This document shows, piece after piece, positions 1 through 64,000 of a DNA stretch of 64,000 bases. The stretch's first letter is position 1. Every line of letters begins with the position of its first letter. Location: positions 572,824 through 636,823 of the forward strand of contig NZ_LMUI01000011.1 in the NCBI RefSeq assembly GCF_009765995.1, read 5' to 3'. Position numbers and translations under genes: made by a program. This stretch comes from Methylocapsa sp. S129. GTDB taxonomy: Bacteria; Pseudomonadota; Alphaproteobacteria; Rhizobiales; Beijerinckiaceae. The notes beneath the pieces were generated by a model. That model saw only the letters and a list, made by a program, of their open reading frames with translations. It made no database searches and was not told where the DNA came from.

Positions 1-786
1 TATGGATTCTACATCAGTCTTCATAAATGGAACCCGATGGGCGCGTCACCCTTCGTCGGGTTCGACAACTATATCCAACTGTTCAGCAACTCTCGTTTTT
101 TGAATGCATTGGAGAACACCTTTATCTATGCCGTGTGGGCGATACCGCTCGTTCTCGTTCTCGGCTTGGCGTTCGCTCTTCTCTTGAAGCGCGCAAAGGT
201 GCGTGGCGTAGGCTTTATCGAAGGCGCATTGTTCTTCCCGTATTTGCTGAACGTTTCGGTGGTCGGCATTCTCTGGAATTTTCTCCTCGATCCCAATGTC
301 GGCATCATTCCTTACTACATCCGGGCGGCCGGGTTTCCCGCGCCCGATTTCCTCAATAACCCAGCCCTGGTGCTGCCGACGATCGCCTTCGTCTCGGCAT
401 GGTGGCTGTGCGGCTACAGGATGGTTGTGTTTCGCGCCGGGCTCAACGCCATTCCCGAGGAACTGTACGAAAGCTCTTCGCTCGACGGCGCCGGACCCGT
501 TCGCCAGTTCTTCTCGATAACGCTGCCGTTGATGAAGCCGTCGATCCTCTTCGCCGCCATCCTCACCATCGTGGCCGGCCTCTGTATGCTCGGCCAGGTC
601 CTTATCATGACCAACGGCGGACCGGGAACATCGTCCGAGGTCCTGGCGCTTTTCATGTATCGGACCGCATTCGAATCCTTCAATTTCGGTCAGGCTGCGG
701 CCGTTGGCTTCGTCCTTTTCGCCATCGTCTTCTTGATCAGTATGGCGCTCGTCCGGGTGTTCGGGCTGAAATCGGAGCTCGGCTGA
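1..786 (+). CDS. Sugar ABC transporter permease, MalF/UgpA type (5' end outside window)
   Basis: Inner-membrane permease half of a CUT1 carbohydrate importer. The reading frame is open from base 1, so the start lies upstream; about 261 residues are visible. Several long hydrophobic segments are present, and near the middle of the last third is the EAA loop (PEELYESSSLDGAG...ITLP) that docks on the ATPase. The stop codon overlaps the ATG of the second permease (TGATG), which implies translational coupling. The binding protein, if present, should lie just left of the window. The substrate cannot be read from the sequence; neighbouring lyase and hydratase genes suggest a sugar acid or rare sugar. 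Confidence 0.93.
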   Translation, partial: YGFYISLHKWNPMGASPFVGFDNYIQLFSNSRFLNALENTFIYAVWAIPLVLVLGLAFALLLKRAKVRGVGFIEGALFFPYLLNVSVVGILWNFLLDPNVGIIPYYIRAAGFPAPDFLNNPALVLPTIAFVSAWWLCGYRMVVFRAGLNAIPEELYESSSLDGAGPVRQFFSITLPLMKPSILFAAILTIVAGLCMLGQVLIMTNGGPGTSSEVLALFMYRTAFESFNFGQAAAVGFVLFAIVFLISMALVRVFGLKSELG

Positions 787-1613
787 TGAGAAGATCAAGC
801 GCGCTCAAGCCGATCGTTAAATACGTCCTCTACTACGGCTTGGCGCTCATCTGGGTCGTCCCCATCATCTGGATGGCGGTAACTTCAGTCAAGCCGACGC
901 CAGAGGTGATGAGCTTCACCCCGCATTGGATACCGTCGTCTCTGACGCTTGAGCATTTCTGGGCGCTCCTCGAGCGTCGTCCTTTCTTTTTGTGGCTGGC
1001 GAATTCGTTCCAGATCGCGCTTCTCGCCACCGTGATCACGATCGTCGTGACGACATTCGCCGCCTATTCTTTGGCTCGGCTCAAATGGCGAGGGCGCAAC
1101 GCCATCTTCGCCATGTTTCTCACCGCTATGTTCATCCCTTGGGAAATCAACTCGATCCCACTTTTCTTCATCGTCAAGGATATGGGGTTGCTGAACACCT
1201 TCATGTCAGTCGCTCTGCCGCTGTCCGCACTGCCTGTCAGTCTGTTCTTGTTGCGGCAGTTCTTCATCAACATTCCGACCGACCTCGAGGACGCGGCGAA
1301 GATAGATGGATGCGGGCATTTGCGAATCCTCTGGCACATCATCATTCCGGTGTCCCTGCCGGCCTATGGAGCGCTCGCGATCTTCATCTTCATCTTCGCG
1401 TGGAACGAATTCTTCTGGTCGCTCGTGGCCCTTCAGCGTTCGGGCGTGCGAACGCTGCCGATCGGACTCAAGACGCTCGTGGCGGCTTCCGACATTCAAT
1501 ACGACTTGATGATGGCTGGCTCGTTCATGGCCACCTTGCCGGCGCTCATCATCTTTCTCCTCCTTCGGCGTCACGTGATCGCAGGGATCTCGATGGCTGG
1601 GGTAAGGCGCTAA
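786..1613 (+). CDS. Sugar ABC transporter permease, MalG/UgpE type
   Basis: Second permease of the CUT1 importer, 275 residues. The chosen ATG overlaps the stop of the first permease. A first membrane segment follows at about residues 12-32, then a long periplasmic loop, further membrane helices, and an EAA motif (DLEDAAKIDGCG...IIPVSLPA) in the C-terminal half. It should pair with the upstream permease and with the UgpC-like ATPase at 3237-4304. Family membership is clear, the transported sugar is not. The downstream gene begins 23 bases after the stop, so it is likely on the same transcript. Confidence 0.95.
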   Translation: MRRSSALKPIVKYVLYYGLALIWVVPIIWMAVTSVKPTPEVMSFTPHWIPSSLTLEHFWALLERRPFFLWLANSFQIALLATVITIVVTTFAAYSLARLKWRGRNAIFAMFLTAMFIPWEINSIPLFFIVKDMGLLNTFMSVALPLSALPVSLFLLRQFFINIPTDLEDAAKIDGCGHLRILWHIIIPVSLPAYGALAIFIFIFAWNEFFWSLVALQRSGVRTLPIGLKTLVAASDIQYDLMMAGSFMATLPALIIFLLLRRHVIAGISMAGVRR

Positions 1614-1636
1614 CCTCCAACGGAAAGGACCTGAGA

Positions 1637-2599
1637 ATGGCACGCATTTCGAAATTTATCGCAAGAGGCGTCATGCCGGCTTGCCTCACGCCGTTCCGCG
1701 AAGATCTCTCGATCGACGAGGGGGCCTACCGTCGTCATCTCAAGGATATCGCGTCCGTCGCTGGCGTGAGCGCGATATGCGCCAACGGCCATGCCGGCGA
1801 GGTCTCGTCGCTTACCTTCGATGAGCAGAGACGCGTTGCCGCGATCACGAAGGAGGCGCTCGGGGACGCCGTCCCGACCATTGTCGGCGTCTTCACGAAT
1901 TCGAGCATGGAGGCCGCGAGACTTGCGCGCATGGCCCAAGACGAGGGCGCGGACGCTTTGCTTGTCTTTCCGCCCGACATCTTAGGCCTCGAAGGGCATA
2001 TGCGCCCAGCAAGCATCATCGAGCATTTTCGTTACATCACGCAAGCGAGCGATCTGCCGATCATCGCTTTCCAATATCCGTTCGTGTCCCGGCTGAGCTA
2101 CCCGCTGGAGACGCTCCTCGAATTATGCCAGCGCTACCCGCAGATTCGAGCGATCAAGGATCAATACGGAGATGGCAAGGCGCACGAGCGCCATATTCGT
2201 GAGCTTGGCGCGCTCGACAGCCCCGTCAATGTCCTCACCACCCACAGCACCTGGCTCCTTGGGTCATTGGCTCTCGGATGCCAGGGCGTTCTTTCGGGCG
2301 CGGGCAGCGTCATCGCCAATTTCCAAGTGGCGCTGTTCCAGGCCGTTCAGGCGGGGGAGCTGCAAAAGGCGCGCGAGATCAACGATCATATCTTCCCGAC
2401 GGTCCGCGCCTTCTACGATTCGCCGCTTTTCGATCAGCACAACAGGATGAAAGAAGCGCTTGTCATTCTTGGGCGCCTCGACAGGGCCGTCGTGCGTCCC
2501 CCCCTTGTGAAACTTACCGCGCAAGAGATCGAGAAAATCCGTCATTTCCTCGAGCTCGCTGGCCTTCATCCCCAAAACGTCTACGCGAAAGTAGCATGA
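1637..2599 (+). CDS. DapA-family (dihydrodipicolinate synthase/N-acetylneuraminate lyase) aldolase or dehydratase
   Basis: Class I TIM-barrel lyase of 320 residues. The Schiff-base lysine is visible in RAIKDQYG. Two active-site elements differ from true DapA: the GTTGE loop reads NGHAGE, and the YNxP tyrosine position is Phe (AFQYP). It therefore probably does not make dihydrodipicolinate. Sugar-acid dehydratases and 2-keto-3-deoxy acid aldolases are the likely alternatives. An AAGGAC-like ribosome site precedes the ATG. It sits between sugar permeases and a MaoC hydratase whose ATG overlaps its stop (ATGATG), which points to a joint catabolic role. The exact reaction is inferred only. Confidence 0.9.
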   Translation: MARISKFIARGVMPACLTPFREDLSIDEGAYRRHLKDIASVAGVSAICANGHAGEVSSLTFDEQRRVAAITKEALGDAVPTIVGVFTNSSMEAARLARMAQDEGADALLVFPPDILGLEGHMRPASIIEHFRYITQASDLPIIAFQYPFVSRLSYPLETLLELCQRYPQIRAIKDQYGDGKAHERHIRELGALDSPVNVLTTHSTWLLGSLALGCQGVLSGAGSVIANFQVALFQAVQAGELQKAREINDHIFPTVRAFYDSPLFDQHNRMKEALVILGRLDRAVVRPPLVKLTAQEIEKIRHFLELAGLHPQNVYAKVA

Positions 2600-3057
2600 T
2601 GGAACACTCCGCGACGTCGACAGAAAATTTCTACGTCAAGCTCGGCGACAACGCTGTCTTCAGCAAGACGATCGGAGAGTCGGATATTTACCTGTACGCC
2701 GGTTTGACGGGGGATTTCTCGCCAAACCATATGAACGAAGCCGAGATGCGCAAGACTGCCTATGGTCGCCGGATGGCGCACGGGGCAATGCTCATCGGCT
2801 TCATGTCGACGACGTCGACGATCGTCGCCGAGCGCGCTGGCAGAGATGGAGCGCCTGAGACGCCGGTGTCGCTGGGATACGACCGGATCAGATTTGTCGC
2901 CCCTGTCTTTATCGGGGACACGATCACCGTGACCTACACGGTCGCGCATATCGACTTGAACAAACGCCGGGCGGTGTCTGATGTGACCGTGGCGAATGAC
3001 CAAGGGAAAACCGTCGCTGTCGGGCAGCACATCCTGAAATGGGTTGCTCGGACTTAG
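2596..3057 (+). CDS. MaoC-like hotdog-fold dehydratase/hydratase
   Basis: Small (153 aa) single-hotdog protein. The hydratase-2 motif is present as YAGLTGDFSPNH, with the catalytic Asp and His, followed by GRRMAHGAM as in R-specific enoyl hydratases. Such proteins hydrate 2-enoyl-CoA or dehydrate beta-hydroxy acyl groups. Two ATGs (2596 and 2599) overlap the end of the DapA-like gene, so translation is coupled. A MaoC protein inside a sugar importer operon is unusual. It may act on a small CoA thioester or an unsaturated acid released by the lyase; this is inference. Confidence 0.9.
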   Translation: MMEHSATSTENFYVKLGDNAVFSKTIGESDIYLYAGLTGDFSPNHMNEAEMRKTAYGRRMAHGAMLIGFMSTTSTIVAERAGRDGAPETPVSLGYDRIRFVAPVFIGDTITVTYTVAHIDLNKRRAVSDVTVANDQGKTVAVGQHILKWVART

Positions 3058-3236
3058 AGCCGCGCATGGCTGCGTTTGGAGCCCGGTGACGGGCTTGGGC
3101 CTGTCGGCAGCCTCCGTAATCCGTTCGTGCGCCGCCGCGAGGGGCCGCGGCGGCTGTTGGTTCGCATGCGGTCGGGATGGTGCGCGCCGAGTTCGGCGCG
3201 GCGTCATCTTCGGCGCAGTTTGAGGGAAACGTCTTC

Positions 3237-4304
3237 ATGGCGAGTGTGAGCATCAAGAACATCCGCAAAGCCTATGGCTCGGTTGAGATGATCCACGGCA
3301 TCAATGTCGAGATCGTTGACGGAGAGTTTGTCACCTTGGTTGGGCCGTCCGGATGTGGGAAATCAACGCTCTTGCGCATGATCGCGGGGCTTGAAGAGAT
3401 TACTTCGGGCGAGATCAGGATCGAGAACCGCGTGGTGAACGACGTGCCCCCGAAGGAGCGCGATATTGCTATGGTGTTCCAGAACTACGCGCTCTACCCG
3501 CACATGACGGTCGCCGACAACATGGCCTTCTCGCTCAAGCTGAAGCGGGCGCCCAGGGCCGAGATCGAGACCATGGTCGACAGGGCGGCGGATATCCTCG
3601 GTTTGCGAGCGTTGCTCGATCGCTATCCACGCCAACTCTCGGGGGGCCAGCGGCAACGTGTCGCCATGGGTCGCGCCATTGTGCGCGATCCGCGCGTCTT
3701 CCTGTTCGACGAGCCGCTTTCGAACCTCGACGCCAAGCTACGCGTCGCCATGCGCGCCGAGATCAAGAGCCTCCACCAGCGGCTCAAGACCACCACGATT
3801 TATGTCACCCATGACCAGGTCGAGGCGATGACGATGGCCGACAAGATTGTGGTGCTCCATGGCGGCCATGTCGAGCAGATCGGAGCGCCGCTCGAGCTTT
3901 ACGACCGGCCGGCCAATTTGTTCGTGGCGGGCTTCATCGGCTCGCCCGCGATGAATGTGCTGACGGGCAAGATCGAGGGCGGTGCGAAGCCTGCCTTCAA
4001 GGCCGATAACGGTGTCGTGATGCCGCTCATGACGGCCCCCACGGCTTCAGAAGGGAAGCCTATGGCCTACGGCTTCCGTCCCGAGCACCTGCGTATCGCG
4101 CAGGACGGCGTGCCGGCCGAGGTGGTGGTGGTCGAGCCGACGGGTTCCGAGACCCAGGTGATGCTTAGGCTTGGCAGCTCCGACATCGTCGCCGTGTTCC
4201 GCGACCGCATCGCGGTCAGACCGGGCGAGATCATCAAGATTCAACCCGATCTGGAAGCCGTGCATCTCTTCGACGGCGAGAGCGGTCAGCGCCTCGCCGC
4301 ATGA
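3237..4304 (+). CDS. ugpC: Sugar ABC transporter ATP-binding protein, UgpC/MsmK type
   Basis: Cytosolic ATPase of the CUT1 importer, 355 residues. Walker A is GPSGCGKST (36-44), the signature is LSGGQ (134-138), Walker B is VFLFDEP (154-160), and the H-loop His is about residue 192. The C-terminal third has the TOBE-like regulatory fold typical of the family. The ATG at 3237 is chosen over an upstream in-frame GTG because the conserved protein starts with MASVSIKNIRKAYG. It lies 179 bases after the MaoC gene, so it may have its own promoter or be the last gene of the operon. The symbol refers to the family; glycerol-3-phosphate is not implied. Confidence 0.95.
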   Translation: MASVSIKNIRKAYGSVEMIHGINVEIVDGEFVTLVGPSGCGKSTLLRMIAGLEEITSGEIRIENRVVNDVPPKERDIAMVFQNYALYPHMTVADNMAFSLKLKRAPRAEIETMVDRAADILGLRALLDRYPRQLSGGQRQRVAMGRAIVRDPRVFLFDEPLSNLDAKLRVAMRAEIKSLHQRLKTTTIYVTHDQVEAMTMADKIVVLHGGHVEQIGAPLELYDRPANLFVAGFIGSPAMNVLTGKIEGGAKPAFKADNGVVMPLMTAPTASEGKPMAYGFRPEHLRIAQDGVPAEVVVVEPTGSETQVMLRLGSSDIVAVFRDRIAVRPGEIIKIQPDLEAVHLFDGESGQRLAA

Positions 4305-4448
4305 GATGACCAAGCGGACAATTTCATCGTCGCAAGGACAAAGCGAAAGACTTTCCTCGCTACGCGAGGCGCGGTTTCAATCGTGGTCTCAAAGCGTTTG
4401 AGGAAATTGTAAGAGCTGAAAGGGGCGGAAACAGACTTGCTCGACCTA

Positions 4449-4462
4449 GAGCGTTCTGCTCT
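4449..4462 (+). repeat. IS630 left terminal inverted repeat
   Basis: GAGCGTTCTGCTCT at the left end, directly after the TA target. It matches the complement of the right end at most of the first 11 positions. Confidence 0.8.
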
Positions 4463-4538
4463 TGGGTTGACTCGAAGGGGGATTCCCGAATCGGGAGATT
4501 TCTGATTCACCCTGCTGACTGGACGGAGGTCAGCGGGC

Positions 4539-5491
4539 ATGGCGAAATCTTATTCTCAGGATTTGCGTGATCGGGTTCTGGATGCGGTCGACAAGGAAGG
4601 CATGAGCCGGCGGTCGGCGGCGGACCGGTTCGGGATTGGCGAGTCTTCGGCGATCCGTTGGATTCGACGGCTGATGGAGGCTGGTTCGCGGCTGCCGGCG
4701 GGCACGGGGGGCCACCGAGCTTCCAAGCTCGCGCCGCACCGGGCGTTCATTGAGGCGGCTCTGGCGGCGCAGTCCGACCTGACCCAGCAGGCCCTGTGCG
4801 ACCGTTTGTTGGCCGAACGCGGGGTGAAGGCGGATACATCGATGATGAGTCGCTTTCTTCGACGCGAAGGGATCACGTTTAAAAAAAGACGTTGGTCGCG
4901 CGCGAACAAGGGCGCCCGGATGTCGCGCGCCGCCGCGAGCGATGGCGCAAATATCAAGGGCTGATCAATCCTGCCCGGCTCGTGTTCATCGACGAGACCT
5001 GGACCAAGACCAACATGACGCGCCTATACGGCTGGGCGAAACGGGGCAGCCGTCTCATCGACAAGACGACGCCTCATGGCCATTGGCAAACCACGACCTT
5101 CCTCGCGGCGCTGAGAAACGACCGCATCGACGCGCCCTGCCTATTCGACGGTCCCATCAACGGCGAACGTTTCCGAGCCTATGTCGAACAAGAACTCGTC
5201 CCCACGCTCAAGACCGACGACATCGTCGTTCTCGACAATCTCGGATCTCATAAATCAAAAGCGGTCCGCAGCGCCGTGCGAGCGGTCGGAGCGCGCCTCG
5301 TCTTCCTCCCAAAATACTCGCCCGATCTCAATCCGATCGAGCAGGTCTTCGCCAAGCTCAAGGGCGAACTTCGAAAGGCCAAGCCACGAACCATCGACGC
5401 TATCTGCGACGCAATCCGCCAAACCCTGCCCCGCTTCAGTCCCAGGGAATGCGGAAACTACCTCGAAAACGCAGGATATGCGCCAAGCTAA
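4539..5491 (+). CDS. IS630-family DDE transposase made by -1 frameshifting
   Basis: The upstream frame (4539-4964) encodes the N-terminal helix-turn-helix DNA-binding part (SYSQDLRDRVLDAV, RSAADRFGIGES). The downstream frame, ending at 5491, encodes the catalytic core: first Asp in FIDETW, second Asp in VVLDNLGSHK, Glu in YSPDLNPIEQVF. A -1 shift on the seven A's at 4881-4887 joins them into a protein of about 317 residues with the family's usual KKKTLVAREQGRPDV linker. The downstream frame has a TAA at 4880, so it cannot be entered earlier. All three catalytic acids are present, so the enzyme should be active. Confidence 0.92.
4881..4888 (+). promoter_or_regulatory. A7G slippery site for programmed -1 frameshift
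   Basis: Sequence AAAAAAAG. Zero-frame codons are AAA AAA AGA; slipping back one base gives AAA AAG and enters the catalytic frame. Transcriptional slippage on the same run would have the same effect. Confidence 0.85.
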
Positions 5492-5504
5492 ATGCAAAAC
5501 GCTC
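5491..5504 (-). repeat. IS630 right terminal inverted repeat
   Basis: Reads AATGCAAAACGCTC on the plus strand. Its complement, GAGCGTTTTGC, matches the left end except for one base in the first 11. The transposase stop codon overlaps its inner edge. Confidence 0.8.
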
Positions 5505-5641
5505 TAACGCCACAGCGCCGCACTCCTACACCACCCATAGCCGTCAATCTGGCCCGTCGCCTGAACCTCCGCTTTGGAGGCGCCGTGACTACTGGCGAAA
5601 TGGCTCCGCTCGGACCTGGCCAATGGGATTTCAGGCGGACT

Positions 5642-6793
5642 TCATCGGGCATAGCGGAAGCGCAATACGCCCTCGCGTTCTGCGAGCTCTGAAAGCCTAC
5701 GCAGCCCCATATGGCCGATCGTCACGTCGATTTCCGTCGATAGCAGATCGAGCATTTGCGACACGCCGCGCTCCCCATCGGCCGCCACGGCATAAGCATA
5801 GGCTCGCCCAAGCAGGACAGCTTTGGCGCCGAGAGCCATTGCCTTGACGACGTGACTGCCGCGCCGCACCCCGCCATCGAAGAGAACATCTGTCCGTCGG
5901 CCGGCCGCGGCGACGATCTCCGGCAGAACCGAGATTGTGGAGCGGGCGCCATCAAGTTGCCGGCCGCCGTGGTTGGATACGACGATGGCGTCGGCGCCGA
6001 TATCAGCGCATCTTTCGGCATCCCTCGCGTTCATGACGCCTTTGATGATGAGCTTGCCTTTCCAGCGATCGCGGAAGCGAGCGATATCGCTCCAGGTCAT
6101 GGTGGGGTCGATCAGATTGCCGAGATTGGCGGCCTGTTCGAGAGCGCCCGTCCCATATTCCGGGTAGGGCGCCAGGTTGTTGATCCGGAGCGGGCCCGAG
6201 CGTAGAGCGCCCATCACCCAACGAGGCCGCCTGAGCAGCGCCAACGCCAGCCGCGGCGTCATCTTTGTCAAGCTGCGAAAGCCATTGCGCGTATCTCTTT
6301 CGCGAACGCTCTTGATCTGGCTGTCGACGGTGATGCAGAGCGCATCCACGCCGACGTTCTCGGCCCTTTGCAGCAATCGCTCGGACAGCGACCGCTCCTT
6401 GAGCACGTAGAGTTGGAACCAGAGGGGTCCGTCTGTCGCCTTGCGAAGGTCTTCGAGCGAGACGATTCCGAAATTGGAGAGGCAGAATGGCGCGCCGACC
6501 GCGTGCGCGGCGCGGGCCGCCATGATCTCCGCGTGTGGCGCGAACAGCCCGGCGAAACCGAGCGGCGCCAGCGCGAACGGTCGAGGCCACGTCTTGCCGA
6601 GATAATGTGTCGAAAGGTCCCTGTCCGCAACATCGATAAGAACCCGCTGTTCGAACGACCAGTTTTCGAAATCCTCGACGTTGGCCCTCGCGGTCGCCTC
6701 GCTGAAGGCGGCGCCGTCGATGAAGTCGAAAAATATTTTCGGGAGTCGCCGCCTCGCTCGATCGCGCGCATCTTCCCAATTGGCGATGATCAC
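5642..6793 (-). CDS. FMN-dependent alpha-hydroxy acid dehydrogenase/oxidase (LldD family)
   Basis: TIM-barrel flavoenzyme of 383 residues that oxidises an L-2-hydroxy acid to the 2-keto acid. Visible hallmarks are WFQLYV (126-131), the FMN-phosphate lysine in IIKGV (about 251), the catalytic SNHGGRQLDG with His275 and Arg278, and DGGVRRGSHV for phosphate binding. The length is usual for lactate, mandelate or glycolate oxidases. The start is MIIANWEDAR, where family members begin. It is in line with the D-2-hydroxyacid dehydrogenase upstream (172-bp gap), so the two may use opposite stereoisomers of related acids. The exact substrate is unknown. Confidence 0.93.
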   Translation of the reverse strand: MIIANWEDARDRARRRLPKIFFDFIDGAAFSEATARANVEDFENWSFEQRVLIDVADRDLSTHYLGKTWPRPFALAPLGFAGLFAPHAEIMAARAAHAVGAPFCLSNFGIVSLEDLRKATDGPLWFQLYVLKERSLSERLLQRAENVGVDALCITVDSQIKSVRERDTRNGFRSLTKMTPRLALALLRRPRWVMGALRSGPLRINNLAPYPEYGTGALEQAANLGNLIDPTMTWSDIARFRDRWKGKLIIKGVMNARDAERCADIGADAIVVSNHGGRQLDGARSTISVLPEIVAAAGRRTDVLFDGGVRRGSHVVKAMALGAKAVLLGRAYAYAVAADGERGVSQMLDLLSTEIDVTIGHMGLRRLSELAEREGVLRFRYAR

Positions 6794-6965
6794 CGCGGCG
6801 TCACTCCAGAACGAAGGCGTCGATTGTTTGACGGCGGCAGCCTCTGGTTCAGACCGCCTTTCTTGACTGGCGCCGCCGAGTCTGGTCGACGACCGATCCC
6901 CTGTCTGTTGATATCGCCGGAAAGAATCTTCGTCCCGTTCCGCGCTGCGATAGGGGCCGCGCCGA

Positions 6966-7964
6966 TCAATGCGGCTCTCCCGATGGGCGCGCGGCGGCGG
7001 CCTTAATATGCGCCGTCTCTGGAACCGCCGTTACCGCTCGGCCTTCTGCGAACCACGACAGGAGGTTGTCGACGCATAGATCCGCCATGGCTTGCCGGCT
7101 GTTCTCCGTTGCGGAGCCCACGTGCGGCAATAGTGTGGCGGTCGGAAGGTCAAGCAGCGCCTGCGGCAGGTTCGGCTCTTCAGCGAAGACATCCAGACCG
7201 GCCGCGGCGATGACGCCGTTTTGGAGCGCTTTGATCAAGTCGTTTTGGTCGACGGTCTTCCCTCGACCGATATTGATAAAGATACCGTTCGGACCAAGGG
7301 CGTCAAAAACTTTCGCGTCGATCACCCTTGCAGTGGCTGCAGTGCTCGGCGCCACGGATATCAATGTGTCGACAGCCTCCGCCAAGCCGATGAGGGTAGG
7401 GTAGAACGAGTAATCAACCCCCTCCACCCGATTGCGATTGTGGTAGGCGATACTGATGCCGAAGGCCTTGAGCCGCTGGGCGACCGCCAAGCCCACGCGC
7501 CCCATGCCGAATATCCCCGCCCGTCGTCCCTGCAAAGTGCGCTTGGTCAGCGGATAGGCGCCTTGGGACGCCCACTGGCCGTCGCGCAGCCATCGTTCGG
7601 CGCGAGGCAATTCGCGAACGGCATTGATCAATAGTCCGATCGCGATGTCCGCGACATCTTCTGTGAGAACGCCAGGCGTATGTGTCACCATGATGCCGCG
7701 GGACGCCGCGTGGCCGACATCGACGCTGTCGTAGCCTACGCCGAAATGCGCGATGATTTCCAGATTAGGGAAAGCATCCATCATGTCCGCATTGATCGGG
7801 ATGATCGCGCAGATCCCTCGGATGCTGGCGGCGATATCCGCCGGCAAAAGCTGTCCGCGCCAAGCCTCTTGTCGCACCATCGCAAAGTTCTGGTCGATCC
7901 GCTGCAGCGCCTTCTCATGGAGCGGGCCCGGAACGAGGACGCGTGCAGATTTCGACCCGTGCAA
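6966..7964 (-). CDS. D-isomer-specific 2-hydroxyacid dehydrogenase
   Basis: NAD(P)-dependent dehydrogenase, 332 residues from the proposed TTG. The Rossmann motif GMGRVG is at 153-158. Catalytic residues are Arg in NIGRGK (234), Glu in FAEEP (about 262) and His in LLPHVGSAT (281). The TTG at 7964 has a GGGGA ribosome site six bases upstream and gives the family-like start MHGSKSARVLVPG. An ATG at 8105 with a GGAGGG site is in frame and would add 47 residues with atypical codon use and no family match, but it remains possible. It is divergent from the GntR gene and probably controlled by it. Confidence 0.9.
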   Translation of the reverse strand: MHGSKSARVLVPGPLHEKALQRIDQNFAMVRQEAWRGQLLPADIAASIRGICAIIPINADMMDAFPNLEIIAHFGVGYDSVDVGHAASRGIMVTHTPGVLTEDVADIAIGLLINAVRELPRAERWLRDGQWASQGAYPLTKRTLQGRRAGIFGMGRVGLAVAQRLKAFGISIAYHNRNRVEGVDYSFYPTLIGLAEAVDTLISVAPSTAATARVIDAKVFDALGPNGIFINIGRGKTVDQNDLIKALQNGVIAAAGLDVFAEEPNLPQALLDLPTATLLPHVGSATENSRQAMADLCVDNLLSWFAEGRAVTAVPETAHIKAAAARPSGEPH

Positions 7965-8126
7965 TGTAATCCCCTGTGATCGTTGATAATGGCGGCCCGA
8001 CGTTTCGGAAGCCCCGGTCGCTAGGGCATTTACCCCCACACGGCGCCCCCAGCGAGTTCGGCTCCGCCTCTCGCCGCCAGCGGACGACCGAGAAATTACA
8101 AGCATAGCATCCCTCCGTCGCAAAGT

Positions 8127-8142
8127 GAATATATTTGATATT
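8127..8142 (+). promoter_or_regulatory. Left copy of inverted AT-rich operator candidate
   Basis: GAATATATTTGATATT. Its exact reverse complement occurs at 8263-8278, with centres 136 bp apart. It lies just upstream of the GGAGGG-ATG at 8105, in promoter position for the leftward dehydrogenase gene. Confidence 0.6.
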
Positions 8143-8250
8143 TATGCCTATAGTAGCTGTGGCGTGCGGACGACATTCAAACACGCCGTAGCGACAAGGC
8201 TCACCGGGGGCTCCTAGGCGACCATTCAGGGGGTCAAGCCAAAAGGCGGC

Positions 8251-8277
8251 TTGACAGCAGTTAATATCAAATATATT
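8251..8277 (+). promoter_or_regulatory. Candidate sigma70-type promoter for the gntR operon
   Basis: TTGACA at 8251-8256 and TATATT at 8272-8277, with a 15-bp spacer (or TATTCG at 17 bp). The -10 region lies inside the right operator copy, as expected for autorepression. Confidence 0.4.
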
Positions 8278-8278
8278 C
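8263..8278 (-). promoter_or_regulatory. Right copy of inverted AT-rich operator candidate
   Basis: AATATCAAATATATTC, the exact reverse complement of 8127-8142. It is followed by GATAT, so ATATC and GATAT also form a local dyad. The likely binder is the GntR/FCD protein encoded at 8520. Confidence 0.6.
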
Positions 8279-8519
8279 GATATCCATGAAACGGCTGACG
8301 GCAGAGATGCGATGGGAGGCGATCGTGAGTTTAGGCGCCGCGCGCCGCTCAAATTCAGCAGATTCTGCGAAACGCGCGTCGGCGGCCACGAATTCCCGTT
8401 GCTTCGTCCCACGCCGTGAGCAGCTCTGGCGGCATCAGGCAAGTAGATCGGCGCCGCTTGCTAACCGTACAAAATTGTCCTGTAGACCAGATAGTCAGCT
8501 CATCTATTGGACGCGCTTC

Positions 8520-9293
8520 ATGGAAATGACCTCTTCTCGATCGATCCCCCCTCTCGAGCGCCCACAAGCGCTCAGCGAGCGTGTTTACCGGGCCATATTG
8601 CAAATGCTCGCTCGCAGCAGCCTGCGCCGCGGCTCAACCCTCAGGATCGACGTCCTAGCGCGGACCCTTGAGGTGTCGCCGACGCCGGTCCGTGAGGCTT
8701 TGGCCCGATTGGCGGCGACCGGGTTGGTGCGTCATGAGGCGCGGAAGGGCTATACGGTCGCGCCCCCGATATCGGCGAAGCAACTGCGCAAGCTCATGGT
8801 GGCTCGGCGGCTGATCGAAGTCGGCGCCATTGGCATTGCGTGCGAGGCGGGCGGGGAGGCGTTTCGCGCGGCGCTCATCGCCGCCTTTGCGGTCCAAAGC
8901 GCCGCCGTTGACCGATTTCACTCCAGCGTCGGCGTGAGTGCGGAGCAGCGGGAGGCGTTGGGCTGGAGCCTCATGGAATCCGATCTGCACTTCCATCAGG
9001 TCATTTTCGATCACACGCACAATCGCTTTATCGGGGTGATGGCCGATGCGCTTTGCGGACAATTGCACCGGGTCAGACAATCAGCCGAGTCCGGCATATC
9101 CGACGATCTGCACGCTCTGACCGAGCACAAGGCCATCCTTGACGCCGTTCTCGCCGAGGATCGCGCCAGAGCGGAAGCGGCGATGCTGCTGCACATGGAC
9201 AATGTCGAGAAGAGAGCCTCTGCCGATATCGCGCCGGAGGATGATCACGCGACGATCGATGACGACGATAGCGCGTTGTCGCACCCCTTCTGA
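8520..9293 (+). CDS. GntR-family transcriptional regulator (FadR/FCD subfamily)
   Basis: Regulator of 257 residues. The N-terminal winged helix (about 17-82) contains LARTLEVSPTPVREALARLAATGLV and the usual HEARKGYTV end. The C-terminal FCD ligand domain has metal-binding Asp/His candidates in SDLHFHQVIF and LTEHKAILDAVLAED. The start is the ATG at 8520; longer in-frame versions run back into the promoter. FCD regulators sense small organic acids such as sugar acids or hydroxy acids. It is followed 19 bp later by an SDR dehydrogenase gene, so it likely controls both the SDR-isomerase operon and the divergent dehydrogenase. Confidence 0.93.
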   Translation: MEMTSSRSIPPLERPQALSERVYRAILQMLARSSLRRGSTLRIDVLARTLEVSPTPVREALARLAATGLVRHEARKGYTVAPPISAKQLRKLMVARRLIEVGAIGIACEAGGEAFRAALIAAFAVQSAAVDRFHSSVGVSAEQREALGWSLMESDLHFHQVIFDHTHNRFIGVMADALCGQLHRVRQSAESGISDDLHALTEHKAILDAVLAEDRARAEAAMLLHMDNVEKRASADIAPEDDHATIDDDDSALSHPF

Positions 9294-9312
9294 AAATGCC
9301 GGGAGTTTTTGA

Positions 9313-10086
9313 GTGGCGTCTGCTTCGTACCCGATCGAAAGAACAGCTATCGTCACCGGCAGTGGGTCTGAGCGCGGCATCGGCCGCGATCTGGCTGGAC
9401 GCCTGAGCCGGGCGGGTTGGAGCCTAGGCCTGATTGACTTGCACGCCGGTCCACTAGGCGATTTGGCTCGTGATCTTAAAAAGCATTCCGCCGCTGACAT
9501 CGCCGTCGCGGAGGCGGACATTTCCAATCCCTCCATGATTGATGACGCGGCCCGCCGCTTCGAGGCGGAGCTTCCGCCAGTCTTGGCGGTCGTCAACATC
9601 GCCGGCATCAGCGACCCAACCTCCTTTGTGGATACGTCTCTCGAGCGCTGGGAGCGCGTTCTTCGAATCAATTTGACGGGCACGTTCGTAGTCACGAAGC
9701 GCTTCGTTCCTGGGATGATGGCGCGCGGGATCGGACGTGTCGTCAGCCTTTCCTCGACGGCGGCTCAAAGCGGCGGCGGGACATATAGCGCGGCAGCCTA
9801 CGCCGCATCGAAGGCTGGCATCGAGGGCATGACGCGGGCGGTGGCGATCGAGGTTGCGGCGACTGGCGTCACCGTCAATGCGATTGCTCCCGCGATCATC
9901 GACACCGACATCATGGGCGGTCGCATCGACGAGACCCGCCTGCCTTACTTCACAAGTCGATTACCCGTGGGGCGATTGGGACGCGTCGATGAAGTCTCGG
10001 CGCTCATCGAGTTTTTGATAGGTCCGGACGCCGGCTACATCACCGGCGCGACCTACAATGTGAACGGCGGGGCGAGGATAGGCTGA
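9313..10086 (+). CDS. Short-chain dehydrogenase/reductase (SDR)
   Basis: Classical SDR, 257 residues, GTG start. The cofactor motif TGSGSERGIG (15-24) has an unusual two-residue insertion compared with TGxxxGIG. NIAG is the NNAG equivalent near 95. The catalytic triad is Ser148, Tyr163 and Lys167 (YAASK). It probably oxidises a sugar or polyol or reduces a keto acid. Its stop overlaps the next ATG (TGATG), which couples it to a sugar isomerase/epimerase. The final NVNGGARIG is typical of the family. Confidence 0.93.
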   Translation: MASASYPIERTAIVTGSGSERGIGRDLAGRLSRAGWSLGLIDLHAGPLGDLARDLKKHSAADIAVAEADISNPSMIDDAARRFEAELPPVLAVVNIAGISDPTSFVDTSLERWERVLRINLTGTFVVTKRFVPGMMARGIGRVVSLSSTAAQSGGGTYSAAAYAASKAGIEGMTRAVAIEVAATGVTVNAIAPAIIDTDIMGGRIDETRLPYFTSRLPVGRLGRVDEVSALIEFLIGPDAGYITGATYNVNGGARIG

Positions 10087-11153
10087 TGGCGCTGGAAACA
10101 AGCCATCGCCGCGCGCCCGTCGCCGGGCAGGTCAAGCGGCCTATCGAACGCACGGCCGCCGCGGCGATCCTTTCAGCGGTCGACATGCCCTTGTCCTTGC
10201 CGTACCAGCCGCAGGACTGGCCCATCGGCGCTGCGATGCTGCAGTTCCCCGGTGTCACAGCGGACGGAACGCCCATGCGACAGGCCGGCCCCGACCGATG
10301 GCTACGGGACCTCGGGACCATTGCGGCGGAAGGCTTCAAGAGTGTCGAAGTGCCGAGCGCCTGGCTCCCCATCGGCGACATGACCGCCAACGAGCATGAC
10401 GCGCTGAAGGCTGTCCTGCGCGAGACCAGATTGAACATCTGCGCGACGTCGGTCGTCAGGCGAAGCATAATCGATCCGCAGGAAGCGGCGGACAATCTGG
10501 CGGCGACCCATCGCGCGATCGACGCCGCGGTCGCGGTGGGTTCGCCGCTCGTCTGTCTAGGGCTTCACGAACCGCTGACGCAGGAACAGATGGCGGTGAC
10601 CTGGTTCTGGACTGTTCCGGGCGCGCGCACGCCGGACAGCCGGGACGTCTGGAAGCTCGCGGCGTCACGCTACCGCGAACTCGCCGATCACGCGGCGCAG
10701 GTCGGGGTGGCGATCTCCCTCGAACTCTACGAGGGGACCTATCTCGGCGCAGCCGACAGCGCCGTGGCCTTTCTTGAGGAGATCGGGCGTCCCAATGTGG
10801 GCCTGAACCCCGACCTCGGCAATCTCGTACGGGCTCCGGAAGAGATCGAGCCCTGGGAGGCGATGGCGGTCAAGACGCTGCCGCATGCGAACTACTGGCA
10901 CGTCAAAAACTATTCGAGAGTCGAGAACCCTTCAGCCGGGCTTTACATGACGAGCCCCTCGCCCATGGTTTCGGGGCTGATCGACTATCGCAAGCTCGTT
11001 GCTTTCGCGATCGCTAACGGCTTCCGCGGCGCGTTCCTCTGCGAGAATTACGGGGGTGATGGCCTCTCCGTCTCGGCGGAGAATCGCCGGTATTTGCTGC
11101 ATCTGTTGTCGACGATGTCCGACCGACGACCGGCTGCCGAAGCGTCGATCTAG
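10086..11153 (+). CDS. Sugar phosphate isomerase/epimerase-like TIM-barrel protein
   Basis: Xylose-isomerase-like TIM barrel (AP endonuclease family 2 fold), 355 residues. The metal ligands expected at barrel strand ends are visible: Glu in SLELYEG, Asp in LNPDLGN, His in YWHVKNY and Glu in LCENYGGDG. The first 35 residues or so are poorly conserved, so a later start is possible, but the overlap with the SDR stop supports this ATG. It likely isomerises or epimerises the sugar handled by the SDR. It closes the GntR-SDR-isomerase operon. Confidence 0.87.
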   Translation: MALETSHRRAPVAGQVKRPIERTAAAAILSAVDMPLSLPYQPQDWPIGAAMLQFPGVTADGTPMRQAGPDRWLRDLGTIAAEGFKSVEVPSAWLPIGDMTANEHDALKAVLRETRLNICATSVVRRSIIDPQEAADNLAATHRAIDAAVAVGSPLVCLGLHEPLTQEQMAVTWFWTVPGARTPDSRDVWKLAASRYRELADHAAQVGVAISLELYEGTYLGAADSAVAFLEEIGRPNVGLNPDLGNLVRAPEEIEPWEAMAVKTLPHANYWHVKNYSRVENPSAGLYMTSPSPMVSGLIDYRKLVAFAIANGFRGAFLCENYGGDGLSVSAENRRYLLHLLSTMSDRRPAAEASI

Positions 11154-11248
11154 CAGACGCAACCACAAGCTTGCTTTGGACGTCGGCGCAGTTCGGCGCC
11201 AGCGTTCAAATCGAGATCGATCTTAAACATTCAACGGGAGGATAACAT

Positions 11249-12337
11249 ATGAGATCAATATTTTTGTCGCTGGTGACCGCCGCCGGCCTTATGGCGGTGA
11301 CGACGGGCTCCGGCTCGCAGGCCGCAGACGCCTCGGCAGCCAAGGACACGTCGAAACTCGGCATCACGCTCAGCAATTCTTACGCGGGCAATACCTGGCG
11401 GCAGCAGATGGTCAAGGTGTTCCAGGCAGCGGCCGACGAAGCCATCGGCAAGCACATCATCGCCAAAAGCAAGGTGGTGAACGCCGACGCTTCGGCGCCG
11501 CAACAGTCGAGCCAGATCGAAAACATGATCCTTGAGGGTTGGAACGCGATCGTCATCGACGCGGCCTCGCCGTCGGCGATCAACGGCTCGATCGAAGATG
11601 CGTGCAAGCAGGGCATCACCGTCGTTGTGTTTGACTCGCTGGCGACCGCGCCGTGCGCCTATCAGGTCGCCTACGACTATGTCGAAGCGGGCCGCCTGCC
11701 GGCCCGGTTCATCGCCGACCAACTCCATGGAAAAGGCAACGTTCTCGTCGTGCGTGGCTTGCCGGGCACCCAAGTCGATGAGGACGAATACAAGGGGCAG
11801 ATGGAGATTTTCGGCAAGTTCCCCGATATCAAGATCGTCGGCACGGTCAACGGCAACTGGACCGAGAGCATCGCCAACAAGGAGGTGTCCGGCATTCTTC
11901 CGTCGCTGCCGAAGATCGATGCGGTCGTCGGGCAGGGCGGCGATTCGGTCGGCACCTACCAGGCCTTCAAGGCCGCAGGCCGGCCAATCCCGGTGATTAC
12001 GATCGGCACGAGGCAGGAGGAGCTTGCCCTTTGGAAGGATCTCGACCAGTCGACGCCGGGCGGCTACGCGACGGTCGCATCATCGTCGGTGCCCGGCGTC
12101 TCTTCGATCGCCTTCTGGGTGGCTCAGCAAATCCTCGCTGGTCGGCAGATGCCGCATGTGATCAACGTGTCCTTGCTGGAGATATCGAAGCCGGATCTGG
12201 ATACCTGGTTGAAGGTGACCCCCGTGGGCGCTGTCGCAACGCCGGTCTACTCACGGGATTGGACAGCCAAGCTTATCGACTCGGTGGTCGACCACACGCC
12301 GGCGCCGGCGTCGCCTGGGCCGCAAGACGCCAAATGA
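11249..12337 (+). CDS. Ribose-type sugar ABC transporter periplasmic binding protein
   Basis: Type I periplasmic binding protein (362 aa) of a CUT2 importer. A cleavable signal peptide ends near residue 25 (SGSQA-AD). The mature part starts with KLGITLSNSYAGNTWRQQM, typical of RbsB-like proteins, and has internal IVIDAASPSA and GQGGDSVG segments lining a sugar pocket. A strong GGGAGGA ribosome site precedes the ATG. It overlaps the following ATPase gene by ATGA. The C-terminal tail is rich in Pro and Ala and probably disordered. Confidence 0.93.
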   Translation: MRSIFLSLVTAAGLMAVTTGSGSQAADASAAKDTSKLGITLSNSYAGNTWRQQMVKVFQAAADEAIGKHIIAKSKVVNADASAPQQSSQIENMILEGWNAIVIDAASPSAINGSIEDACKQGITVVVFDSLATAPCAYQVAYDYVEAGRLPARFIADQLHGKGNVLVVRGLPGTQVDEDEYKGQMEIFGKFPDIKIVGTVNGNWTESIANKEVSGILPSLPKIDAVVGQGGDSVGTYQAFKAAGRPIPVITIGTRQEELALWKDLDQSTPGGYATVASSSVPGVSSIAFWVAQQILAGRQMPHVINVSLLEISKPDLDTWLKVTPVGAVATPVYSRDWTAKLIDSVVDHTPAPASPGPQDAK

Positions 12338-13830
12338 GTTTGCTGAACCACACGATCTCTCAGCAGGCGCTCGATGCGCCTGCTGAGGCTTTCGTCGAGC
12401 TCGCCGGCGTCGGCAAGCAATTCGGCGCCGTGAGAGCGCTGAGCGATGTCGATCTGCGCATCACGGCAGGCCGCATGACGAGCGTCCTGGGGCACAATGG
12501 CGCGGGCAAGTCCACGCTGATCAGGATCATAGCGGGCCTCGTGAAGCCCAGCGCCGGCCGGGTCCGGATCGCCGGCGACGCTGAAGATAAATTAAGTCCG
12601 CGCCACGCGCTCTCTCTCGGCATCAGATGCGTGTTCCAGGAGTTGTCCCTCTGCGATTCCCTCACGGTCTACGAGAATACGCGGGTGCTCCACCCCAATC
12701 TCACGGGACGTCGTTGGCGGAACCGAAGCCGCGCTCTCATCCAGCAATCGCTCGATACGATCTTTCCGGGTCACGACATTGATGTGAATGAACTCGTTGG
12801 CCGGCTGTCGATCGGCCGGCGCCAGATGATCGAGATCGCGCGCGCCTTCACGGTCACCGATGTTCCGGTCAGGCTGGTGATCCTGGACGAGCCCACATCG
12901 GCCCTCGACGCCAAAGCGGCCAATCAACTGATGCAGTTCACGCGGCGCGTCAGACAAGAGGGTTGCAGTTGCCTGTTCGTCTCGCATAGGCTTCGTGAGA
13001 TCCTCGACTACACCGACGATATCGTCGTTATGCGCGATGGCCGGGTGACCGATACGATCGTCATGGGACCCAATGTCTCCGCCTCCATTCTGGTCGAAAA
13101 GATGGGGGCGGTTCATGACGAAGCGCCGCTCCAGGCCGGTTCTCCGACACGCAAGGCGGACGGACGCTCGGTCGTCGATATCACCGGGTCGAACGGTTCG
13201 ATCCCCTTCCGTGCGACGAAAGGGGAGATCGTCGGGCTCTCGGGCCTCGCAGGTCAGGGCCAACGCGAGCTTCTTCTCCAGGTTCTTTCGGCGACACAAC
13301 GCCTGGATTCCCATTGCAAGGTGACGGGGAAAGCCGCCTATGTGGCGGGGGATCGACAGAGCGAAGGGCTCTTTCCGCTCTGGACCGTTGCTGAAAACCT
13401 CAGCATCGGATCTCTTTCGAAAGTGTGTCGGCTTGGCGTCATCAGTCTTCGACGGGAGAGGACATTGGCGGAGAGGTGGCGCGCCGCGCTGTCAATCCGC
13501 GCCCCCCGCGTCGCTTATCCGATCCGCCTCCTGTCTGGGGGCAACCAGCAGAAGGTCTTGGTCGCGCGGGCGTTTGCGAGCGAACCTGACGTCGTATTGT
13601 TCGACGATCCGATGCGCGGCGTCGACGTCAACACCAAGACCGAACTCTACGGCCAGGTTCGGCGCCTAGCGGACTCCGGCTGCACGTTCCTCTGGTACAC
13701 CACCGAAATAGCCGAACTGTGGAACTGCGATCGGGTTTACATCCTTCGCAACGGTCGGATCACGGAGGAGATTCCACGTCACGCCTTGAGTGAGGAACGG
13801 GTGATTAGCGCCTCTTTCGAAAGGACGTGA
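12334..13830 (+). CDS. Ribose-type sugar ABC transporter, double ATP-binding protein (RbsA-like)
   Basis: Two fused ATPase domains, 498 residues. The N-terminal domain has Walker A GHNGAGKST (53-61), a diverged signature LSIGRRQ, and Walker B LVILDEPTSALD. The C-terminal domain has a degenerate Walker A (GLAGQGQRE, without GKS), signature LSGGNQQK, and Walker B VVLFDDPMRG, as usual for RbsA proteins. The start overlaps the binding-protein stop. It feeds the two permeases encoded directly downstream. Confidence 0.95.
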   Translation: MSLLNHTISQQALDAPAEAFVELAGVGKQFGAVRALSDVDLRITAGRMTSVLGHNGAGKSTLIRIIAGLVKPSAGRVRIAGDAEDKLSPRHALSLGIRCVFQELSLCDSLTVYENTRVLHPNLTGRRWRNRSRALIQQSLDTIFPGHDIDVNELVGRLSIGRRQMIEIARAFTVTDVPVRLVILDEPTSALDAKAANQLMQFTRRVRQEGCSCLFVSHRLREILDYTDDIVVMRDGRVTDTIVMGPNVSASILVEKMGAVHDEAPLQAGSPTRKADGRSVVDITGSNGSIPFRATKGEIVGLSGLAGQGQRELLLQVLSATQRLDSHCKVTGKAAYVAGDRQSEGLFPLWTVAENLSIGSLSKVCRLGVISLRRERTLAERWRAALSIRAPRVAYPIRLLSGGNQQKVLVARAFASEPDVVLFDDPMRGVDVNTKTELYGQVRRLADSGCTFLWYTTEIAELWNCDRVYILRNGRITEEIPRHALSEERVISASFERT

Positions 13831-13834
13831 CGCG

Positions 13835-14806
13835 ATGCAATCCGTGACTGTCTCTCGGCGCAACGGGCTGTCCGGACTGGCGCCGCTGTTGGCGCAACAT
13901 ACCCGTCTCGCCGTACCGGCCGTTGCGCTTGCGGCTATGGTCGGCTTCAGCGTGATCCTGCAGCCACGCGTCATGTCCTACTTCGGTTTGACGCTGCTGC
14001 TTCGCTATTCGGAGCCGTTGCTGTTCGCCACCATGGCGCAACTGTGCATCCTGACGGTCGGCGACGTCGATCTGAGCATCGGCCCGTTCATTTCCCTCGT
14101 GAATTGCATCGTATCCGTCTCAGCGACCTCCAGCCCGACGCGGTGTGCGCTTGAGCTCATCGGATGCGTGATCGGCTACGTGATCATGGGCGCCTTCATT
14201 CAGGTCCGCGCGCTTCCGTCGATCGTGGTCACCCTGGGCTTCTCCTTCATCTGGCTGGGCTTCGCGTTACTGACCCTCCCGACGCCGGGAGGCAGCGCGC
14301 CCGATTGGCTCGTGTCGATGATGGCGTTTCAGCCGCCCTTGATTCCCATGCCGATCCTTCTGGCCGTCATGGTGGCGGTCGTCGGCGATATCCTCCTGTT
14401 GCGAACCGGGTACGGAGCAATTTTGCGCGGCATCGGCAGCAACGCGACGGCGATCCAACAGGCGGGCTGGTCTTTGCTGATCGGGCGGACCGTCCTTTAT
14501 GGGGCAGCGGGGCTCTGCGGCGTCCTCAGCGGCCTCACGCTCTCGGGGCTGAACACCACCGGCGATCCGTGGGTGGGCGCCCAATACACGCTCCTATCGA
14601 TCGCCGGAGCCATCATCGGGGGCGCGGAGTTCTCGGGCGGAATCGTGTCTCCGATCGGCGCCGTGTTCGGGGCTGGCATCATGCTGCTCTCGGGCTCCCT
14701 GCTGTCGTTCCTCGACATCTCGACCGATTGGCAGTTGAGCGTGCAGGGCGGTCTGCTGACGCTGGTGCTCGCGCTTCGCACTTTCTCCGCCTGGGGCGTT
14801 CGATGA
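13835..14806 (+). CDS. Ribose-type ABC transporter permease 1
   Basis: RbsC-family membrane protein, 323 residues, with about eight to ten hydrophobic segments. The conserved [12 protein letters not shown] segment near residue 72 corresponds to the G(I/D)DLSVG motif. It begins four bases after the ATPase stop and overlaps the second permease by ATGA. It differs clearly from permease 2, so the channel is probably a heterodimer rather than the homodimer of the classic ribose system. Confidence 0.94.
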
Positions 14807-15750
14807 CATCTCCGAATGTTCGTCAATGGGTGAGCTCGAACGCTTGGGTATGGTCCTACGCCGGCGCTTTCCTCGTCTTCGTCGCCATGCTGCCGTTCAC
14901 GAGTGGTCACGGCGTCATCCAAACCACGCAGGTTGCGCTTCAGTTTTCGACTTTCTACGTCATGGTCGGTCTGGGTCAGATGCTGGTCATCGCGCTCGGC
15001 AATGGCAATATCGACTTGTCTATCCCGGGGGTCATTACGCTGGGTGGCTTCGTCGGGCTCGGCGCCGGAGGCGACGGCCCGTGGGGCGCTGCGACGGCGG
15101 CCGGCGCGACGCTCCTGGTCGGCATATCGGCCGGACTCGTGAACGCCATCCCAGTTCGCATTCTGCGGATACCGCCGATGATCGCGACGCTCTCGTCCGG
15201 CTTCGTCTTTCAGTCGGTCGCGATTGCCTATTCCCGTGGCGCCAGCGCAGCGCCGCCCGCCTTGCTGGCCGACGTCACGACGCATCGTTCGGCAGGCGTC
15301 CCCGACCTGACCATCATCTTCGTTTTTCTCAGCGTCGTCGTCGCCTTCACCCTGCGCTGCACCAAATTCGGCCGCACGATCCTTGCGCTCGGGCAGAATG
15401 CGAGAGCCGCCGGCCTGACGGGCCTGCGCGTCGGCCCGACCATCACGTTCGTCTACATCATCTCGTCCACCTTCGCGGCCTTTACCGGGCTCCTGCTGGC
15501 GGCCTCCGTGGGGGGCGCATCCCTCGACATGGGACAAGACTACCTGTTGTTCTCGATCGCGGTCGTCGTGTTGGGCGGCGCCGCCATATCGGGCGGACGG
15601 GCAAGCACGGCCGGCGTCTGGGGCGCGGGGCTTCTGTTGGTTCTCTCCGTCACGCTGCTGAACGTGATCGGCGTGAGCGTGGGCGTCCGCTTTCTGGTGA
15701 CCGGACTGATCATCGTGCTCGTCCTCGGGCTTGCCAATCGCCGAGCTTGA
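14803..15750 (+). CDS. Ribose-type ABC transporter permease 2
   Basis: RbsC-family permease, 315 residues. The DLSIPG motif lies in [12 protein letters not shown], and there is a C-terminal [16 protein letters not shown] segment like the EAA-equivalent loop. The ATG overlaps the stop of permease 1. It ends the binding protein-ATPase-permease-permease operon; no enzyme gene is directly attached. The substrate is unknown. Confidence 0.94.
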
Positions 15751-16468
15751 CGCGCAACGACGTGAGCAGGTGCAGTCGTCGCTGGATCGCCGACCCCAAT
15801 GGCCCATACAAACGCGAAGGGTTTGAAACGGCGCCGAGCAACCAAGCGTTCGACCGAAATCTTCGCAATCGCAATCCTGCCTGGGGTCTGCGAGACCTCG
15901 AGGCGGTCGCAGCAATCGCGTAGTCTGTTGGGTTCTCTATTCCGATTGTCACGGAGATGCCGGCAAACAATCTGAGCGTGATGTTTCGCCGGATGTAATT
16001 GCGGCGGCGCATGGACGATCCGCCAGCGGATGGCCGCATCGGCGACGCCGCTGTCCTATTCGACAGGGTCAAAGGCAGCATCGCGCTAACAGGGGCGTCC
16101 GCGGTCTTCCGGCTAGATCGTCGCCCATGCCGACCCGCCGTCGTTCCTCAGATCCAAGCGTCTACAAGGCGAGAAAGATTCGCCCACAATATTTTAGCTC
16201 AGCTTAAAGATCGAGTTCGCGATCTAAATTGCCCTAACATCCGCCTGCCCGTAGGAATCGCGCCGCGTTCGGCGTGAGGAGATTTGCCGGCTCGCAGGCC
16301 ACAGTATCGGCGCGGATAAGCGCCTCCATGACGATATTGCGGGAGGATGGACCGCGTCGCTGCGTATCGCGCACCTCCACTGTGGACGCCGGCGATGCCT
16401 TCTGCGCCTGCGCGCGTTGGTTTCAGATTGAACCTGCTTTCCGAAGTAGGCCGGGCGAGGATGTTGAC
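15751..16468. other. 718-bp stretch without a supported gene
   Basis: No reading frame here matches a family I recognise, and codon use is irregular. The right half is AT-richer and holds the motif at 16209-16239 that recurs upstream of 19194. It may contain decayed coding sequence left by rearrangement, and it includes the promoter of the next gene. Confidence 0.5.
16209..16239 (+). promoter_or_regulatory. Candidate operator sharing sequence with the lysR intergenic region
   Basis: A dyad GATCG-N6-CGATC (16209-16224) runs into CGATCTAAATTGC (16220-16232) and then CTAACA. The same CGATCTAAATTGC plus CTAACA order occurs at 19015-19036, next to the LysR gene. It lies about 230 bp before the SAF-domain oxidoreductase gene. 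Confidence 0.5.
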
Positions 16469-17818
16469 ATGAATCTTTACACTTTACTTGCTGCGCGCTC
16501 GGAAAAGGGCCGCCCAGTCCGTGTCGGCCTGATTGGCGCCGGCAAATTCGGTTCGATGGTGCTGTCGCAGGCGCAACGCATCTCGGGCTACCATATGGTC
16601 GCGGTGGCCGATCTCAATGTCGCCAAAGCGCGGGAGTCGATGCAACGCGTCGGCTGGCCCGCTGAGCGTTACCAGGCAGCGAGCGCTGGCGACGCCGTGA
16701 AGAGCGGCGCGACATTTGTCACGGATGATGTTGCGGCGCTACTAGCGTGCGACGAGATCGAGTGCGTGATCGAAGCCACCGGCCATCCGATCGCCGGCGC
16801 TCGCCACGCTATGGCGGCGATCGAGGCCAGGAAGCACGTCATCATGGTGAACGTCGAAGCCGACGTCATGGTGGGTCCGATCCTGGCCGAGAGGGCGCGC
16901 CAGAAGGGCGTCATCTACTCGATGGCTTACGGCGACCAACCCGCCCTCATCTGTGAGCTTGTCGATTGGGCTCGCGCGACCGGCTTTGAAGTGACCGCTG
17001 CCGGAAAAGGCATGAATTTTGAGCCACGTTATCGATACTCTACGCCAGATACAGTCTGGGGGTTCTTCGGATGGAGCGAAGAGGAGGTCGCCAAGGGCGA
17101 CTTCAATCCGAAGATGTACAATTCGTTCACCGACGGCACCAAGGCGGCCATCGAAATGGCCGCGGTGGCTAACGGCACAGGTCTTGATTGTCCCGACGAC
17201 GGGCTGGCCTTTCCGCCGGCAGGTTTGCACGATCTCGCAAAAGTTTTCCGGCCGGCCAGCGTTGGGGGGCGGATGGCGCGGTCAGGCCTAGTCGACATCG
17301 CGGCAAGCCAGGAACCCGATGGGCGCGAAGTCTATAACAACATCCGCTACGGCGTCTTTGTGACCTTCAAGGCGCACAACGAATATTCGCGAGCCTGTTT
17401 CAAGCAATACGGCCTGCTGACCGACCCCTCCGGTTGGTACGCATCGATGTGGCGTCCTTTCCATATCATCGGGCTCGAGACGTCTATCAGCGTTCTCTCG
17501 GCCGTCTTGCGCAATGAGCCGACGGGGGCGTCGAAAGAATTCCGCGGCGACGCGGTCGCCACCGCGAAGAAGGACATGAAGCCCGGCGAAATGCTCGACG
17601 GCGAAGGCGGCTTCGCCGTCTGGGCAAACGCCATTCCGGCGTCTCGCAGCCTTTCGCTCGAGGCGCTGCCGATCGGTCTTGCTCATAACGTCAAGCTTAA
17701 GCGCGCGATCAAGAAGGATCAGATCGTGAGCTTCGCCGACGTCGAACTGGTGAACGACCGTGATGTCGTAAAGTTGCGTCGCGAAATGGAAACCCGGTTC
17801 CGACCAACCGTAGGGTGA
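16469..17818 (+). CDS. Homoserine-dehydrogenase-like NAD(P)-binding oxidoreductase with C-terminal SAF domain
   Basis: Protein of 449 residues. The N-terminal Rossmann fold has VRVGLIGAGKFGSM (18-30) and VAVADLNVAKA. The middle part (EATGHP, GMNFEPRYRYSTPDTVWGFFG) is typical of a homoserine-dehydrogenase-like group seen in sugar catabolism clusters. The C-terminus (LPIGLAHNVKLKRAIKKDQIVSFADVEL) is a SAF domain, as in sialic acid synthase and altronate dehydratase. A GAGGATG site precedes the ATG. It is not a real Hom: the biosynthetic context is absent. It likely oxidises or rearranges a sugar-derived intermediate; the reaction is unknown. Confidence 0.85.
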   Translation: MNLYTLLAARSEKGRPVRVGLIGAGKFGSMVLSQAQRISGYHMVAVADLNVAKARESMQRVGWPAERYQAASAGDAVKSGATFVTDDVAALLACDEIECVIEATGHPIAGARHAMAAIEARKHVIMVNVEADVMVGPILAERARQKGVIYSMAYGDQPALICELVDWARATGFEVTAAGKGMNFEPRYRYSTPDTVWGFFGWSEEEVAKGDFNPKMYNSFTDGTKAAIEMAAVANGTGLDCPDDGLAFPPAGLHDLAKVFRPASVGGRMARSGLVDIAASQEPDGREVYNNIRYGVFVTFKAHNEYSRACFKQYGLLTDPSGWYASMWRPFHIIGLETSISVLSAVLRNEPTGASKEFRGDAVATAKKDMKPGEMLDGEGGFAVWANAIPASRSLSLEALPIGLAHNVKLKRAIKKDQIVSFADVELVNDRDVVKLRREMETRFRPTVG

Positions 17819-18040
17819 CAGCCGACCAAATCTGGCAACAGGCGAAGGACACCGTCGCTGCGCCGAAGCTCGGCGCCTCGCCGGGCCTAAATGCACCGGT
17901 GCTATTCGGAATCGACGGGATATGCTCCCGGCGCGCGGAGCACGGTTGAGGCGAACGCGACTATAGTGTGCGATCCAGGATTTGCATCGACTGACTGGCG
18001 TTTGACCCGCGGGTCTTCGCCCTGTCACTGTCGAACTTGA

Positions 18041-18979
18041 TCATCCGGCTCTTTCGCGCGCGTCGACCAGGGCCTGGTGAGATACTCGATCGCGCTGCTC
18101 CCTCAACCAATCCAGGAATTGCCGCACTTTCTTCTGCCGGAGATGATCCCGTGGACACACGATCCATTGGGTCACGATCCGAACGGCCGGCGGATCGACC
18201 ACCGGGCAGATCAGCCGTCCGCTACGCAGTTCGCGCTCCATCATCATCGTGCTTTCGAGCGCGATCCCCATTCCGTCTGCAGCGGCGTCAATGGCCATGT
18301 GGCTCCGATCGAAGAGAACGCGACGCCATCGGGCGATCGGCTGTACCTTCGCCAGCTTGAACCACTGCGTCCACTGCGCTTGCGACTTTACGGAGTGGAT
18401 GAGCCGATAGCGCGGAAGATCCTCCGTTCGAAGACTGGCCGCTCCAGCGAGCGTTGGCGAGCAAGCAGGAATGAAGGCTTCCTCAGCCATCGGTTCAACG
18501 AACAAACCCGGCCAGCGACCGTCGCCGTGGCGGATTTCGACGTCCACCGACTCTCGGTTGAAATCCGTGGGCTCATTGGTGCCATCGAGACGAATCTCAA
18601 GATCGGGGTGTCTATCGAGGAAGCCGGCGAGCCGCGGCAGGAGCCATTTGTTCGAAAGGGTCGGCGTGGCGCGCACGGTCAGCGCCGTCACCGAACGATA
18701 TCCTCTGATCGTGCTTGTTGCCTCGTTAATCCGTTCGATCTCGTCGGTGATCGTGGCGAAGTAGCGCTCGCCTGCTTCCGTCAAGACGACGCGGCGACCA
18801 GCTTTGGTCATCAACGTAACGCCGAGCTGCAGCTCCAGCGCTTGCACCTGTTGGGTGACTGCCGACGGCGTAACGCTAAGCTCCTCAGCCGCGCGTGAAA
18901 TGCTGCCGGCTCTCGCCGCCGTGTGAAAGACCCATATGGCCTTGATCGGAGCATGCATGGCGCGCATCCTGACGAGCAT
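18041..18979 (-). CDS. LysR-family transcriptional regulator (GcvA-like)
   Basis: LTTR of 312 residues. The helix-turn-helix is near 20-60 (AARAGSISRAAEELSVTPSAV), followed by the linker and a periplasmic-binding-like effector domain. The ATG at 18979 is the first of several Met codons (MLVRMRAMHAPIKA); the third would be closest to GcvA-type starts. It is divergent from the binding-protein gene at 19194 with a 214-bp gap holding a dyad, the usual layout for LTTR control of the ABC operon. It may also control the gene at 16469 through the shared motif. Confidence 0.93.
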   Translation of the reverse strand: MLVRMRAMHAPIKAIWVFHTAARAGSISRAAEELSVTPSAVTQQVQALELQLGVTLMTKAGRRVVLTEAGERYFATITDEIERINEATSTIRGYRSVTALTVRATPTLSNKWLLPRLAGFLDRHPDLEIRLDGTNEPTDFNRESVDVEIRHGDGRWPGLFVEPMAEEAFIPACSPTLAGAASLRTEDLPRYRLIHSVKSQAQWTQWFKLAKVQPIARWRRVLFDRSHMAIDAAADGMGIALESTMMMERELRSGRLICPVVDPPAVRIVTQWIVCPRDHLRQKKVRQFLDWLREQRDRVSHQALVDARERAG

Positions 18980-19013
18980 CTCGAATGTTAAGACTTCCTA
19001 ATAGATAGGATAG

Positions 19014-19041
19014 CCGATCTAAATTGCTTCTAACAGATCGG
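19014..19041 (+). promoter_or_regulatory. Candidate LysR operator: 7-bp perfect inverted repeat
   Basis: CCGATCT, 14 bases, AGATCGG. The interior contains AAATTGC and CTAAC, shared with the site at 16220-16239. It lies 35 bp upstream of the lysR start and 153 bp upstream of the ABC operon. Confidence 0.55.
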
Positions 19042-19193
19042 ATGCTCTAGCTTTTCCTTGTCGTCGCCCGGCAATCGAACTGCACGCCTTGAAAGCGTGC
19101 GTGACGCGCGATGGTAGGGCGCCGAATTATGCGGCCGCCCAAATCCGAGGAACACGGGTCGGGTGGAAATCCGGCGCCTAAGGGAGGAAATCG

Positions 19194-20225
19194 ATGACAA
19201 CACGCATCCGCGACATGTGGGTCGCCATAACAGCGCTTGCCCTCTTGGGTAGCGCATCCGCGGCCTTCGCCGACGACGCCTGCTCAGCCTATCCGAAAGC
19301 CAAGACGGACAAAATCGACTCTAGCGTGATCGACAAGGAGTTTGGCGCTGTTCCAGCGCCTAAAAAGAAGCTGCATATCGCCTATGTCACGAAGACGCTG
19401 ATCAACGAATTCTGGCAGGATGTCGCGGCTGGCATAAAGGACGAGGCGTCCAAATACGGCATCGCCGCCGACGTGCAGGCCGCCAAGGACGAAAATTCGA
19501 TGATCGAGCAACTCAATCTCGCGCAGACGATGCTTTCCCAGAAGCCCGATGCGCTGCTGCTGTCGCCGCAGTCCGACTCCAATCTGGCGCCTGTGGTCGA
19601 AGCAGCCCGTGCGGCTAATATTCCCACGATTATCATCGACGACGCCCGCACGGACGGCGCCAGCACGTATATCGGCACCGACCAGGTCGCGATCGGCGCC
19701 AAGGCCGCTGCGTTCCTGCACCAGATTTATCCCAGCGGCGGTAAGGTTGCGCAGATAGAAGGCGCGGCGGGCTCGCCCAACGCGCGGCTGCGCATCAAGG
19801 GCTTCAAGGAGGAGCTCGGCAAATATTCCAATCTTCAGCTTGTGGCGAGCCAGCCTGGCAACTGGGATCGGTTGACCGCGCTTAACGCCACGGCCAACAT
19901 CCTGAGAGCGACCCCCGATCTCGCAGGCGTCTACGCCAACAACGACGGCATGGCGTTGGGCGTGGTCGAGGCGGTGTCGAGCGCCAGCAGCCTCGACAAG
20001 GTGGCTGTCGTCGGCACAGACGGTATCCGTCAGGCGAAAAAGTCGGTAGGCGCCGGCGAGATGCGCGCCACTGTCGCCGAATTTCCGTTCGAGGAAGGCA
20101 AGCTCGGCGTCCAGATGTCGCTCCGCCTTCTGGGATGTCAGGCGATTCCGCAATGGATCATCTCGCCGCAAGCGGTGATCACCAAGGAGAGCGTCAAGGA
20201 CTTTCCGGATCCAAAAGTGAACTGA
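19194..20225 (+). CDS. Second ribose-type sugar ABC transporter periplasmic binding protein
   Basis: RbsB-like protein of 343 residues. A signal peptide ends near residue 26 (ASAAFA-DD). KLHIAYVTKTLINEFWQDVAAGIKDEA and DALLLSPQSDSNLAPVVEAA are typical sugar-binding segments. A strong AGGGAGGAAATCG ribosome site precedes the ATG. It differs strongly from the binding protein at 11249, so the two importers probably take different sugars. It is the first gene of the binding protein-ATPase-permease-amidohydrolase remnant series. Confidence 0.94.
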   Translation: MTTRIRDMWVAITALALLGSASAAFADDACSAYPKAKTDKIDSSVIDKEFGAVPAPKKKLHIAYVTKTLINEFWQDVAAGIKDEASKYGIAADVQAAKDENSMIEQLNLAQTMLSQKPDALLLSPQSDSNLAPVVEAARAANIPTIIIDDARTDGASTYIGTDQVAIGAKAAAFLHQIYPSGGKVAQIEGAAGSPNARLRIKGFKEELGKYSNLQLVASQPGNWDRLTALNATANILRATPDLAGVYANNDGMALGVVEAVSSASSLDKVAVVGTDGIRQAKKSVGAGEMRATVAEFPFEEGKLGVQMSLRLLGCQAIPQWIISPQAVITKESVKDFPDPKVN

Positions 20226-20233
20226 GGATTTCG

Positions 20234-21769
20234 ATGTCGAGCGCGACCCCTGGTAGGGAGGATGGAATAGACCGTCCTCCCACACTCGTGATGATAGGGG
20301 TAGTTAAGGCCTTCGCCGGAGTGCGCGCTCTCAAAGGCGTAGATTTCAGTTTGCGAAGCGGCGAAGTGCATGCCCTCCTGGGCGAGAATGGAGCGGGGAA
20401 GTCCACGCTCATGAAGATCATGTTCGGCGTGGTGCAGCCGGACGAGGGTCAGATTGCGCTCGATTTCATTGGGCGGGTGCGGATCGATGGCCCCCGCGCC
20501 GCGCTTGCCATGGGCATCGGACTTGTCAGTCAGGAACTGAGCCTCGTTCCGCAACTCGACGTCGCTCAGAACATTTTTCTTGGTCAGACGCGGGGCCTCA
20601 CAATCGTCCCGCGCGACGATTTCCGTCAAAAGGCGCGTGCGATCCTCGACGACCTCGCCCCACACCTGAAAACCGAAACGCAAGTTTCCGCCTTGGGGAT
20701 GGCCGACCGCCAACTTGTCGAGATCAGCCGCACGCTCGCGCGCGGCGGCCGCATCATCGCCTTCGATGAACCGACATCAAGTCTGACGCCTGCCGAACAG
20801 CAAAACCTCTTCGCTGTGATCCGCAAGTTGAAAGCAGCGGGCAAAGCGATTGTGTACATCTCTCACCGGATGAACGAAATCCGGGAGATTGCCGACCGCA
20901 TCACAGTTCTGCGAGACGGCGAAGTGGTGGCGTCGGGCCCCATGGGCGACTATTCGGAATCGAAATTGAACGAGTTGATCGCCGGGCGGGAGTTGTCGCG
21001 AGAGATGGCGGCTGACAAGCCGGCGCCCGTCGAAAGCGTTCCTGTTCTCGAACTGCGAAGGGTATCCACGTCCCGTGTCCAATCGATCGATTTGACTGTC
21101 GGAGCCGGCGAGATTGTCGGCCTCTCGGGCCTGGTGGGCTCCGGCCGCTCGGCGATCCTGCGCGCAATCTTCGGCATCGATCCCGTTACAGAAGGAGACA
21201 TCGTCGTCGGCGGCGCGCCGATGCGAGCGCGAAACCCCGCTGACGCTATGGCGGCTGGCGTTGCGCTAATCCCTGAGGATCGACGCGGCCATGCCCTCGT
21301 CCCCATGATGGACGTCGAACAGAACTTTGGGCTCGGCAATTATGGGCGCTTCGGCGCGATGGGCGTTATCAAAGGCGGCGCCCGCCGCCGAGCCATCCGC
21401 TCCTATGTCGAGGAGATGCGAATTCGGCCTCCCCTTATCAACACTAAGATGCGAAACCTTTCAGGCGGGAATCAACAGAAGGTTGTGATTGCACGCTGGC
21501 TCGCCACCGGCGCCCGAGTTTTTCTTTTCGACGAGCCAACGCGCGGCATTGATGTCGGCGCGAAAGCGGAAATCTACACATTATTGAGACGTTTGGCCGC
21601 CAACGGGGCTGCGCTGGTGGTTGTGTCTTCGGAGCTTCCCGAGTTGCTTCTCCTTTGTCACCGGATCGCCGTCGTGAGCGGCGGCCGACTTCAGAAGGTC
21701 GTCCCCAATACCGCGACGCTGACCGAAGAGCATCTGATGGAATTTGCCGCAGGAAAGGGCGAGCTGTGA
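20234..21769 (+). CDS. Ribose-type sugar ABC transporter, double ATP-binding protein (RbsA-like)
   Basis: Fused double ATPase of 511 residues. The first domain has Walker A GENGAGKST (50-58), IIAFDEPTSSLT as Walker B, and a diverged signature (LGMADRQLVEISR). The second domain has GLVGSGRSA instead of Walker A, LSGGNQQKVVIARW as signature, and VFLFDEPTRGIDVG. The ATG lies eight bases after the binding-protein stop. Its end overlaps the permease start (GTGA). Organisation is canonical. Confidence 0.95.
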   Translation: MSSATPGREDGIDRPPTLVMIGVVKAFAGVRALKGVDFSLRSGEVHALLGENGAGKSTLMKIMFGVVQPDEGQIALDFIGRVRIDGPRAALAMGIGLVSQELSLVPQLDVAQNIFLGQTRGLTIVPRDDFRQKARAILDDLAPHLKTETQVSALGMADRQLVEISRTLARGGRIIAFDEPTSSLTPAEQQNLFAVIRKLKAAGKAIVYISHRMNEIREIADRITVLRDGEVVASGPMGDYSESKLNELIAGRELSREMAADKPAPVESVPVLELRRVSTSRVQSIDLTVGAGEIVGLSGLVGSGRSAILRAIFGIDPVTEGDIVVGGAPMRARNPADAMAAGVALIPEDRRGHALVPMMDVEQNFGLGNYGRFGAMGVIKGGARRRAIRSYVEEMRIRPPLINTKMRNLSGGNQQKVVIARWLATGARVFLFDEPTRGIDVGAKAEIYTLLRRLAANGAALVVVSSELPELLLLCHRIAVVSGGRLQKVVPNTATLTEEHLMEFAAGKGEL

Positions 21770-22752
21770 GCGACCTAAAGACATTGTCGCGACCAGGAAC
21801 AGCCGATCAAAAAGTTAGAGCGGCGGCGCGAAGCGGCGAACTCATACAAAAAGCCAGCGTGGCGATCGGCTGCGTAGCGCTATTCCTCGTATTTTCGCTG
21901 CTCACGAAGACTTTCTACCAGCCGTCGAATCTCATCGACATCATGCTGCAATCCTCGATCAACGCGGTGATCGCAGTGGGCATGACCTTGGTGATTATGA
22001 CCAAGGGCATTGATCTGTCGGTCGGCTCGATTGTCGGCCTCTCCAGCATGGTTGCCGCGCACCTCCTGGCGCAGGGTCTTCTGGTGGGGATTGGCGCCGC
22101 GTTGGTCGTGGGACTTGTTTGCGGCGCGATCAACGGCATCCTGATCGCCAAACTCAAGCTACCCGATTTCATCGTCACGCTGGGGACGCTGAGCGTCTAC
22201 CGTGGAGCGGCGCTGATCTATACCGACGGTCAACCCATCTATGGTCTGTCTAAGGAATTCCGCGCCATTTTCGCGGGACATGTTCTCGACGTTCCTACGC
22301 CGGTTATTCTGGCGCTCGTTGTTGCGGCGCTTGCCTTCTTGCTGGTGCGGTTCACAGCGCTAGGCGAGCAGATCATCGCGGTCGGCGGCAACGAGGAAGC
22401 CGCCAAGCTCTCCGGTGTAAACATCGAGCGCGTCAAGATAACGGTTTATATGGTGTCGGGGATCCTTTCGAGCCTGGCGGGATTTGTGTTGATCGCGCGT
22501 ATCGGGGCGGCGGAACCGATTGGCGGTAGCGGCTTCGAGCTTCAGGCCATCGGCTCGGCTGTGATCGGCGGCGCCAGTTTGTTTGGCGGCATTGGCAATC
22601 CGCTGGGGTCGCTGATCGGCGCGTTGACGCTTGGTGGGCTCCAGAATGGTCTGACGCTGATGAATATTCCCTCCTTCTGGCAATATGTCGCTTCGGGCGT
22701 CGTGGTGATTCTCGCGGTGTTTGCCGACCAATGGACGCGGAAGCCGCGATGA
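21766..22752 (+). CDS. Ribose-type ABC transporter permease (RbsC-like)
   Basis: Single RbsC-family permease, 328 residues, GTG start overlapping the ATPase stop. MTKGIDLSVGSIVGLS is the family motif, and the C-terminal half has the AVGGNEEAAKLSGVNIERVK loop. With only one permease the channel is presumably a homodimer, unlike the two-permease system at 13835-15750. Its stop overlaps the ATG of the amidohydrolase remnant. Confidence 0.95.
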   Translation: MSDLKTLSRPGTADQKVRAAARSGELIQKASVAIGCVALFLVFSLLTKTFYQPSNLIDIMLQSSINAVIAVGMTLVIMTKGIDLSVGSIVGLSSMVAAHLLAQGLLVGIGAALVVGLVCGAINGILIAKLKLPDFIVTLGTLSVYRGAALIYTDGQPIYGLSKEFRAIFAGHVLDVPTPVILALVVAALAFLLVRFTALGEQIIAVGGNEEAAKLSGVNIERVKITVYMVSGILSSLAGFVLIARIGAAEPIGGSGFELQAIGSAVIGGASLFGGIGNPLGSLIGALTLGGLQNGLTLMNIPSFWQYVASGVVVILAVFADQWTRKPR

Positions 22753-22973
22753 TCGAGGCGACGGCCGATGAAAGCTGGCGCATCGTCGACACGCACCAGC
22801 ATTTCAAAGAGCTAGCCGCCGGGCGCTATCTATGGCTCGATCGCGAATCTCCAGAGCGGCCCGAGGACAATCTATCGCCGATGCGCCGCGGCGATCCGCC
22901 CTGCGACTATCGGCGTGCGGGATCTGAGCGGTCAAACTTTCGGCCGAGGGCCCGCCGACAGAACATATGGTAG
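22749..22973 (+). pseudogene. Truncated amidohydrolase (lactonase-type) remnant
   Basis: Only the N-terminus of an amidohydrolase_2-type enzyme remains: RIVDTHQHF, with the metal-binding HxH, then RYLWLDRESPERPEDNLSPM. Homology to the family's DPPCDYR region stops near 22910 and the frame ends at 22973, about 75 residues against the usual 280-300. The ATG overlaps the permease stop, so the full gene was once the last member of this operon. The family includes sugar-lactone hydrolases, so a lactone-opening step appears lost here or supplied elsewhere. A deletion between this point and the next gene is the simplest cause. Confidence 0.8.
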
Positions 22974-23033
22974 AAGTCGCAGCGCATTTTTAAGTCCTTG
23001 GTATGCTCGGGCCAGATGGGATTGCAAGCGGAA

Positions 23034-24020
23034 ATGACAAACCAAAAATTCGCGGCGCGACTCAACTCGTTTCGCGTTCGAGAGCGAGAGTATTGGCGGG
23101 AGCTCAATCGTAAGCCGACCACGCTCGACCTGATCGAGCGTGCGTCGAAGGTCTCTGGCCTGAACTGCGTTGACCTGAACTATCCCGATCATCTGGCAGG
23201 CCTCGTCGAGCGTGATCTCATTGAGAAGATGGGTGAAAATGGAATTTCGCTCAATGGCTACGCCATGCGCTACTACGATAATGAGTCCTACAAAATTGGC
23301 GCTTTCACGAATCCTGACCCGGCAATTCGACGTGCGGCGATCGATCTGACGAAGCGGGGGTTGGATTCGCTTGCGGCGGCCGGCGGCGCCCTCATGACGC
23401 TCTGGATGGGTCAGGATGGCTTCGACTATTCCTTCCAGGTCGATTATTCCGCGCTTTGGCAATATACGATCGATGCAATTCGTGAGGTTGCCGAGCACAA
23501 TCCAGCAATCGACATCAGCATCGAATACAAGCCGAATGAGCCGAGATCGTACAGCCTGATGCCCGACGCAGCGACGACGCTGCTCGCGATCCGAGAAATC
23601 GACCGGCCGAACCTGGGGGTCACGCTCGACTTCGCCCATGTGCTCTATGCCGATGAAATGCCAGCCTTCGCGGCATCCTTGATTGCGCGGCACTCGCGCT
23701 TGCTCGGCGTCCATCTCAACGATGGCTACGGCAAACGCGACGACGGATTGATGGTCGCCTCTGTGCATCCGATTCAGACCATCGAACTGCTCTATGCGCT
23801 CGATCGGATGGGCTACGACGGCGCCATCTATTTCGACACGTTTCCCGACACCACCGGGCTCGACCCGATCGCGGAATGCGCCGGGAATATCAGCGCCGTG
23901 ACAGCTCTTCGCCGCGCCGTCCAGCGCCTCAAAGACAACGAACTTCTTGCCTCTGCGATCCTGAAACAGGACGCGGTCGCAAGCCAAGGAATCGTGCGGG
24001 CGAGCCTTTACGGATCCTAG
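23034..24020 (+). CDS. Sugar isomerase/epimerase-like TIM-barrel protein
   Basis: Xylose-isomerase-like TIM barrel, 328 residues from the chosen ATG (MTNQKFAARLNSFR). Metal-ligand candidates are Glu in ISIEYKPNEPR, Asp in VTLDFAHVLYADE, His in LGVHLNDGYGKRDD, and the acid in AIYFDTFP. In-frame starts at 22998 and 23016 would add a few residues. It lies directly after the truncated amidohydrolase and may have been brought next to it by the same deletion. It pairs logically with the downstream kinase: isomerise, then phosphorylate. Confidence 0.87.
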   Translation: MTNQKFAARLNSFRVREREYWRELNRKPTTLDLIERASKVSGLNCVDLNYPDHLAGLVERDLIEKMGENGISLNGYAMRYYDNESYKIGAFTNPDPAIRRAAIDLTKRGLDSLAAAGGALMTLWMGQDGFDYSFQVDYSALWQYTIDAIREVAEHNPAIDISIEYKPNEPRSYSLMPDAATTLLAIREIDRPNLGVTLDFAHVLYADEMPAFAASLIARHSRLLGVHLNDGYGKRDDGLMVASVHPIQTIELLYALDRMGYDGAIYFDTFPDTTGLDPIAECAGNISAVTALRRAVQRLKDNELLASAILKQDAVASQGIVRASLYGS

Positions 24021-24119
24021 CGATCCCACATCCGCGGCGGGAAGCGGCTTTGCGTGACTAAGCCCGCACTCTCCAAGCTCCAGGGAGCCATCGCCACATT
24101 ACGAAAGGTCCCGCCCAAC

Positions 24120-25010
24120 ATGTCCGCTCCGGCCTTCGACGTTATCGCATGTGGAAGTCTGCATCTCGATATCATGGTCTATGCGCCGAGCTTCCCGAGG
24201 CCCGACGAGACGACCGTGGGCACGCGATGGGCGATGCAATGCGGCGGCAAGGGCGGGAACCAGGCGGTGATGGCCGCTCGCGCGGGCGCTCGCGTGGCGA
24301 TGATCGGCAAGGTCGGGTCAGATGATTTCGGCGTGCGATTGCGGTCCAATCTCGCTGACGCAGCCGTGGACTCTCGCGCGGTCCTGGTCGACGAAACCGT
24401 CGGTTCGGGCATGAGCACGGCGATCGTGCGCGACGATGGAGATTACGGCGCCGTCATTGTTTCGGGCGCCAATCTACGAATCGAGCCCACAGTTGCTGAG
24501 GCGGCGTGGAGGGATCTTGGCGGGGCCGGGGTCCTCATCCTGCAAAACGAAATTCCCGAGCAAGTGAATCTTTCCGTAGCAAGGGCTGCGCGCGCGAACG
24601 GAGCGATTGTGATCATGAATGCCGCTCCCGCCCGCTCTATGTCGCCGGCGCTCCGCGAATGCATCGATGTCCTGGTCGTGAATCGAGTCGAGGCGGAAAT
24701 GCTGAGTGGAGAGGTTGTTCACGACGATCAGGTCGCTCTCACCGTGATTGCGAAGCTCTGCATCGGGACCAAGAGCGTAATCGTTACGCTCGGCGGCGAC
24801 GGGTTGATCGTTAAAGGGGCTGATAGCGAAGCGGTGAAGATCGCTCCCAAGCGCGTCAAGGTTGTTTCATCGCATGGCGCCGGAGATTGCTTCTGCGGCG
24901 CGCTCGCCGCCAAGCTCGCGCAGGGCGCGTCCCTGATCCAAGCTGCGGAATTCGCGAACGCGGAAGCGGCCCGACACGTCTCCGGACAAGGTGAGTTCGA
25001 AGAAAGTTAG
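24120..25010 (+). CDS. PfkB-family carbohydrate kinase (ribokinase-like)
   Basis: Kinase of 296 residues. Signature 1, CGGKGGNQAV (41-50), is typical of ribokinase; signature 2 is SSHGAGDCFCGAL with the catalytic Asp at about 256. The anion hole usually reads GAGDS/T, so Cys257 is a small deviation. The ATG at 24120 gives MSAPAFDVIACGS; an in-frame GTG at 24054 would add 22 unconserved residues. It probably phosphorylates the sugar imported by one of the ribose-type systems. It is the last gene of the catabolic block before the tRNA. Confidence 0.92.
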   Translation: MSAPAFDVIACGSLHLDIMVYAPSFPRPDETTVGTRWAMQCGGKGGNQAVMAARAGARVAMIGKVGSDDFGVRLRSNLADAAVDSRAVLVDETVGSGMSTAIVRDDGDYGAVIVSGANLRIEPTVAEAAWRDLGGAGVLILQNEIPEQVNLSVARAARANGAIVIMNAAPARSMSPALRECIDVLVVNRVEAEMLSGEVVHDDQVALTVIAKLCIGTKSVIVTLGGDGLIVKGADSEAVKIAPKRVKVVSSHGAGDCFCGALAAKLAQGASLIQAAEFANAEAARHVSGQGEFEES

Positions 25011-25075
25011 AGATGGAGGTTCAATTCACCGGAACGTAACTCCAGCTCGCCGTCGCGTTCCCCACGCATGAACTG

Positions 25076-25096
25076 CGATCGCGATTTCTGCGATCG
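25076..25096 (+). terminator. Hairpin after the kinase gene
   Basis: CGATCGC, a seven-base loop GATTTCT, GCGATCG: a perfect 7-bp stem 66 bases after the kinase stop. There is no T-run, so intrinsic termination is uncertain. Confidence 0.35.
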
Positions 25097-25266
25097 TTCC
25101 CGCTAATGTCGACGATATCAATGGCGCTGCGCCACACGGTTCAAAAGACGATTTGCGAAGCGACCGCGTATTCGGAGCGAGAGGTAGCCGTGTGGAATGA
25201 AAAATATCCGTTACCGGGTTCGAACGGGACACTGCGGAAGCTCAACAAACTAAGCTTTTGAAATCA

Positions 25267-25342
25267 TGGCGCTCCCTAGGGGAATCGAACCCCTGTTTTC
25301 GCCGTGAGAGGGCGACGTCCTGGACCGCTAGACGAAGGGAGC
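25267..25342 (-). tRNA. tRNA-Glu (anticodon CTC)
   Basis: On the minus strand the 76-nt gene starts GCTCCCTTCGTCTAGCGG. It has a D arm, the anticodon arm TCGCC-CTCTCAC-GGCGA with anticodon CTC, a T arm with GGGGTTCGATTCCCC, and the acceptor end AGGGAGCG followed by an encoded CCA. All stems pair. Its 3' end faces the sugar-catabolism block, the side where integrating elements usually insert. Confidence 0.97.
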
Positions 25343-25458
25343 GGAAATGCATGCCAAGGCCGCGTTCTATATCGGCGGCGCGCATTGAACGCAAGCGCGC
25401 CCGCGCCTGAATCGCCAGGCTCCCGAACGGCCTCCCTCTTATGACGGACGGCGCGTGT

Positions 25459-26115
25459 TCAGCGGGTCTCGCGGGCGGCGGAAGCGCCATAAGCCGCCAT
25501 GAACACGTCGACTCCCGCGCTGACCCCCGCCTCGATCTGCGCCAGCGTCAATTCATCGACCATCCGGAACAGCAGCAGCTTGAACGTGCCCGCCTGGCAT
25601 AATTCGAGGAACTGCCAGGCGGCGCGTTCGACATCGGCGATTCGGAGCACACCCTGGTCGTTCATGCGCTGCATGTAAGTCGATAGCCGATTGGCGCCAA
25701 AGCAGGGGCCCGCTTCGTAAAAGGCGCGGCCGAGCTGAGGGAATTTCGCCGACGCGGCGATCACTGTGCGGACATGGGCGAGCGTATCCGGTCGCGACAT
25801 CATTTCGATGAGCCTGACGCCGAATTCTAGCAAGGAGCTGCGCACGTCATCGCTTTCAAGCGCAAGATCGGTCAAGCGCTCGGCCTGCTGGCGCCGCTCT
25901 TCACGAATCAGCGCTTCAAAAAGCCGCTCTTTCGAATCGAAATAAACGTAGAGCGTCCCCTTGGAGACGCCGGAGACGCGGGCGATGTCGTTCATGCTGG
26001 CGCCATCGAAGCCGGAGGCGAGAAATACGGTGCGCGCGCCTTCCATGATCTGGCGTCGTTTGGCGCTGCCGTCGAGGGCGTCTTCATCGACGCCTTCCAT
26101 CAATTGCGCGTCCAT
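25459..26115 (-). CDS. TetR-family repressor of the EmrAB-type efflux pump
   Basis: TetR protein of 218 residues from the ATG at 26115; an in-frame TTG at 26139 would add eight. The helix-turn-helix is MNDIARVSGVSKGTLYVYFDSKERLF. The C-terminal half is an all-helical ligand domain of the AcrR/TetR_C type. It is divergent from emrA and emrB; two matching 15-bp palindromes lie between the starts. The protein probably represses both itself and the pump until a toxic ligand binds. Confidence 0.92.
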   Translation of the reverse strand: MDAQLMEGVDEDALDGSAKRRQIMEGARTVFLASGFDGASMNDIARVSGVSKGTLYVYFDSKERLFEALIREERRQQAERLTDLALESDDVRSSLLEFGVRLIEMMSRPDTLAHVRTVIAASAKFPQLGRAFYEAGPCFGANRLSTYMQRMNDQGVLRIADVERAAWQFLELCQAGTFKLLLFRMVDELTLAQIEAGVSAGVDVFMAAYGASAARETR

Positions 26116-26168
26116 CGCCGCTGTCGCTCCATCGTTCAAATGCTTATCCCGCAGTGCAAAATTTTTTG

Positions 26169-26183
26169 ACCGAACCGTTCAGT
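26169..26183 (+). promoter_or_regulatory. TetR operator 1 (imperfect palindrome)
   Basis: ACCGAACCGTTCAGT, one mismatch from the perfect site at 26231-26245. It lies close to the tetR start. Confidence 0.75.
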
Positions 26184-26230
26184 TCGTTCTTGATCTAGGA
26201 CCGGAATGGGTTTAAGTCAACCCGACAATG

Positions 26231-26245
26231 ACCGAACGGTTCGGT
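26231..26245 (+). promoter_or_regulatory. TetR operator 2 (perfect palindrome)
   Basis: ACCGAACGGTTCGGT: 7-bp arms around a central G. It is 62 bp centre to centre from operator 1 and 40 bp before the emrA-like start. Confidence 0.8.
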
Positions 26246-26285
26246 TTGTTATTCAAATAAAGTTTAGGAACCGGGAAACCCTTCC

Positions 26286-27563
26286 ATGGCGCAAGATCAG
26301 GAAGTTACGACAGCGACTCCAGCCAACGCGGCGCAACAGCCGCAGCCGATGCTGGCTTCGAACGGGCAGGGCGGCGCGCTGGCGCCGATCGCTAAAGCAA
26401 AGCCGCGCCGGTCGATTCGCAGCTTGATCCTGCCCGTCATCATTCTCGCCGCTTTGGGCTTTGGCGGGACTAAGGCCTATGATTGGTTCGTCAACGGGCG
26501 CTTCCTCGTCTCGACCGATGACGCTTATGTCGGGGCAGACACGGCCATCATCGCCGCCAAAGTGGCCGGCCATGTCGCTTTGGTGGCGGCGGCCGACAAT
26601 TCCAGGGTCCGCGCCGGCGACTTGCTGGTGAAAATCGACGACGGCGATTATCGGCTCGCGGTCGCGGCGGCCAAGGACAAGATCGCTACGCAGGAAGCGA
26701 CCATCGCCCGCATCGGCCAGCAGGTCGAGGCGCAGCGCGCCGTCATCGCCCAGGCGCAGGCCCAGGTGGACGCGGCGCAAGCGCAACTGGCCGCCGGCGA
26801 AGCCGACAAGCGTCGCGCCGCGCTTGAATTCGATCGGTCGCAGAAACTCGCCGAAACGAATTTCGGGTCGCAGCAACGCCTCGAACAGGCGACGGCCGAT
26901 CGCGCCAAGACGACGGCGACCTTGACGGGCGCCGGCGCCAGCGCGGCCGCCGCTGCGGCGGCGGAAAGCGGCGCCAGGGCCAATCTCGACGTTCTGGCCG
27001 CGCAAAAAGTGGAGGCCGAACGCACGCGTGGCGAGCTTGAAACCGCGCTCGCAAAGGCGGAGCGCGATCTCAGCTTCACCACGATCGTCGCGCCCTTCGA
27101 CGGCGTGGTGGGCAACAGGGCGGCGCAGCTTGGCGAATATGTCCAGCCCGGCACGCGTTTGCTTGCGTTGGTGCCGCTCACCAGCGCCTATGTCGACGCC
27201 AATTTCAAGGAAACCCAGCTCGCTTCGATCCATCCGGGCCAGAAGGTCGATGTCGCCGTCGACTCGCTCGACGGCCGCGTGATCGAAGGCGTCGTGACTT
27301 CGGTCGCGCCCGCTTCGGGGGCGCAATTCTCCCTGCTGCCGCCCGACAATGCGACGGGCAATTTCACCAAGGTCGTCCAGCGCGTCGCGGTGCGCATCGC
27401 CTTGCCGGCCGATGCGCTGCAAAACGGCGACATCCGTCCTGGTCTCTCGGTCGTCGCCTCCGTGCGCACGCGCGACGAAAGCCTGCCCAAGCCGACATTG
27501 CTGGGCGCCCTCGGGTTCGACGCTTCGGCGCAGGGCGCGCGCGATAAGGCCGCCAAGCCATGA
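26286..27563 (+). CDS. emrA: HlyD/EmrA-type periplasmic adaptor of a multidrug efflux pump
   Basis: Membrane-fusion protein, 425 residues. One N-terminal membrane helix (about 39-60) is followed by STDDAYVGADTAIIAAKVAGHV, the barrel-sandwich half typical of EmrA. A long Ala/Gln-rich coiled-coil hairpin (about 120-250) comes next, then the second lipoyl half (TTIVAPFDGVVGNRAAQLGEYVQPG). It links the inner-membrane EmrB transporter with an outer-membrane channel. The stop overlaps the emrB ATG. The drug spectrum cannot be predicted. Confidence 0.93.
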   Translation: MAQDQEVTTATPANAAQQPQPMLASNGQGGALAPIAKAKPRRSIRSLILPVIILAALGFGGTKAYDWFVNGRFLVSTDDAYVGADTAIIAAKVAGHVALVAAADNSRVRAGDLLVKIDDGDYRLAVAAAKDKIATQEATIARIGQQVEAQRAVIAQAQAQVDAAQAQLAAGEADKRRAALEFDRSQKLAETNFGSQQRLEQATADRAKTTATLTGAGASAAAAAAAESGARANLDVLAAQKVEAERTRGELETALAKAERDLSFTTIVAPFDGVVGNRAAQLGEYVQPGTRLLALVPLTSAYVDANFKETQLASIHPGQKVDVAVDSLDGRVIEGVVTSVAPASGAQFSLLPPDNATGNFTKVVQRVAVRIALPADALQNGDIRPGLSVVASVRTRDESLPKPTLLGALGFDASAQGARDKAAKP

Positions 27564-29158
27564 GCGCGGTCTCGGCCTCGCTCAACGGGCCGGCCAAAGC
27601 GGCGGCGCCGGCGGCGCCGTCTGACGCCTTGGATATGCGCAAGCTGTTTGCGTTTATCTTTATGGTTTTTGGCATGTTCATGGCGATCCTGGACATCCAG
27701 ATTGTCTCGGCTTCGCTGTCGGAGATTCAGGCGGGATTGTCCGCCTCCTCGGACGAAGTGACCTGGGTGCAGACCGCCTATCTCGTCGCCGAAGTCATCA
27801 TGATCCCGCTGTCTGGATTCCTGTCGCGCGCCTTTTCGACGCGCTATGTCTTCGTTGCTTCGGCGGCGGGCTTCACGTTGATGAGCTTTTTTTGCGCCCA
27901 GGCCACCTCGATCAACGAGATGATTTTCTGGCGCGCGCTGCAAGGCTTTATCGGCGGCGGCATGATCCCGACGGTTTTCGCCTCCGCCTACACGATATTT
28001 CCGCGCAGCAAACAGCCGATCGTCGCCCCGATCATCGGGCTGGTGGCGACTTTGGCGCCGACGATCGGCCCGACCGTCGGCGGCTATCTGACCGACGCCT
28101 TCTCGTGGCATTGGCTGTTCCTGGTCAATATCATTCCCGGGATTATCGTTTCGACCGCGTGCTGGTTCCTGATCGATTTCGACGAGCCGGATCTGTCTTT
28201 GCTCAAGCGTTTCGACTGGGCCGGGCTGGCGGGGATGGCGGTGATGCTCGGCGCGCTCGAATATGCGTTGGAGGAGGGGCCCTCCAAGGATTGGTTCGAG
28301 AGCACGCCGGTGACCACGGCGATCGTCGCTTCGGCGTTTGGCGCCATTTTGTTCTTCTGGCGCGCGTTTCGCGCCTATCAGCCGATCGTCGATCTGACGG
28401 CTTTCAGGGATCGCAATTTCTGGACGGGGTCGCTGTTCTCTTTCGTGATGGGCATCGGGCTCTATGGCCTGACCTACATCTATCCGGTCTATCTCGCATC
28501 CGTGCGCGGCTATTCCTCCTTGATGATCGGTCAGACGATGTTCGTCACCGGCGTTTGCATGTTCATCATGGCGCCGATATCGGGCCGCTTGATGGGCAAG
28601 GTCGACCCACGACTGATGATCGCGATCGGCTTCGCCGGGTTCGGCCTCGGGACGCTGCAAGCCTCCTATATCACGGCGGACTGGGATTTCTGGGAACTGC
28701 TCGTACCGCAAATCCTGCGCGGCTTCTCGCTGATGCTGTGCATGGTGCCGATCAACAATCTGGCGCTCGGGACCATGCCGCCGCAGCGAATCAAGAATGC
28801 GTCGGGCCTCTTCAACCTGACGCGAAACCTCGGCGGCGCCGTCGGGCTGGCGCTTATCAATACGTTGCTGGACAAGCGGATGGATCTTCACATCGCCCGT
28901 TTGCATGAGGCCGTCTCATGGGGGCGCACGACGGCCGATGAAACCTTGTCGCAGCTCACCGCGGCTTTCGCCTCGCGCGGTTCGGACGCCGCTCTGACGG
29001 CGACCAAGCAACTGATGCTGATGGCGAGACGACAAGCCGAAGTCATGGCGCTCGGCGACGTGTTCCTCGCGCTGACCGTAATTTTCTTCGCCCTTGTGGC
29101 GCTGGCGCCGATGATGCGCAGGCCGCAAATGCAGGGCGCGGGCGGCGGCGGGCATTGA
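27560..29158 (+). CDS. emrB: EmrB/QacA-type (DHA2) MFS multidrug transporter
   Basis: 532-residue major facilitator with about 14 membrane segments. Motif C-like and early DHA2 features are visible: FMAILDIQIVSASLSEIQAGL with the TM1 Asp, WVQTAYLVAEVIMIPLSG, and RALQGFIGGGMIPTVF. It exports lipophilic toxins using the proton gradient. Translational coupling (ATGA) with emrA and the shared TetR operators support one operon. The C-terminal tail is Gly/His rich. Confidence 0.94.
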   Translation: MSAVSASLNGPAKAAAPAAPSDALDMRKLFAFIFMVFGMFMAILDIQIVSASLSEIQAGLSASSDEVTWVQTAYLVAEVIMIPLSGFLSRAFSTRYVFVASAAGFTLMSFFCAQATSINEMIFWRALQGFIGGGMIPTVFASAYTIFPRSKQPIVAPIIGLVATLAPTIGPTVGGYLTDAFSWHWLFLVNIIPGIIVSTACWFLIDFDEPDLSLLKRFDWAGLAGMAVMLGALEYALEEGPSKDWFESTPVTTAIVASAFGAILFFWRAFRAYQPIVDLTAFRDRNFWTGSLFSFVMGIGLYGLTYIYPVYLASVRGYSSLMIGQTMFVTGVCMFIMAPISGRLMGKVDPRLMIAIGFAGFGLGTLQASYITADWDFWELLVPQILRGFSLMLCMVPINNLALGTMPPQRIKNASGLFNLTRNLGGAVGLALINTLLDKRMDLHIARLHEAVSWGRTTADETLSQLTAAFASRGSDAALTATKQLMLMARRQAEVMALGDVFLALTVIFFALVALAPMMRRPQMQGAGGGGH

Positions 29159-29214
29159 GCGAAAGGCGCGGCGGTCTCTTTTGGCCGCGCCCGTCTTTTG
29201 CGTGCGATCGACGT

Positions 29215-29781
29215 TCATCCAAGGAACGGAAGCAGGGTCGGCGAGAAATAGCCGAGGGCCATCAGCGCCGCCCCGATCACCCCCAAGCCGACGCTCAACC
29301 ACATCAGCGTGGCGATCCCCGTAATGATCGCCGCCGAGGCCAGCACGATCGCGATCTGGATCAGGCCGCTGGCGTATTCGTAATGTTCGAGGCGGTGGTT
29401 TGAAAGCTCGCGTCCTTCCGCCGCTTCTTTGGCGCGTTCCTGGATCGCTTCCATGCCGTCCGGTTTTTCCGTCTCCAGGCGCGTGATCAGGCTTTTCCAC
29501 GCGCCGATTTGCTTGTCCGCGGCCGCCTGTACGTTCGGATCGGTCGCCGCCTGACGGGCGAACTCCATTTGGGCGATATCGGCCTCGATCACGCTCGTGC
29601 GGATTTTTTTGGCCTGATAGAAATTATAGAGATCGGAGGCCTCGATATTCTGCTCGGTCGAGCGATGTTCGGCGTTCTTGCCGCCGGCTTCCGCCAAAGC
29701 GAGGAACAGAGCCAGAATCGCGATAATCAGCGCAACGCGCTTGTCTTTTGCTTCGACGGCGTCCTCGAGAGCTTCAGCCAT
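29215..29781 (-). CDS. DUF4337-type membrane protein
   Basis: 188 residues. The N-terminal hydrophobic segment (about 17-31) is followed by the family's NIEASDLYNFYQAKKIR block and a charged helical middle. Two C-terminal membrane segments (about 140-180) follow. The function of the family is unknown. It lies on the opposite strand to emrB, with a 56-bp convergent gap. Confidence 0.85.
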   Translation of the reverse strand: MAEALEDAVEAKDKRVALIIAILALFLALAEAGGKNAEHRSTEQNIEASDLYNFYQAKKIRTSVIEADIAQMEFARQAATDPNVQAAADKQIGAWKSLITRLETEKPDGMEAIQERAKEAAEGRELSNHRLEHYEYASGLIQIAIVLASAAIITGIATLMWLSVGLGVIGAALMALGYFSPTLLPFLG

Positions 29782-29855
29782 TTTTCATTTCCCCCCAAAT
29801 ACTTGAGTTTTTCGATCCGTGAGCAGGCTCCACGACCCGCGTCGTTGGAATGACA

Positions 29856-30947
29856 TCAGCGTCCGGGCGCCGTCGATTGCAACTGCCGAGGCTTGGCGGA
29901 AGAAGCCGCGCCTTCCCCTGTGTCCGGTCCCTGGGAGGAGGGGGCCCTGGTCACGCGGCGCCCGGTTTTGCTAGGCTTGGCGCGGGGCGGCGCCTCTTCG
30001 GCCGGCGCGCCGCTCAATCGGACGACGTCGGCGGCGAGCCGCGCAATCGCCTCCCGCAAGGCAAGATCGCCTTGAGCGCCGGAATCCGCATCGCGTTTGG
30101 CGTCCTTAACCGCGTCGGCGGGCACCGGATCGTGACCCGCGCCATTGACGCGCTCGCGGCCGCTCTCGGTCGCAGCCGCTTCGCGCGCCTGTTCGCGCGC
30201 GGCCGTCTCGACTTCCGAAAGACGCTGACGGGTCTGCGTGAGCTCGGCGTTCTTTTTTTCGAGATCCGCGACGAGGGTCGCGCCTTTGGCCAGAGCTTCG
30301 CCAAGCGCCGCGTTCAGGCGTGCGACTTCGCTCGTGCGCGCGGCGAGTTCCGAGGACAGCCTGGCCGTTTCGGCCTGGGTCGCGGCGGCTCTGCCCTTGG
30401 CTGTCTGCAAGGCGTCGCCGAGTTTCATCTCAAGACCGGAAGCGCGCGTCTCCAGTCCCGCGATCGTGGTGCGCTGATCGTCGGCTGCGGTCTCAAGGGT
30501 CAGGCGGCGGTCTTTGAGCGACGATATTTCCGAGAGAGCTCCATCGATTCGCGCGCTGAAATCGTTCAGAGCGATCCGGCTCGCGCCAAGATCGCCCTCA
30601 AGGCTGAAGATGTCGCGCTCCCTTGCGGCCAATTCGTCGCGCAAGCCCGCGATTTCGCCTTCGAAAGCCACCAGGCTCGTGGTCCGGCGGCCAAGGTCGG
30701 CGCGGTGGCGCGCGCTCGCGTCTTGCAAGGTTGCGACGCGGCGTTCCAGGCGGTGCTGTTCGAGCGCATGTTCGGCGCGCAACAGATCGCGCTCGGCGAC
30801 GACTTCCTTCATCGAAAGCGGCGCCAGCATTCGCGCCCGGGCCTCTGACAAGCGCAAGGCGCGGCGTGCAAAAGCCGGCAAAATCAAAAGCCCGGCAAGC
30901 CCCGCAACCAGGAGGCCAGCAAGGAAAAACATCGCTGGTTCGACCAA
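29856..30947 (-). CDS. Membrane-anchored coiled-coil protein of unknown function
   Basis: 363 residues. A single hydrophobic anchor at about residues 6-26 is followed by roughly 200 residues of heptad-rich helix (LRDELAARERDIFSLEGDL, ATQAETARLSSELAARTSE). The C-terminal tail is low-complexity, rich in Pro, Arg, Lys and Ser. Similar anchored coiled-coil proteins occur in Rhizobiales, but I do not recognise an assigned role. The ATG at 30947 gives the anchor at the very N-terminus. It may organise envelope or cytoskeletal partners; that is speculation. Confidence 0.8.
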   Translation of the reverse strand: MVEPAMFFLAGLLVAGLAGLLILPAFARRALRLSEARARMLAPLSMKEVVAERDLLRAEHALEQHRLERRVATLQDASARHRADLGRRTTSLVAFEGEIAGLRDELAARERDIFSLEGDLGASRIALNDFSARIDGALSEISSLKDRRLTLETAADDQRTTIAGLETRASGLEMKLGDALQTAKGRAAATQAETARLSSELAARTSEVARLNAALGEALAKGATLVADLEKKNAELTQTRQRLSEVETAAREQAREAAATESGRERVNGAGHDPVPADAVKDAKRDADSGAQGDLALREAIARLAADVVRLSGAPAEEAPPRAKPSKTGRRVTRAPSSQGPDTGEGAASSAKPRQLQSTAPGR

Positions 30948-31101
30948 TTCGCCCTACCCGAGCTTGCGACAGCCGCTGAGCATCGCACGGCGCCGCGTTG
31001 AAGCAAAGTCCGTCTTCCGGGGCGCGCGCCGCCCCTCTTGCGATGCAATCGCCAGGCGACAAGCGGCGCCTCGGCGCCCTCGAATCGGTCTCCGAATCCC
31101 G

Positions 31102-31680
31102 TCAGAAGGGGTTCCAGGTCGCGTGCGGCGTGAATTTGAGATAGTTGATATTGACGCCCAGACGCGCGCCGAGTCCGGTACGGATCGGGACGACGACGAT
31201 GTCGTCCGCGCCCAGCGCCGTAAAGCCGAATCCGCCAATAAAATAGGCCGATCCGTCGATGCCGCCAAATCGGCGAAAGATCGCGCCGACGGCCGGAAGA
31301 TTGTAGACGAGCATCATGGTTCGATCGCCATCCGCGCCAGCGTCAAATCCGATCGATGGGCCCTGCCAATAGACGGGCTGATCGCCGGCGTTGCGCGTAT
31401 ACATCTTGCCTTCGCCATAGCGAAGGCCGCCGAAAAACGCCGCCGACGCCTCCTGCCCGAGAATGTAGCCGTTCGGTTGCCCCCAGCGGCGGCCGGCCTC
31501 TTGAACGACTTCAGCCAGTCCTCGCGACACCGCGCCGAAGAAGCGATGGCCGCTATCGACGATTTCGTTTGGTGAAAAGGGGGGCGGAGAATCGGCGCGC
31601 GCGACGCTCGTCATTGCGAGCTGCCCCAGCGCAGCGGCAGCGCCGCCGGCCAGAATGTCGCGCCGTGTCATTTTCGGCAT
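31102..31680 (-). CDS. eipA: EipA/DUF1134 envelope integrity protein
   Basis: 192 residues with a twin-arginine-like start (MTRRDILAGGAAAALGQLA), then the conserved DUF1134 core: GPSIGFDAGADGDRTMMLVY, IFRRFGGIDGSAYFIGGFG, VVVPIRTGLGARLG and a C-terminal ATWNPF. In Brucella, EipA is a periplasmic protein needed for envelope integrity. The length is as expected. It stands alone, between the coiled-coil protein and cysQ on the same strand. Confidence 0.92.
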   Translation of the reverse strand: MPKMTRRDILAGGAAAALGQLAMTSVARADSPPPFSPNEIVDSGHRFFGAVSRGLAEVVQEAGRRWGQPNGYILGQEASAAFFGGLRYGEGKMYTRNAGDQPVYWQGPSIGFDAGADGDRTMMLVYNLPAVGAIFRRFGGIDGSAYFIGGFGFTALGADDIVVVPIRTGLGARLGVNINYLKFTPHATWNPF

Positions 31681-31780
31681 CGGTTAGTCTCCATTTTGCC
31701 ATTCGCAGCCCGGTCCCAACGAGAAGTCAGACCTTCAGGGCTAAGGTGGCGTAATTGGGGCCGGTTCCAGTCTGGCCCGG

Positions 31781-32650
31781 TCAGGTTGACGCCTCGTTAA
31801 GCATAGACGCGGTCGCCGCAAGGGTGGAATCGCCCCAGGCGACGAAGCCGCCGTTGCGCAAACCGCTTGCCTTCTTGCCATAGAGGAGAGCGCCGCCTTC
31901 AACGGCGAGGACGACGCCTCCGGCGGCGCGCAGCACCGCATCGCCCGCCGCCGTGTCCCATTCCATGGTCGGCGCGAAGCGCGGATAGACGTCGGCGGCG
32001 CCCTCTGCGAGCGCGCAAAACTTCAGGGAGGAGCCAGCCGAGCGCCGTTCCCCGATCGGGAGCTTCGCCAGAAAGGCTTCGGTCGCGGGGTCACAATGGG
32101 AGCGGCTCGCCAGGGCGATCAACGCACGGGCGGGCGCCGGGCGCGTTTGAATGGGGCGCCAGAATGACTTTTCGGGGAGGGGCGCGCCAACGGCCGCCTC
32201 GCAAACAAAGGCGCGTTCGCCGCCAAACCATAATCGCGTCAAGGCGGGCGCGTAAACCGCGCCCGCGATCGGAACCTCGTCGCGCACCAGCGCGATATTG
32301 ATGGTGAATTCGCCGTTGCCGGCGATGAATTCCCGGGTTCCATCGAGCGGGTCGACCAATATGAAGCTGCGGCCGATGGCGGTTTGGACGCCGCGCGCCA
32401 TCGATTCCTCGGCGATGATGGGGACCGTCGAAGCGCCGGCGCGCAGCAGGCCGAGAATAAGCTCCTCCGCCTTTTCGTCTGCGATCGTCACCGGGCTGCT
32501 ATCCCGTTTCGTGCGGACTTCGCATCCCTTCGCATATTCGTTCATGACGACCGGCCCGGCGGCCAGGGCGACCTCGGCAAAGAACACGGCGATCGCATCG
32601 CGCGTGCTTGCATTCATGTCGATCACAGCCCTATGGGCGTCGGCGCTCAT
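31781..32650 (-). CDS. cysQ: 3'(2'),5'-bisphosphate nucleotidase CysQ
   Basis: Inositol monophosphatase superfamily, 289 residues from the ATG at 32650 (MSADAHRAV). Metal-binding motifs are IIAEES, the key VDPLDGTREFIAGNGEFT, and WDTAAGDAVLRAAGG near the C-terminus. It removes the 3' phosphate from PAP and PAPS in sulfur assimilation. An in-frame TTG at 32710 would add 20 residues without family support. The next gene, chpT, is divergent. Confidence 0.92.
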   Translation of the reverse strand: MSADAHRAVIDMNASTRDAIAVFFAEVALAAGPVVMNEYAKGCEVRTKRDSSPVTIADEKAEELILGLLRAGASTVPIIAEESMARGVQTAIGRSFILVDPLDGTREFIAGNGEFTINIALVRDEVPIAGAVYAPALTRLWFGGERAFVCEAAVGAPLPEKSFWRPIQTRPAPARALIALASRSHCDPATEAFLAKLPIGERRSAGSSLKFCALAEGAADVYPRFAPTMEWDTAAGDAVLRAAGGVVLAVEGGALLYGKKASGLRNGGFVAWGDSTLAATASMLNEAST

Positions 32651-32798
32651 CGTGCAGACCTGTTCCTCTGTTTGCGAAGTTTCCGTAGCGAGGTTAATCC
32701 CATAGCGCAAGAATTAGCCAATCGGGCTGATTCGCGCGTCTCGCGTCCGGCGCTGAGCCGGCGCGATCCGCGCGGCGATCGATCACAGGATTTGTCCA

Positions 32799-33461
32799 AT
32801 GACCACCTTCGCCCTTGATGGAATGGACCTGGCGGCTCTTTTGTGTTCGCGCGTGTGCCATGACGTGATCAGCCCGGTCGGGGCGATCATCAATGGCCTC
32901 GAAGTGCTGGAGGATGAAAAGGATGGCGAAATGCGCGAGATCGCGCTGGACCTCATCAAAAAGAGCGCCGCCTCGGCCTCCGCGCGTCTCCAGTTCTGCC
33001 GGCTTGCCTATGGGGCGGCCGGTTCCGTCGGCGCTTCGATCGATACCGGCGATGCGGAGAGCGTTACGCGCGGCCTGATCAATAATGACCGCACCAAGCT
33101 CGTTTGGAACGCGACGCGCCAGCATGCCCCAAAAAATAAAGTGAAGCTTGTGCTCAATCTCTGCCTGATCGCTTTGGCGGTCATTCCGCGGGGAGGAGTC
33201 ATCACCGTCGATCTGACCGGCGAGGGCGAAGGCCTCGAAATGAAGGTCGAGGCGAATGGCGCCAATGCGCGTCTCGCTCATGGCATTGCGTCGCTGATCG
33301 CGGGACAGCCGGAAGGCGGCTCGGTCGACGCGCATTCCATCCAGGCCTATTATACCGGCCTCGTCGGGCGCTCTTGCGGTCTTGATGTCTCCGTGATCAC
33401 CGAAGGCGAAAGCGTCACGCTTCACGCGCGCGCCGCCGCGCCCGCTGCCGTGACCGCGTAG
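32799..33461 (+). CDS. chpT: Histidine phosphotransferase ChpT
   Basis: 220 residues. The phospho-accepting His is in SRVCHDVISPVGAIINGLE near residue 21. The rest resembles a degenerate histidine kinase catalytic domain without ATP-binding motifs, as in ChpT. In alphaproteobacteria ChpT relays phosphate from CckA to CtrA and CpdR in cell-cycle control. A single-domain receiver gene follows 114 bases later and may be a partner. Confidence 0.93.
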   Translation: MTTFALDGMDLAALLCSRVCHDVISPVGAIINGLEVLEDEKDGEMREIALDLIKKSAASASARLQFCRLAYGAAGSVGASIDTGDAESVTRGLINNDRTKLVWNATRQHAPKNKVKLVLNLCLIALAVIPRGGVITVDLTGEGEGLEMKVEANGANARLAHGIASLIAGQPEGGSVDAHSIQAYYTGLVGRSCGLDVSVITEGESVTLHARAAAPAAVTA

Positions 33462-33574
33462 GCGGCTCCCGCAAGCCGCGCCTTCTGCGCGAATCGCCGC
33501 GTTTCAGCGCTCGTTAACCCTGTTGGGTCATGATGGAGGACGGTCGATCGCGGCAAGACGCGCGGGAGCATGAA

Positions 33575-33940
33575 ATGAAGCAGGTACTCGTTGTCGACGA
33601 CTCGCCCGTGATCCGCAAAATCGCGCGCCGGATTCTCGAAGGCATGCGTTTTCAAACGTCGGAAGCGGCGGATGGCAAGGAAGCCTTGGCGGCCTGTTCG
33701 TTCCTGATGCCGGACGCCATTCTGGTCGACTGGAACATGCCGGTTCTCGACGGCTTTGGTTTCCTGAAGCAATTGCGCCGCCTGCCAGGCGGCGACCGGC
33801 CAAAAGCCGTTTTCTGCATGAGCGAATATGACGTCGCCCTGATCGCCCGCGCGATGCACGCCGGCGCCGACGAAATCATCATGAAGCCGTTCGACCGCGA
33901 TCTCATCAAATCCAAATTCGAGACGGTTGACGTGAATTGA
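33575..33940 (+). CDS. Single-domain response regulator (CheY-like receiver)
   Basis: 121 residues, receiver domain only. Acidic pocket residues are in VVDDS (7-11), the phospho-acceptor Asp in ILVDWNMPVLDG, Ser in CMSEYD, and Lys in IMKPFDRD. The ATG has a GGGAG site at the right distance. An in-frame longer version starting at 33530 lacks support. Its place next to chpT suggests a role in the same phosphorelay, but it is not clearly DivK or CpdR. Confidence 0.9.
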   Translation: MKQVLVVDDSPVIRKIARRILEGMRFQTSEAADGKEALAACSFLMPDAILVDWNMPVLDGFGFLKQLRRLPGGDRPKAVFCMSEYDVALIARAMHAGADEIIMKPFDRDLIKSKFETVDVN

Positions 33941-34003
33941 AGGCGGCGACCGTAAGCGGGCGCTTAAGCGTGATCTCGAGCCGCGCTGCGATTTGCGCTT
34001 TGT

Positions 34004-35290
34004 CTAGCCCAAGCCGACCGGGCGCCCGACCACCGCCACGCTCATCGCGCCATCGCCGAACAGGCGCTTGGCGACGCGGCGCGCGTCATCCATCGTCACG
34101 GCCTCGATGAGGCGATTGCGCTCGATCAGCCATTCCGGCCCAAAACCGTCCATCTGAATATGCACGAGCTGGCCGGCGATCTTGGACGAAGTGTCGAAGC
34201 GCAAGGGATAGGAGCCGACGAGATATTTCTTACCCTTGACGAGTTCGTCCTCGGTCGGGCCGTTGCGGGACAGATCCAGAATTTCCGCCGCGATCACATC
34301 GAGCGATTCCTTGGCCCGTTCGTTCTTGGTCGAGGTGCCGCCGTGCAGAAAGCTGGCGTGGTCGAGCGTCGAAACCGAGGTCGAGACCGAATAGGCGAGG
34401 CCGCGTTTTTCGCGCACCTCCCGGAACAGGCGCGACGACAGGCCGGTTCCGCCGCCCAGGATATGAGCGAGGAGGACGCTGGTCATATAATCGGGGTCAT
34501 GGCGCGCGAGGCCTGGCCGGCCGAAACGGATCGTCGATTGCGGCACGTCGAGATCGATGGTCTCGATCGTCCCGAGGCCGCTGAACGCTGCGTCCGTGAC
34601 ATCAGCCAGGACGCCGTTTTGCGGCAGATCGGCGAAGACGAGATCGATCAGTCTGGCGGCGCGCTCCGCATCGATCGCCCCGACGATGCCCACATAGAGC
34701 GCGCCGCGCGTCACAAGATTGCGCCCCAGCGCCGCAAGGTCGGCGCGCTCTATTCCCGGCAGGGTCTCAAGGGTTCCGTTGGTCGGCGCGCCATAGGGAT
34801 GGTCCGGAAAAGAGCGCGTGCGCCAAGTGCGGCCGGCGAGCGAGCCCGGATCGTTGGCCTCGTGACGCAGGCCAGCGCTCAATTGCTCGCGCACCCGCGC
34901 GATCGGCGCCTCGTCTAGCCGCGGCGCATTGACGGCGAGGCGCAGCAGTTCGGCGGCACGATCGGCATTGCGGATGAGCGTGCGCATGCGCCCGCCGATA
35001 TAATCGCGATCGCAATTGAAGGAGATTTCGATCGCTTTCTCGTCGAGCGCCTGCTGAAAGGCCTGCGAATCCAGATCGCCGGCGCCCTCGTCGAACAAAG
35101 CGGCGAGCATGGTCGCGGCGCCTGTCTTGCCCTGCGGATCCTGCGCCGCGCCGCCTTTGAAGGCGAAATCGAGAGACAAGAGCGGGACGGCGTAATCTTC
35201 GACCAGCCACGCCTTGACGCCGCGCGGCGTCACAAGCTGCTGCACATTGACCGCGCGCGAAAGGGTCCGATTGGCGACAGGAGCATTCAT
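34004..35290 (-). CDS. M16 peptidase-like protein, non-catalytic subunit
   Basis: 428 residues, insulinase fold. The HxxEH zinc site is absent. The C-terminal half keeps the Arg/Tyr pair in REVREKRGLAYSVSTS that positions substrate in the partner's active site. It is encoded 85 bases downstream of the catalytic subunit, as is usual for the Rhizobiales pair related to mitochondrial processing peptidase. The start is MNAPVANRTL at 35290. Confidence 0.92.
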   Translation of the reverse strand: MNAPVANRTLSRAVNVQQLVTPRGVKAWLVEDYAVPLLSLDFAFKGGAAQDPQGKTGAATMLAALFDEGAGDLDSQAFQQALDEKAIEISFNCDRDYIGGRMRTLIRNADRAAELLRLAVNAPRLDEAPIARVREQLSAGLRHEANDPGSLAGRTWRTRSFPDHPYGAPTNGTLETLPGIERADLAALGRNLVTRGALYVGIVGAIDAERAARLIDLVFADLPQNGVLADVTDAAFSGLGTIETIDLDVPQSTIRFGRPGLARHDPDYMTSVLLAHILGGGTGLSSRLFREVREKRGLAYSVSTSVSTLDHASFLHGGTSTKNERAKESLDVIAAEILDLSRNGPTEDELVKGKKYLVGSYPLRFDTSSKIAGQLVHIQMDGFGPEWLIERNRLIEAVTMDDARRVAKRLFGDGAMSVAVVGRPVGLG

Positions 35291-35375
35291 GGGCGTTTCC
35301 ATCAGGCGCATTTGCGCCGTGTTTTGTCGGTGAAGCCGCGCCGGGCGCGGCGGCGATTGAGCCGGGCGAGGCTTT

Positions 35376-36734
35376 TCAGGCGGCGGTTGATTCCTCAAGC
35401 GGCAGCAGGTGACCGGTGACGGCCTTGCGGCGGTCCAGATGCTTTCGGGCCGCCGCGATGATCGAGGCGGGATCGACCGCTTCGATGCGCGTCGGCCATT
35501 GGCGAATGTCTTCCATACTGAGCCCCGTCGCCAGAGCCGATCCATACCAACGCGCCAGCATCGCCTGGCTGTCCTGCGCATAGATCGCGTCGGCGACGAG
35601 GCGGGTCTTGGCGCGCTCAAGCGCCCCGGCATCGACGCCATCGGCGATAAAGCGCGCGAGAACGCCGTCGATCGCCTTGTCGAGCGCTTCCATTGTCACG
35701 CCCGGATTGGGCATGGCGTAAAGGAAGAAGCGCGTCTCATCCAGGGCGGTGCCCATGTAATGGGCGCCGGCGACGACGGCGATCGCCTGATCCAGCACCA
35801 GCGCGCGATAAAGCAGGCTCGTTTGCCCGCCGCCGAGCAGATGGGCGAGAACTTCCAACGCCTCAGCCTCGCCCGGCTGGGCGGTGCGGAAGGAAGGCGC
35901 GAGATAGCAGCGCTGCCAGCTCGGCTGCTCGACCTTTTCATCATTCAGCGTCACGAGGCGCCGCGCGACAGGGGTGGGTTCTTGCGGGCGCTGGCGTTGC
36001 GGCGGCGCGCCGCGCGGCTTGATCTTGCCGTAGTTCGCCTCCGCCAGACGGCGCACTTCGTCGGCCTCGACATCGCCGGCGACAATCAGAATGGCGTTCT
36101 CGGGCGTATAGAACCGCTGGTAGTAATCGAGCGCGTCGGTCCTGTTCAGGCCCTCGATTTCATGGCTCCAGCCGATGATCGGGGCGCCATAGGGATGATG
36201 GGTGAACAAAGCGGCCTGCACCGCCTCGTTGAGCTGGGCGCCGGGGTCGGCGTCGCAATGCATGCGGCGCTCCTCCAGGACGACATCGCGCTCGGGCGCG
36301 ACGATTTCATCGGTGAGCACAAGACCGGTCATGCGGTCGGCCTCGAATTCCATCATCACGCCAAGATGCTCCTTGGCGACGCGCTGGAAATAGGCGGTGT
36401 AATCATTGCCGGTGAAGGCGTTTTCCTGGCCGCCGAGTTCGGCGATGGTTTCGGAGAACTGACCCTGCGGGTGAAGCTTCGTGCCTTTGAACATCAAATG
36501 TTCGAGAAAATGCGCGATGCCCGACTTACCCGGCGGATCGTCGGCCGAGCCGTTGCGATACCACACCATATGCGTGACCACAGGCGCGCGGCGGTCGGGG
36601 ATGACGACGACGCTCAGGCCATTGTCGAGACGGAAATCGACGATCGCGGGGCTGCCCGCCATGCGCGCCGATTCAGAGAGTGCAATCGGTGCGTTCGCGG
36701 TGGGGCCTTGGGCGGACGATTGAGACGAAAACAT
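35376..36734 (-). CDS. M16 zinc metallopeptidase, catalytic subunit
   Basis: 452 residues from the ATG at 36734. The zinc site HFLEHLMFKGT (HxxEH) and the downstream Glu in NEAVQAALFTHHPYG region are present, along with the usual GGQENAFTGNDYTAYFQRV segment. It forms a heterodimer with the product encoded at 34004-35290. An earlier in-frame ATG (36806) lacks a clear ribosome site. Bacterial M16B pairs degrade peptides such as cleaved signal or transit peptides; the exact substrate is unknown. Confidence 0.93.
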   Translation of the reverse strand: MFSSQSSAQGPTANAPIALSESARMAGSPAIVDFRLDNGLSVVVIPDRRAPVVTHMVWYRNGSADDPPGKSGIAHFLEHLMFKGTKLHPQGQFSETIAELGGQENAFTGNDYTAYFQRVAKEHLGVMMEFEADRMTGLVLTDEIVAPERDVVLEERRMHCDADPGAQLNEAVQAALFTHHPYGAPIIGWSHEIEGLNRTDALDYYQRFYTPENAILIVAGDVEADEVRRLAEANYGKIKPRGAPPQRQRPQEPTPVARRLVTLNDEKVEQPSWQRCYLAPSFRTAQPGEAEALEVLAHLLGGGQTSLLYRALVLDQAIAVVAGAHYMGTALDETRFFLYAMPNPGVTMEALDKAIDGVLARFIADGVDAGALERAKTRLVADAIYAQDSQAMLARWYGSALATGLSMEDIRQWPTRIEAVDPASIIAAARKHLDRRKAVTGHLLPLEESTAA

Positions 36735-36881
36735 CGGCACCGCATGGGTTTGAGGATAGAGGCGCAGGGATGCCGCACGAGATTCAATCCGACATCTTTT
36801 CGACATATAGGACGTTGGCGCGCTCGTTGCCAGCGAGTCGCCAAATGAGGCGCCTTATTCCGGTATGCGCGCGCCTGCTCC

Positions 36882-38288
36882 TTAGTGGTCCGCGGCGCGC
36901 GCCGCCTCCGCCAACTGGCCTTCCACCGCCGCCTGCGAACCCAGGCCGTTGTAATAGGCGTTGAGGATGACTGCGACGATCGTCGTCAGGATGATGCCCG
37001 AATCAAGAATGGGTTTCAGGCCGACCGGGAAGTTCTTGAAGAACGTCGGCGCGATCAAAGGAATAAGGCCGGCCCCGACGCCGATCGCGACGATGAACAA
37101 ATTGTTGCGGTTGTTGCGGAAGTCGACGCCGCCCAGGATGCGCACGCCGGTCGCCGCGACCATGCCGAACATCACGATGCCGGCGCCGCCGAGCACTTCA
37201 ACCGGCACGGCCGCGACGATGGCGGCGAGTTTGGGCAGGAGACTGAGCAGGATCAGGATGACGCCGCCCGCCACCGCCACGAAGCGCGAGCGAATGCCGG
37301 TCACGCCGACCAGCCCGACATTCTGCGAGAACGACGTATAGGGGAAGGCGTTGAACAGGCCGCCGATGATCGTGCCGACGCCGTCGGCGCGCAGGCCGCG
37401 CGTGATGTCGGCGGCGTCGAGCTTTTTGCCCGTCATGTCGCCCAGCGCCAGGAACATGCCCGTCGATTCGATCATGACGACGATCATCACCACGCACATT
37501 GTCACGATCGGCACGATCTGGAAGTCGGGCCAGCCGAACTGGAACGGCGTGACGAGGCCGAAATAGGCGGCCGAGCCGACCGCGCCAAAGCTCATCTTCC
37601 CCAACAGCGCGGCGACGATCGCGCCCACGACAATGCCGAGCAGGACGGAAATATTGGCGACGAAGCCCTTGCCATATTTCGTGACGGCCAGAATGACGAG
37701 CAGGACAAGCAGCGACATAGCGAATCCGCCCAGCGCGTCGCGGTCAGGATTGTCGATCATGCTCTTGGTCGCGACATCGAAGACTTTCAGCGGCCCCTCG
37801 GCCCAGCCGACGCCGATGCGCATCAGCGAAAGGCCGATCACCAGGATGATCGAGCCGGTCACGACAGGGGGAAACAGCGTGATCAGTCGGCTCATCAGCG
37901 GCGCGACGAGCACCGCGAAGATTCCGGCTGATATGACCGAGCCATAGATGACGGTGAGAACCGAAGCCGGAGCGCCGCCCGCTTCCTTGGCGGCGTTGAT
38001 CAGCGCCAGCATCGGCGCGACCGAGGCGAAGGTGACGCCCATCATCACCGGCAGGCGAATGCCGACGCCAGGAAAGCCGAAAGCCTGCACCAGGGTCGCG
38101 AGACCACAGGCGAGAATATCGGCGCTGATCAGAAACGCCCGCTGGTCGGGCGGCAGGCCGGCGGCGCCGGCCAGAATGAGGGGCACCGCGACGGCGCCGG
38201 CGTACATCACCAGAACATGCTGCAGGCCCAAAGCCGCGAGGCGCGGCGGCGGCAGCATTTCGTCTACGCCCGTAGACACATCGGACAT
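36882..38288 (-). CDS. Nucleobase:cation symporter-2 (uracil/xanthine/urate permease family)
   Basis: 468 residues with about 14 membrane segments. NCS2 landmarks are LGLQHVLVMYAGAVAVP in TM1, MIVVMIESTGMFLALGDMTG in TM8, and NAFPYTSFSQNVGLVGVTGIRSR in TM10. The FSQN/TG pattern is nearer the xanthine/urate (UacT, PbuX) branch than UraA. It imports a purine base with protons. No degradation genes are adjacent. Confidence 0.92.
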   Translation of the reverse strand: MSDVSTGVDEMLPPPRLAALGLQHVLVMYAGAVAVPLILAGAAGLPPDQRAFLISADILACGLATLVQAFGFPGVGIRLPVMMGVTFASVAPMLALINAAKEAGGAPASVLTVIYGSVISAGIFAVLVAPLMSRLITLFPPVVTGSIILVIGLSLMRIGVGWAEGPLKVFDVATKSMIDNPDRDALGGFAMSLLVLLVILAVTKYGKGFVANISVLLGIVVGAIVAALLGKMSFGAVGSAAYFGLVTPFQFGWPDFQIVPIVTMCVVMIVVMIESTGMFLALGDMTGKKLDAADITRGLRADGVGTIIGGLFNAFPYTSFSQNVGLVGVTGIRSRFVAVAGGVILILLSLLPKLAAIVAAVPVEVLGGAGIVMFGMVAATGVRILGGVDFRNNRNNLFIVAIGVGAGLIPLIAPTFFKNFPVGLKPILDSGIILTTIVAVILNAYYNGLGSQAAVEGQLAEAARAADH

Positions 38289-38375
38289 CGCATCCCCCCT
38301 GCCTATTTTGGAGGCATGCTAGTCCCGATGGCGCTGAATGCGCCAGAGGCTTAGTGCAAAATCATTGGGATATCG

Positions 38376-38393
38376 GCGAAGGACGCCCTTCGC
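38376..38393 (-). terminator. Hairpin downstream of rpsT
   Basis: Plus-strand GCGAAGG-ACGC-CCTTCGC, a 7-bp stem with a four-base loop. It starts 11 bases after the rpsT stop on the minus strand. There is no U-run, so termination may need Rho. Confidence 0.45.
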
Positions 38394-38403
38394 GATGCGA
38401 TTT

Positions 38404-38670
38404 TTAGCTCGCGAGAGCCTTCACGCGCTTGGTGAGGCGGGAGATTTTCCGTGCCGCGGTGTTCTTGTGCAGGATGCCCTTTTGGGCGGCGCGCGCGACA
38501 AGCGGCTCGGCTTCGCGCAAAGCGGCGGCGGCGATCTTGGGATCCTTGCCGGCGATGGCTTCTTCCACCTTGCGCACATAAGTGCGCATTTCGCTGCGGC
38601 GCGACTTATTGACGGCGGTGCGGCGGGCGATCTTGCGGACGGCCTTTTTGGCCGACGATGTATTTGCCAT
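38404..38670 (-). CDS. rpsT: 30S ribosomal protein S20
   Basis: 88 residues, rich in Lys, Arg and Ala. It starts [13 protein letters not shown], with the conserved [21 protein letters not shown] helix and the C-terminal [19 protein letters not shown]. It binds 16S rRNA at the bottom of the small subunit. In many alphaproteobacteria dnaA lies close to rpsT; here no dnaA is present on either side. Confidence 0.98.
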
Positions 38671-38836
38671 AAACGAGAGTCCTTGCGGTGGGCGGCCTCG
38701 CCCAAAAGCTTGCGGACCGGACCTTGCAGCCCAGCCTGTTGGGCGCGCTTATAGACGCCGGTTCTCCGGCGCGTCAACCGCCGAACAGGGGTTTTGCGAA
38801 ATTCATCCTGTGAAAATGGCCAAAAGAGCGCCGAGC

Positions 38837-39727
38837 CTAACCGGCCGGCCGATCGGCGACGGGCACCGCGCTGTCGGGCGCCGCTTTGGCCGGCGCGGGT
38901 TTGACGCCGTGCTTCCTGGCGTCGAGCGTCTGGATGTCGCGCCAGGAATTGGACTGGGCGATCATCTGGCGGATCGAAGCGACATTGGCGGCGGCGGCCT
39001 GCGCCGACCGGTCCTGCCGCTCGACCTGCTCCGCCTCGCCGAATTTGCCTTCGAGCGAGAGAACCAGCGCGAGGTTGTCGCGCACCCGCGCATCGGCGCG
39101 CGGACTTTCGGCGGCCTGCCGCAGCACCTGCTCGGCGAGCGGCAGTTGTTTTGTCAGGGCGTAAGAAAGACCGAGATTGCTCAGGACATTGGGCTCGCCT
39201 GGCGCGATTTTCAGCGCGTCGCGATAAAAATCCTGCGCTTTGGCGTGATCGCCGAGCTGATCGGCGATCGAACCCTGCACCGACATGCTCGACCAGTTCG
39301 GTCGCTCCGGCGTGTAGGAGCGCGACAGCACATCGGCGGCCTGCTCGAATTGGCCGGCGTCGGCGAGCGCCTTGCCGTAGGCGCCCAGCACTTCCATGTC
39401 CTTGGGCGCCTTGACCGCCGCCGCCTGCATTACGGCGGCCGCCTGGGCGTAGCGCGTCAACGCGCGCAGGGCTCTGGCGTAATTCATCGAGGCGATTTTT
39501 TCGCCGGGATTGGCGTCGTAGCGCTTGGCCCAGTCGTCGGCATAAGCGCGCAAATCCGCGTCGGATGTCGGCAGGGCCTGCTGAGAGCCGCTTGAGCCTA
39601 TCGATCCGGTGATGTCGCCTGTGTCGCGGCATCCGCCGAGCGCGCCGATCGCAAGGGCGAAAGCGGCGTTGCGCAGCCAGCGGGCCGCGGGAGCGCCGCC
39701 CGCCGGTGGAGATGAAAATATCGGCAT
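38837..39727 (-). CDS. TadD-like TPR lipoprotein
   Basis: 296 residues. The N-terminal hydrophobic stretch ends in a lipobox-like LGGC (about residue 33), so it is probably a lipoprotein. Several TPR units follow (ALTRYAQAAAVMQAAAVKAP, DHAKAQDFYRDALKIAPGEP, LPLAEQVLRQAAES). It resembles TadD of the Flp/tight-adherence pilus system, but no other tad genes are visible. It may be a stand-alone assembly factor. Confidence 0.85.
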   Translation of the reverse strand: MPIFSSPPAGGAPAARWLRNAAFALAIGALGGCRDTGDITGSIGSSGSQQALPTSDADLRAYADDWAKRYDANPGEKIASMNYARALRALTRYAQAAAVMQAAAVKAPKDMEVLGAYGKALADAGQFEQAADVLSRSYTPERPNWSSMSVQGSIADQLGDHAKAQDFYRDALKIAPGEPNVLSNLGLSYALTKQLPLAEQVLRQAAESPRADARVRDNLALVLSLEGKFGEAEQVERQDRSAQAAAANVASIRQMIAQSNSWRDIQTLDARKHGVKPAPAKAAPDSAVPVADRPAG

Positions 39728-39843
39728 GATATAGGCCTCCCAACGGCGCCGGGCGAAGGCTCATCAATAAAATCTTAACGCTAACGATCGGTTAACGCGC
39801 TGGCGCGCCGCCTGGATAATCCCACGCTCAAGGAGCTGCCCGC

Positions 39844-41226
39844 GTGTCATCGTCTTTCGCCGCGCCGACCCCAGACGCCATCCCGATCACTTTCGTCGCC
39901 AAGGAGACATGGGGCGCGATCCGCGCCGCGCTCGCCGCGCCGGCGGCGGCTTTCGCCCAGAGCGCGGGCTTTGACGCCTCGCCCGGCCAATGCCAGCTCC
40001 TGCCCGATGCGCAAGGGGCGCTTGCCGGCGTGTTGTTCGGTCTGGAGAACGCCGAGGCGTGCGATCGCGATCCGATGCTGCCGGGCAAGCTCGCTACTCT
40101 TCTGCCGGCGGCGACCTATCGCTTCGCCAATGCGCCCCATGATTCGAGCCTTGGCGCGCTCGCGTTTCTGCTCGGCCTCTATCGCTTCACGCGTTATCGG
40201 GCGGCGGCGAAGGCGCAGCCCGCTCTCGTAGCGCCCGAGAATGTCGACGCCGCCAAGATTGCGCGCATCGCGCAGGCGGTCGCCTTCGGCCGCGATCTCG
40301 TCAACACGCCGGCCAATGATCTTGGCCCCGACGCACTTGAGCAGGAGGCCGTGGGTCTGGCGGAGCGTTTTGGCGCGATGGCTGCGGTCACGCGCGGCGA
40401 CGATCTTCTCGCGCACAACCTGCCCCTTATTCACGCGGTCGGCCGCGCCGCCGGGCAGGCGCCGCGTCTTGTCGATTTCGCCTGGGGCCGCAGCGACGCG
40501 CCCAAAGTGACGCTGGTCGGCAAAGGCGTCACTTTCGACACCGGCGGCCTCGACATCAAGCCGGCGAGCGGAATGGAGATCATGAAGAAGGACATGGGCG
40601 GCGCCGCCGCCGCTTTGAGCCTGTCGCGCATGATCATGGAGGCGGGCCTCGACGTGCGCCTGCGCACGCTCGTCCCCATCGTCGAGAATTCGATTTCGGC
40701 CAATGCTTTCCGGCCCGGCGACGTGCTCAAAAGCCGCAAGGGCCTGACGGTCGAGATCGGCAATACCGACGCCGAAGGGCGGCTGATCCTCGCCGACGCG
40801 CTGGCGCTGGCCGATGAAGAATCGCCCGCGCTGCTGTTCGATTTCGCGACGCTGACCGGGGCGGCGCGCGTCGCGCTCGGCCCCGACCTGCCGCCGTTCT
40901 ACACAGACGATGAAGCGCTGGCGGGCGAAATCGCGCGCCACGCGGCCGCGGTCCGCGACCCGCTCTGGCGCCTGCCGCTCTGGCGCCCTTATGACAGGCT
41001 GGTCGCCGGCAAGATCGCCGATCTCACCAATTCGCCTGGCAGCCCCTTCGCCGGCTCGATCACCGCCGCCTTGTTCCTGCAGCGCTTTGTCGCCAACACG
41101 AAGGCCTGGGCGCATTTTGACATCTACGCCTGGAATCCCGCGGCGCGCGCGCATGGGCCGGAGGGCGGAGAGGTGCAGGCGGCGAGGGCGCTGTTTGCGC
41201 TGGTGGGGGAGAGGTTTGGGCTTTGA
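39844..41226 (+). CDS. M17 leucyl aminopeptidase family protein
   Basis: 460 residues, GTG start. The active site is clear: VTLVGKGVTFDTGGLDIKP with metal and catalytic Lys, MKKDMGGAA, and the M17 signature NTDAEGRLILADAL. The N-terminal domain is the usual macro-like fold. It removes N-terminal residues from peptides in the cytosol as a di-metal hexamer. It is divergent from the TadD-like gene and convergent with the LysR gene at 41280. Confidence 0.95.
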   Translation: MSSSFAAPTPDAIPITFVAKETWGAIRAALAAPAAAFAQSAGFDASPGQCQLLPDAQGALAGVLFGLENAEACDRDPMLPGKLATLLPAATYRFANAPHDSSLGALAFLLGLYRFTRYRAAAKAQPALVAPENVDAAKIARIAQAVAFGRDLVNTPANDLGPDALEQEAVGLAERFGAMAAVTRGDDLLAHNLPLIHAVGRAAGQAPRLVDFAWGRSDAPKVTLVGKGVTFDTGGLDIKPASGMEIMKKDMGGAAAALSLSRMIMEAGLDVRLRTLVPIVENSISANAFRPGDVLKSRKGLTVEIGNTDAEGRLILADALALADEESPALLFDFATLTGAARVALGPDLPPFYTDDEALAGEIARHAAAVRDPLWRLPLWRPYDRLVAGKIADLTNSPGSPFAGSITAALFLQRFVANTKAWAHFDIYAWNPAARAHGPEGGEVQAARALFALVGERFGL

Positions 41227-41242
41227 TAGCAGACACGGCGCC

Positions 41243-41265
41243 CCTTCCCCCCTTGCGGGGGAAGG
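41243..41265. terminator. GC-rich hairpin between two convergent genes
   Basis: CCTTCCCCC, a short loop, GGGGGAAGG. It has the same core as the palindromic repeats elsewhere in the window, here placed where it could end both transcripts. Confidence 0.5.
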
Positions 41266-41279
41266 TGGCCGGTTAGCCC

Positions 41280-42161
41280 TCAAATAAACATCGCCCGGTC
41301 CCGCTCGACCGCCGCGACCAGATGATCATGTACCGCGCGGATTCGCCCGAGGCCGCGCGTGTCTTCATGCGTCACGATCCAATAGCCGCGCATGGCGCGG
41401 CGCTCGGGCAGGACGCGCGTCAAATCCGCGAAACGGTGCGCGATATAATCATGCACGACGCCAAGGCCGAGCCCGGCGCGCATCGCTTCGAGTTGCGTCA
41501 CCGCGCTCGTGCATTCGAATGAAGTGGGCGCGCCGTCGAAGAGTTCGCGCACGTAATCGAGGGCGGTGGAAAAGGCGTGCTCCTCGACATAGCCGATCAG
41601 TCGATGCTCCGAGAGATCGGCGACGTCGCGCGGCGCCTTATGCGCTTTCAGATAGTCCGCGCTTGCATAAATGCCGAGCGAATAATCGGTGAGCTTGCGC
41701 GCGACGAAGCGGCCCGCTTCCGGCTTGTCCAGCACCACGACGATGTCGACCTCGCGCCGCGCCAGCGGGATCACCTGCGGCGTCGGCACGAGCTGGATGA
41801 TAATGCCGGGATGGCGCTCGGCGAAGTCGCGCAAGGCGGCGGCGAGATAATAGGTGGAAAAGCCGTCGGGCGCGCCGATGCGCACCACGCCCGTCAGTTC
41901 GACATCCCGATCGCCGATCTCGGCCTGCGCATGCAGGAACGCCGATTCCATCTGTTCGGCAATGGCCAGAAACCGCTCGCCGGCCGAGGTCAGCCGCGCC
42001 CCGGTGGTGCGCCGGTCGAACAATTTGGCGCCAAGCCCGGCCTCCAGCGCGGCGATGCGCCGGCTGACGGTGGCGTGGTCGAGCCGCAGCCGCCGCGCCG
42101 CCGCGACAAATTGGCCGCCCCGGGCGACCGCAAGAAAAACGCGCACATTGTCCCAATCCAT
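41280..42161 (-). CDS. LysR-family transcriptional regulator
   Basis: 293 residues. The N-terminal helix-turn-helix (DWDNVRVFLAVARGGQFVAAARRLRLDHATVSRRIAALE) is of the type found in the group that acts on single-gene targets. The effector domain follows from about residue 90. It is divergent from the binding-protein gene at 42361, with a large palindromic repeat in the gap, so it may control that gene. Confidence 0.93.
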   Translation of the reverse strand: MDWDNVRVFLAVARGGQFVAAARRLRLDHATVSRRIAALEAGLGAKLFDRRTTGARLTSAGERFLAIAEQMESAFLHAQAEIGDRDVELTGVVRIGAPDGFSTYYLAAALRDFAERHPGIIIQLVPTPQVIPLARREVDIVVVLDKPEAGRFVARKLTDYSLGIYASADYLKAHKAPRDVADLSEHRLIGYVEEHAFSTALDYVRELFDGAPTSFECTSAVTQLEAMRAGLGLGVVHDYIAHRFADLTRVLPERRAMRGYWIVTHEDTRGLGRIRAVHDHLVAAVERDRAMFI

Positions 42162-42190
42162 GGCACGGGTTTAGCATAGACAGAGGATTG

Positions 42191-42314
42191 CGCCGCCCCT
42201 CATCCGGCGCTTCGCGCCACCTTCTCCCCGCAAGCGGGGCGAAGGGACGCGCCTTCCCCTTCGCCCCGCTTGCGGGGAGAAGGTGTCGGCGTAGCCGACG
42301 GATGAGGGGCGGCG
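42191..42314. repeat. 124-bp GC-rich palindromic repeat
   Basis: Outer 16-bp arms (42191-42206 and 42299-42314) are perfect complements ending in CATCCG and CGGATG. Inside are two more pairs built on CCTTCTCCCCGC-AAGC-GGGGCGAAGG and its inverse. It resembles the RIME-type intergenic palindromes of Rhizobiales. It lies in the lysR/binding-protein divergent gap. Confidence 0.85.
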
Positions 42315-42360
42315 CGACGCTGGCGGCGCGTTCCGCCACCGCCTGTTTCAGGGAGTTCAT

Positions 42361-43560
42361 ATGTTTGGTCGCTCGGCGTTGTGCCTCCTCTCCGTTCTCG
42401 CTTTCGCCGCGCCTGCGCGCGCCGACGACGCGCCCTTCCTCCTTGGCATCATGAACGATCAGTCCGGCCCCTATGCCGATCTCGCCGGCCCCAGCTCGGT
42501 GCAGGCCATGCGTATGGCGATCGAGGATTTCGGCGGCGCTGTGCTCGGCAAGAAGATCGAGCTGCTCGTCGCCGACCATCAGAACAAGGTCGACATCGGC
42601 ATGGCGATCGCGCGCGAATGGTATGGCGAGAAAAATGTGCGCGTGATTTTCGACATCACCAATTCGGGCGTCGCGCTGGCGTTGCAGGATCTGGCCAAGG
42701 CGCAAAAGAAGCTGGTCATCTTCGATTCCGCCTCTTCCTCCGCCCTCACCGGCGCCTCCTGCTCGCCCAACGGTTTCCAGTGGAACGCCGACAATTGGTC
42801 GAACGGCGTCTCGCTGATGCGCCTGTTGATCCAGGACAAGCGCGACAGTTTCTATTTTATCACCGCCGATTACGCCTTCGGCGCCTCGCTGGAGGCCGAT
42901 GCGCGCGACGCGATCGCCAAGGCGGGCGGGACGACGATCGGCGCCGTGCGCGCGCCGCTCAACTCCGCCGATTTCAGCTCCTATCTCCTGTCGGCGCAGG
43001 CGTCCGGCGCCAAAGTCGTCGTGCTCGCCAATACCGGCGCGGATCTCTCGACTTCACTGAAACAGGCCAATGAATTCGGCCTCACCCCGGGCCAATATAT
43101 CGCGACGCCGATCACCTATCTCAGCGACGTCAACGCGCTCGGCCTGCCCGTCGCCCATGATCTCGTCTTCATGCAATCCTGGTACTGGGACCTCAATGAT
43201 GCGACGCGCGCTTTCGCCAAACGCTTCTTCGAGCGCACCAAGCGCATGCCCAACGACAACCAGGCCGCGCTCTATTCCTCGGTGCTGCATTATCTCGAAG
43301 CGGTGAAGGCGACGGGGAGCGACGATGCGCTTGAAGTCGCGAAAGCAATGAAAGCGGCGCCGATCCACGACGTCTTCACCGACAACGGATTGGTGCGCGC
43401 CGACGGCCGCGTCGTCTACGACCGCTACCTCGTCAAGGTGAAAGCGCCCACGGAATCGAAATATCCCTGGGACTATCTGACGATCGTCGCAAAAATCCCG
43501 GCAGCGGAAGCGTTCCGGGCGATGGGGGCGAGCGGGTGCAAGATGGAGGGCGTGCAGTGA
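42361..43560 (+). CDS. ABC transporter periplasmic binding protein (LivK/branched-chain amino acid type), orphan
   Basis: 399 residues with a signal peptide ending near residue 21 (APARA-DD). The type I binding fold has LLGIMNDQSGPYADLAGPSSVQA, then FDITNSGVALALQDLAK and DYAFGASLEADAR. It binds an amino acid, amide or small acid. No permease or ATPase gene is near, so it must use a transporter encoded elsewhere. The divergent LysR gene is the likely regulator. Confidence 0.9.
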   Translation: MFGRSALCLLSVLAFAAPARADDAPFLLGIMNDQSGPYADLAGPSSVQAMRMAIEDFGGAVLGKKIELLVADHQNKVDIGMAIAREWYGEKNVRVIFDITNSGVALALQDLAKAQKKLVIFDSASSSALTGASCSPNGFQWNADNWSNGVSLMRLLIQDKRDSFYFITADYAFGASLEADARDAIAKAGGTTIGAVRAPLNSADFSSYLLSAQASGAKVVVLANTGADLSTSLKQANEFGLTPGQYIATPITYLSDVNALGLPVAHDLVFMQSWYWDLNDATRAFAKRFFERTKRMPNDNQAALYSSVLHYLEAVKATGSDDALEVAKAMKAAPIHDVFTDNGLVRADGRVVYDRYLVKVKAPTESKYPWDYLTIVAKIPAAEAFRAMGASGCKMEGVQ

Positions 43561-43644
43561 GGGGATTGTTCGGATACGTTTGCTGACTTTACTTCGTCTC
43601 CACCCGAGCGCCAAAATTCTTTGGGAGCGCTTTGGAGGCATGGA

Positions 43645-44106
43645 ATGGCCGAACCTGATTCTGAGATAAGTGAACGACGTTCTGTGCATCGAACGCAATG
43701 GGCCGCTCAATTTGCGGTGGCGAGTGAGCTTTGCAAGCGGGGATATGAGGTAGCCTTTACGATGGGCAATCACCCTTCCGTAGACCTGATGGTCAATAGC
43801 CCAAACAAGACGACGTTTTCGATTGATGTGAAAGGCCTATACAAAAGGAATTTCTGGGTCGTCAAACCTAAGAAGCCTTTGCGTAATCTCTTCTACGTTT
43901 TTGCATTCGTTCCGAATGATGCTCAAAACAAATTTTTTGTGCTCACCCAACAACAGGTCAACGAAGAGATAGAAGCGGGAATTATGAGGGCGCGTGAACG
44001 GGCGATAAAAAAGGGGAGGTCCGGGGACAAGGCCGGTATCTTTCCGTGCGTTAGCTGGACTCACGCGGAAAAATTCGAAGACGCGTGGAAAGACCTCCCA
44101 AAATAG
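43645..44106 (+). CDS. Small PD-(D/E)XK nuclease-like protein
   Basis: 153 residues, with lower GC and more rare codons than its neighbours. A Glu in AVASELCKRGYEV, an Asp in HPSVDLMV, and the DVK of TFSIDVKG (about 67-72) make an E-D-DxK arrangement as in PD-(D/E)XK folds such as DUF4365-like proteins. The ATG has a GGAGG site at ideal distance. No toxin, methylase or phage gene is adjacent. It could be an orphan restriction or repair nuclease or part of a defence cargo. The family assignment rests on the motif pattern only. Confidence 0.7.
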   Translation: MAEPDSEISERRSVHRTQWAAQFAVASELCKRGYEVAFTMGNHPSVDLMVNSPNKTTFSIDVKGLYKRNFWVVKPKKPLRNLFYVFAFVPNDAQNKFFVLTQQQVNEEIEAGIMRARERAIKKGRSGDKAGIFPCVSWTHAEKFEDAWKDLPK

Positions 44107-44496
44107 AAGCGAAGAACATAGCTTGACACGACAGTCGCGCGCGTCCCTTCCCCCCTTGGGGGAAGATGCGCGCGTGACCGAACAAAAGATTGACGAAAGC
44201 GCGTTCGCCGTCGATCCTGTTTGGGCGCGGCGACCAAGCCGCCGCCCGACGGCGACTGAAAAAACGCATCCGGAAGCGTTTTGCGATCTAACCTCTTGAT
44301 ATTCCACGATCGCAGACCGGATGTCGGAAACGGATGTTTTGTTTTCCTCAATGACTTCAATGGGGATGAGACGCGAGACATTTCCAAAATACATTCCATT
44401 GCGCTTCCGAGGGCGGTTTTTGGCTTCATTTGGCTTCCGCACAAGCGCCGCCAACAGACAGGGCTTCGCATCAGTCTGTAATAGGGGAGACTTCAG
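44107..44496. other. 390-bp stretch without a supported gene, with a small palindrome
   Basis: It contains a palindrome at 44136-44174 and an AT-richer stretch continuing the foreign look of the nuclease-like gene. GAAGCGTTTTGCGATC near 44271 resembles the IS630 end but is not paired with a partner. I see no coding sequence I can support. Confidence 0.5.
44136..44174. repeat. Short GC-rich palindromic repeat
   Basis: CGCGCG outer arms enclose CTTCCCCC-CTT-GGGGGAAG. The core is shared with the elements at 41243, 55139 and 56902. Confidence 0.7.
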
Positions 44497-45072
44497 GTGA
44501 CCGCTGAGACCAAAGACAGCTTGGGAGCTCTGGCGACCCGCGCGCTTGGCGATCTCGCCAAAGTGTTCGCGCGTCTGGCGCCCGGCGCCGAGGACGCGCT
44601 GGTCGATGCGATCGTCGCGGCCAAGCGCATCGCCATCTATGGCGCCGGGCGCGAAGGCCTGCAGATGGATGGCTTTGCGATGCGGCTGTTCCATCTTGGC
44701 CTCGATGTGCATGTGGTCGGCGATATGACTGTGCCGCCGCTCGGGCCGGGCGACCTGCTGCTGGTCTCCTCCGGGCCGGGCGCCTCCAATATCGGCGATG
44801 CGCTGATTGCGGTGGCGCGCGAGGCGGGCGCGAAAACCGCCGTCGTGACGGCGCAGCCGGGCGGCCGCACGCCTCTGCGCGCCGATATCGTTTTTACGAT
44901 TCCCGCCCAGACCATGGCGGACGATCGCGGCGGCGAAGTCTCGGTGCTGCCGATGGGCTCATTGTTCGAGACCGCGCAGATGGTGCTGTTCGAGATCATT
45001 GTGCTGACTTTGCGCGAACGGCTCGGCGAAAGCGTCGAAAGCATGCGCATGCGGCATACGAATGTGGAGTAA
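44497..45072 (+). CDS. SIS-domain sugar isomerase (6-phospho-3-hexuloisomerase-like)
   Basis: 191 residues, GTG start with a GGGGAG site. The SIS fold shows RIAIYGAGREGLQMDGFAMRLFHLGLDVHVVGD, LLLVSSGPGASNIGDALIAVAREAG and FTIPAQTM. The closest known function is 6-phospho-3-hexuloisomerase (PHI), which acts with hexulose-phosphate synthase in the ribulose monophosphate route. No HPS gene is visible, so it may serve another sugar phosphate. It lies 98 bases before the mmsA operon, separated by an inverted repeat. Confidence 0.82.
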   Translation: MTAETKDSLGALATRALGDLAKVFARLAPGAEDALVDAIVAAKRIAIYGAGREGLQMDGFAMRLFHLGLDVHVVGDMTVPPLGPGDLLLVSSGPGASNIGDALIAVAREAGAKTAVVTAQPGGRTPLRADIVFTIPAQTMADDRGGEVSVLPMGSLFETAQMVLFEIIVLTLRERLGESVESMRMRHTNVE

Positions 45073-45077
45073 GCCTA

Positions 45078-45122
45078 TTTTTGCACAGATGATGAGCGAA
45101 ATCGGCGATTGCTGTGCAAAAA
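45078..45122. promoter_or_regulatory. 11-bp inverted repeat, candidate operator of the mmsA operon
   Basis: TTTTTGCACAG (45078-45088), 23 bases, CTGTGCAAAAA (45112-45122), perfectly complementary. It lies between the SIS gene stop and the mmsA start. A weak terminator role is also possible, but the long spacer favours protein binding. Confidence 0.55.
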
Positions 45123-45170
45123 AATGAAGGCTATGGACTCTCGCGAAGGACGAATTCCAGGGAGCGAACC

Positions 45171-46667
45171 ATGATCAGCTACGGCCATTTCATCGGCGGC
45201 AAGAATGTCGCGGGCAAGTCGGGCCGCACGGCCGAAGTCTTTCAGCCGATGGACGGCACGGTGCGCGCCCATGTCGCGCTCGCCTCTAAGGCCGAACTGA
45301 CCGAAGCCGTCGCGAACGCCAAAGCCGCCCAGCCCGACTGGGCCGCCACCAACCCGCAGCGTCGCGCCCGCGTGCTGATGAAATTCCTCGACCTGATCGC
45401 CAGGAACAATGACGAACTCGCCGATATCCTGGCGCGCGAGCACGGCAAGACGGTCGCCGACGCCAAGGGCGACATCCAGCGCGGCGTCGAAGTCGTCGAA
45501 TTCGCGCTCGGCGTCCCCCATCTGATGAAGGGCGAATATACCGACGGCGCCGGCCCGGGCATCGATTCCTATTCGATGCGCCAGCCGCTCGGCGTCGTCG
45601 CCGGCATCACGCCGTTCAACTTCCCCGCGATGATCCCGCTGTGGAAACTCGCGCCCGCCATCGCCTGCGGCAACGCCTTCATCCTCAAGCCTTCCGAGCG
45701 CGATCCCGGCGTGCCGATGCGCCTGGCTGAATTGTTCATCGAAGCGGGCGGCCCTCCAGGCATCCTCAATGTTGTCAATGGCGACAAGGAAGCGGTCGAC
45801 GCCATTCTGGACGATCCCGACATCAAGGCGATCGGCTTTGTCGGCTCGACGCCGATCGCCGAATATATTTACGCACGCGGCTGCGCGACGGGTAAACGCG
45901 TGCAGTGCTTCGGCGGCGCGAAGAACCATATGGTCATCATGCCCGACGCAGACATGGACCAGACAGTCGACGCTCTGATGGGCGCGGGCTATGGCTCGGC
46001 GGGCGAGCGCTGCATGGCGATTTCGGTCGCCGTGCCGGTCGGCAAGGCGACGGCGGACGAATTGATCAAGCGCCTCATTCCGCGCGTCGAAGCGCTGAAG
46101 ATCGGCCCCTCGACCGATTCCGGCGCCGATTACGGCCCGATGGTGACGCAAGCGCAGGTCGACAAAGTGAAATCCTATGTCGACATCGGCATCAAGGAGG
46201 GCGCCAAGCTTGTCGTCGACGGTCGCGGCTTCAAGATGCAGGGCTATGAGAACGGCTTCTACATGGGCGGCTGCCTGTTCGACGGCGTCACCAAGGACAT
46301 GCGCATCTACAAGGAAGAGATTTTCGGGCCCGTCCTCGCGGTGGTGCGCGCGACGAATTACAGCGAGGCGCTCGGCCTGTGCAACGACCATGAATATGGC
46401 AATGGCGTCGCGATCTTCACGCGTGACGGCGATGCGGCGCGCGATTTCGCCTCAAAAGTCCAGGTCGGGATGGTCGGCGTCAACATTCCGATCCCGGTGC
46501 CGGTTTCGTATTACACATTTGGCGGCTGGAAGCGTTCGGGCTTCGGCGATCTCAACCAGCACGGGCCGGATTCGATCCGCTTCTACACCAAGACCAAGAC
46601 GATTACCTCCCGCTGGCCCTCGGGCGTGAAGGACGGCGCGAACTTCAATATTCCGACGATGGGGTGA
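45171..46667 (+). CDS. mmsA: Methylmalonate-semialdehyde dehydrogenase (CoA-acylating)
   Basis: 498 residues, ALDH superfamily. Catalytic Cys281 is in AGERCMAISVA. GGAKNH (248-253) replaces the usual ELGGK general base, as is characteristic of MmsA/IolA. TPFNFPAMIPLWK and the Rossmann GFVGSTPIAEYIY are present. It converts methylmalonate semialdehyde plus CoA to propionyl-CoA in valine degradation. The ATG at 45171 has a GGGAGCG site. It is first of three genes with acyl-CoA and hydroxyisobutyrate dehydrogenases. Confidence 0.96.
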   Translation: MISYGHFIGGKNVAGKSGRTAEVFQPMDGTVRAHVALASKAELTEAVANAKAAQPDWAATNPQRRARVLMKFLDLIARNNDELADILAREHGKTVADAKGDIQRGVEVVEFALGVPHLMKGEYTDGAGPGIDSYSMRQPLGVVAGITPFNFPAMIPLWKLAPAIACGNAFILKPSERDPGVPMRLAELFIEAGGPPGILNVVNGDKEAVDAILDDPDIKAIGFVGSTPIAEYIYARGCATGKRVQCFGGAKNHMVIMPDADMDQTVDALMGAGYGSAGERCMAISVAVPVGKATADELIKRLIPRVEALKIGPSTDSGADYGPMVTQAQVDKVKSYVDIGIKEGAKLVVDGRGFKMQGYENGFYMGGCLFDGVTKDMRIYKEEIFGPVLAVVRATNYSEALGLCNDHEYGNGVAIFTRDGDAARDFASKVQVGMVGVNIPIPVPVSYYTFGGWKRSGFGDLNQHGPDSIRFYTKTKTITSRWPSGVKDGANFNIPTMG

Positions 46668-46710
46668 GGCGCAGCTAGCACTTCTCGCCGTCGGGCCGAG
46701 GAACCATCGG

Positions 46711-47847
46711 ATGTTTTCTCTCAACGCCGACCACATTGCGATGCGCGACACGGCCAAGGCCTTTGCCGACGAACGCATCGCACCTAATGCCGTGGCCTGG
46801 GACGAGGCGAAGCATTTCCCCGTCGATGTGCTGCGCGAAGCCGCCGGCCTTGGCATGGCGGCGATCTATGTGCGCGAAGAAAGCGGCGGCTCGGGCCTGA
46901 CGCGCCTCGATGCAGCGCTGATCTTCGAGGCGCTGGCGACCGGCTGTCCGAGCACGGCCGCCTATCTGTCGATCCATAATATGGTCTCGTGGATGATCGA
47001 TCGCTTCGGCGCGCCGGCGCTGCAGGCGAAATTCCTGCCCAGGCTCGCCAGTATGGAGCATTTGTCGAGCTATTGCCTGACCGAACCTGGCGCCGGCTCG
47101 GACGCCGCGGCGTTGCAGACGCGCGCGCGCCGCGACGGCGATTTTTACGTGCTCGACGGCGTCAAGCAATTCATCTCCGGCGCCGGCGCCGCCGATATTT
47201 ATCTCGTGATGGCTCGCACCGGCGGCGAGGGCGCCGGCGGCATATCGGCTTTCGTCGTCGAAAAGGGAACGGCCGGTCTTTCGTTCGGCGCAAATGAGCG
47301 CAAGATGGGTTGGAATACGCAGCCGACGCGCCAGGTCATCATGGAAGGCGCGCGCATCCCCGCAGGAAATCTCATCGGCGCCGAGGGCGAGGGCTTCAAG
47401 ATCGCAATGGCCGGGCTCGACGGCGGACGCCTCAACATCGGCGCTTGCGCGCTCGGCGGCGGCGAGGCGGCGCTCGCCAAGGCGCTCGCCCATATGCGCG
47501 AGCGCAAAGCGTTTGGGCGCGCGATCATCGATTTTCAGGCGCTGCAATTTCGCCTCGCCGACATCGCGACATCGCTGGAAGCGGCGCGCTCGCTGCTCTG
47601 GCGCGCCGCCGCCGCTTTGGACGCCAAGGCGCCGGATGCGACGCAGCTTTGCGCCATGGCAAAAAGGGTCGCGACGGATGCGGGTTTCAACGCCGCCAAC
47701 GATGCGTTGCAATTGCTGGGCGGCTACGGCTATCTCGCCGATTACGGCGTCGAGAAGATCGTCCGGGATTTGCGCGTGCATCAGATATTGGAAGGCACCA
47801 ACGAGATCATGCGCTTGATTGTGGCGCGCGGGCTCATCAAGGGCTGA
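46711..47847 (+). CDS. Acyl-CoA dehydrogenase, probable isobutyryl-CoA dehydrogenase
   Basis: 378 residues. FAD-binding and active-site blocks are CLTEPGAGSDAAAL, KQFISGAGAADIYLVMART and LQLLGGYGYLADYGVEKIVRDLRV. The catalytic Glu candidate is in HQILEGTNEI. Its position between mmsA and mmsB supports isobutyryl-CoA as substrate in valine breakdown. It lies 43 bases after mmsA. Confidence 0.94.
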   Translation: MFSLNADHIAMRDTAKAFADERIAPNAVAWDEAKHFPVDVLREAAGLGMAAIYVREESGGSGLTRLDAALIFEALATGCPSTAAYLSIHNMVSWMIDRFGAPALQAKFLPRLASMEHLSSYCLTEPGAGSDAAALQTRARRDGDFYVLDGVKQFISGAGAADIYLVMARTGGEGAGGISAFVVEKGTAGLSFGANERKMGWNTQPTRQVIMEGARIPAGNLIGAEGEGFKIAMAGLDGGRLNIGACALGGGEAALAKALAHMRERKAFGRAIIDFQALQFRLADIATSLEAARSLLWRAAAALDAKAPDATQLCAMAKRVATDAGFNAANDALQLLGGYGYLADYGVEKIVRDLRVHQILEGTNEIMRLIVARGLIKG

Positions 47848-47872
47848 TAACGCCTATTCCTGGGAGGACATC

Positions 47873-48757
47873 ATGACGGCGATCGCCTTTATCGGCCTGG
47901 GCAATATGGGCGGCCCGATGGCGGCCAATCTCGTCAAGGCGGGCCATCGCGTCGCCGGCTTCGATCTCGTCGAGAAGCTGCGCCACGACGCCGCCGCGGC
48001 TGGCGTTGCGATCTCGGCGTCGGCCCGTGAAGCGGTCGCGGGCGCCGACGTCGTCATCACCATGCTGCCGGCAGGGCGGCATGTCGTCGCCGCGTGGAGC
48101 GACATTCTGCCCGCGGCGAAGCCAGGCGCCCTGTTCATCGACAGCTCCACCATCGATGTCGAAAGCGCCAGGCGCGCCCATCAGGCCGCCGCCGCCGCCG
48201 GTATGCCTTGCCTCGACGCGCCCGTCTCGGGGGGCGTGGGCGGCGCCAGCGCGGGCACGCTCACCTTTATGGCGGGCGGCGAGGAGGCGGCTTTCGCTTC
48301 GGGCAAGCCGATTCTGGAGGCGATGGGCAAGCGCATCGTTCATTGCGGCGGCGCCGGCGCCGGGCAGGCGGCGAAAATCTGCAACAATATGATCCTGGGC
48401 GCGACGATGATCGCGACCTGCGAGGCCTTCGTGCTTGCCGAAAAGCTGGGGCTGTCGGCGCAGGCGCTCTTTGATGTCGCCTCGACCTCTTCGGGCCAGT
48501 CCTGGTCGCTCACCACGTATTGCCCGGTTCCCGGCCCCGTGCCGAATTCGCCCGCCAACAAGGATTACAAGCCGGGCTTCGCCGCCGCGCTCATGCTCAA
48601 GGATCTGCGGTTGGCGCAGGAGGCGGCGCTCAGCGCCGGCGCTTCGACGCCGATCGGCGCGCAGGCGGCGCAGCTCTATGCGCTGTTCGCCGCGAGCGGC
48701 CATGCGGGCGACGATTTCTCGGGCATTGTCAATTTTCTGCGTGGCGGCGCGGTCTGA
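47873..48757 (+). CDS. mmsB: 3-hydroxyisobutyrate dehydrogenase
   Basis: 294 residues. The N-terminal NAD-binding motif is IAFIGLGNMGGPMAANL (4-20), the substrate loop is DAPVSGGVGGASAGTL, and the catalytic Lys is in AGQAAKICNNMI. It makes methylmalonate semialdehyde, the substrate of MmsA. The ATG has a GGGAGGA site and lies 25 bases after the acyl-CoA dehydrogenase. No enoyl-CoA hydratase or hydroxyisobutyryl-CoA hydrolase is seen here; they must be encoded elsewhere. Confidence 0.96.
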   Translation: MTAIAFIGLGNMGGPMAANLVKAGHRVAGFDLVEKLRHDAAAAGVAISASAREAVAGADVVITMLPAGRHVVAAWSDILPAAKPGALFIDSSTIDVESARRAHQAAAAAGMPCLDAPVSGGVGGASAGTLTFMAGGEEAAFASGKPILEAMGKRIVHCGGAGAGQAAKICNNMILGATMIATCEAFVLAEKLGLSAQALFDVASTSSGQSWSLTTYCPVPGPVPNSPANKDYKPGFAAALMLKDLRLAQEAALSAGASTPIGAQAAQLYALFAASGHAGDDFSGIVNFLRGGAV

Positions 48758-48768
48758 GTTTCGCGCTC

Positions 48769-50883
48769 CTACGTTTCCGCCGCGGCGTGGCGATAGACGG
48801 CCGCCGCCGCGATCAGCGCGAGCGCCGCTTTGCGCAGACGCTGGAATTCGGTTCCTAAAGCGCCGATCGTCGCGGGCCCGCTAAAATAAGCTGGCCCCGC
48901 CGGATCGGGCGGCGCCTGTTTGTCCGACAACAGGCCGATCAGCCATTCGCGCGTCGCCTGAAGGCGCGGCCCGATCGTCTGGAAATCATCGCCGCCGCGC
49001 CGCTCGCGCATGAACAGCCGCGTCGCCGAGATATGGGCGGCCAAGACATAGCCGGCGATCAGCATGGCGGCCATTTCGTCGAGGCCGCGATGCACCGCCT
49101 GCGGCTCGCCGCCCATTCTGCCAGCCGAATCGGAAAGCGCGGCGATCGCCTCGATCATGCTTTTGCGCGCCATGCGATAGTCCTGGCGCGACGCGCGTTC
49201 GTCCAATGCGACTTTGGCGAAGGCGGCGATGTCCGATTGCAGACGCTGCGCCAGTCGCGGCGCCTCGTTGAATTCCCAGCGCGGCAGCACATGGCTGAAG
49301 AGCTGGGCGAGCGCCGCGCCGACCAGCGTGTCGGCGATGCGCGTCAGGGTCGGCAGCGAATGCGTCGGGTCGATGAGATGTAGCGACATCAGCGCCGTGA
49401 TCGAGGCGCCGACCGAGGCGATGCGATAGCGCAGTCGCGCAAAGCCATGCACGATCGCGAGCCCCAGGGCCTGAACGGCGATCAGCGCCCCGATCGGCAG
49501 CGTCGCGAGCGCGGCGGCGGCGATGAGGCAGCCAATCAGCGTGCCGATGACGCGGTCGTCGCGCCGCTCGCGCGTCAGGCCATAGCTCGCGCGCATGATG
49601 ACGGCGATGGTCAGCAAAATCCAGTTGCCATGCCCCTCGCTGCTCATCGAATGGGCGACCAGCGCTCCCGCCGTCATCGCCAGCGCGAGCCGCGCCGCAA
49701 AGCGAAAGACCGGCGAGTTCGGCGTGAGATGGACGGTCAGCAGTTTCGGGTTGAAGGAGGCGCGCGCCCGGAACGCGGCAAGATCGATGTCGCCGATCGA
49801 CGCGCTGGCGACTTCATCGTCGGACAGCGCCTGCTCCAGCCGCCGGATATGGCCGAGCGCGTCGCCGATCCGCAGCGCGGTCGCCTGCACGGCGGCGAGC
49901 GCCTCCGGGCTGAGTTCGCCGCTGCGCACAAGATTCTCCGCCTCGCGCTTGAGAGCGTCGGCGGCCAAAGTATGGTCGGGCGGCAGGCTGGGCGCCTCGT
50001 TCGACAACAGCTCCAGGCTCAGATGCTGGAGATCGAGCGAGGCGGCGCGCAAGGTGACGGCGATGCGCGCCATCAGCGTCGCGGTCGCCGGCGTCGCGCG
50101 CAACTCCGCCAGTTCGATATGCGCGGCCACCAGCGCGTCGAGCGTATCGAGCAAAATGCCGATCGTCGCCGCCAGGCGCAGGCGTTCCCTCGAGGCTCGG
50201 GGCCGCTCCAGCAGCAGCGTGCGCGCCGCCTGCATTTGGTCGGACAAAGCCGCTTGCTGGCGGATCACCGCGCCATAGACTTCGGGCAGGTCGATCGTCG
50301 GATTGTAGAAGGCGGCGACGCGGCGCAGATAGGCGGAGAATTCGCGCAGGGCTTCGCTTGCCATCATGCGCCGCCCGCCCGCGTCGGTGATCGCCGTCAG
50401 CAGCAGCGCGATCGCGATATAGGCGAGGCCGCCGCCGATCAGCACCGCCTCGTTGCGCAGCGCGCCGGCAAAGCTTGTGGGCGGCAGGCCGAGCACGAAC
50501 ACCATCGGCACCAAGGCCTGCATGCTGAGCGCCAAAGCCCAGCGTCCGTAGCCCGTCACCAGGCCGGCGAGAAACGCGATCACCGCGATCGCGGGAATCA
50601 GCGCCCAGGGAAAGCCGGCGATCAGTTGGATCGACAGCGTCGAGAAAATGGCGATGCCAAAGCCGACCGCCATCAGCAGCGCCTTGCGGCGCAGGGGCGC
50701 CGGCTGGTCGCTGATGCTCGCCGAAATCGCCCCCAGCGTCGCCGGCTGGCCCGCCGCGAAGCCGAACAAGGCCGAAGAAATCAGGCTCACCGCCATCACG
50801 CCCGCCGCGACGCTGATTCCGTTGAGAATATGTTGGCCGACGAGCAGCTTCAGCAGCGTGGGGGAGCGAAGCCATTGGCGCAT
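48769..50883 (-). CDS. FUSC/YccS-type inner-membrane protein
   Basis: 704 residues: two blocks of about five or six membrane helices (near residues 10-165 and 395-520) separated by a soluble helical region. This is the layout of the FUSC family (YccS, YhfK, aromatic acid exporter AaeB). The conserved RxxxTxxG-like part is RRDDRVIGTLIGCLIAA. The proposed role is export of aromatic or fusaric-acid-like compounds. No AaeA-type adaptor gene is adjacent. It ends 12 bases from the mmsB stop, convergent. Confidence 0.88.
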   Translation of the reverse strand: MRQWLRSPTLLKLLVGQHILNGISVAAGVMAVSLISSALFGFAAGQPATLGAISASISDQPAPLRRKALLMAVGFGIAIFSTLSIQLIAGFPWALIPAIAVIAFLAGLVTGYGRWALALSMQALVPMVFVLGLPPTSFAGALRNEAVLIGGGLAYIAIALLLTAITDAGGRRMMASEALREFSAYLRRVAAFYNPTIDLPEVYGAVIRQQAALSDQMQAARTLLLERPRASRERLRLAATIGILLDTLDALVAAHIELAELRATPATATLMARIAVTLRAASLDLQHLSLELLSNEAPSLPPDHTLAADALKREAENLVRSGELSPEALAAVQATALRIGDALGHIRRLEQALSDDEVASASIGDIDLAAFRARASFNPKLLTVHLTPNSPVFRFAARLALAMTAGALVAHSMSSEGHGNWILLTIAVIMRASYGLTRERRDDRVIGTLIGCLIAAAALATLPIGALIAVQALGLAIVHGFARLRYRIASVGASITALMSLHLIDPTHSLPTLTRIADTLVGAALAQLFSHVLPRWEFNEAPRLAQRLQSDIAAFAKVALDERASRQDYRMARKSMIEAIAALSDSAGRMGGEPQAVHRGLDEMAAMLIAGYVLAAHISATRLFMRERRGGDDFQTIGPRLQATREWLIGLLSDKQAPPDPAGPAYFSGPATIGALGTEFQRLRKAALALIAAAAVYRHAAAET

Positions 50884-50966
50884 AAGCGAGGGCGGGGCCG
50901 CGTTGGATGGGAGGAGCCGGCCGCCATCCTAACGAGGGCAGGGGGAAATGTCTTGGCGGGAAAACT

Positions 50967-50990
50967 CCCTCTCCCGCTTGCGGGAGAGGG
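50967..50990. repeat. Short GC-rich palindrome
   Basis: CCCTCTCCCGC-TT-GCGGGAGAGGG, a perfect 11-bp stem with a two-base loop, in the upstream region of the FUSC gene. Confidence 0.75.
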
Positions 50991-51260
50991 CAGGGCGAGG
51001 GCCTTCAGGCGTTCCGCGCTTCAATCGGCGATCATCCTCGCCGCCTTATTTCCGCAAATATTTTCTCCTGTCTTTTCAATGCTCCTGCAAATTTTTTATC
51101 TGGGTCGAGCGTTTGATTTCAAAGGGTTGCAAGCGAAAAATGGGAATTTAAAATTTCTGGAATTCCGGCGGCCGGTCGCTTTCGAACTGCGCTCCCTTGG
51201 CATGGCGATTTATCGTCGAAACGGTCGAGAATGATCCATCGTTTCGCATGGCGGAGCGTG

Positions 51261-51355
51261 TTTCACCCTTGAGGACCTGTCAATGATGGCCCTCCAGGCC
51301 ACCGCCGAAGGCGGCGCGCCTTTGGCGCGTCATTGACAGGTCCTCAAGGGTGAAA
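51261..51355. repeat. 95-bp perfect palindrome with three apical hairpins (cloverleaf-like)
   Basis: Arms 51261-51286 and 51330-51355 are 26 bp and perfectly complementary (TTTCACCCTTGAGG... and ...CCTCAAGGGTGAAA). The 43-base interior is fully used by three directly abutting hairpins: TGGCC-CTCCA-GGCCA (51287-51301), CCGCC-GAA-GGCGG (51302-51314) and CGCGCC-TTT-GGCGCG (51315-51329). No T-run follows on either strand, so it is not a simple terminator. Confidence 0.9.
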
Positions 51356-51480
51356 AAAATGCCTTCATGCGAACAATGGCTCCATAACGCCAGGCGGGGG
51401 CGTTCTCTTTGTCCCGCCCCTTTCTCCTGAGCACCTGCGACCATCATAGTCTGAAAAACAGAATTTCACCAGAAATTGTT

Positions 51481-51588
51481 CGCCCACCGCCCCCACCCCC
51501 TGACCCCTCCCCGCAAACGCGGGGAGGGGAGGCGCCAGGATTTCCCCTCCCCGTGAAACGGGGAGGGGCCAGGGGTGGGGCGGTGCGT
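51481..51588. repeat. Composite GC-rich palindromic repeat
   Basis: CCCCTCCCCGC-AAAC-GCGGGGAGGGG, then a short linker ending GGATTT, then CCCCTCCCCG-TGAAA-CGGGGAGGGG, flanked by CCACCCCCTGA and CCAGGGGTGGGG. The same arrangement recurs at about 62020-62122. Confidence 0.85.
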
Positions 51589-51615
51589 CTGTGTGCAACC
51601 GGCGATGCCCCCGCC

Positions 51616-52071
51616 TCACGTCCCCTTCCTCGCAAGCGCCGGCGCAATCAGCGCACACCCCTTCCAGCCCCAATAAATCCGGTGCCAGCGGATCAGCCCG
51701 TCCGCGATATCCATCGCCTCGACAAGATCGACCTGGTCGCCGTCGGGCGCCGCACGGGGATATTCCCAGATCAACCGATGGCGTCCATCCGTCAGCCATT
51801 CTCCCGTGCGATGCCAGCGGACGAGATCGTTGGGGCGGCGTTTGGCGCCTTCGTCGAAGAAATGGCGCAGTTCGGCGCGGCCGCGCAATATGCCGTCCGT
51901 CTTGTCATCGAGAATGGCGAGGACCAGCGGCGATTCCAGCACCGCGTCTTCGGCATAGAGCGCCAGCAACCCCTCCGCATCGCGCGCTTTCGCGCAGACA
52001 TGCCAGTCGCGATGGATGCGCGCGCAATCGGCGAGAAAGCCGCCTGGCGGCGCTTGATCATGGGCGTTCAT
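51616..52071 (-). CDS. NTF2/SnoaL-like fold protein
   Basis: 151 residues. IHRDWHVCAKARDAEGLLALYAEDAVLESP is the typical SnoaL-like opening, followed by RGRAELRHFFDEGAKRRP. Such proteins are small cone-fold enzymes or ligand-binding proteins; no catalytic assignment is possible. It is divergent from the ArsR-type regulator, whose start is 79 bases away, and probably under its control. Confidence 0.85.
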   Translation of the reverse strand: MNAHDQAPPGGFLADCARIHRDWHVCAKARDAEGLLALYAEDAVLESPLVLAILDDKTDGILRGRAELRHFFDEGAKRRPNDLVRWHRTGEWLTDGRHRLIWEYPRAAPDGDQVDLVEAMDIADGLIRWHRIYWGWKGCALIAPALARKGT

Positions 52072-52094
52072 TCATCGTCTCCTTGAGGTCAGCG

Positions 52095-52107
52095 GGTTCG
52101 ACGAACC
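52095..52107 (+). promoter_or_regulatory. Perfect 13-bp palindrome in the NTF2/ArsR gap
   Basis: GGTTCG-A-CGAACC. It lies between the two divergent starts and could bind the ArsR-type regulator or another repressor. Confidence 0.45.
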
Positions 52108-52127
52108 ATAGGCCTGGACGCGGCGCG

Positions 52128-52151
52128 ATGCTTCAGCGACGATGGAAGCAT
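52128..52151 (+). promoter_or_regulatory. Inverted repeat overlapping the arsR-type start codon
   Basis: ATGCTTC, ten bases, GAAGCAT. The right arm includes the first two bases of the regulator's ATG (52150), as expected for autorepression by an ArsR-family protein. Confidence 0.5.
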
Positions 52152-52848
52152 GCGTGATGAACCCAATCTCGCCGCCGCGGCGGCGCTTATCGGCGATCCC
52201 TCGCGCGCCACCATGCTCGCAGCGCTCGTGGACGGACGCGCACTGCCGGCGGGCGAACTGGCGGCGATCGCCGGCCTGTCGCTTTCGGGCGCGAGCGCTC
52301 ATCTCGCGCGCCTGCTGCAAGGCGGCCTGATCGCGCTGGAGCGCGAGGGGCGGCATCGTTATTATCGATTGGCCGGGCCGCAGGTCGCCGCCGCGCTCGA
52401 AACATTGGCCGCGCTCGCCGTCGCGCCCCTGCGGCCCCGGTCGCTATCGCCTGCCGCGGCGGCGTTGCGGCGCGGGCGAACCTGCTACGATCATCTGGCC
52501 GGCGAATTGGGCGTGACGCTCGCCGAGCGTTTGGAAGAGAGGGGCTTCCTGGCGCCAGGCGAGGGCAAAAGGCTGCGCGTGACGGCGGCGGGCGAGCCAT
52601 GGTTCGCGGAAGCCTTTGGAATCGAAACCTCAAGCTTGCGCGCCGGCCGCCATGGCGTTGCGTGCCGTTGCCTCGACTGGACCGAGCGACGCCATCATGT
52701 CGCCGGCCCGCTCGGCGCCGCGATGCTCCACCGCTGCCGTGAGCTGAAATGGGTCGCGAAGGCCGGCCATGGCGCGCGCGCGATCAAGCTGACGTCTGCG
52801 GGCGCGGAATGGATGCGCCAGGTGTTGAATGTGACGCTTGCGGCATAG
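52150..52848 (+). CDS. ArsR-family transcriptional regulator
   Basis: 232 residues. The winged helix at about 5-80 has LIGDPSRATMLAALVDGRALPAGELAAIAGLSLSGASAHLARLLQGGLI, then EREGRHRYYRLAGPQVAAALE. The C-terminal extension ends with a Cys-rich ACRCLDWTERRHHVAGPLGAA segment, seen in the longer ArsR group that carries a second DNA-binding-like region. Whether the two Cys bind metal is unknown. It is divergent from the NTF2-like gene. Confidence 0.92.
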   Translation: MRDEPNLAAAAALIGDPSRATMLAALVDGRALPAGELAAIAGLSLSGASAHLARLLQGGLIALEREGRHRYYRLAGPQVAAALETLAALAVAPLRPRSLSPAAAALRRGRTCYDHLAGELGVTLAERLEERGFLAPGEGKRLRVTAAGEPWFAEAFGIETSSLRAGRHGVACRCLDWTERRHHVAGPLGAAMLHRCRELKWVAKAGHGARAIKLTSAGAEWMRQVLNVTLAA

Positions 52849-52883
52849 CGCCAGGCGCGCTTCGGGTGGCGGCCTCTTGTAGA

Positions 52884-52900
52884 CGCGATCGCTGATCGCG
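52884..52900 (+). terminator. Hairpin after the ArsR-type gene
   Basis: CGCGATC-GCT-GATCGCG, a perfect 7-bp stem 35 bases after the stop, followed by a second small AGCGC-GCAA-GCGCT hairpin. There is no long T-run. Confidence 0.4.
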
Positions 52901-53019
52901 TTCAGCGCGCAAGCGCTTTGTTTTCGGTCGCCTGCGGCCGCGAAACTACGGTGTCACGCAACTAGCGCATCTCACTTTTGGGGTGCACTCCACTCCACCA
53001 CCACACCATCACCGTGATC

Positions 53020-53319
53020 CTATGATTGATGCACGATCGACCTGATCGCCCACGAAACCGAAGCCTGTTCGATCACGTCATGCACCGGCGAATCCGCGAG
53101 TTCGCTCATCAGTCGGCGGGCCGAATCTTCGGCCTCAGTTCTACTTTCCCAGATCACCATATCGATCATCCGCCCATTGCGCTCTTCGACCATGATCCGC
53201 TCGACAAAGCCGGGCTGCCGCCTGAGCCACGGATCAACATCGGCATTGGCCGCCACAAAATCCGCGGCGCCAAGCCCGTCCCTAGGCATGAAGGATGTGA
53301 TTTCGATGGCTCTTGTCAT
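53020..53319 (-). CDS. Dimeric alpha-beta barrel (ABM-like) domain protein
   Basis: 99 residues. AIEITSFMPRDGLGAADFVAANADVDPWLRRQPGFVERIMVEE and MIDMVIWESRTEAEDSARRLM fit the ferredoxin-like stress-responsive/ABM fold. No monooxygenase activity can be assigned. It lies 29 bases downstream of the SDR gene on the same strand, so the two are likely co-transcribed. Confidence 0.8.
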   Translation of the reverse strand: MTRAIEITSFMPRDGLGAADFVAANADVDPWLRRQPGFVERIMVEERNGRMIDMVIWESRTEAEDSARRLMSELADSPVHDVIEQASVSWAIRSIVHQS

Positions 53320-53348
53320 AGGCGCTCCTTTTCCTCATAGCGCAACCC

Positions 53349-54101
53349 TCAGATCATGTAGCCGCCGGCGACTTCGATCGTCTGGGCGTTGATCCATCCG
53401 CTTTCCTCGGAAAGCAGCGATGCGATCACGCGGCCAACATCCTCAGGTTCGCCCACCCGGCCGAGCGCCGTCTGCGAGGCGAGGAGCGCGGCGAATTCGG
53501 GATTCTTGTCGAGGGCGCCGTCGGCAAGATCGGTCCGGATGGCGCCGGGCGCGACCGCGTTGACGCGAATGCGCCGTTCGCCGAATTCTTTGGCCATATA
53601 GCGCGTCAGCGCCTCTATGCCGCCCTTGAACGCCGCATAGGGGGCGACGCCCGCCGTCGCGACGCGCACGGTGGCGCTCGACAGATTGACGATGGCGCCG
53701 CCGTCCTTCATCCGCGGCAGCAGCGCCTGGGTCAGGAAGAAGGGACCCTTCAGATGGACGGCCATGAGGCGATCGAACGCGTCGCTCGTCACGTCTTCGA
53801 TCCTGTTGAAGGCGCCGAAGCCGGCATTGTTGACGAGAAAGTCGAAATTGGTGCGGCCCCAATAGCTCGCGAGCGTCTCTCCCACCCGCTCTGCGAAAGC
53901 GGCAAACGTCTCCGCCTTGCCGACATCGAGCGACAGCGCGACAGCCTTGCCTCCCTGGCTTTCGATAGCGTGGACGAGCTCATCGGCGCCGGGCTTGTGG
54001 CTGTTGTAGGTCGCGATGATTCCGATGCCGCGCTTGGCGCATTCCAGCGCCGCCGCCTTGCCGATCCCGCGGCTGCTCCCGGTGATGATGGCGATGGTCA
54101 T
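53349..54101 (-). CDS. Short-chain dehydrogenase/reductase (SDR)
   Basis: 250 residues. Cofactor motif TGSSRGIG (7-14), NNAG at about 90, Ser in NLSSATV, and Tyr/Lys in PYAAFKGG make a complete catalytic set. It ends IEVAGGYMI, the usual SDR C-terminus. The substrate is unknown. It is divergent from the AraC gene and followed by the ABM-like gene, so an AraC-controlled SDR-ABM pair is likely. Confidence 0.94.
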   Translation of the reverse strand: MTIAIITGSSRGIGKAAALECAKRGIGIIATYNSHKPGADELVHAIESQGGKAVALSLDVGKAETFAAFAERVGETLASYWGRTNFDFLVNNAGFGAFNRIEDVTSDAFDRLMAVHLKGPFFLTQALLPRMKDGGAIVNLSSATVRVATAGVAPYAAFKGGIEALTRYMAKEFGERRIRVNAVAPGAIRTDLADGALDKNPEFAALLASQTALGRVGEPEDVGRVIASLLSEESGWINAQTIEVAGGYMI

Positions 54102-54236
54102 GTCTTCTCCTCAGCGTTTTCGATGAGAGGAAACTGCCAGGCGCGCGCATGCGGCGATCCGTCGAAAGCTACTCGCTTCTTGCCTAATTCTGCTTTCGCG
54201 CTTGCGCTTGGGCTGGCGGATGTTCAGGATATCGCC

Positions 54237-55127
54237 ATGGAAACAAGGCTGGAAGAAATGCGCCGCTTGACGGCGCGCGCGGAAAACCGCCGGACTGAAA
54301 CTGGCATTCCGGGCGTCGCCATGGTGCGCGGCGCAATACCGGAGCATCAGCTCGCCGGCGTTTACGAGCCGATGATCAATGTGATCCTGCAAGGCGGGAA
54401 GACGCTGACGATCGGCGACCAGGCGTACCGCTTCGATCCGGCGAGCTATTTCGTGATGTCGATCGACATGCCCGCCACCGGCGCCGTCCATCAGGCGGGT
54501 CCCGATAAACCCTATATCGGCGTGAGCCTGACGCTCGACCCCGCCCGGATCGCCGCGCTGCTGATGGATATTCCCACGCAAAGCTATGTCGAGGGCGAGC
54601 GCGGCGGATATTCGGTTTGCGCCGTCACGCCAGAATTGCTCGACGCCTGGTTGCGGTTGCTGCGCCTGATGGAGCGACCGGCGGATATCGCGGCGCTCGC
54701 GCCCGCCTATGAGCGCGAAATCCTCTATCGCGTGCTACAGGGGCCGCAGGGCTGGATGCTGCGCGACATTGCTGCGCCCGACAGCGCTTTGTCCCGCGTG
54801 CGATCGGCGATCGGCTGGATCAGGAAACATTATGCGGAAGACGTCGAAGTCGAAAAGCTTGCGCGCCTTGTGTCGATGAGCATCTCGGCCTTCCATCGGC
54901 ATTTCAAGGCTGTGACGGCGATGAGCCCGATTCAGTTTCAAAAGCGCATCCGCTTGCTGCAGGCGCGCCAGTTGCTCATTGCGCAATCCGTGAACGCCTC
55001 CGCCGTCGCTTATGAGGTCGGCTACGAAAGCGCGTCCCAGTTCACGCGAGAATACGCCCGCTTCTTCGGGCGCCCGCCGGCGAGAGACGCCGCGCAGATT
55101 CGGGAGAACATGAGGGCGGCGGCCTGA
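54237..55127 (+). CDS. AraC-family transcriptional regulator (AraC_N type)
   Basis: 296 residues. The N-terminal cupin-like AraC_N domain (about 20-165) has GVYEPMINVILQGGKTLTIGD. The C-terminal double helix-turn-helix (about 200-290) includes VEKLARLVSMSISAFHRHFKAVT and ASAVAYEVGYESASQFTREYARFFGRPP. The ATG at 54237 gives METRLEEMRR; earlier in-frame starts overlap the SDR promoter. This subgroup often activates an adjacent divergent SDR or oxidoreductase gene, which is the layout here. Confidence 0.93.
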   Translation: METRLEEMRRLTARAENRRTETGIPGVAMVRGAIPEHQLAGVYEPMINVILQGGKTLTIGDQAYRFDPASYFVMSIDMPATGAVHQAGPDKPYIGVSLTLDPARIAALLMDIPTQSYVEGERGGYSVCAVTPELLDAWLRLLRLMERPADIAALAPAYEREILYRVLQGPQGWMLRDIAAPDSALSRVRSAIGWIRKHYAEDVEVEKLARLVSMSISAFHRHFKAVTAMSPIQFQKRIRLLQARQLLIAQSVNASAVAYEVGYESASQFTREYARFFGRPPARDAAQIRENMRAAA

Positions 55128-55138
55128 GCTGCGAGTAG

Positions 55139-55302
55139 TCGGCGTCAGCGAAATTGAAGGGGCGCCAATATTCCCTCCCCCCTTGTGGGGGAGGGTTAGG
55201 GAGGGGGGTCGCGCCGTCCTAACCAGTGAAGGCGCAATTCCCTTATTCGCTAGGTCTGTGCGACCCCCCATCCCGACCTTCCCCCACAAGGGGGGAAGGG
55301 GA
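55139..55302. repeat. Palindromic repeat element, copy A
   Basis: It begins near GGCGTCAGCG and GGGCGCCAATATTCCCTCC. Two GC-rich hairpins (CCCCCCTTGTGGGGGAGGG and CTTCCCCCACAAGGGGGGAAG) flank a central GTCGCGC...GCGCAATTCC...GTGCGAC segment. The same parts appear inverted in copy B (56902-57059). Confidence 0.85.
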
Positions 55303-55463
55303 AAGCAGGCGCTCTTCGTTTCGATGACGCAGAGGCGACCGGCGGCCCCAATATTCACCGCCGCAACCAGCGCGACAGACCGTAATCTCAGGCCGATCCG
55401 CGCCGACGTCCAGCGGGGGTTGGTTCTGTGATAAGTCGTACGCTCAAGCCGTGGAGAATCCTG

Positions 55464-56114
55464 ATGCGTCGACTGTCGCCTTTGCTCGCCTTGTTGTTTG
55501 TCACTTCCGCGCATGCGGAGACGCTCGACTGCGCCTTGATCAAATCGACTGCGCATCCGCTCGAACTCACGTTCGATTGGACCCATACAGCGGCTGGCAA
55601 GGACCCTCTCGCCGTACCCATGCGCCGACAGATCGACCGCAAGGCCGACGAGACGATCGAATATGAATTTTTTTCGCCCGACAAATTTGTGCGCCGAACG
55701 CTCAATGGCGCCGGCTTCCGGCTGCAAGTCCGCACCGCTGGAGAACCCGAGTCGCAGTCGCGCGTCAGCACCTATTCCATCGACGTGACCAAGGACTATT
55801 TTGCGCTCGGCAAGCCCTTCGATTTCAACGAGATCGTGAAAGGCCCCGACGGCGCAATTATCGCCGACATGAACACGTCGGTTTCGTTCGATGGCGCGGT
55901 CGATGTCGAAGTCGGCGGATGCACTTATCCCCTGACGAAAATCATCGAGTCGAGCCATGGCGTCGTCCGCGGCAAAGCCGGGAGCAATCGCGCCGAAATA
56001 TGGTATTCGCGCGATCTGAAGACCTCTCTTTACACCCGCAACGAAGACGGCGACGGATCCGTCATAGAATTTCGCGCGCGCGACATTTCGACATCGTTCA
56101 AACCGGTCGAATAG
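55464..56114 (+). CDS. Secreted protein of unknown function
   Basis: 216 residues with a signal peptide (MRRLSPLLALLFVTSAHA-ET). The mature protein is a probable beta-rich periplasmic domain with DCALIKSTAHPLELTFDWTH near its start and GGCTYPLTKIIESSHG later. The two Cys (about residues 23 and 156) could pair. The ATG has a GGAGA site; an in-frame GTG at 55428 is less likely. I do not recognise the family, and no neighbours suggest a function. Confidence 0.8.
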   Translation: MRRLSPLLALLFVTSAHAETLDCALIKSTAHPLELTFDWTHTAAGKDPLAVPMRRQIDRKADETIEYEFFSPDKFVRRTLNGAGFRLQVRTAGEPESQSRVSTYSIDVTKDYFALGKPFDFNEIVKGPDGAIIADMNTSVSFDGAVDVEVGGCTYPLTKIIESSHGVVRGKAGSNRAEIWYSRDLKTSLYTRNEDGDGSVIEFRARDISTSFKPVE

Positions 56115-56342
56115 CAGGAAGGCGCCGGGCTTCGTCCGATCGCAGCCCCGAACTCCGGGCAAGAACTTCGTATGGGAATGCCATTCAGGCCAAGGCTTGT
56201 GCCGCTCGGTCCAAGACGGGCGCGTGAGAGTTGATACTTTCGAAAGGCATGAACGCCGCCGAGAACGGCCGCCCCGCCAATTCCTTGCGCCGGCGGCGCT
56301 CGTCATCCCGATCTTCGTTTCCCACCCCCAGGAGCCTCCCCC

Positions 56343-56870
56343 ATGATGGTATTGACGCGCAGGGCCGCATTGGCCGCGATCGCCCTTGCTGCGACTTCGC
56401 TGTTGGCGACGGCCGCTTGCGCCGACTCGGCCGCCGCACTCGCGGACGGCAAAGCCGACGGCGCGCTGACGGTCAACGGCAAGACCACCAAGGTCGCCTT
56501 CGCCTATGCGCGGTCCGTGCCGGGCTTCTTCGACAAAAAGGTCAATGACACCGAGGTGATCGTCAGTGACGTCGCCTTGGACGCCAAGGCTCTGGCGGAC
56601 GAATCCGCGCGCATCAAAATGGCTGCTGCGGGCAAGCTCCATGCGTTCGAGATCACCATCAACGCGGCGGGCGCGCCGATCTCGACCATCTGGCGCCACA
56701 ATGGCTTCAAAGGCCCGACGCCCAGCGGCCTCTCCACCGCCGACGTGTTCACCAAGAATGTCCTCGACGGCAAAGTCGTCGACGGCGGCTACAAGAGCGC
56801 GGCGCCCGCGGAATTCTTCGGCAACACCTACGCCTTCGACGTCACGTTCCGGGCGGCCATCGGACATTGA
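56343..56870 (+). CDS. Secreted protein of unknown function
   Basis: 175 residues with a signal peptide (MMVLTRRAALAAIALAATSLLATAACA). The remainder is a small domain with GALTVNGKTTKVAFAYARSVPGFFD, VIVSDVALDAKALADE and FGNTYAFDVTF, probably all beta. Similar short exported proteins with a TVNGKTTKL-like opening occur in many bacteria without assigned function. An AGGAG ribosome site precedes the first of two ATGs. Confidence 0.8.
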   Translation: MMVLTRRAALAAIALAATSLLATAACADSAAALADGKADGALTVNGKTTKVAFAYARSVPGFFDKKVNDTEVIVSDVALDAKALADESARIKMAAAGKLHAFEITINAAGAPISTIWRHNGFKGPTPSGLSTADVFTKNVLDGKVVDGGYKSAAPAEFFGNTYAFDVTFRAAIGH

Positions 56871-56901
56871 AGCGCAGGGGGGCGGCGGCGCTGGCGCTGT
56901 T

Positions 56902-57059
56902 TCTCCCTCCCCCTTGTGGGGGAGGGCCGGGGGTGGGGGGTCGCACCGGACTATCCGAGATGATAATTGCGCCTCCACTTTGATAGGCCTGCGCGACCCC
57001 GGGCATCTTCCCCCGCAAGGGGGGAGGGAATATTGGCGTCCTTCAATCTGGCTGACGCT
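56902..57059. repeat. Palindromic repeat element, copy B
   Basis: Inverted relative to copy A. It starts TCTCCCTCCCCCTTGTGGGG, passes GGGGTCGCACCGGACTATCC and GCGCGACCCC, and ends AGGGAATATTGGCGTCC then GCTGACGC. The CACCGGACTATCC part is shared with copy C. Confidence 0.85.
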
Positions 57060-57094
57060 GCCCGCTCGCAACGCTCAACAATCAGGAGGAAGCT

Positions 57095-57403
57095 ATGATC
57101 GCTCGAACATGGTGTGGAACGGCAAGCGCCGAAAAGGCCGATGACTATCAGCGTCACTTCACATCGCGCGTCGCGCCGCATCTTAAAGAGCTGGCCGGGC
57201 ACAAAGGCGCTTACCTCTTGCGCCGGCAAGACAAGGGCGAGGTCGAATTTCTCGCCGTGACGCTCTGGGACTCCATCGAAAGCATCCGGGCGTTCGCCGG
57301 GCCAAATCTCGATGTCGCGAATGTCGAGCCGGAGGGCCGCGCCGCCTTGTCGCGCTTCGACGACTTTGCCCGGCATTATGATGTCGCCTACAACGGCGTT
57401 TGA
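57095..57403 (+). CDS. ABM-like (antibiotic biosynthesis monooxygenase fold) small protein
   Basis: 102 residues. IARTWCGTASAEKADDYQRHF and GAYLLRRQDKGEVEFLAVTLWDSIESIRAFAG fit the ABM dimeric barrel. Function is unknown; some relatives act on haem or quinols. A strong AGGAGGA site precedes the ATG. It is followed 52 bases later by the M20 peptidase gene. Confidence 0.85.
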   Translation: MIARTWCGTASAEKADDYQRHFTSRVAPHLKELAGHKGAYLLRRQDKGEVEFLAVTLWDSIESIRAFAGPNLDVANVEPEGRAALSRFDDFARHYDVAYNGV

Positions 57404-57455
57404 AGTTCGCTATGGCGCCGGCGCGCCCTGGCTTTTCGAACGAAGGGAAGAGTTC

Positions 57456-58889
57456 ATGTCCGAAGCGGTCATCGCCCGCCTGCAAGACGATCGGGACGCG
57501 ATCCTGGAGCGGCTGAAAGCGCTGCTGCGTCTGCCGAGCGTCTCGACCGATCCGCAATTTGCCGGGAGCATGAAGGCGGCGCGGGAATTTCTGCTGGCGC
57601 GTCTCAGCGTCCTCGGCCTTCAGAACGTCCAATTGCTCGAAGGCGACACGCCGGGCGAAGGGCAGCCAGCGGTCTATGGCGAGTGGAGCGGCGCGCCGGG
57701 GCGCCCGACCCTCGTCGTCTATGGCCATTACGACGTGCAGCCGGCCGATCCGCTCGAACTCTGGCGCTCGCCGCCGTTCGAGCCGACCGAGCGGGACGGC
57801 CGCCTCTATGCGCGCGGCGCGTCCGACGTGAAGGGCTCGACCACAATCGCGATCGAGACGATCGGCGCCTTCCTCGCCGTCTCTGGCGCATGCCCCGTCA
57901 ACGTCAAGCTGTTCCTCGAAGGCGAGGAGGAATGCGGCAGTCCGAGCCTGCGCGGCATCGTGCGCCGCCATCGCGACAAGCTCACGGCGGACGCTCTGCT
58001 CTCGGCGGACGGCGGGCGCGCCAGCACGACGATCCCGACGGTTGGCGTCGGCGGGCGCGGCATGGCGGCGCTCGAATTCACATTGCGCACCGCCGCCAAG
58101 GACGGCCATTCCGGCAGCTTCGGCGGCGCGGCGCGCAACGCTTTGCATGAGATGGCGGCCCTCATCGCGAGCCTGCACGATCGGGACGGGCGCATCGCGG
58201 TGGCCGACTTCGGCGACGACGCGACGCCGATCAGCGCGGCGATGCGCGCGGCGGCGGCGGCGCTGCCGCTCGGTGAAGCCGATTTCTACGGCCGCATCGG
58301 CGGAACGGCCTGGGGCGACCCCGCCTATACCGCGCGCGAGCGCGTCACCTTGCGCCCGACGATCGAAGTCAACGGTCTATGGGGCGGCTATACCGGCGCC
58401 GGAACCAAGACGGTTCTTCCGTCCGAGGCGCATGCGAAAATCACGATGCGCCTTGCGCCCGGCATGGACCCAGCGCGCGCGCGCCAGCGCCTCGTCGACC
58501 ACCTCGAGCGGCATACGCCTCCAGGGGTCGCGCTCTCGATCGCGCCCGACCAAGGGGGCGTCCCGGCCCCGACCTTGCCCGACGATCATCCGCTGCTCGC
58601 CGCCGCCTTGCGCGTGCAGCAGCGCTTGCATGGGCGGCCCGCCGTGCCGGCGCGCATGGGCGGAACGGTGCCGATCACGGCCATTTTTCGCGACATGCTC
58701 GGCATGGATTCGCTCACCTATGGATTGGCGATGCCCGACGAAGACGTCCATGCGCCCAATGAATTCTTCCGTCTGTCGTCGCTCGACGAGGGATTGCGAA
58801 GCTGGCCGATGCTGCTGAGCGAACTCGGCGCCCTGAGCGCCTCTGACTTCGCCCCGTTCCGCCATCCCGCCGCGCCCGTCAATTTATGA
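57456..58889 (+). CDS. M20 family dipeptidase/peptidase
   Basis: 477 residues. Two-zinc site residues are His in YGHYDVQPADP, bridging Asp in RGASDVKGS, catalytic Glu-Glu in LEGEEECGS, Asp in LLSADGG and His in DEDVHAPNEFF. The insertion dimerisation domain includes GVGGRGMAALEFTLRTAAKDGHSGSFGG. This matches the M20 dipeptidase group (CNDP/PepV-like). The start MSEAVIARLQ at 57456 has a GGGAAGAG site. It hydrolyses dipeptides or N-acyl amino acids in the cytosol. Confidence 0.94.
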   Translation: MSEAVIARLQDDRDAILERLKALLRLPSVSTDPQFAGSMKAAREFLLARLSVLGLQNVQLLEGDTPGEGQPAVYGEWSGAPGRPTLVVYGHYDVQPADPLELWRSPPFEPTERDGRLYARGASDVKGSTTIAIETIGAFLAVSGACPVNVKLFLEGEEECGSPSLRGIVRRHRDKLTADALLSADGGRASTTIPTVGVGGRGMAALEFTLRTAAKDGHSGSFGGAARNALHEMAALIASLHDRDGRIAVADFGDDATPISAAMRAAAAALPLGEADFYGRIGGTAWGDPAYTARERVTLRPTIEVNGLWGGYTGAGTKTVLPSEAHAKITMRLAPGMDPARARQRLVDHLERHTPPGVALSIAPDQGGVPAPTLPDDHPLLAAALRVQQRLHGRPAVPARMGGTVPITAIFRDMLGMDSLTYGLAMPDEDVHAPNEFFRLSSLDEGLRSWPMLLSELGALSASDFAPFRHPAAPVNL

Positions 58890-59011
58890 CACGGTAAGAC
58901 TAGGTCGAATACTTCTGGGAGTCGGCCGGCGCGTCGGGTCCGGTCCCCATAAGGGCCTCTTGCGCCGCGGCGCCGAAATTGCGACGGCGGCGTAAGGCGA
59001 TCGAGGTGAAC

Positions 59012-60268
59012 ATGAAGGTTCTGATTCTGGGCAGCGGCGTGATCGGCGTCACGACCGCTTATTATCTCGCCAAGGCGGGGCATGAGGTGACGGTTCTCGA
59101 CCGTCAGCCGGGCCCCGGCCTGGAGACGAGTTTCGCCAACGCCGGCGAGATTTCGCCTGGCTACGCCTCGCCCTGGGCCGGGCCGGGCATTCCGCAGAAG
59201 GCGCTGCGCTGGCTGATGATGAAGCACGCGCCGCTCGTCCTGCGCCCGCGCCCCGATCCGGCGATGGCGGCCTGGCTTTTGAGCACGCTGCGCAATTGCA
59301 CCGCCGCGCGCTACAAGGTCAACAAAGGCCGCATGGTGCGTCTGGCCGAATACAGCCGCGAGAAACTGATCGAACTGCGCGCCGCGACGGGCATTCGATA
59401 TGACGAACGCATGCAGGGCACGCTGCAATTGTTCCGCTACCAGAAGCAGCTCGACGGCATTGGCAAGGACGTTGCGGTGCTGCGCGAAGACGGCGTGCCG
59501 TTCGAAGTGCTCGACGCGGACGGCTGCATTGGCGCCGAGCCGGCGCTGGCGCGCGTGCGTGGCCTGATCGCCGGCGGGTTGCGGCTGCCCAATGACGAGA
59601 CCGGCGATTGCTTCAAATTCACCAACGCGCTCGCCGCGCTCGCCGAAGGCCTCGGCGTCCGCTTCCGCTATGGCGTCGCGATCAAGGGATTCAAGGCAAG
59701 CGGCGCGCGGATCGAGGGCGTCGAGACCTCAGCCGAAACCTTCGCGGCCGACGCCTATGTCGCCGCGCTCGGCAGCTATACGCCCGGCCTCGTCAGGCCG
59801 CTCGGCCTGCGCGTGCCGGTCTATCCGATCAAGGGCTATTCGATCACCGTGCCGATCGTCGCCGCCGAGCGCGCGCCGGTCTCCACCATCATGGACGAAA
59901 CCTACAAGATCGCGATCACGCGGCTCGGCGACCGCATCCGCGTCGGCGGCATGGCCGAAGTCTCAGGCTTCAGCGCCGACCTGCCGGCGGCGCGGCGCGC
60001 GACGCTTGAGACCTCGGTGAGCGACCTCTTTCCCGAAAGCGGCGATCTCAAAGCCGCGACCTACTGGACGGGCTTGCGGCCGATGACGCCCGACGGCACG
60101 CCGGTGATCGGCCGCACGCCTTATCCCAATCTCTTCCTCAATACCGGCCACGGCACGCTCGGCTGGACGATGGCCTGCGGCTCCGGCCGCATTCTCGCCG
60201 ACATGATCGGCGGCGCGCTGCCGGAGATCGCGACGGACGATCTCGGGCTCGGGCGCTACGCGGGATAA
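59012..60268 (+). CDS. dadA: D-amino acid dehydrogenase small subunit
   Basis: 418 residues. The FAD-binding start is [32 protein letters not shown], then the DadA-typical [26 protein letters not shown], and the C-terminal [41 protein letters not shown]. It oxidises D-amino acids such as D-alanine to keto acids at the membrane. No alanine racemase gene (dadX) follows here. The ATG at 59012 has a GAGGTGA site. Confidence 0.96.
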
Positions 60269-60492
60269 TGGCGAAAGAGAATTGTGGTCCGGCACTGTCG
60301 CCGTAGCCTCTTGATCGCCTGAACGGGCGACGGCGCACCGGCTAATGGGTGTCCTGTAATAGCCTGATCCCAAAGCGCCGTCAGAAGCGCCATTCAAGAG
60401 ATCGCGAACCTCAACACGGCGCGCCTTGTTCCACCGTCATGCGGCTGGCATAAGCGGGCGGCGCGCTTAATCGGAGATAATCGGAGAGGTCC

Positions 60493-60783
60493 ATGAAGCT
60501 TCGTCTCGCATCCGTCCTCGTCGCCGCCTTGGTCGCGCCGCCCGCCATGGCGCAGGATCTCGATTTCTCCAAGATCACATGCGGGCAATTCCTTTCGTCC
60601 CCCAAGGATCAGGTCGGCACCATCCTGGTGTGGCTGGAAGGCTTCTACACCGCGAAAAACGCGCCGCCGATCATGTATCAGGACAAGACGGTGAAGGACG
60701 CCAAGGCCCTCGACGATTATTGCAACGCGCATCAGGAGGACGGCATCATTAAGGCCGCCGATACCGTCATGCCGGTCAAATAG
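60493..60783 (+). CDS. HdeA/HdeB-family periplasmic acid-stress chaperone-like protein
   Basis: 96 residues with a signal peptide ending AMA-QD. ITCGQFLSSPKDQVGTILVWLEGFYTAK and LDDYCNAHQEDGIIKAA give the two conserved Cys of HdeA (about residues 30 and 77) that form a disulfide. HdeA proteins bind unfolded periplasmic proteins at low pH. It is convergent with hisC, 22 bases apart. Confidence 0.87.
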   Translation: MKLRLASVLVAALVAPPAMAQDLDFSKITCGQFLSSPKDQVGTILVWLEGFYTAKNAPPIMYQDKTVKDAKALDDYCNAHQEDGIIKAADTVMPVK

Positions 60784-60805
60784 GGCGACCCGCCGCGCAC
60801 AATTC

Positions 60806-61879
60806 TCATGTCTTGGGCGCGGCTTGCAAGATGTCCGACAATGCCGAAAGCAACCGGCCGAGCTGCGTGTCGTCGCCAACCGTGATGCGCAGGAAGGGCG
60901 AGATGCGCGGCCCGGCGAAATGGCGCACCAGCACCGCGCGTTGGCGCAAGGCGGCCGCGAGTTCCGCGCCGTCGCGATCGGGATGGCTCGCGAACACAAA
61001 ATTGGCCGAGGACGGCAGCACGGCGAATCCGAGGCGGGCGAGCCCCGCGCTCAGCCGCGCGCGGCTTTCGATCACCGCCGCCCGGCTCTGCTGAAAGAAG
61101 GCCTCGTCCTTGATGGATGCGATGGCGCCGGCCTGGGCGGGACGCCCGAGCGGATAGGAGTTGAAACTGTCCTTGACCCGATTCAACGCCTCGATCAGGC
61201 CGGAATCGCCGATCGCATAGCCGACGCGCAGGCCCGCCAGCGCGCGCGATTTGGACATGGTTTGCACGACCAGCAGATTCGGATGCGAAGCGACCAGCGG
61301 AATCGCGGTCTCGGCGCCGAAATCCACATAGGCTTCGTCGATCACGACCGGCTGGTCGGGATGTTCGTCGAGCAGAGCCTTGATGTCCGCGCGCGTCAGC
61401 GCCATGCCGGTCGGCGCATTCGGATTGGCCAGGATGATCGCGCCGGCCGGACGGCGATAATCGGCAATGCGCACGCGCATCGATTCGTCGAGCGGCGCGG
61501 TCTGATGCGCGATGCCGAACAGGCGGCAATAGACGGGGTAGAAGCTGTAGGTAATGTCGGGGAACAGCAGCGGCGCCTCGTGCTTGAGCAGAGCCGCGAA
61601 GGCATGCGCCAGAACCTCGTCCGAGCCATTGCCGACAAAGACCTGCTCGGGCCCGACCTTATGGTAAGCGGCGAGAGTCTCGCGCAAGGCGGTCGCGCGC
61701 GGGTCGGGATAGAGGCGCAATGTGCCAGCCGCCTCGGCGCGAATGGCCTCCAACGCCTGAGGCGAGGGGCCGATCGGGCTCTCGTTGGTGTTGAGCTTGG
61801 TCAAATCCGCCATGCGCGGTTGCTCGCCCGGCGTATAGGGCTCGAGATCGTGCGCCAGGTTGCTCCAGAAACGGTTCAT
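60806..61879 (-). CDS. hisC: Histidinol-phosphate aminotransferase
   Basis: 357 residues, PLP fold-type I. The start TKLNTNESPIGPSP and the PLP region PNAPTGMALTR, VVIDEAYVDF and the Schiff-base Lys in TMSKSRALAGLRVGYA are typical. It converts imidazole-acetol phosphate and glutamate to histidinol phosphate. Many alphaproteobacteria carry several HisC-like genes, and relatives also act on aromatic amino acids. No other his gene is in the window. Confidence 0.93.
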   Translation of the reverse strand: MNRFWSNLAHDLEPYTPGEQPRMADLTKLNTNESPIGPSPQALEAIRAEAAGTLRLYPDPRATALRETLAAYHKVGPEQVFVGNGSDEVLAHAFAALLKHEAPLLFPDITYSFYPVYCRLFGIAHQTAPLDESMRVRIADYRRPAGAIILANPNAPTGMALTRADIKALLDEHPDQPVVIDEAYVDFGAETAIPLVASHPNLLVVQTMSKSRALAGLRVGYAIGDSGLIEALNRVKDSFNSYPLGRPAQAGAIASIKDEAFFQQSRAAVIESRARLSAGLARLGFAVLPSSANFVFASHPDRDGAELAAALRQRAVLVRHFAGPRISPFLRITVGDDTQLGRLLSALSDILQAAPKT

Positions 61880-61931
61880 CGGTGCTGTCCAGGGTTAAAG
61901 TGCGGCAATGCGCTAGCGGTCTGCGTTGTTC

Positions 61932-62122
61932 CTGCCTCTCCCTTATGGGGGAGGGTTGGGGTGGGGGCGCACCGGACTATCCAAAAAATAGTGGCGCTTC
62001 AATCTGATAGGTCCGCCAACCGTTCCCCCACCCCTGGCCCCTCCCCGCAAACGCGGAGAGGGGACGCGCCAAGATTTCCCCTCCCCGCGTTTGCGGGGAG
62101 GGGCCAGGGGTGGGGCCGCGCG
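61932..62122. repeat. Palindromic repeat element, copy C (composite)
   Basis: The left part has CTCCCTTATGGGGGAGGG, the shared CACCGGACTATCC and GCGCTTCAATCTGATAGG. The right part is the CCCCTCCCCGC-based double hairpin also seen at 51481-51588. It lies between the divergent hisC and lysE-type genes. Confidence 0.85.
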
Positions 62123-62197
62123 TGCTCAGAGACCGGAATCATGCTACCTTGGCGCGGCGCCGCACGGCCCGATGGCGCGCAATGACGAGGTCGATTG

Positions 62198-62812
62198 ATG
62201 AATATGGAATTGTTCACCGCCTTTCTCCTGATCACGCTCGTGCTGGTTTTGACGCCGGGCCCGATTGTCACCCTGGTGATCTCGACCGGCGCCACGCAAG
62301 GCGTCCGCGCGGCGCTGACGACGGTGGCCGGCACGACGCTGGGCAATGTGCTGCTTCTGACCGCGATTGCCTTCGGCTTGAGCTGGGTGCTCGTCCATGC
62401 GCTCGTGCTGTTTGAAGTCTTGCGCTGGGGCGGCGCCGCTTATCTCGTCTGGCTCGGCGTTCAGGCGTGGCGGCATGCCGGAAAGAGCGGCCCGGGCCTC
62501 GCCCCGAGCGGGCGTGTGCATTTTACGCGCGGCGTGCTCGTGGCTCTGTCGAATCCGAAGACGATCGTCTTCTTCACCGCGTTCCTACCGCAATTCATCG
62601 ATCCCAATCTGCCGGCGGGGCCGCAGCTCGCGGCGATGTGCATCGCCTCGGCGCTGCTCGCCATGGTGACGGATTCCTCCTGGGCGATCGCCTCGGGCCT
62701 TGGCCGCGCCTGGTTCATGAAGCCCGCGCGCGCCAAGCTGCTCGGGCGGCTCTCGGGAACCGCGCTGATCGGCGGCGGCATCTGGCTCTCCCTGGCGCGG
62801 CGGCCGAGCTGA
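62198..62812 (+). CDS. LysE/RhtB-family amino acid exporter
   Basis: 204 residues, about six membrane segments. The hallmark LVLVLTPGPIVTLVISTGATQG lies in TM1, and SNPKTIVFFTAFLPQFIDP in the middle. It exports amino acids such as homoserine, threonine or lysine. The ATG at 62198 has GAGGT upstream; an overlapping TTG one codon earlier is less likely. It stands alone. Confidence 0.92.
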   Translation: MNMELFTAFLLITLVLVLTPGPIVTLVISTGATQGVRAALTTVAGTTLGNVLLLTAIAFGLSWVLVHALVLFEVLRWGGAAYLVWLGVQAWRHAGKSGPGLAPSGRVHFTRGVLVALSNPKTIVFFTAFLPQFIDPNLPAGPQLAAMCIASALLAMVTDSSWAIASGLGRAWFMKPARAKLLGRLSGTALIGGGIWLSLARRPS

Positions 62813-63201
62813 GGATTTTGTCGGGGGGCGGCGGGCAGCGGCGAGATTATGCACGCAAGCGCATGGCTGTCCGAGGAAACTCAAGCCTGGACGAGGAGCG
62901 CCAGGATTTCATGATGGCACAATCTGTGGTCGTCATGGCCGGGCTTGTCCCGGCCATCCACGCGGCGCCGTTGCAAGGAGCTCTGAAGGTTGGCGCCCTC
63001 GGCGCGGCGTGGATGCCCGGCACAAGGCCGGGCATGACGGTTGAGGTTGCAGCGTCGCCCAGCGCCACAACCGATTTTGTTTCCCCGGACGGCCCTGCGG
63101 GCAAGCGCGTTAAGGAAACCAAGATTTTTGAGACGGCTATTTAACGCATAAGCGCGTAGAGTGCTGACGGGCGGCAAGTTTTAAGCCGCCCGTAAATAGC
63201 G
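62813..63201. other. 389-bp stretch without a supported gene, with a double palindrome
   Basis: It contains the repeat pair at 62929-63042 and otherwise no supported coding sequence. The last about 60 bases precede the next gene and should hold its promoter. Confidence 0.5.
62929..63042. repeat. Inverted pair of CATGGCCGGGCTTGTCCCGGCCAT-type palindromes
   Basis: GTCATGGCCGGGC-TTGT-CCCGGCCATCCACG (62932-62962) and, in reverse orientation, CGTGGATGCCCGGC-ACAA-GGCCGGGCATGACG (63008-63039). The interior also pairs partly (GGCGCC). This repeat type is widespread between genes in Hyphomicrobiales. Confidence 0.85.
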
Positions 63202-63645
63202 ATGACCAGAAAATCCACGCCGATTTCACTGCGCGATAAGGTGGCGATTTTTGCTATCCTGTCGATCATTCTCGCTGCAATAGCTTACGCGGCCTATCGG
63301 CCGGTCGGACAACCGAGCGCATTAGAGGGCACTGCCGGCGCGTCGATGATCTATGCTGGACTCCCGGCCGACGCGGGCGAGGCGAACGCGACATTCCGCG
63401 CGCGGGTGTCCTCCGCCTTCCCGCTCCTCACGCCGGAAGACAGCCTGATCCAGACCCTTTCGCGACAAGGGTTCAAATCGGACGGATGGTTCGCCAAGCG
63501 AATGACCTTTCGTCGGCAGCACGGCAGTCTGCGCGGCTGCGACTTCACGGCCAGCGTCACCTGGGAATCGGACGATCATGCGCGTGTAAAAACGTTAGAG
63601 ACTCGATTTATGCGCTCGCCTGGCTGTGTCGATAGTGTGGGATGA
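63202..63645 (+). CDS. Small membrane-anchored protein of unknown function
   Basis: 147 residues. One hydrophobic segment near the N-terminus (VAIFAILSIILAAIAYAAY, about 13-31) is followed by a soluble domain with two Cys (GCDFTASVTWESDD and SPGCVDSVG), probably exported. It is AT-richer than its neighbours. I do not recognise the family. The next gene begins 38 bases downstream and may be co-transcribed. Confidence 0.72.
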   Translation: MTRKSTPISLRDKVAIFAILSIILAAIAYAAYRPVGQPSALEGTAGASMIYAGLPADAGEANATFRARVSSAFPLLTPEDSLIQTLSRQGFKSDGWFAKRMTFRRQHGSLRGCDFTASVTWESDDHARVKTLETRFMRSPGCVDSVG

Positions 63646-63683
63646 TTGAGGCTTCGGGCTCTGGATGCGCGGGGAGCGAAACA

Positions 63684-64000
63684 ATGGAAGACGAGGCGCT
63701 TGAGGAAACCCTTGCGATCCTCAAGGAAATTCCTGGCGGTCCCGAAGTGATCGCGTGGTTCGGCGGATCGCTAGAATTCGGCGATGCCGAAGTGCTTGAA
63801 CTTCGTCTTGTTCGAAAAGGTTTGAGCACCTTGCGATTGGCTGCGATGACCAGTGAGAGCGGAAAATATAAGGGACCGTCCTTCAAGCATGCTGTATTGG
63901 ATTTTACGCTGCGGGACATGATCGACGTTCATCTCGACGGGTTCGGCCGTCAGAATGTCATCGGTGGATTGACGTTGCGCCGTGCGAAGGACGAAGCGCT
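63684..64000 (+). CDS. Possible Imm50-like immunity protein (3' end outside window)
   Basis: The frame is open from the ATG at 63684 (GGGGAG site upstream) to the window edge, about 105 residues. VIAWFGGSLEFGDAEVLELRLVRKG, DFTLRDMIDVHLDGF and RQNVIGGLTLRR resemble the Imm50-type immunity pattern (HDAEV near the start, GF-QNV later), although the His of HDAEV is Gly here. If right, a toxin could be encoded nearby. The assignment is by pattern only. Confidence 0.5.
   Translation, partial: MEDEALEETLAILKEIPGGPEVIAWFGGSLEFGDAEVLELRLVRKGLSTLRLAAMTSESGKYKGPSFKHAVLDFTLRDMIDVHLDGFGRQNVIGGLTLRRAKDEA

Follow-up and report, generated by a model that had tools for sequence, protein, structure and literature searches.

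Architecture of the palindrome

The DNA analyzed here, a stretch of 64,000 nucleotides from the genome of Methylocapsa sp. S129 (the window), contains at positions 51261-51355 a palindrome whose precision raises the question of what kind of element it represents. The original prediction described a 26-bp perfect stem closed by hairpins of 5, 5, and 6 bp, with loops of 5, 3, and 3 bases and no junction bases, and a base-by-base reading found this description to be exact. The features are listed below, with the source of each assignment in parentheses.

51216-51389: whole repeat as present in the window (similarity to a complete copy)
51233-51254: left half of an outer imperfect palindromic frame, GATCCATCGTTTCGCATGGCGG (common to other copies)
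51255-51260: left side of an internal loop, AGCGTG, facing the -10-like stretch (DNA fold)
51261-51355: cloverleaf palindrome, 95 bp, comprising a 26-bp perfect stem and three abutting hairpins (sequence)
51261-51286, + strand: left (5') stem arm, the template arm if the + strand folds (sequence, DNA fold)
51287-51301: head hairpin 1, TGGCC-CTCCA-GGCCA, 5 bp, loop CTCCA (sequence, DNA fold)
51302-51314: head hairpin 2, CCGCC-GAA-GGCGG, 5 bp, loop GAA (sequence, alignment)
51315-51329: head hairpin 3, CGCGCC-TTT-GGCGCG, 6 bp, loop TTT (sequence, DNA fold)
51330-51355, + strand: right (3') stem arm, the non-template arm in the single-strand promoter model (sequence, DNA fold)
51333-51338, + strand: TTGACA, -35-like, at the stem top (sequence; GTC and GAC invariant in the alignment)
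51339-51354, + strand: 16-nt spacer, stem-paired, differing among copies (copies, alignment)
51355-51360, + strand: AAAAAT, -10-like, 4/6 to TATAAT (sequence, DNA fold)
51356-51361: right side of the internal loop, AAAATG (DNA fold)
51362-51389: right half of the outer frame, CCTTCATGCGAACAATGGCTCCATAACG (common to other copies)

When the palindrome was folded as single-stranded DNA together with 20 additional bases per side, exactly the cloverleaf was obtained (z -11.9, none of 200 shuffled sequences being as good), and this structure is far beyond chance. The RNA fold was as extreme (z -11.7), but its favored interior had hairpins 2 and 3 fused into one. In the DNA fold, pairing extended past the perfect stem to an internal loop of 6 x 6 nt and then to a further imperfect outer stem. 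Of the six bases of the -10-like AAAAAT, one belongs to the stem and the other five to the internal loop, with CACGCT on the opposite arm, and TTGACA is found on the left arm too, as its reverse complement. The predicted lack of a terminator T-run was confirmed by eye: A residues come after the right arm on the + strand and make a T run solely in the opposite strand. At window positions 50966-50992 and 51503-51567, the element is flanked by short palindromes rich in G and C, of the type CCCTCCCCG...CGGGGAGGG, which seem to belong to a different kind of repeat.

The palindrome as a copy of a dispersed MITE-like repeat

The search for further copies that had been proposed for this element was carried out in its own assembly (6.87 Mb, 62 contigs), where 16 full copies were read with their flanks, in addition to many other matches. 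Nine distinct arm sequences were present among the 16 copies, that of the window being common to four. With 15 further full copies, nine arm sequences, and relatives in other assemblies, an assembly artefact is unlikely. The copies consist of an inner near-perfect palindrome set within an imperfect palindromic frame, and the complete ones end in imperfect terminal repeats (TAGAGC / GCTCTA). The window copy keeps the frame and lacks the terminal repeats: it (G000:C17:624039-624212) aligned with bases 109-281 of a 379-base query, complete copies spanning about 91-330, and since the similarity stops before both terminal repeats, it seems to have lost its outer ends. Inspection by eye indicated TA at both ends of several copies. 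The repeat is thus MITE-like in being short, non-coding, present in many copies, and bounded by terminal inverted repeats, although the ends are those of the complete copies and not of the window's. Shorter derivatives without the inner palindrome, or lacking even more, were found at L055, L056, L058, L082, and L088. The derivative at L088 (~1481-1552; G000:C6:28349-28419) is about 70 bp long and retains both terminal repeats, with neither frame nor palindrome.

A search for an autonomous partner led to fragments matching at one end only (L162-L164), which carried ordinary genes and, judged by eye on the six best ORFs of each, no transposase. Since this search revealed no autonomous transposase bearing such ends, mobility is what we infer from the copies. 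The gene to the left of the element (48769-50883, minus strand) is present in all 11 genomes of the genus, and in all 10 congeners the 1.5 kb on the upstream side of the orthologous gene was free of the element (no model match better than E 0.02). The copy at 51261-51355 is lineage-specific at its locus. The suggestion of a mobile palindrome therefore stood in part, through the dispersed copies, the MITE-like ends of complete copies, and the lineage-specific locus, mobility itself being deduced.

These data also bear on the chief alternative to a functional element, namely that the palindrome is a non-functional or selfish MITE-like sequence in which template switching equalizes the arms and flips the head, and whose promoter-like parts (described below) are ancestral leftovers or due to chance. 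Dispersed copies with imperfect terminal repeats, deletion derivatives, and a locus empty in all 10 congeners are in its favor, whereas the failure to find an autonomous transposase with these ends speaks against it; overall, we regard it as possible, albeit improbable.

The genomic positions of the copies were assessed with a crude GC3 gene finder. Nine of the 16 lay between convergent genes, which counts against a gene-promoter role of these copies and agrees with a selfish origin. A leftward gene on the predicted output side was called, by the same crude procedure, for four of the 16, including the window copy, which is ~380 nt from the closest start of a leftward gene. No plasmid or transfer context was seen in the 64-kb window. 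The convergent placement (again by crude gene calls) and the very stable RNA fold would also suit a bidirectional terminator or an mRNA 3'-end hairpin between convergent genes. The absence of a T run after the right arm on the + strand, as judged by eye, speaks against this alternative, which would also leave unexplained the scarcity of G-U pairs, the one-armed -10-like hexamer, and the placement upstream of start codons in rhizobia that are reported below; we consider it quite unlikely.

Covariation, head inversion, and arm copying

To follow the pairing across copies, 18 inner palindromes (17 distinct) were aligned. They were taken from 15 of the 16 copies, from an additional type in the same genome, and from a congener (two sequences). 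Among 704 aligned cells, 98.7% were paired and about nine unpaired, as compared with pairing of 43% or less when the partners were slid along as a control; in the 26-bp stem, 98.4% of cells were paired over the 17 distinct sequences. Both-sided changes were present at 20 of 42 pairs, with 112 double-change cells versus three one-sided ones. In hairpin 1, one pair was double-changed from G-C to C-G in other copies, and hairpin 2 was strongly conserved. Pairing is hence maintained in diverged copies, and a recent origin, which had been offered as an explanation for the precision of the palindrome, is not needed.

G-U intermediates were nearly absent from the alignment, and the unpaired stem positions in window-type copies were C.C, G.G, or A.G; such mismatches point to arm-to-arm copying at the level of DNA rather than to selection on an RNA. 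Relative to the frame, the three-hairpin head was in forward orientation in nine of the 16 copies and inverted in seven. Template switching at the hairpin would account for the near-identical arms, for the inversions, and perhaps for loop growth. The inverted heads and the type of mismatch are likewise to be expected of a selfish palindrome shaped by this process. Secondary palindromes were observed within the loop of either hairpin 2 or hairpin 3 at L026 (1984-2108), L012 (2813-2940, second element), L017 (2007-2138), and L028 (1985-2113), two of which contain the same hairpin, GCAGTCAGCTTGCTGACTGC.

Distribution beyond the genome and relation to known mobile elements

Of 149 genomes from the family, 21 (in 14 of 43 genera) contained matches to a covariance model built from the alignment, the threshold being E 1e-3. 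Across genera, the outer frames and mid-stems vary, and the head together with the stem top GTCAAKGA/TCMTTGAC is mostly retained. A search of a named collection with the head pattern revealed 62 loci (63 matches), all alphaproteobacterial by title and assigned to Rhizobiales, Rhodobacterales, Rhodospirillales, Acetobacteraceae, and Brevundimonas; as the pattern contained the shared head and GTCAA, all counts from these loci are conditioned on it. A pattern search of contigs with the window's own frame gave no match, and the window sequence yielded two weak partial matches in plasmids and none in phages.

Several individual loci may be mentioned. Viral contigs provided a single one, L243 (12060-12097, an IMG/VR contig), a cloverleaf with a frame like that of the window's group. 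In the single-contig genome G019, most cloverleafs lie within about a quarter of the chromosome (C1, 0.5-1.6 Mb), and a comparison of element strand with local GC skew (20-kb windows) showed no clear bias. In G093 (L108, 1501-1585), a cloverleaf is located immediately upstream of an ORF that, we presume, resembles an ISL3-type transposase.

A link to a REP-type transposase, which the original prediction had singled out for checking, was addressed by mapping Y1_Tnp matches and by a model search of 20 loci centred on them. If the palindrome were a REP/REPIN element mobilized by a RAYT (Y1 transposase), the six Y1_Tnp matches of its own genome, one of them 1.9 kb from a copy, would find a role, and the hairpin pair of a RAYT-like locus, L147, scored 34 bits with the model (E 8.8e-5). 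However, a strong cloverleaf was present at only two of the 20 loci (L143 and L158), 1.7-1.9 kb from the gene, and the apparent co-occurrence of RAYT and cloverleaf among genomes was therefore set aside. Furthermore, the hairpins of the L147 pair are of another type (GTAG), so that their score of 34 bits indicates that weak model matches are not specific, and G019, a complete genome with 24 cloverleaf matches (both strands counted), has no Y1_Tnp match. The link was not supported, and mobilization by a RAYT appears extremely improbable. The L147 locus itself (3308-3373 and 3903-3969, G000) is RAYT-like, with its own REPIN-like hairpin pair.

The possibility of a structured non-coding RNA, or of an RNA part of an IS110-family element, arose from G087, where a cloverleaf is found 67 bp after the ORF of an IS110-family element (L105, 1501-1588). 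This genome gave 12 equal-score matches, and the four copies fetched were near-identical and situated in the IS110-family element; similar flanks were seen at loci from Azospirillum, Skermanella, and Bradyrhizobium (L183, L185, L192, and L238). In the Methylocapsa sp. S129 genome, by contrast, the sole Transposase_20 match is on C5, and tblastn with the G087 protein gave no match in the loci of that genome that were searched. As to an RNA family, Rfam produced no match at the gathering score here, and the sub-threshold matches were mostly to eukaryotic hairpin families. With almost no G-U intermediates as well, the structured RNA that had been considered was not supported, and we judge either form of this explanation very unlikely.

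A promoter-like layout in the folded strand

Reading outward from TTGAC, the two arms of the elements are near-identical for ~16 bases and then diverge. In the window's family, one arm then carries AAAAAT (or AAGAAT) and the other CACGCT. The layout in the window is thus TTGACA-N16-AAAAAT, with -35 and -10 at promoter spacing in the folded stem as defined by consensus only, the -10 being a 4/6 match and lying within an A run. On the right arm of the frame, a hexamer with A2 and T6 that matches TATAAT at 4/6 was found at a spacing of 15-17 in 15 of the 16 copies, as opposed to none of the 16 on the left arm, a regularity that counts against leftover or chance promoter parts in a selfish repeat. 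Other element families have CATAAT, CAGAAT, or GATAAT on one arm, the spacing being 19 in G019-type families.

The spacing was then analyzed over all families. From 144 listed elements (two collections, some places being represented twice), 15 without a readable arm pair were left out, and the remaining 129 comprised 91 distinct stems, which formed 40 clusters below 70% stem identity. A -10-like hexamer occurred at spacing 16 in nine of the 40 clusters, compared with a mean of 0.44 and a maximum of three in 500 shuffles (maximum at any spacing, four), although the clusters are not independent because the elements are homologous. Spacings of 15, 17, 18, and 19 were represented by 3, 0, 0, and 4 clusters, respectively, and all other spacings tested by three at most; pooled over 15-19, there were 16 counts versus 2.3 in the shuffles (maximum 8). 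The peak at 16 implies that the paired stretch that is free in sequence has the length of a promoter spacer and that the internal loop falls on the -10. Such a peak over diverged stems again argues against a non-functional palindrome.

The orientation of neighboring genes was examined for 43 elements of the G-series genomes with a defined -10 arm, a set from which eight of the 16 window-family copies were left out (the one-arm -10 count given above covers all 16). An RBS plus ORF was found on the output side in eight cases, on the other side in three, on both in one, and on neither in 31.

The original prediction had raised a single-strand role for the palindrome, as a recombination or replication site. 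The anatomy supports a promoter or a priming site, and the recombination-site reading is not favored. Three-hairpin folds are known for primase sites, and the element might be a single-strand initiation site, where synthesis of the complementary strand is primed, as at the sso, M13, or G4 origins, and no gene is driven. It would have the same anatomy as a promoter, and in most chromosomal copies the output side is without a gene; on the other hand, the RBS and ORF at a fixed distance of 57-66 nt in rhizobial relatives (see below) would be superfluous for priming. Initiation of this kind alone seems unlikely to us, and it should be noted that priming and promoter roles are not mutually exclusive.

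For the promoter reading a model is available in Frpo, which is described in the relevant passages of PMC9849209 as a single-stranded DNA stem-loop that reconstitutes -10 and -35 boxes. As a control of the method, a consensus -35/-10 scan was applied to the Frpo2 region of the F plasmid, and it detected no pair on either strand.

Rhizobial relatives precede small genes

Among the 63 head-pattern matches, 39 were accompanied on the left, no more than 200 nt away, by an RBS and an ORF encoding 40 residues or more, and in 37, all Rhizobiales by title, these were located 57-66 nt from TTGAC. On the right side, an RBS with an ORF was found in only seven of the 63, at 90-178 nt, and for positions drawn at random from these loci, such an ORF stood 57-66 nt away in 0.85% of 12400 cases. 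The 37 small proteins fell into four blastp clusters of 20, 14, 2, and 1 members. Pfam gave no match for seven of eight scanned, and the remaining one showed weak zinc-ribbon matches below the cut-offs.

The two arms could be compared for a -10 in 34 of these 37 elements, three being without a readable right arm. In 34/34 the better match was on the arm away from the gene (mean 3.59 of 6, versus 0.94 on the gene-side arm and 2.00 in random stretches). Both A2 and T6 were present on the opposite arm in 32 of 34 elements, on the gene-side arm in none of 34, and in 13% of random stretches; for a match of at least 4/6, the corresponding values were 17/34, 0/34, and 2.5%. Such a match was found in all 13 readable members of the 14-protein cluster and in only 2/19 (mean 3.0) of the 20-protein cluster, the largest group, which has a 55-residue ORF. 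In the folds of the 34 elements, the paired fraction was 0.87 for the spacer, 0.68 for the -35, and 0.31 for the -10, which is thus mostly open. The -10 is opposite to the gene side, where a duplex promoter for the left gene would not have it, and the layout is sensible only if one strand folds: with the + strand folded, the right arm becomes non-template, and the left arm with the gene beyond it becomes template, as expected of a single-stranded promoter.

The genetic context of this arrangement was studied with a 451-base rhizobial query containing the start of the small ORF, the hairpin, and the end of a DUF736 gene. It matched 614 plasmid records in part, some over the DUF736 portion only, and 212 over at least 80% of its length; the 614 were typed as conjugative (435), mobilizable (33), or neither (146). 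Seven annotated plasmid maps were viewed, and in all of them the hairpin lies directly before a small minus-strand ORF. Six have the order traA, gap, traC, traD, traG and, 1.3-2.3 kb further, small ORF, hairpin, DUF736; in the seventh, the hairpin is near virB genes. All seven loci fold into the hairpin, one of them with an altered stem top. Their -10 hexamers, located in six, read CAGACT, CACGAT, or CACCCT (2-3 of 6). In a Rhizobium sp. CB3060 plasmid (L270, ~8080-8240), GTCCAG/CTGGAC replaces GTCAAG/CTTGAC, so that the pairing is kept and the -35 altered. Beyond traG, many genes are oriented back toward the gap between traA and traC, where the Ti-type transfer origin lies, and leading-region genes of the F plasmid likewise read mostly toward oriT, given its presumed place on the F map.

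A fixed arrangement before plasmid genes requires selection, at least there, and it is at odds with a purely selfish palindrome. We conclude that the rhizobial group is probably a new alphaproteobacterial variant of the single-stranded-promoter kind.

Relation between the window's group and the rhizobial group

Of 50 named loci examined with the window's covariance model, 15 gave a match at a threshold of E 1e-3, including only two of the 36 with the ORF arrangement, L214 (E 8e-6) and L234 (2.8e-5). Both have the ORF at 66 nt and a poor -10 (2/6) at spacing 15-18. Most of the unmatched ORF-arrangement loci have a long third hairpin, and none of eight rhizobial plasmid loci was matched by the model at E 1. 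This weak link to the plasmid group is a further point for the selfish alternative. A connection is provided by L109, a member of the window's family, in which the hairpin, with TACCAT at spacing 16, is found 67 nt before a small ORF whose product is homologous to the rhizobial 55-residue protein (blastp 2.5e-5). Judged from these similarities, common descent of the two groups is likely, though not proven, the model link being partial. For the window, the layout is argued from its own 16 copies as well.

Proposed function

On balance, we lean toward the reading that the hairpin in the window is a copy of a dispersed MITE-like repeat whose core has the layout of a single-stranded-DNA promoter like Frpo/ssi. 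According to this proposal, the + strand, when single-stranded, would fold so that TTGACA comes to lie close to the head, within a short duplex made by the stem; the 16-bp spacer would be free in sequence, its pairing being obligatory, and the -10 AAAAAT, present on the 3' arm only, would be kept open in the internal loop. RNA polymerase could then read the 5' arm and the 5' flank as template and produce a leftward transcript or primer from ~51261. In duplex DNA, the pieces of the promoter would not be joined in that way, and activity would presumably be confined to the single-stranded state. The three hairpins would serve as a compact cap, which can invert without loss since the arms are symmetric.

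That the window's own copy acts in this manner seems somewhat doubtful to us. Most chromosomal copies precede no gene, and this one may therefore be a mobile relic. The benefit of chromosomal copies may lie in the priming of single-stranded DNA, or there may be none; we prefer to regard them as a mobile, MITE-like side branch of the module, which either performs such priming or is idle. More tentatively still, one may envisage a modular alphaproteobacterial family of single-stranded promoters that activates entry genes on conjugative plasmids and that has also spread to chromosomes in the form of mobile palindromes, firing or priming wherever their DNA becomes single-stranded, e.g., at stalled forks or during DNA uptake.

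If the proposal is true, the entry genes of rhizobial plasmids could be found by rule. Moreover, the elements would amount to a natural set of promoters whose spacers must pair but are otherwise free in sequence, permitting a direct test of what RNA polymerase needs on a folded strand, and the chromosomal copies raise the question of whether such promoters work outside conjugation.

Comparison with known systems

Short dispersed intergenic palindromes with terminal repeats are well represented by RIME, BIME, NEMIS/Correia, and RUP. Judged by their descriptions, the cloverleaf differs from them in its swapped stems with pairing kept, its invertible head, and its promoter-like loop. With REP/REPIN sequences and their RAYTs, it shares the dispersed intergenic hairpins, but it has no consistent RAYT neighbor. 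Terminal hairpins of the AAV type also combine a long stem, cross-arms, and a head in two orientations (flip/flop); unlike them, the cloverleaf is an internal chromosomal repeat and not the end of a replicon. The M13 ori and the sso of filamentous phages and rolling-circle plasmids are hairpin DNAs read by RNA polymerase when single-stranded, whereas the gene context of the rhizobial relatives points to gene expression.

The statement that no element of this form has been described held for the titles and abstracts of open-licence papers that were screened, yet Frpo/ssi is a close described kind. As portrayed in the pertinent parts of PMC9849209 and PMC11541004, these elements of F, ColIb-P9, and related plasmids resemble the cloverleaf in that a folded strand brings -35 and -10 together, and single-stranded promoters are used before leading-region genes (PMC11541004), much as the rhizobial relatives are placed before small genes near transfer genes. 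In PMC11541004, single-stranded promoters were searched by similarity to five known Frpo/ssi sequences, and the words Rhizobium, Agrobacterium, alphaproteobacteria, and DUF736 are absent from its main text. By comparison with Frpo/ssi as presented there, the cloverleaf has another sequence, a three-hairpin cap, and a one-armed -10 in an internal loop; it is alphaproteobacterial, known here from sequence alone, and also dispersed in chromosomes within MITE-like repeats. Should the reading proposed here be true, the alphaproteobacterial group would be structurally distinct from the known single-stranded promoters and recognizable by covariation together with a -10 on the arm where a duplex promoter would not have it.
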